Of a stretch of DNA of 12,613 bases, positions 1 to 12,613 are shown piece after piece. Numbering within the stretch: position 1 is the stretch's first letter; each line of letters opens with the position of its first letter. Origin of the DNA: an uncultured Oscillospiraceae bacterium. Its GTDB lineage: Bacteria > Bacillota > Clostridia > Oscillospirales > Oscillospiraceae. The notes beneath the pieces were generated by a model. It made no database searches, had not been told where the DNA came from, and was given only the letters and a program-made list of their open reading frames with translations. A program made the translations under genes and the position numbers. The stretch spans positions 1 through 12,613 of the forward strand of contig CAKTHW010000040.1 in NCBI GenBank assembly GCA_934565425.1, given 5' to 3'.

Positions 1-4
1 TGTT

Positions 5-33
5 AGTATACTAAATCCACACGCAATTGTCAA
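5..33 (-). promoter_or_regulatory. Sigma-A promoter firing leftward out of the window, with a palindromic operator-like site
   Basis: On the minus strand a perfect -35 TTGACA (33-28) is followed after 17 bp by -10 TATACT (10-5). The -10 sits inside the perfect 12-bp palindrome TTAGTATACTAA at 3-14, where a dimeric repressor could bind. The gene it drives lies left of position 1 and cannot be seen. The promoter match is strong; the operator role is inferred from symmetry and position only. Confidence 0.7.
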
Positions 34-80
34 GCACTTTTTGCAATTTTCCTGCACTTTTTTCTTTTTCCCCTACCCGC

Positions 81-109
81 TTGTCTTTTGCGGCATTTTC
101 CGGTATAGT
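81..109 (+). promoter_or_regulatory. Sigma-A promoter of metA
   Basis: TTGTCT (81-86), a 17-bp spacer and TATAGT (104-109) match the sigma-A consensus at 4/6 and 5/6 positions. Transcription would start near 116, giving a leader of about 150 nt before metA. No S-box (SAM-I) or SAM-II core or T-box motif was recognised in that leader. It holds a small open frame with its own ribosome binding site, and a weak GCCC-TTT-GGGC hairpin near 188-198. Confidence 0.6.
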
Positions 110-149
110 AGTGAACAAGTACAATCTCAGAAGGGAGGTTCCTTATCCA

Positions 150-284
150 ATGACACGACAGGCTTACTTACGGCTGGTGCTGCGAATGCCCTTTGGGCTA
201 TGTTCTGAATCTTTCGCTGTCTGTCCCTACCCCGCTACCTATTATAATATAAGGAGGCTCTCTCATGCCCATCAAAATCCCTGA
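150..284 (+). CDS. Possible 44-aa leader ORF upstream of and overlapping metA
   Basis: An ATG at 150 is preceded by AAGGGAGG at 131-138, 11 nt away, and reads 44 codons to a TGA at 282-284, so it runs past the metA start by 20 nt in another frame. The predicted peptide begins MTRQAYLRLVLRMPFG and resembles nothing I recognise. It is not enriched in methionine, cysteine or threonine as an attenuator leader might be. Ribosomes translating it would cross the metA ribosome binding site, so translational coupling is conceivable. It may equally be chance: the spacing is long and there is no coding signal beyond the start context. Confidence 0.2.
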   Translation: MTRQAYLRLVLRMPFGLCSESFAVCPYPATYYNIRRLSHAHQNP

Positions 285-1221
285 CTCTCTCCCCGCCCGC
301 GCCATCCTGGAGGACGAGAACATCTTCGTCATGACGGAACACCGGGCCATCCTACAGGACATCCGCCCGTTGGAGCTGCTCATCCTGAACCTGATGCCCA
401 CGAAAATTGTGACCGAGACCCAGCTCATGCGCAAGCTCTCCAACTCCCCCCTCCAGGTGCAGGTGGAGCTGCTGCAGACCGCCAGCTACGTCCCCCAGCA
501 CATCGACCAGGATCACCTGAGCGCCTTCTATCGCACCTTCGACCAGGTGAAGGACCGCACCTACGACGGCATGATCATCACCGGCGCCCCTGTCGAAAAC
601 CTGGACTTCTGCGATGTGGAATACTGGGACGAGCTGTGTCAGATCATGGAGTGGAGCAAGGAACACGTCCATGCCACCCTGCACATCTGCTGGGGCGCTC
701 AGGCGGGGCTGTACTACCACTACGGCATCCAGAAGCACACCCTGCCGGAAAAGATGTTCGGCGTCTTCCCCCACAAGGTCATCCGTCCCCGCTCCCCCTG
801 GTTCCGGGGCTTTGACGATGTGTTCTACGCCCCCCACTCCCGTTACACCACGGTGCTGGAGGATGACATTTTGGCCGTGCCCGAGTTGCAGCTGCTGGCC
901 ACGTCGCCGGACGCCGGTGTTTATGCGGTGAAGAGCGAGGACAATCGTCGGTTCTTCATCATGGGGCACCCGGAGTACGACCCGGAGACGTTGAATCTGG
1001 AGTATCAGCGGGACGTGAAGGCCGGCAAAAAGATCGCCGTCCCCGCCCACTACTTCCCCAACGACGACCCCACTCAGCCCCCGGTGGTCACCTGGCGCAG
1101 CGCCGCCCAGCTGCTCTACAACAACTGGCTGAATTACTACGTCTACCAGGCAACGCCTTACAACCTGCGCAACGTGGGTAAGGAAGCGCCGAAGATTTCG
1201 ACCTCGTTCCTCAACAAATAA
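265..1221 (+). CDS. metA: Homoserine O-acetyltransferase (MetA family)
   Basis: This 318-aa protein belongs to the MetA family, which acylates the hydroxyl of L-homoserine as the first committed step of methionine synthesis in the cytoplasm. The family fold resembles class I glutamine amidotransferases. The catalytic triad falls at exactly the E. coli numbers: Cys142 in HICWGAQAG, His235 and Glu237 in MGHPEYDP. Residue 111, in TGAPVENLDF, is Glu. In characterised members Glu111 gives acetyl-CoA use and Gly111 (as in E. coli) succinyl-CoA use, so I predict O-acetylhomoserine as product even though homology tools often call such genes homoserine O-succinyltransferase. Start: ATG with AAGGAGG (251-257) 7 nt upstream. 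It is monocistronic, between its own promoter and a terminator at 1232-1270. No sulfhydrylase or metB gene is adjacent. Family identity is near certain; acyl-donor choice is inferred from one residue. Confidence 0.95.
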   Translation: MPIKIPDSLPARAILEDENIFVMTEHRAILQDIRPLELLILNLMPTKIVTETQLMRKLSNSPLQVQVELLQTASYVPQHIDQDHLSAFYRTFDQVKDRTYDGMIITGAPVENLDFCDVEYWDELCQIMEWSKEHVHATLHICWGAQAGLYYHYGIQKHTLPEKMFGVFPHKVIRPRSPWFRGFDDVFYAPHSRYTTVLEDDILAVPELQLLATSPDAGVYAVKSEDNRRFFIMGHPEYDPETLNLEYQRDVKAGKKIAVPAHYFPNDDPTQPPVVTWRSAAQLLYNNWLNYYVYQATPYNLRNVGKEAPKISTSFLNK

Positions 1222-1231
1222 TATATAAGGT

Positions 1232-1270
1232 AAAACGGTGTGACCGCGTGTGTCACACCGTTTTTGTTTT
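1232..1270. terminator. Terminator shared by metA (+) and trpA (-)
   Basis: AAAACGGTGTGA (1232-1243) pairs with TCACACCGTTTT (1253-1264) around a 9-nt loop. On the plus strand a T-rich tract through 1270 follows, a good intrinsic terminator for metA. On the minus strand the hairpin lies directly after the trpA stop (1269-1271) with a shorter T run, so it probably ends the convergent trp operon too. Confidence 0.85.
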
Positions 1271-2039
1271 ATCGAAGCGCGTCTTTCATGCTCTTCACAT
1301 ATTCACCCACATATTTCGTCGCGTCCTTCCCATACTGTGCCAAAATCTTCACGATGGCCGACCCGACGATGGCCCCGTCAGACAAATCCGCCATCTGCTT
1401 GGCCTGCTCCGGCGTGGAAATGCCGAACCCGATGGCGCAGGGCACGTCGGTGTTCTCCCGCACCACCTCCACGATGGAGGCCAGGTCAGTCTTAATTTCG
1501 CTCCGGGTGCCGGTGACGCCCAGGCTGGAGACCAGGTACAGGAACCCTTCCGCCTCCTTGGCGATCATGGCGATGCGGTTGGCAGAGGTGGGGGCGATGA
1601 GGGAGATGAGGTCTACCCCGTACTGGTGGCAGAGGGGCAAAAACTCCTCCTTCTCCTCGAAGGGCAGGTCGGGCAAAATCAGCCCATCCATGCCGATGTC
1701 CCGACAGGTGGAGATGAATTGTTCCGCGCCGTAGGAAAATACCACATTGGCATAAGTCATGAACACCATGGGCACGGTGACGTCCTTGCGCAGCTCCCGC
1801 ACGAAGTCGAAAATCTTGTCCGTGGTCACGCCCCCCTGCAACGCCCGCAGGTTGGCCCCCTGGATGACCGGCCCTTCGGCAGTGGGGTCAGAGAACGGGA
1901 CGCCCAGCTCGATCAGGTCAGCGCCGTTCTGGACGGCGGCACGGACGGCGGCGGCGGTGGTGGCTAGGTCTGGGTCGCCGCAGGTGAGAAAGGCGATGAA
2001 GGCTTTGCCGTTTGCAAAGGCTCTGGCGATGTTACTCAT
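1269..2039 (-). CDS. trpA: Tryptophan synthase alpha chain
   Basis: The 256-aa alpha subunit cleaves indole-3-glycerol phosphate to indole and glyceraldehyde 3-phosphate and passes indole through the tunnel of the alpha2-beta2 complex to TrpB. A TIM barrel is expected. Visible landmarks are FLTCGDPDL near residue 17, the catalytic Glu44 (E. coli Glu49) in [11 protein letters not shown], the PDLPFEE loop, and phosphate-binding segments [10 protein letters not shown] and GFGIST near the C-terminus. The second catalytic acid, Asp60 in E. coli, is Glu55 here (DPTAEGP). The start is the ATG at 2039, preceded by GGGGAGG; it overlaps the trpB stop by 8 nt (ATGAGTAA), which favours coupled translation of the two subunits. 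An upstream in-frame extension exists but would lie inside trpB and is not used. Last gene of the operon. Confidence 0.97.
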
Positions 2040-3222
2040 GAAGATCCTCCCCTCTGTAACGGGCGATGGCGGCGCAATCCTTGTCTCCTCGACCGGAAAT
2101 GGTGATGACGATGATCTGATCCTTGTCCAGGGTGGGCGCCAGCTTCTGCGCATAGGCCACCGCATGGGCGGACTCAATGGCGGGGATGATGCCCTCGGTC
2201 TTGGCCAGGTACTCAAAGGCGCACACCGCCTCCTCGTCCGTGACCGGCACATACTCCGCTCGCCCAATGTCGTGCAGGTGTGCGTGCTCCGGCCCCACAC
2301 CGGGGTAGTCCAGTCCGGCGGAGATGGAGTAGACCGGGGCGATCTGGCCGTACTTGTCTTGGCAGAAGTAGGACTTCATGCCATGAAAAATGCCCAGCCG
2401 ACCGGTGGCGATGGTGGCCGCCGTCTCGAAGGTGTCCACCCCCCGGCCTGCCGCCTCACAGCCGATGAGCCGCACGCCGGGGTCGTCGATGAAGTGGTAA
2501 AAGCTGCCGATGGCGTTGGAGCCGCCGCCCACACAGGCGATGACCGCATCGGGCAGGCGTCCCTCCTTTTCCAGCATCTGCGCCTTGATCTCCTTGGAAA
2601 TGACCGCCTGGAAGTCCCGCACGATGGTGGGGAACGGGTGAGGCCCCATGACAGAGCCGAGACAATAGTGGGTGTCATCGATCCGGGACGTCCACTCCCG
2701 CATAGCCTCGGACACCGCGTCCTTGAGGGTCGCCGTGCCGCTGGTCACCGGGATGACCTCCGCCCCCAGCAGGCGCATCCGGTACACGTTCAGCGCCTGG
2801 CGGATGGTGTCCTCCTCACCCATGAACACCACGCACTCCATGCCCATCAGGGCGGCGGCGGTGGCGGTGGCGACCCCGTGCTGACCGGCGCCGGTCTCTG
2901 CAATGAGGCGGGTCTTGCCCATCTTCTTAGCCAGCAGCGCCTGACCCAGCACGTTGTTGATCTTGTGGGCGCCGGTGTGGTTCAAGTCCTCCCGTTTCAG
3001 GTAGATCTTTGCACCGCCCAGGTCACGGGTCATCTTCTCCGCATAGTACAGCCGAGAGGGGCGGCCGGCGTACTCGTTAAACAGCTCGGTCAGCTCCCGA
3101 TTGAATTCCGGATCGTTTTTATAATAGTTGTACGCCTCCTCCAGCTCGATGACTGCGTTCATCAGCGTCTCCGGGATATACTGTCCGCCGTGTATCCCGA
3201 ACCGTCCCTTGGGATTGGTCAT
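2032..3222 (-). CDS. trpB: Tryptophan synthase beta chain (TrpB1 type)
   Basis: This 396-aa PLP enzyme condenses indole from TrpA with L-serine to give L-tryptophan. The PLP-binding lysine is Lys87 in [10 protein letters not shown] and the catalytic Glu109 lies in AETGAGQHG, both at the same numbers as in E. coli. The phosphate-binding loop [12 protein letters not shown] follows near residue 230. The length and the N-terminal [16 protein letters not shown] are typical of TrpB1, the form that works with TrpA, rather than the longer TrpB2. Its ATG overlaps the trpF stop as ATGA (3219-3222), with AAAGGAAG 7 nt upstream. No missing residue or frameshift is seen. Confidence 0.98.
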
Positions 3223-3827
3223 AGCATTGCTTCCTTTCTCACCGCAGCCACAAACTGCGCTATTTTCTCTTGGTCTTTTCGCCCGTCCGTCTCGATGCCT
3301 GAGCTGACATCCACCCCGTAGGGGTGCGCCTGTCGGACTGCGCCGCTTACATTCTGCGCATCCAGCCCACCGGCCAGAAAGTAGGGGCGGTCAACGTATC
3401 GGAGCAGGTTCCAGTCGAACACCTGCCCCGTCCCTGCGCCGGAGTCCAGCAGGATACAGTCTGCTGCGCTGGTCTGAGCCGGCACCAGGTCGCCCACGCA
3501 CCGCACCTGGAACGCCTGCCAGATGGGATGCTCGGTCTGCCGCCGCAGCATTTGAATGTAGCCGTCCTCCTCGTGCCCGTGGAGCTGCGCCACGTCGATG
3601 ACGCCCTCATGAAGCAGCCTTGCCACCTGATCCACCGGCGCATCCACAAACACGCCCACCGCTTGGATGCCCTCGTCCAGCACCTCTTTCAGCGCCTTCG
3701 CCTGGGTTGGAGTCACAAAGCGGCGGCTCTTGGGGGCGAACACGAATCCCACATAATCCGGTCTCAGCCGGTTGGCGGCCTGGATGTCCTCCAAACGGGT
3801 CAGGCCGCACAATTTTATCTTGGTCAT
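3219..3827 (-). CDS. trpF: Phosphoribosylanthranilate isomerase
   Basis: This 202-aa TIM-barrel enzyme carries out the Amadori rearrangement of N-(5'-phosphoribosyl)anthranilate to CdRP, the fourth step from chorismate. The general base Cys7 is in IKLCGLT and the general acid Asp128 in [15 protein letters not shown]; the phosphate-binding end VDVSSGIET is near residue 172. It is a separate gene, not fused to trpC as in enterobacteria. The ATG at 3827 touches the trpC stop as TGATG (1-nt overlap). Only a weak GAGG lies upstream, so translation probably depends on ribosomes finishing trpC. Upstream in-frame codons belong to a shadow frame across trpC and were excluded. Confidence 0.97.
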
Positions 3828-4606
3828 CACACGCCTCGCAGTTCTGCCAGCTTGGCGTGCTTGTCCGCCGCCCGCATCAGGGTCTCGCCGATGAGCACCG
3901 CATCTGCCCCGATGGCACGCAGCTCCGCCACGTCCTGGGCGCTGCGCACGCCGCTCTCGGACACGAACAATACGTCCGGCGGGAGGAGCGCCCGCAGGCG
4001 CTTGCTGTTCTCCGTGTCCACGGAGAAGGTTTTCAGGTTCCGGTTGTTCACCCCGATGACCCGCGCGCCGGCACGCAGCGCCATCTTCACCTCGGCTTCG
4101 TCGTGGGCTTCCACCAGCGCCGACAGACCCAGGGTATCGCAGAGGGCGATGGAGTCCCGAATCTCCCCTTCCTTTAAAAGGGAGCAGATGAGCAGCACCG
4201 CCGAAGCGCCCAGCATTTTGGCCTGGTAGATCATGTATTCGTCCACCGTAAAATCCTTCCGCAGACAGGGGATGTCCACGGCGGCGGCGATGTCGCTGAG
4301 ATACTGGTCGCTGCCCAGGAACCACTTTGGCTCGGTCAGCACTGAGATGGCGTCCGCCCCGGCAAATTCGTAAGCGCGGGCGATGTCCAGATAGGGGAAC
4401 TCCGGCGCGATGAGCCCTTTGGAGGGGGACGCCTTCTTGCACTCGCAGATGAAGGACAGGTCAGGCTTACGCAGCGCCTTCTCAAAGGCGAAGTCCCCCA
4501 CCGGCAGCGCCAGCGCCTGGGCTTTCAAAGTCTCCAATGACACCCGCGCCTTGTCTCGCGCCACCCGTTCCCGGGCGTAGTCCGCCAGTTGGTCTAAGAT
4601 GTTCAT
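3827..4606 (-). CDS. trpC: Indole-3-glycerol phosphate synthase
   Basis: This 259-aa TIM-barrel enzyme closes and decarboxylates CdRP to indole-3-glycerol phosphate. All catalytic residues known from the Sulfolobus enzyme can be placed: Glu55 and Lys57 in [11 protein letters not shown], Lys117 in CLRKDF, Glu166 in LVEAH, Asn187 in GVNNRNL and Glu217 in VSESG. Length is normal for a monofunctional enzyme. The start ATG overlaps the trpD stop as ATGA (4603-4606), with GGAGG 7 nt from the start. It lies between trpD and trpF. Confidence 0.98.
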
Positions 4607-5634
4607 GCCTCTGCCTCCGGACGGTTGCTGACCTCGATGAGCCGTTCCAGGGTTTTGAGCGCCTTGCCGGAGTCAATCAGCTCCGCCGCCAGGGCGACGC
4701 CTTCCTTCATGGTCTCCGCCTTGCCGCCGATGTAGAGGGCAGCGCCGGCGTTCATCAGGACGGCGTTGCGCTTGTGCCCCTGCGCTCCTTTTAGGATGTT
4801 CAACGTAATCTGGGCGTTCTCCGCCGGAGTGCCGCCTCTCAAATCTTCCTTGGTGCAGCGCTGGAAGCCAAAGTCCTCCGGCGTGATGACCTCTGTCTTG
4901 AACCAGCCGTCCCGCATCTCACAGATGGTGGTGGGGGCACTCAACGAAATCTCGTCCAGCTTGTCCTGTCCGTAGACCACCATGCCCCGCTTGACGCCCA
5001 GATTGATGAGCACCTGCGCCAGCGGCTCCACCAGGTATTCGTCATAGACGCCCAGCAGCTGCATGGTGGGACTGCCCGGATTGGTCAGGGGACCCAGGAT
5101 GTTGAAGACGGTACGGATGCCCAGTTCCTTGCGGATGGGGCCCACGTATTTCATGGAGGTGTGATATTTCTGAGCGAAGAAGAAGCACATGCCCACCTCG
5201 TTCAGCAGCTCCACGCATTTCGCCGGGCTCTGCTCGATGTTCACCCCCAACGCCTCCAGGCAATCCGCCGTGCCGCATTTGGAGGACGCCGCTCGGTTGC
5301 CGTGCTTGGCCACCTTCATGCCGCCGGCAGCGGCCACCAGGGCGGAGGTGGTGGAGATGTTGAAGCTGTGGGCGTTGTCGCCGCCGGTGCCGACAATTTC
5401 AAATAAGTCCATGTCCGTCTTGACCGGAATGGCGTGATCCCGCATGGCGGCGGCGCAGCCGGCGATTTCATCGGTGGTCTCCGCCCGGGCGCTCTTGGTG
5501 GACAGGGCGGCTAAAAAAGCGGCGTTCTGAGTGGGGGTGGTCTCACCGCTCATGATCTCGTTCATAACGGTGTAGGCTTCGTCATAGGTCAAATCCTGCT
5601 TATCTACGATCTTTACAATGGCTTCCTGAATCAT
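4603..5634 (-). CDS. trpD: Anthranilate phosphoribosyltransferase
   Basis: This 343-aa enzyme transfers the phosphoribosyl group of PRPP to anthranilate. It shows the class IV (nucleoside phosphorylase-like) fold signatures: the PRPP-binding GTGGD at 82-86, NIST at 92-95, KHGNR at 110-114 followed by [10 protein letters not shown], and the metal-binding Asp-Glu pair in [11 protein letters not shown]. It is monofunctional: TrpG is a separate gene rather than an N-terminal domain as in E. coli. The ATG at 5634 is 3 nt after the trpG stop, with AGGAGG about 8 nt upstream. The C-terminus overlaps trpC by 4 nt. Confidence 0.98.
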
Positions 5635-5637
5635 GGT

Positions 5638-6207
5638 TCAAACCTCCTGGATGAAATTTCGTAACATGGTCTTCCCGTCCGGCGTCAGGATGGACTCCGG
5701 ATGGAACTGCACCCCAAAGATGGGGTACTCTTTGTGCTGCACCGCCATCACTTCCCCGTCGGTGGTGCGGCCGGTGACGGTCAGGCAGTCGGGGATGGTG
5801 GCTGCGTCTGCCGCCAGGGAGTGGTAGCGCGCCACCGGCGCGATTTCCGGACACCCGCGGAACAGCGGGCAATCTAAATCAAACTGCACCTGAGACTGTT
5901 TCCCGTGCATGAGCTGCTTGGCGTAGGTGACGGTGGCGCCGAAGGCGGCGCAGATGGCTTGGTGTCCTAAGCAGACGCCCAGGATGGGGATTTCCTTCCC
6001 CAGGGTCTTGGCCACTTCCATGGTCACGCCAGCGTCCTCCGGTCTCCCGGGGCCGGGCGAGAGGATGATGCGGTCGGGGTGGAGCGCGCGAATCTCCTCC
6101 ACCGTCAGGGCGTCGTTGCGGATGACTTTGATATCCGGTTCCAGCTCTCCCACCAGCTGATAGAGGTTATAGGAGAAGCTGTCGTAATTGTCGATGAGTA
6201 AGATCAT
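5638..6207 (-). CDS. trpG: Anthranilate synthase glutamine amidotransferase component
   Basis: This 189-aa class I glutamine amidotransferase supplies ammonia to TrpE for anthranilate formation. The nucleophile is Cys79 in GVCLGHQAI and the dyad His169 and Glu171 lies in FGVQFHPESI; the oxyanion-strand segment LSPGPGRPEDAG is at 49-60. The N-terminus MILLIDNYDSFSYNL is characteristic of TrpG/PabA. No other amidotransferase gene is in the window, so it might also serve para-aminobenzoate synthase as in some Firmicutes, but the sequence cannot show that. Its ATG overlaps the trpE stop as ATGA (6204-6207), with AGGAGG 7 nt upstream. Confidence 0.97.
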   Translation of the reverse strand: MILLIDNYDSFSYNLYQLVGELEPDIKVIRNDALTVEEIRALHPDRIILSPGPGRPEDAGVTMEVAKTLGKEIPILGVCLGHQAICAAFGATVTYAKQLMHGKQSQVQFDLDCPLFRGCPEIAPVARYHSLAADAATIPDCLTVTGRTTDGEVMAVQHKEYPIFGVQFHPESILTPDGKTMLRNFIQEV

Positions 6208-7670
6208 AACGTTTCCTCCTGTGCCAGCTCCAGCGCCTTCAGGGACGCTCTGGCCTTATTGAGGCACTCCTGGTACTCGGTCTCCGGCACCGAGTCCGCC
6301 ACAATGCCCGCTCCGGAGCGGACGAACACCTTGCCGTTTTTCTTGTAGGCGATGCGGATGGCGATGCAGGTGTCCAGGTTTCCGCTGAAGTCGATGTAGC
6401 CGATGGCGCCGCCGTAGATGCCCCGCTTGTTGTTCTCCAGCTCGCCGATGAGCTGGCAGGCGCGGATTTTGGGTGCGCCGGACAGGGTGCCGGCCGGTAA
6501 GACCGCTTCCACCGCGTCCAAGGCGTCCTTGTCGGGGCGTATCTCACCGCGGACGGTGGAGCCGATGTGCATGACGTGGGAGAAGCGCTCAATGGAGTGG
6601 AATTTCTCCACTTGGACGGTGCCGAACTGACTAATTTTCCCCAGGTCGTTCCGCCCCAAGTCCACCAGCATATTGTGTTCCGCCAGCTCCTTCTCGTCCG
6701 CCAGCAGCTCCTGTTCCAGTGCCAGGTCTTCCGCCTCGGTCTTGCCTCTGGGACGGGTACCGGCCAAAGGGAAGGTGTGCAAAATCCCGTTCTCCAGCTT
6801 CACCAAGGTCTCTGGAGATGCGCCAGCCACTTCCACATCGGTGCCGGAGAAGTAGAACATATAGGGAGAGGGGTTGATGGTGCGGAGGACGCGGTAGGTA
6901 TTGAGCAGGCTGCCCTCGAAGGGGGCGCTGAGCCGGTTGGAGAGGACGATCTGGAAGATGTCCCCCTCCCGGATGTACTCCTTGGCACGCTCCACCATGG
7001 CGCAGAACTGCGCCTCATCGAACAGGGGCGTCACCGCCCCCAGCAGCTTCCCGCCAGGTTCCTCCTTCTTCTCCCCATGCCGCAGCAGCTCCGCCAGCTG
7101 GTGCAGCTCCAGCACTGCCTTGTTGTAGCCTACCTCCACGTCATCCAGGGACATATTGACGATGAGCACAATTTTCTGCCGGGCGTGGTCGAAGGCGATA
7201 ACCTTGTCAAAGAGCATCAAGTCCACGTCCTGAAACGCCTCACTGTCCTCCACCGGACACTTCACGGATGGCTCGCTGTAGGCCAGGTAGTCGTAGGAGA
7301 AGTAGCCCACCAGACCGCCGGTGAAGGAGGGCAGGTAGTCGAAGCGAGGGCTTTTGTAGTCCGCCAAGATCTGGCGGAGGTAGTCAGACGGGTTGTCGGT
7401 GTGAATCTTGAAGTTGCCCGCCCGCAGCTCGCCGTCGATGCACTTCACTTCCAGCTTGGGATCAAACCCCAGGAAGGTGTACCGCCCCCACTTCTCGTTG
7501 GCCAGGGCGGACTCCAGCAGGTAGCAGTGGGTGGATACGTTTTTGAGAATCTTCATGGTCTCGATGGGGGTGGTGAAATCGGACAGCAGCTCACAGCTGA
7601 CCGGCAGGACGTCATACTGCCCGGTGGCGGCGATGCGCTGGACTTCGGCAAATTCAGGTAAACATTTCAT
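6204..7670 (-). CDS. trpE: Anthranilate synthase component I
   Basis: This 488-aa chorismate-utilising enzyme makes anthranilate with TrpG and is the first, feedback-regulated step of the pathway. The tryptophan-binding motif LLESA is at 51-55 (Ser54 matching the enterobacterial Ser40) and the second allosteric element NPSPYMFYF at 266-274, so inhibition by tryptophan is expected. Catalytic-domain signatures include IFQIVLSNR (238-246), PLAGTRPRG (301-309), LVDLGRNDLG (335-344), GTLSGAPK (394-401) and GAGIVADS (453-460). The start is the ATG at 7670, with AAGGAGG (7680-7686) 9 nt upstream. A longer in-frame reading back to 7808 would translate the T-box terminators and is rejected. First gene of the trp operon; a T-box leader precedes it. 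Confidence 0.97.
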   Translation of the reverse strand: MKCLPEFAEVQRIAATGQYDVLPVSCELLSDFTTPIETMKILKNVSTHCYLLESALANEKWGRYTFLGFDPKLEVKCIDGELRAGNFKIHTDNPSDYLRQILADYKSPRFDYLPSFTGGLVGYFSYDYLAYSEPSVKCPVEDSEAFQDVDLMLFDKVIAFDHARQKIVLIVNMSLDDVEVGYNKAVLELHQLAELLRHGEKKEEPGGKLLGAVTPLFDEAQFCAMVERAKEYIREGDIFQIVLSNRLSAPFEGSLLNTYRVLRTINPSPYMFYFSGTDVEVAGASPETLVKLENGILHTFPLAGTRPRGKTEAEDLALEQELLADEKELAEHNMLVDLGRNDLGKISQFGTVQVEKFHSIERFSHVMHIGSTVRGEIRPDKDALDAVEAVLPAGTLSGAPKIRACQLIGELENNKRGIYGGAIGYIDFSGNLDTCIAIRIAYKKNGKVFVRSGAGIVADSVPETEYQECLNKARASLKALELAQEETL

Positions 7671-7692
7671 GGCTCTCTGCCTCCTTGTGACG

Positions 7693-7727
7693 AAAAAAAC
7701 TCCTCTGACGCTGCCGTCAGAGGAGTT
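7693..7727 (-). terminator. Second intrinsic terminator (T2) in the trp leader
   Basis: On the minus strand AACTCCTCTGACG (7727-7715) pairs perfectly with CGTCAGAGGAGTT (7710-7698) over 13 bp around a GCAG loop, followed by a run of T (7699-7693). It lies only 12 bases after the T run of the T-box terminator and just before the trpE ribosome binding site. A constitutive terminator here would block the operon, so it must leak or be controlled; see the finding on a relay helix. Confidence 0.9.
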
Positions 7728-7739
7728 GCAAACGCAAAC

Positions 7740-7780
7740 AAAAAACGCCCCTGACAGCAGAAAATCGCTTGTCAAGGACG
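7740..7780 (-). terminator. T-box terminator (T1) of the trp leader
   Basis: CGTCCTTGACA (7780-7770) pairs with TGTCAGGGGCG (7756-7746) over 11 bp including two G-U pairs, followed by six T (7745-7740). The 5' arm contains CCTTG, which is also the 3' strand of the antiterminator. The two structures are therefore mutually exclusive, as in canonical T-boxes. Confidence 0.85.
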
Positions 7781-8038
7781 AATAATCCAACATTATCCGC
7801 GGTACCACCTTGCTTCACAGGTTTCATGACCCTGTGCCCTCAGCAGGATACGAACATATCCCCGGCAAATCACGTCTGCCTCCAACGTCGCAGCATACTC
7901 CGGCCCGCAAAAGCCGTTTTCCCTGCGCCCTCCGCGGTCCATTTGACAAGTCGTGTCTCACCTGGTTCTCAGCCTCCCAAGCTCTCTGTAAAGGCGTCCT
8001 TGCCGTTATCTCCGCTTCAACGGTTTGAAGTATTGAAT
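7740..8038 (-). promoter_or_regulatory. T-box riboswitch sensing tRNA-Trp, controlling trpEGDCFBA
   Basis: The minus-strand leader carries the T-box sequence AAGGTGGTACCGCGG (7811-7797). Antiterminator: CAAGG (7812-7808) pairs with CCTTG (7777-7773), and CGGATAAT (7799-7792) with ATTATTCG (7786-7779), leaving the TGGTACC-type bulge to bind the tRNA acceptor end. Upstream, Stem I landmarks AGAGAG and GGCTGAGA (about 7986-7967) precede the specifier TGG at 7941-7939 in the context AAATGGACC, with the usual purine after the codon. UGG is read by the CCA anticodon of tRNA-Trp and fits the downstream genes. In this family uncharged tRNA stabilises the antiterminator and permits transcription, so the operon should switch on when charged tRNA-Trp is scarce. 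Stem I was not folded in detail, and the 5' boundary is estimated from the promoter. Confidence 0.93.
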
Positions 8039-8045
8039 TGCCCAA

Positions 8046-8074
8046 AGTATACCACACCCCTCCCCCGCTGTCAA
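8046..8074 (-). promoter_or_regulatory. Sigma-A promoter of the trp operon
   Basis: TTGACA (8074-8069), exactly 17 bp, and TATACT (8051-8046) on the minus strand form a near-consensus promoter, with predicted start near 8040-8036 just upstream of the T-box. The spacer is unusually G-rich. The box pair and spacing are identical to those of the leftward promoter at 5-33. No operator symmetry is seen here. Confidence 0.85.
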
Positions 8075-8110
8075 CCGGCCAGACCCCCAACCCGGCCAAC
8101 ATTTTTCACC

Positions 8111-8165
8111 AAAAAATCACGCCCCGTCCGCCCCCATTTTTAGGGATTCGGACAGGGCGTTTTTG
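8111..8165 (-). terminator. Terminator of the carboxypeptidase gene
   Basis: On the minus strand ACGCCCTGTCCG (8160-8149) pairs with CGGACGGGGCGT (8130-8119), one U-G pair, across an 18-nt loop, followed by GATTTTTT. It stands between the carboxypeptidase gene and the trp promoter and would shield the trp leader from read-through. The plus strand also shows a T run after the hairpin (with one C-A mismatch), but no plus-strand gene precedes it. Confidence 0.75.
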
Positions 8166-8175
8166 CCTCGCAGCG

Positions 8176-8322
8176 TTCCGGCAGGATGCCGGAATAAATT
8201 GCAATTTATTTTTTCCGGCGGCGTGTACGTCGGAAATAATACTTCTCAGACGGGTAAGTGTGCGAGCGCAGCGAGTGCATGCACCCGGCTGCAACCTCGA
8301 CAAAATGCCTGCATTTTGTCGA
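8176..8322. repeat. Cluster of intergenic palindromes
   Basis: This gene-free stretch holds TTCCGGCA-GGA-TGCCGGAA (8176-8194), the perfect 18-bp palindrome AATAAATTGCAATTTATT (8193-8210) with flanking CCGG on both sides (8189-8192 and 8215-8218), GTGCATGCAC (8275-8284), and TCGACAAAATGC-CT-GCATTTTGTCGA (8297-8322) right after the carboxypeptidase stop. None of the hairpins has a T run, so they are not ordinary terminators. They may be a REP- or MITE-like element or RNA 3'-end structures; copy number cannot be judged from one window. Confidence 0.6.
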
Positions 8323-8324
8323 AA

Positions 8325-9167
8325 TTATTCGTGTTCGGTTTGGTTCAGGTATTCCTCAAGACAAATGCCTCTATCGTGGATCTCTGCCGCCACCTTCTTC
8401 CCCACATACCGATAATGCCACGGCTCATTGGCCACCCCCGTGATGTCCGTCTTGGACTCGGGGAAGCGGCGAATAAAACCGTACTCGTGGGCGTGCTTGT
8501 CCAGCCAGTCGTAGACCTCGTATCCGGCGGAGTTGACCCCATCGGCGTTGATGTCCACCGCCAGCCCAAGCTGATGCTCGCTGGTGCCCGGGATGGCCAC
8601 CCACTTCTCCGCCTCCGTCTTGGCCTTTTCCGCGCTGTAGCCGTTGGCCTTGTACTCGGCGATCTTCTCGTCCATGATGCTCTGCTGCTTCTCCGCCGTC
8701 CGGTACGCCGACGCCACGATGGGATAGACCCCATCGGCACGAGCCCGGTCGAACATCTTTTGCAGGTACGGGTAGATGCGCTCATCCACCTCCTTGCCGT
8801 TGGAGAGGGTCATCAGCTGGGGCTGGTAGCCCTCGGGCAGGGGGTGCCAGCGGTTGACCAGGATGAGGTTCCAGGGGGTGTCCGGCTCCTGGGTAGGCTC
8901 CTCGGTGGTCTGGCTGGTAGACGCGTCCGGCTGGGTCGGCTGGGCAGCCGGGGTGGACGTGTCCGGTTCCGCGCTGGTGATGCTGCTGGACGGGGTGGGG
9001 TCGGACGTCTGCCCTGGGAAGGGCAGCATACCGGTCTGCCACAACGCCAGCAGGGCGATGGCCAGCACACAGCACACCGCGAACGTCCACCGGATACCCC
9101 TCCGGCTGGGCTGCTGCTCTTTCTTCACCCGCTTGCCGCCCTTGGCGTCTCTTTGGGATCGACTCAT
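8325..9167 (-). CDS. Membrane-anchored D-Ala-D-Ala carboxypeptidase (M15B, VanY-type)
   Basis: This 280-aa protein has a basic N-terminus (1-26), one membrane segment (about 27-46, WTFAVCCVLAIALLALW), a Pro/Ser/Thr/Gln-rich linker (about 50-97) and an extracellular M15B zinc peptidase domain (about 98-275). The SxHxxGxxxD motif in GTSEHQLGLAVD gives zinc ligands His198 and Asp205; His251 in NEPWHYRYVG is the third, with Glu248 as catalytic base; Arg156 lies in SAYRT. The family trims the terminal D-Ala from peptidoglycan stem peptides. No vanR/S/H/A/X genes are nearby, so a housekeeping wall-editing role is likelier than glycopeptide resistance. Start: ATG at 9167, 10 nt from AAGGAGG (9178-9184); a TTG at 9173 is only 4 nt away and less likely. 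It has its own promoter and terminator. Confidence 0.92.
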   Translation of the reverse strand: MSRSQRDAKGGKRVKKEQQPSRRGIRWTFAVCCVLAIALLALWQTGMLPFPGQTSDPTPSSSITSAEPDTSTPAAQPTQPDASTSQTTEEPTQEPDTPWNLILVNRWHPLPEGYQPQLMTLSNGKEVDERIYPYLQKMFDRARADGVYPIVASAYRTAEKQQSIMDEKIAEYKANGYSAEKAKTEAEKWVAIPGTSEHQLGLAVDINADGVNSAGYEVYDWLDKHAHEYGFIRRFPESKTDITGVANEPWHYRYVGKKVAAEIHDRGICLEEYLNQTEHE

Positions 9168-9187
9168 GGTCAAGTTTCCTCCTTGTA

Positions 9188-9211
9188 CGACAGGATGTCA
9201 GCCCCCTGTCG
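9188..9211 (-). promoter_or_regulatory. Leader hairpin next to the carboxypeptidase ribosome binding site
   Basis: CGACAGG and CCTGTCG form a 7-bp stem with a 10-nt loop, ending 3 nt upstream of the AAGGAGG at 9184-9178. It has no T run. It may stabilise the mRNA 5' end or be incidental. Confidence 0.3.
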
Positions 9212-9233
9212 GTCTTTCTCTGTGTTTGCCTCT

Positions 9234-9263
9234 ATTCTAGCAGAAAAAACCGAACTTTTTCAA
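9234..9263 (-). promoter_or_regulatory. Promoter of the carboxypeptidase gene
   Basis: TTGAAA (9263-9258), 18 bp, and TAGAAT (9239-9234) on the minus strand, in the gap between the MBL-fold gene and the carboxypeptidase. Each box matches consensus at 5/6. No clear terminator follows the MBL-fold gene, so read-through into the carboxypeptidase is also possible. Confidence 0.6.
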
Positions 9264-9289
9264 GCGTTTTCCTTTAAGATTTCCGAAAA

Positions 9290-10168
9290 TCACGCCCGCT
9301 CCCACAGCAGCCGGTTCTGGTCAAACCCGTAGCGCACCTGCCCGCCGTCCACCAGCCAGGCCAGGTAGGAACGCACCGTGCTGCCCACCAGCACGTACTG
9401 CTCCAGGTTCAGCTCCAGTCCGTACCCGGTGAACAGCTCCTGCAAAATCGTCTCGAACTGCACCGGTTCCCGGCACAGCGCCAAAATGTCCTCCGCCACC
9501 TGATGCACCTGGTCGATGTTGTACTGAGCCAGGGGCGCGATGTCCTCGGTGGCGTCGGCGTGGGCGGGGACGAAGGTGCGAGCGGTCATGGTCTTCACCT
9601 GCTCCAGGGTGTCCAGGTAGGCGGCCACGTCGTAGAGGACGCCGATGCGATACTTCTCCAACGTCTCCTTGCTGGACAGGCAGTCCGCCAGGTACACCAC
9701 ATCCTCCTGGGTGCGGAATCCCACCATGTCGAAGAAGTGCCCGGGCAGGGGGATGCTCTCCCACCCCTCCGGCAGGCATTCCGGCGTGAGATACTGGGCG
9801 TCGCTGGGCTGAGCCATCAAAAACTTGTGCCGCAGGGCCTTGGGCGGGAAGCCGCCGTACAGGTAGGACGGCTCCAGGACGGGGTGACGGGTGAAGGCGC
9901 AGTCCATGCCGGGGGCGTAGATGGCGCAGCCGGTCTGGCGCTGGAGGTACTGGTTTCCGCCGATGTGGTCGGCGTTGGAATGGGTGTTGTAGATGGCGCG
10001 GAGCTTCCAGCCGTTGCCGTCCAGCACCTTGCGCACCCGTCGCCCGGCGTCCTTGTCATTGCCGCTGTCGATCAGGCATACTTCCCCCTGACCCAGCTCC
10101 ACCAGACCGATCTTGGCGGGGCTTTGGATGTAATAGCAGTGTGGGGTGACTGGGATCAATTCGTACAT
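9290..10168 (-). CDS. MBL-fold metallo-hydrolase with variant metal motif
   Basis: This 292-aa protein has a metallo-beta-lactamase fold (about 1-210) and a C-terminal helical, winged-helix-like part (about 215-290). The signature usually HxHxDH reads NTHSNADHIGG: His63, Asn65, Asp67, His68, so the second histidine is replaced by Asn. Other metal-site residues appear present: His144 in PLPGHFFD, Asp162 in VYLADC, His203 in FVPAHAD. No signal peptide, so cytoplasmic. The family covers thioesterases, glyoxalase II-like enzymes, lactonases and others; the substrate cannot be told from sequence. Start: ATG at 10168 with AAAGGAG 7 nt upstream (10176-10182); a TTG further upstream lies at the ribosome binding site and is rejected. 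Divergent from the deformylase-like gene. Confidence 0.85.
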   Translation of the reverse strand: MYELIPVTPHCYYIQSPAKIGLVELGQGEVCLIDSGNDKDAGRRVRKVLDGNGWKLRAIYNTHSNADHIGGNQYLQRQTGCAIYAPGMDCAFTRHPVLEPSYLYGGFPPKALRHKFLMAQPSDAQYLTPECLPEGWESIPLPGHFFDMVGFRTQEDVVYLADCLSSKETLEKYRIGVLYDVAAYLDTLEQVKTMTARTFVPAHADATEDIAPLAQYNIDQVHQVAEDILALCREPVQFETILQELFTGYGLELNLEQYVLVGSTVRSYLAWLVDGGQVRYGFDQNRLLWERA

Positions 10169-10197
10169 AAAACCACTCCTTTGGCGCAATTTTCTTC

Positions 10198-10206
10198 ATT
10201 ATACCA
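10198..10206 (-). promoter_or_regulatory. Extended -10 promoter of the MBL-fold gene
   Basis: TGGTATAAT on the minus strand is a perfect -10 with a TGn extension. The best -35 is GAGACA at 10227-10222, 18 bp upstream and only 4/6. The short distance to the start codon gives a leader of about 25 nt. Confidence 0.6.
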
Positions 10207-10285
10207 TATTCTGCACCCCCTTGTCTCCCCCTCTTCCCATCCGGAAATATTTCTCGCCGCCCCACTACAAAATTCCATCCGACTG

Positions 10286-10294
10286 TGCTAAAAT
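10286..10294 (+). promoter_or_regulatory. Extended -10 promoter of the deformylase-like gene
   Basis: TGCTAAAAT is a 5/6 -10 box with a TGn extension. The -35 region (TACAAA at 10266-10271, 17 bp away) is weak. It would drive the three plus-strand genes that follow and is divergent from the MBL-fold promoter. Confidence 0.5.
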
Positions 10295-10326
10295 AAGGGC
10301 AGAACATTACAACGGAGGTAATTCCC

Positions 10327-10746
10327 ATGGTAAAACCCATCGTCAAGGACATCTTCACCCTCGTGCAGCCCTGTGAGCCTGCCACCCCCATGGACGTCAA
10401 CGGCGCCGCAAAGGACCTGCTGGACACCTTCCTGGACAACGGCAAGGTCACCGGCATGGCCGCCAACATGATCGGCTACACCAAGCGCATCATCGTCATC
10501 AAAGATATCGACAACGATGGCGCCGTCAAGCTCATGTTCAACCCGGAAGTCATCGAGAAGAACGACCTGTATCCCGCCGAAGAATACTGCATCTGCCTGG
10601 AACGCCGTCACACCGCCAAGCGCTATGAGACCATCGTGGTCAAGTATCAGGACGAGCACTTCCACGAACAGACCGCTTCCTTCAGCGGCTTCCTGGCCCG
10701 CATCGTCCAGCACCAGATCGACCACTGCAACAGCCTGGTCATCTGA
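10327..10746 (+). CDS. Peptide deformylase-like protein lacking the catalytic Glu
   Basis: This 139-aa protein matches the short Firmicutes branch of peptide deformylases, metalloenzymes that remove the N-formyl group from nascent proteins. Family motif 1 (GxGLAAxQ) is VTGMAANM at 41-48, with Met in place of Gln. Motif 2 (EGCLS) is EYCIC at 86-90, keeping the metal ligand Cys88. Motif 3 (QHExDH) is QHQIDH at 128-133, keeping ligands His129 and His133 but carrying Gln130 where the catalytic Glu should be. Known deformylases need that Glu, so this copy may be inactive, slow or repurposed; a housekeeping def may exist elsewhere. Start: ATG with GGAGG (10314-10318) 8 nt upstream. The flavodoxin-ferredoxin gene begins 1 nt after its stop. 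Confidence 0.85.
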   Translation: MVKPIVKDIFTLVQPCEPATPMDVNGAAKDLLDTFLDNGKVTGMAANMIGYTKRIIVIKDIDNDGAVKLMFNPEVIEKNDLYPAEEYCICLERRHTAKRYETIVVKYQDEHFHEQTASFSGFLARIVQHQIDHCNSLVI

Positions 10747-10747
10747 T

Positions 10748-11503
10748 ATGGTCGTCTACTTTTCCGGCACCGGGAACAGCCGCTACGCGGCCAGCATGCT
10801 CGCCGACCGCACCGGCGACACCCTGACGGACGCCGGGAGGGACATCCAGACCGGACACCCAGCGCAGCTGGACGCCCAGCGGCCCTGGGTGTTCGTTTCG
10901 CCCACCTACGCCTGGCGCATCCCTCACATCTTTGCCGACTACCTCCGCCAAGGCCAGTTCACCGGCAGCCGTGACGCCTATTTCGTCATGACCTGCGGCG
11001 AGGACATCGGCGGCGCGGAAGCGCACCTGCGGAAGCTCTGTGCCGAGAAGGGTTGGAACTTCCGAGGCGTCCTGGAGGTGGTCATGCCCGAAAATTACCT
11101 GGCCATGTTCCCCGTCCCCGACGACGCCGCCTGTGTGCCCATCATGGACAGTGCCCGGAAAACCCTGGAGACCGGCATCGCCGCCATCCAGCAGGGCGTC
11201 CCCTTTGCACCCCGGAAAAAACGGTTTCTGGACGGCCTGAAATCCGGCCTGGTGAACCGCCTCTTCTACCGCTTCATCGTCCACGCCAAGCCCTTCCACA
11301 TCACGCGAAGCTGCGCCAGCTGTGGACGGTGCGCCCAGGTGTGCCCGCTGAACAACATCCAGATGGTGGACGGCCTGCCCCAGTGGGGGGACCGCTGCAC
11401 CCACTGTATGCGCTGCATCACCCTCTGCCCCATGAAGGCCATCGAGTACGGCAAGAAGAGCGTGGGCAAGCCTCGGTATCGCTGTCCGGAGTACAAGGGG
11501 TAA
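10748..11503 (+). CDS. Flavodoxin-like plus 2x[4Fe-4S] ferredoxin protein (EFR1 type)
   Basis: This 251-aa protein joins an N-terminal flavodoxin-like domain (about 1-150) to a C-terminal bacterial ferredoxin domain (about 185-235). The FMN phosphate loop is FSGTGNSR at 5-12, with SPTYAWRIP (51-59) and the MTCGEDIGG loop (81-89) shaping the flavin site. Two CxxCxxCxxxCP motifs, Cys189/192/195/199 and Cys217/220/223/227, bind two [4Fe-4S] clusters. It matches what databases call EFR1 family ferrodoxin and probably moves electrons between FMN and Fe-S clusters in the cytoplasm; partners are unknown. The ATG at 10748 follows the preceding stop by 1 nt and has no good ribosome binding site, so translation is probably coupled to the deformylase-like gene. 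Longer in-frame starts lie inside that gene and are rejected. Confidence 0.9.
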   Translation: MVVYFSGTGNSRYAASMLADRTGDTLTDAGRDIQTGHPAQLDAQRPWVFVSPTYAWRIPHIFADYLRQGQFTGSRDAYFVMTCGEDIGGAEAHLRKLCAEKGWNFRGVLEVVMPENYLAMFPVPDDAACVPIMDSARKTLETGIAAIQQGVPFAPRKKRFLDGLKSGLVNRLFYRFIVHAKPFHITRSCASCGRCAQVCPLNNIQMVDGLPQWGDRCTHCMRCITLCPMKAIEYGKKSVGKPRYRCPEYKG

Positions 11504-11534
11504 GCGTTTTATTTCATAAAGAAGGTGTTGGCAA

Positions 11535-12395
11535 ATGTGGATCGCATATGCCTTCGGCTCCGCCCTCTTCGCAGGGCTGACCTCCATCCTAGCCAAATGC
11601 GGCATCAAAAAGACCGACTCCAACGTAGCCACGGCCCTGCGCACCATCGTGGTGCTAGTGTTCTCCTGGCTCATGGTGCTGGTCACCGGCGCGGACCACG
11701 ACTTCGCCGCCGTCAGCGGCAAGACCTGGTGCTTCCTCATCCTCTCCGGCCTGGCCACCGGCGCTTCCTGGCTGTGTTACTTCAAAGCCCTCCAGCTGGG
11801 CGAGGTGAACAAGGTGGTGCCCATCGACAAATCCAGCACCATCCTGACCATCCTCCTGGCCCTCATCTTCTTTCAAGAGGGCATCAGCCTGACCAAAGGC
11901 ATCGCCATCGTGGCCATCGCCATCGGCACCTACCTGATGATCCAGAAGAAGGAGGACACCGGCGAGGGGCCCAAGAGCCGCGCGTGGCTGATCTACGCCG
12001 TCCTCTCCGCCGTCTTCGCCAGCCTCACCTCCATCCTGGGCAAGGTGGGCATCGACGGCATCGACTCCAACTTCGGCACCGCCATCCGCACCGGCGTGGT
12101 GCTGGTGATGGCCTGGGTGGTGGTGTTCGTCACCGGCAAACAGGGCACGGTGCGCGACATCCCCAAGGGCGAGCTGGGGTTCCTGGCGCTGTCCGGCATC
12201 GCCACCGGCGCGTCCTGGCTGTGCTACTACAAAGCCCTGAAGGACGGCCTCGCCAGCGTGGTCGTTCCCATCGACAAGCTGAGCATCCTGGTCACCATCG
12301 TCTTCTCCTACGTGGTCTTCCACGAGAAGCTCACCCGGAAAGCACTGGTCGGCCTGCTCCTCATCGTGGGCGGCACGCTGTTGATGCTGGTCTGA
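11535..12395 (+). CDS. EamA/DMT-family membrane transporter
   Basis: This 286-aa integral membrane protein has about ten hydrophobic segments arranged as two EamA repeats (about 1-137 and 150-286), as in the drug/metabolite transporter superfamily. The halves are strikingly alike: TSILAKCGI (16-24) against TSILGKVGI (165-173), and GLATGASWLCYFKAL (72-86) against GIATGASWLCYYKAL (221-235), each followed by VVPIDK. Family members export or import small metabolites such as amino acids; the substrate is not predictable here. Start: ATG at 11535 with GAAGG (11521-11525) 9 nt upstream, 31 nt after the flavodoxin-ferredoxin gene, so probably co-transcribed. A UUCG-loop terminator follows. No defect seen. 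Confidence 0.93.
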   Translation: MWIAYAFGSALFAGLTSILAKCGIKKTDSNVATALRTIVVLVFSWLMVLVTGADHDFAAVSGKTWCFLILSGLATGASWLCYFKALQLGEVNKVVPIDKSSTILTILLALIFFQEGISLTKGIAIVAIAIGTYLMIQKKEDTGEGPKSRAWLIYAVLSAVFASLTSILGKVGIDGIDSNFGTAIRTGVVLVMAWVVVFVTGKQGTVRDIPKGELGFLALSGIATGASWLCYYKALKDGLASVVVPIDKLSILVTIVFSYVVFHEKLTRKALVGLLLIVGGTLLMLV

Positions 12396-12404
12396 ATCCG
12401 ACAT

Positions 12405-12441
12405 AAAAAGAGGTCAGAACTTCGGTTCTGACCTCTTTTTT
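12405..12441 (+). terminator. Terminator with UUCG tetraloop after the transporter
   Basis: AAAAAGAGGTCAGAAC (12405-12420) pairs perfectly with GTTCTGACCTCTTTTT (12425-12440) around TTCG, with a T run at the 3' end. It is 9 nt after the transporter stop. A run of A on the other side means it could also work leftward. Confidence 0.95.
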
Positions 12442-12476
12442 GCTATTATCATAACGGAACGCTCCACCTTCGAACG

Positions 12477-12497
12477 CCTCCCCTGTGTAAGGGGAGG
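12477..12497. repeat. Short palindromic repeat, possibly a truncated intergenic element
   Basis: CCTCCCC (12477-12483) and GGGGAGG (12491-12497) form a 7-bp hairpin with loop TGTGTAA. From memory, similar CCTCCCC-TTGTAA-GGGGAGGTG hairpins recur between genes in Oscillospiraceae; copy number cannot be checked here. The sequence beyond 12500 changes character toward the putative insertion element. Confidence 0.45.
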
Positions 12498-12536
12498 TGA
12501 CAGATTACAATCCGAAGTGCAACAGCAGAAAAAAAG

Positions 12537-12609
12537 AGGACAATACGCAACCCAAGGTGTACAATGAAGTTACCACACAAACATGAACACGAGGTGAGCG
12601 TATTGTCCT
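12537..12609. repeat. 12-bp inverted repeat around the start of the edge ORF
   Basis: AGGACAATACGC (12537-12548) and its exact reverse complement GCGTATTGTCCT (12598-12609) flank the ribosome binding site and start codon of the open frame at 12564. In an mRNA the two could pair and enclose the start in a 49-nt loop. Confidence 0.7.
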
Positions 12610-12613
12610 ACAC
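12564..12613 (+). CDS. Start of an edge ORF, possibly an IS30-family transposase (partial)
   Basis: An ATG at 12564, with AAGGTG (12554-12559) 4 nt upstream, opens a frame that runs off the window after 16 codons. The visible peptide is MKLPHKHEHEVSVLSY. The His/Glu-rich start recalls N-termini of some IS30-type transposases from Clostridia, and the nearby AAGTGCAAC (12515-12523) resembles IS30-type ends, but the DDE domain and IS boundaries are outside the window. This is pattern recall, not proof; an unrelated protein is possible. Confidence 0.4.
   Translation, partial: MKLPHKHEHEVSVLSY

Follow-up and report, generated by a model that had tools for sequence, protein, structure and literature searches.

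The trp operon of the window (the whole 12,613-nt stretch of DNA analysed) is preceded by a T-box leader in which two terminators follow each other closely. This locus raises the question of how one tRNA sensor could govern both of them.

The trp leader and its tandem terminators

Along the minus strand from 8074 to 7670, the locus consists of a promoter-like site, the T-box leader, two terminators, a ribosome-binding site and trpE, in that order (Table 1). The operon behind the leader was identified with family models as trpEGDCFBA and reaches position 1269; TrpG, TrpD, TrpC, TrpB and TrpA each scored above the cut-off of their model, and TrpF was recognised by below-cut-off models only. A MetA-type gene (265-1221, plus strand) passes the NCBIfam homoserine O-acetyltransferase MetA model (485.6 vs 460.5 bits) and fails the succinyltransferase model. 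Between the convergent ends of metA and trpA lies a hairpin of 13 pairs with T-rich sequence behind it, perhaps a shared terminator (1232-1264, plus strand). A second strong promoter-like site, TTGACA-17-TATACT (11/12 matches), is found at the window edge and points outward (5-33, minus strand).

Table 1. Features of the trp leader in the window, in order of transcription.
Feature	Position	Strand	Basis
Putative promoter-like site TTGACA-17-TATACT, TG before second hexamer	8046-8074	minus	consensus scan, 11/12 matches
T-box leader RF00230	7771-8029	minus	cmscan, 73.4 bits, E 4.6e-16, model positions 1-219 of 219
Presumed specifier codon TGG (tRNA-Trp)	7939-7941	minus	sequence; specifier role presumed
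Segment 1: antiterminator 5' strand AAGG-TGGTACC-GCG with tRNA-binding bulge	7798-7811	minus	sequence, RF00230 alignment
Segment 2: CGTCCTTGACA, antiterminator 3' strand and T1 5' arm	7770-7780	minus	sequence; T1 fold -20.0 kcal/mol
Segment 3: T1 3' arm TGTCAGGGGCG (7756-7746) and loop bases CTGC (7760-7757)	7746-7760	minus	sequence, duplex, covariation
T run of T1 (T6)	7740-7745	minus	sequence
Segment 4: T2 5' arm AACTCCTCTGACG (7727-7715) and loop GCAG (7714-7711)	7711-7727	minus	sequence, terminator scan, duplex, covariation
Segment 5: T2 3' arm CGTCAGAGGAGTT (7710-7698) and T run (7699-7693)	7693-7710	minus	terminator scan
Shine-Dalgarno sequence AAGGAGG	7680-7686	minus	sequence
trpE, first gene of the operon	6204-7670	minus	TIGR00564, above cut-off

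The T-box of the window does not reach the RF00230 gathering score of 93 and is unreported at that threshold. As the trpE T-boxes of sampled relatives likewise fell below this score in 11 of 12 cases, it was treated as a weak-scoring member of RF00230. The T-box core with its UGGN bulge (AAGGTGGTACCGCG) is present at 7811-7798, and the presumed TGG specifier agrees with the regulated pathway, the operon behind it being trp. Among the leaders of relatives described below, the motif ATGG[AG][CA] occurs upstream of the core, at a median distance of 124 nt, in 129/150 leaders (enough upstream sequence). Because the strand 7780-7770 is common to the antiterminator and the first terminator (T1), the two folds are mutually exclusive. 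The antiterminator competes with a terminator, T1 with its T6 run, and not with the terminator-less sequestering of the Shine-Dalgarno (SD) sequence that marks a translational T-box. No second T-box sensor was found before the second terminator (T2), a single RF00230 match being obtained within 7600-8150 at E <= 10, and the next best Rfam match in the leader at the same threshold was to an sRNA family (26.5 bits vs a gathering score of 105).

In a preliminary description of this DNA, a perfect T2 had been placed 12 nt after the T run of T1 and a 13-pair helix had been drawn between the two hairpins. Re-reading of the minus strand gave the same spacing (7739-7728), with coordinates correct to the base, and an identical helix. 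The T1 stem is formed by CGTCCTTGACA (7780-7770) and TGTCAGGGGCG (7756-7746), and the terminator scan assigned 13 pairs to T2, seven of them G-C. In the alternative helix, referred to here as the cross-helix, 7760-7748 pairs with 7723-7711 over 13 uninterrupted positions, 11 of them Watson-Crick and two G-U (7756/7715 and 7750/7721). Its duplex energy is -25.2 kcal/mol, as compared with a mean of -16.0 kcal/mol for 200 dinucleotide shuffles of the downstream region (p = 0.005); among 5000 mononucleotide shuffles, 3 matched this energy and 34 matched the 13 continuous pairs. The pairing is therefore unlikely to be due to chance.

The proposal considered here is a tRNA-Trp T-box leader with an expression platform that works in two stages and comprises five alternating segments, of which 1 and 2 would pair as the antiterminator, 2 and 3 as T1, 3 and 4 as the cross-helix, and 4 and 5 as T2. 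With charged tRNA, segments 2 and 3 would pair as T1 and halt transcription, and for a polymerase leaking past T1, segment 4 would be free to form T2 with segment 5 and so stop the leak. With uncharged tRNA, the antiterminator would hold segment 2, and the free segment 3 would capture the emerging segment 4 while segment 5 has yet to be made. T2 would then come too late, and a single tRNA-binding event would open both locks. In many relatives without T2, the same capture element stands before the SD sequence and can hide it in several, and the relay would there control translation.

Second terminators and cross-complementarity in relatives

For comparison, trpE loci were gathered by protein similarity, and the leader was not used as a query. 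The best 80 of 588 confirmed stretches were kept from a first batch, and two families were sampled, in which TrpE matches at E <= 1e-120 were present in 74/300 and 98/297 genomes and 58/75 and 42/98 places, respectively, were taken. Removal of 20 loci without a recognisable core or with too little upstream sequence, and of 7 duplicates, from these 180 loci and the window left 154 leaders. T1 could not be parsed in four of them, among them L005 and L081, where T2 was seen by eye; the other 150 include seven repeats and hence comprise 143 distinct leaders, the window included. A fresh set was drawn later from the order (82/388 genomes with a match, 44 loci taken) and treated in identical steps; 2 duplicates, 4 loci without a core and 3 without a parsed T1 were removed, and 33 of the resulting 35 leaders are distinct. 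T-boxes of other genes from 12 of the same genomes were used as controls, 70 of the 138 listed besides trpE, mostly better scoring, being taken and 68/70 parsed.

The titles of the contigs of L001, L023, L030 and L056 name Sumerlaeota, Actinomycetaceae, Alistipes and Planctomycetaceae, respectively, yet the encoded TrpE is 73-84% identical to that of the window, and these contigs are likely mis-binned. In L010, L020, L041 and L123, the stretch from the T-box core to trpE measures 243-370 nt, as compared with about 80-180 nt in most leaders, and contains extra sequence resembling inverted repeats. A scan for trpE relatives in viral contigs found none. A search with the pattern CTGTCRRGG-N-CCTYTGRCAG matched 11/394 genomes and was not used as evidence, because the reversed pattern gave 7 hits in 6 genomes.

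A scan blind to the cross-helix identified T2 in 24/143 distinct leaders and in 5/33 of the fresh set (29 leaders together) and did not detect it in most, 119/143; the identical scan found no second terminator in the 68 T-boxes of other genes. Each of the 29 has its T1 arm pairing best on the T2 5' arm plus its loop, with some pairings extending past it. T2 kept without the cross-complementarity, the case set beforehand as speaking against a relay, was encountered in none of these 29 leaders, although the pairing passes the shuffle test in 25 and is non-significant in four (L001, 0.085; L038, 0.129; L090, 0.065; L262, 0.055).

As judged by shuffles, the T1 loop and 3' arm are complementary to the region between T1 and trpE in 65/143 leaders at p <= 0.05 and in 39/143 at p <= 0.01; the T1 5' arm, used as a control against the same region, reached these levels in 8/143 and 1/143. 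The complementarity is non-significant in 78/143 leaders, i.e. more than half. In the fresh set, it was found at p <= 0.05 in 20/33 distinct leaders. The T-boxes of other genes, parsed from model coordinates, gave 9/68 at p <= 0.05 and 4/68 at p <= 0.01, and an earlier parse, successful for 38/70, gave 6 and 1, respectively.

The preliminary description had stressed that the cross-pairing reaches into loops that neither terminator needs, and the same is seen in the relatives. The T2 loop, unpaired in the T2 stem, contributes a mean of -7.8 kcal/mol to the cross-helix, as compared with -3.8 kcal/mol for a shuffled loop, and its fit to the T1 arm is better than that of random loops at p <= 0.05 in 27/29 leaders (22/24 and, in the fresh set, 5/5). 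The mean energy is -18.18 kcal/mol with a leader's own partner and -15.97 kcal/mol with swapped partners (0/20,000 permutations, a statistic that, like those from shuffles, is inflated by related sequences). The own partner lies in the better half in 20/24 rows and ranks first in only 2/24, because the motif is so alike between leaders.

An alignment of homologous trp leaders, which had been named as a check on the alternative helix, bore it out. Over the 29 leaders, 92.5% of the cross-helix cells are paired, a percentage biased towards the cross-helix as its columns were picked from the same sequences, with shuffles and slides serving as controls; sliding the partner lowered the pairing to at most 61.6%. 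Changes on both sides were found in 8 of the 13 cross-helix pairs, and the number of such cells is 20 vs 6.5 in shuffles (reached in 0/500). All 12 T2 pairs changed on both sides, and T1, owing to a nearly invariant 5' arm, has a single pair of this kind among 13 (a value attained in 105/500 shuffles). In L038 and L104, the T1 arm CTGCC mismatches T1, yet fits GGCAG of T2; L286 has GTC replaced by GTT alongside GAC by AAC, and the window has CTGCTGTC/GACGGCAG in place of TTCTGTC/GACAGAA. Columns 41/80 hold A-U (12) or G-C (9), though G at this place makes only a G-U pair inside T1. The helix between the T1 3' arm and the T2 5' arm plus loop, on which the proposed platform depends, is thus conserved, and the comparison of sequences supports selection acting on it.

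On the TrpE tree (139 rows), T2 is scattered, with 17 changes, at least 6 of them forced by well-supported branches, and therefore does not represent one recent copy. For the tree only, L005, L012, L024, L117, L263 and L274, which have T2-like hairpins by eye and stand outside the strict count, were labelled as T2; L081, a copy of L005, carried no T2 label.

This evidence bears on one alternative, namely that T2 is a plain back-up terminator that arose by copying part of T1 and is not linked to it by a relay. There is indeed a resemblance between the 5' arms of T2 (CTCCTTTGACAG) and T1 (TCCTTGACAG), and double terminators increase repression elsewhere, according to the available text of PMC11218506. 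However, the T2 loop, partnerless in T2, stays complementary to the T1 3' arm in those 27/29 leaders, the cross-helix covaries beyond T1, T2 is scattered on the tree, and the element is retained in 44/119 distinct leaders without T2 (p <= 0.05). Moreover, with its 13 perfect pairs, T2 would shut the operon off even during starvation if nothing relieved it. A plain back-up is considered improbable.

Computed order of folding and the proposed second lock

The relay proposal had the freed T1 arm pairing with the T2 5' arm before the T2 3' arm exists, and the computed folds agree with this prediction. With the T2 loop just transcribed and the T1 5' arm held elsewhere, the cross-helix is part of the lowest-energy fold in 24/24 leaders, with 9-19 pairs, and in the window it is favoured until only about two bases of the T2 3' arm are missing. 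The computed barrier from cross-helix to T2 is 9.6-19.0 kcal/mol (16.6 kcal/mol for the window). Once the T2 3' arm is complete, just 8/24 leaders have a cross-helix that is lower in energy than T2 or no more than 1 kcal/mol above it; as T2 is usually more stable at full length, the relay would therefore have to be kinetic.

Co-transcriptional folding was followed with a crude two-state elongation model, and the expectation held in part. When the T1 arm was free, the probability of T2 was near zero in 29/29 leaders in both settings, in line with the proposal. When T1 was formed, it averaged 0.80 and 0.95 in the two settings, and with shuffled arms it was 0.62 (24 leaders, second setting). In the first setting with T1 formed, five leaders remained below 0.5, and here the window did not behave as proposed, its T2 being under-formed at 0.10, in competition with a small local hairpin. 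In the second setting, L003 and L104, also low in the first, were below 0.5, and the window reached 0.86. Taking together the segments, their conservation and covariation, and the computed energies, relay antitermination in a five-segment switch is, with good probability, the best explanation of this leader; we infer that T2 terminates transcription and is relieved by uncharged tRNA.

Many leaders without T2 retain a T1-complementary element upstream of the ribosome-binding site, in several of them within an SD-sequestering hairpin. L029 (CCTCCGG...CCGGAGG), L035 and L050 (TTTCCTCC...GGAGGAAA), L133 and L105 look like plain sequestors with a copy of the T1 5' arm in their own 5' arm or loop, the complementarity in L105 reaching p = 0.085 only. 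A usable SD place was missing in 12/150 leaders. For the 40 with a placed SD among the 44 leaders with significant complementarity and no T2, the mean cost of opening the SD fell from 3.91 to 2.03 kcal/mol with the T1 arm present, as compared with 3.80 to 3.52 kcal/mol for the same 40 with shuffled upstream sequence; in leaders without complementarity (n = 69), the values are 2.99 and 2.87 kcal/mol. The same relay may thus feed a translational lock in these relatives, as suggested by their sequences. Since the same element occurs without T2 and before the ribosome-binding site, the second lock may come in two kinds, with T2 as one of them.

The occurrence of the complementarity in those 44 leaders and the lowered SD opening cost would also be expected if the cross-helix were real and did another job, either blocking the T1 3' arm from refolding or freeing the ribosome-binding site, with control of T2 being secondary. 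However, the shift in SD opening is individually significant in just 8/40 leaders, the cost does not drop in leaders with T2 (3.98 to 4.40 kcal/mol, n = 23), and the escape from T2 in the latter would be left unexplained, making this explanation an unlikely one. Tandem regulators with separate inputs exist (PMC9481103, available text), but control of T2 by a separate signal or protein, which would turn the leader into an AND gate, is most improbable given that only 12 nt lie between T1 and T2, that the leader showed no further recognisable sensor (Rfam, E <= 10), and that the fitted loops and the covariation with T1 would go unexplained.

Extending relay antitermination beyond the window, we lean towards a general T-box relay module, in which the freed T1 3' arm would capture a downstream element imitating the T1 5' arm and one tRNA reading would set two serial locks. 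The second lock would be interchangeable in evolution, either a terminator, which multiplies transcriptional repression, or an SD sequestor, which adds translational repression. The module would be common in these trpE leaders and present in a few T-boxes of other genes.

Among other-gene T-boxes of relatives, the T1 3' arm is complementary to a stretch just downstream in L222 (CTCCTGAGCC, p 0.01), where this stretch is complementary to its own AAGGAG too, in L192 (CCCTCTGCCC, p 0.01) and in L233 (CCCTGGCCC, p 0.11, earlier control parse). The relay may extend beyond trp.

Comparison with known leaders

Like the transcriptional T-boxes of RF00230, the leader of the window has a presumed TGG specifier, a T-box core and a strand common to the antiterminator and T1; it differs in having a second terminator, the 5' arm and loop of which pair with the T1 3' arm. 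The attenuators of the enteric his and trp operons share with the window leader a ladder of mutually exclusive helices, but their sensor is a translating ribosome, and they are generally described with one terminator.

In the available text of the T-box papers, each T-box has one terminator or one sequestrator (PMC7778990, PMC7583486, PMC2494555). The preliminary description knew of no T-box with a relay, and likewise none linking T1 and T2 was found in the open literature as far as its text was available, although the main T-box surveys may hold a prior mention. According to the available text of the following sources, tandem T-boxes and riboswitches resemble the window in placing serial locks before one operon, trp included, but each lock has its own sensor, whereas the window has one recognised sensor and two locks (PMC12452182, PMC9481103). 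The rimP leader of some Gammaproteobacteria also carries two tandem terminators, but is described with inverse GGGc/CCCg motifs, a potential antiterminator and no T-box (PMC2965389). In translational T-boxes, the output is SD sequestering, as proposed for L029, L035 and L050, but it replaces the terminator, whereas in the relatives without T2 it would follow one (PMC7583486).

The nearest system is the c-di-GMP riboswitch Bc1 of the Bacillus cereus group, in which a single aptamer is likewise followed by two terminators, 28 bp apart, an arrangement within one expression platform that its authors call rarely seen (PMC11218506, available text). Two terminators behind a single sensor are known to pose a problem: upon opening of T1 in Bc1, T2 keeps its fold, so that the response is masked, and the available text reports no relay helix between T1 and T2 (PMC11218506). 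By handing the decision on, a cross-helix, which in the present leaders covaries across many genomes, would solve this simply. It would account for the combination of very low leak and full induction under one tRNA sensor, would offer a compact low-leak part, and suggests that annotation of T-boxes with one terminator per element, as in the available text on TBDB (PMC7778990), misses a second stage. The leader of the window is classed as a T-box whose expression platform is of a new kind, and not as a new family.
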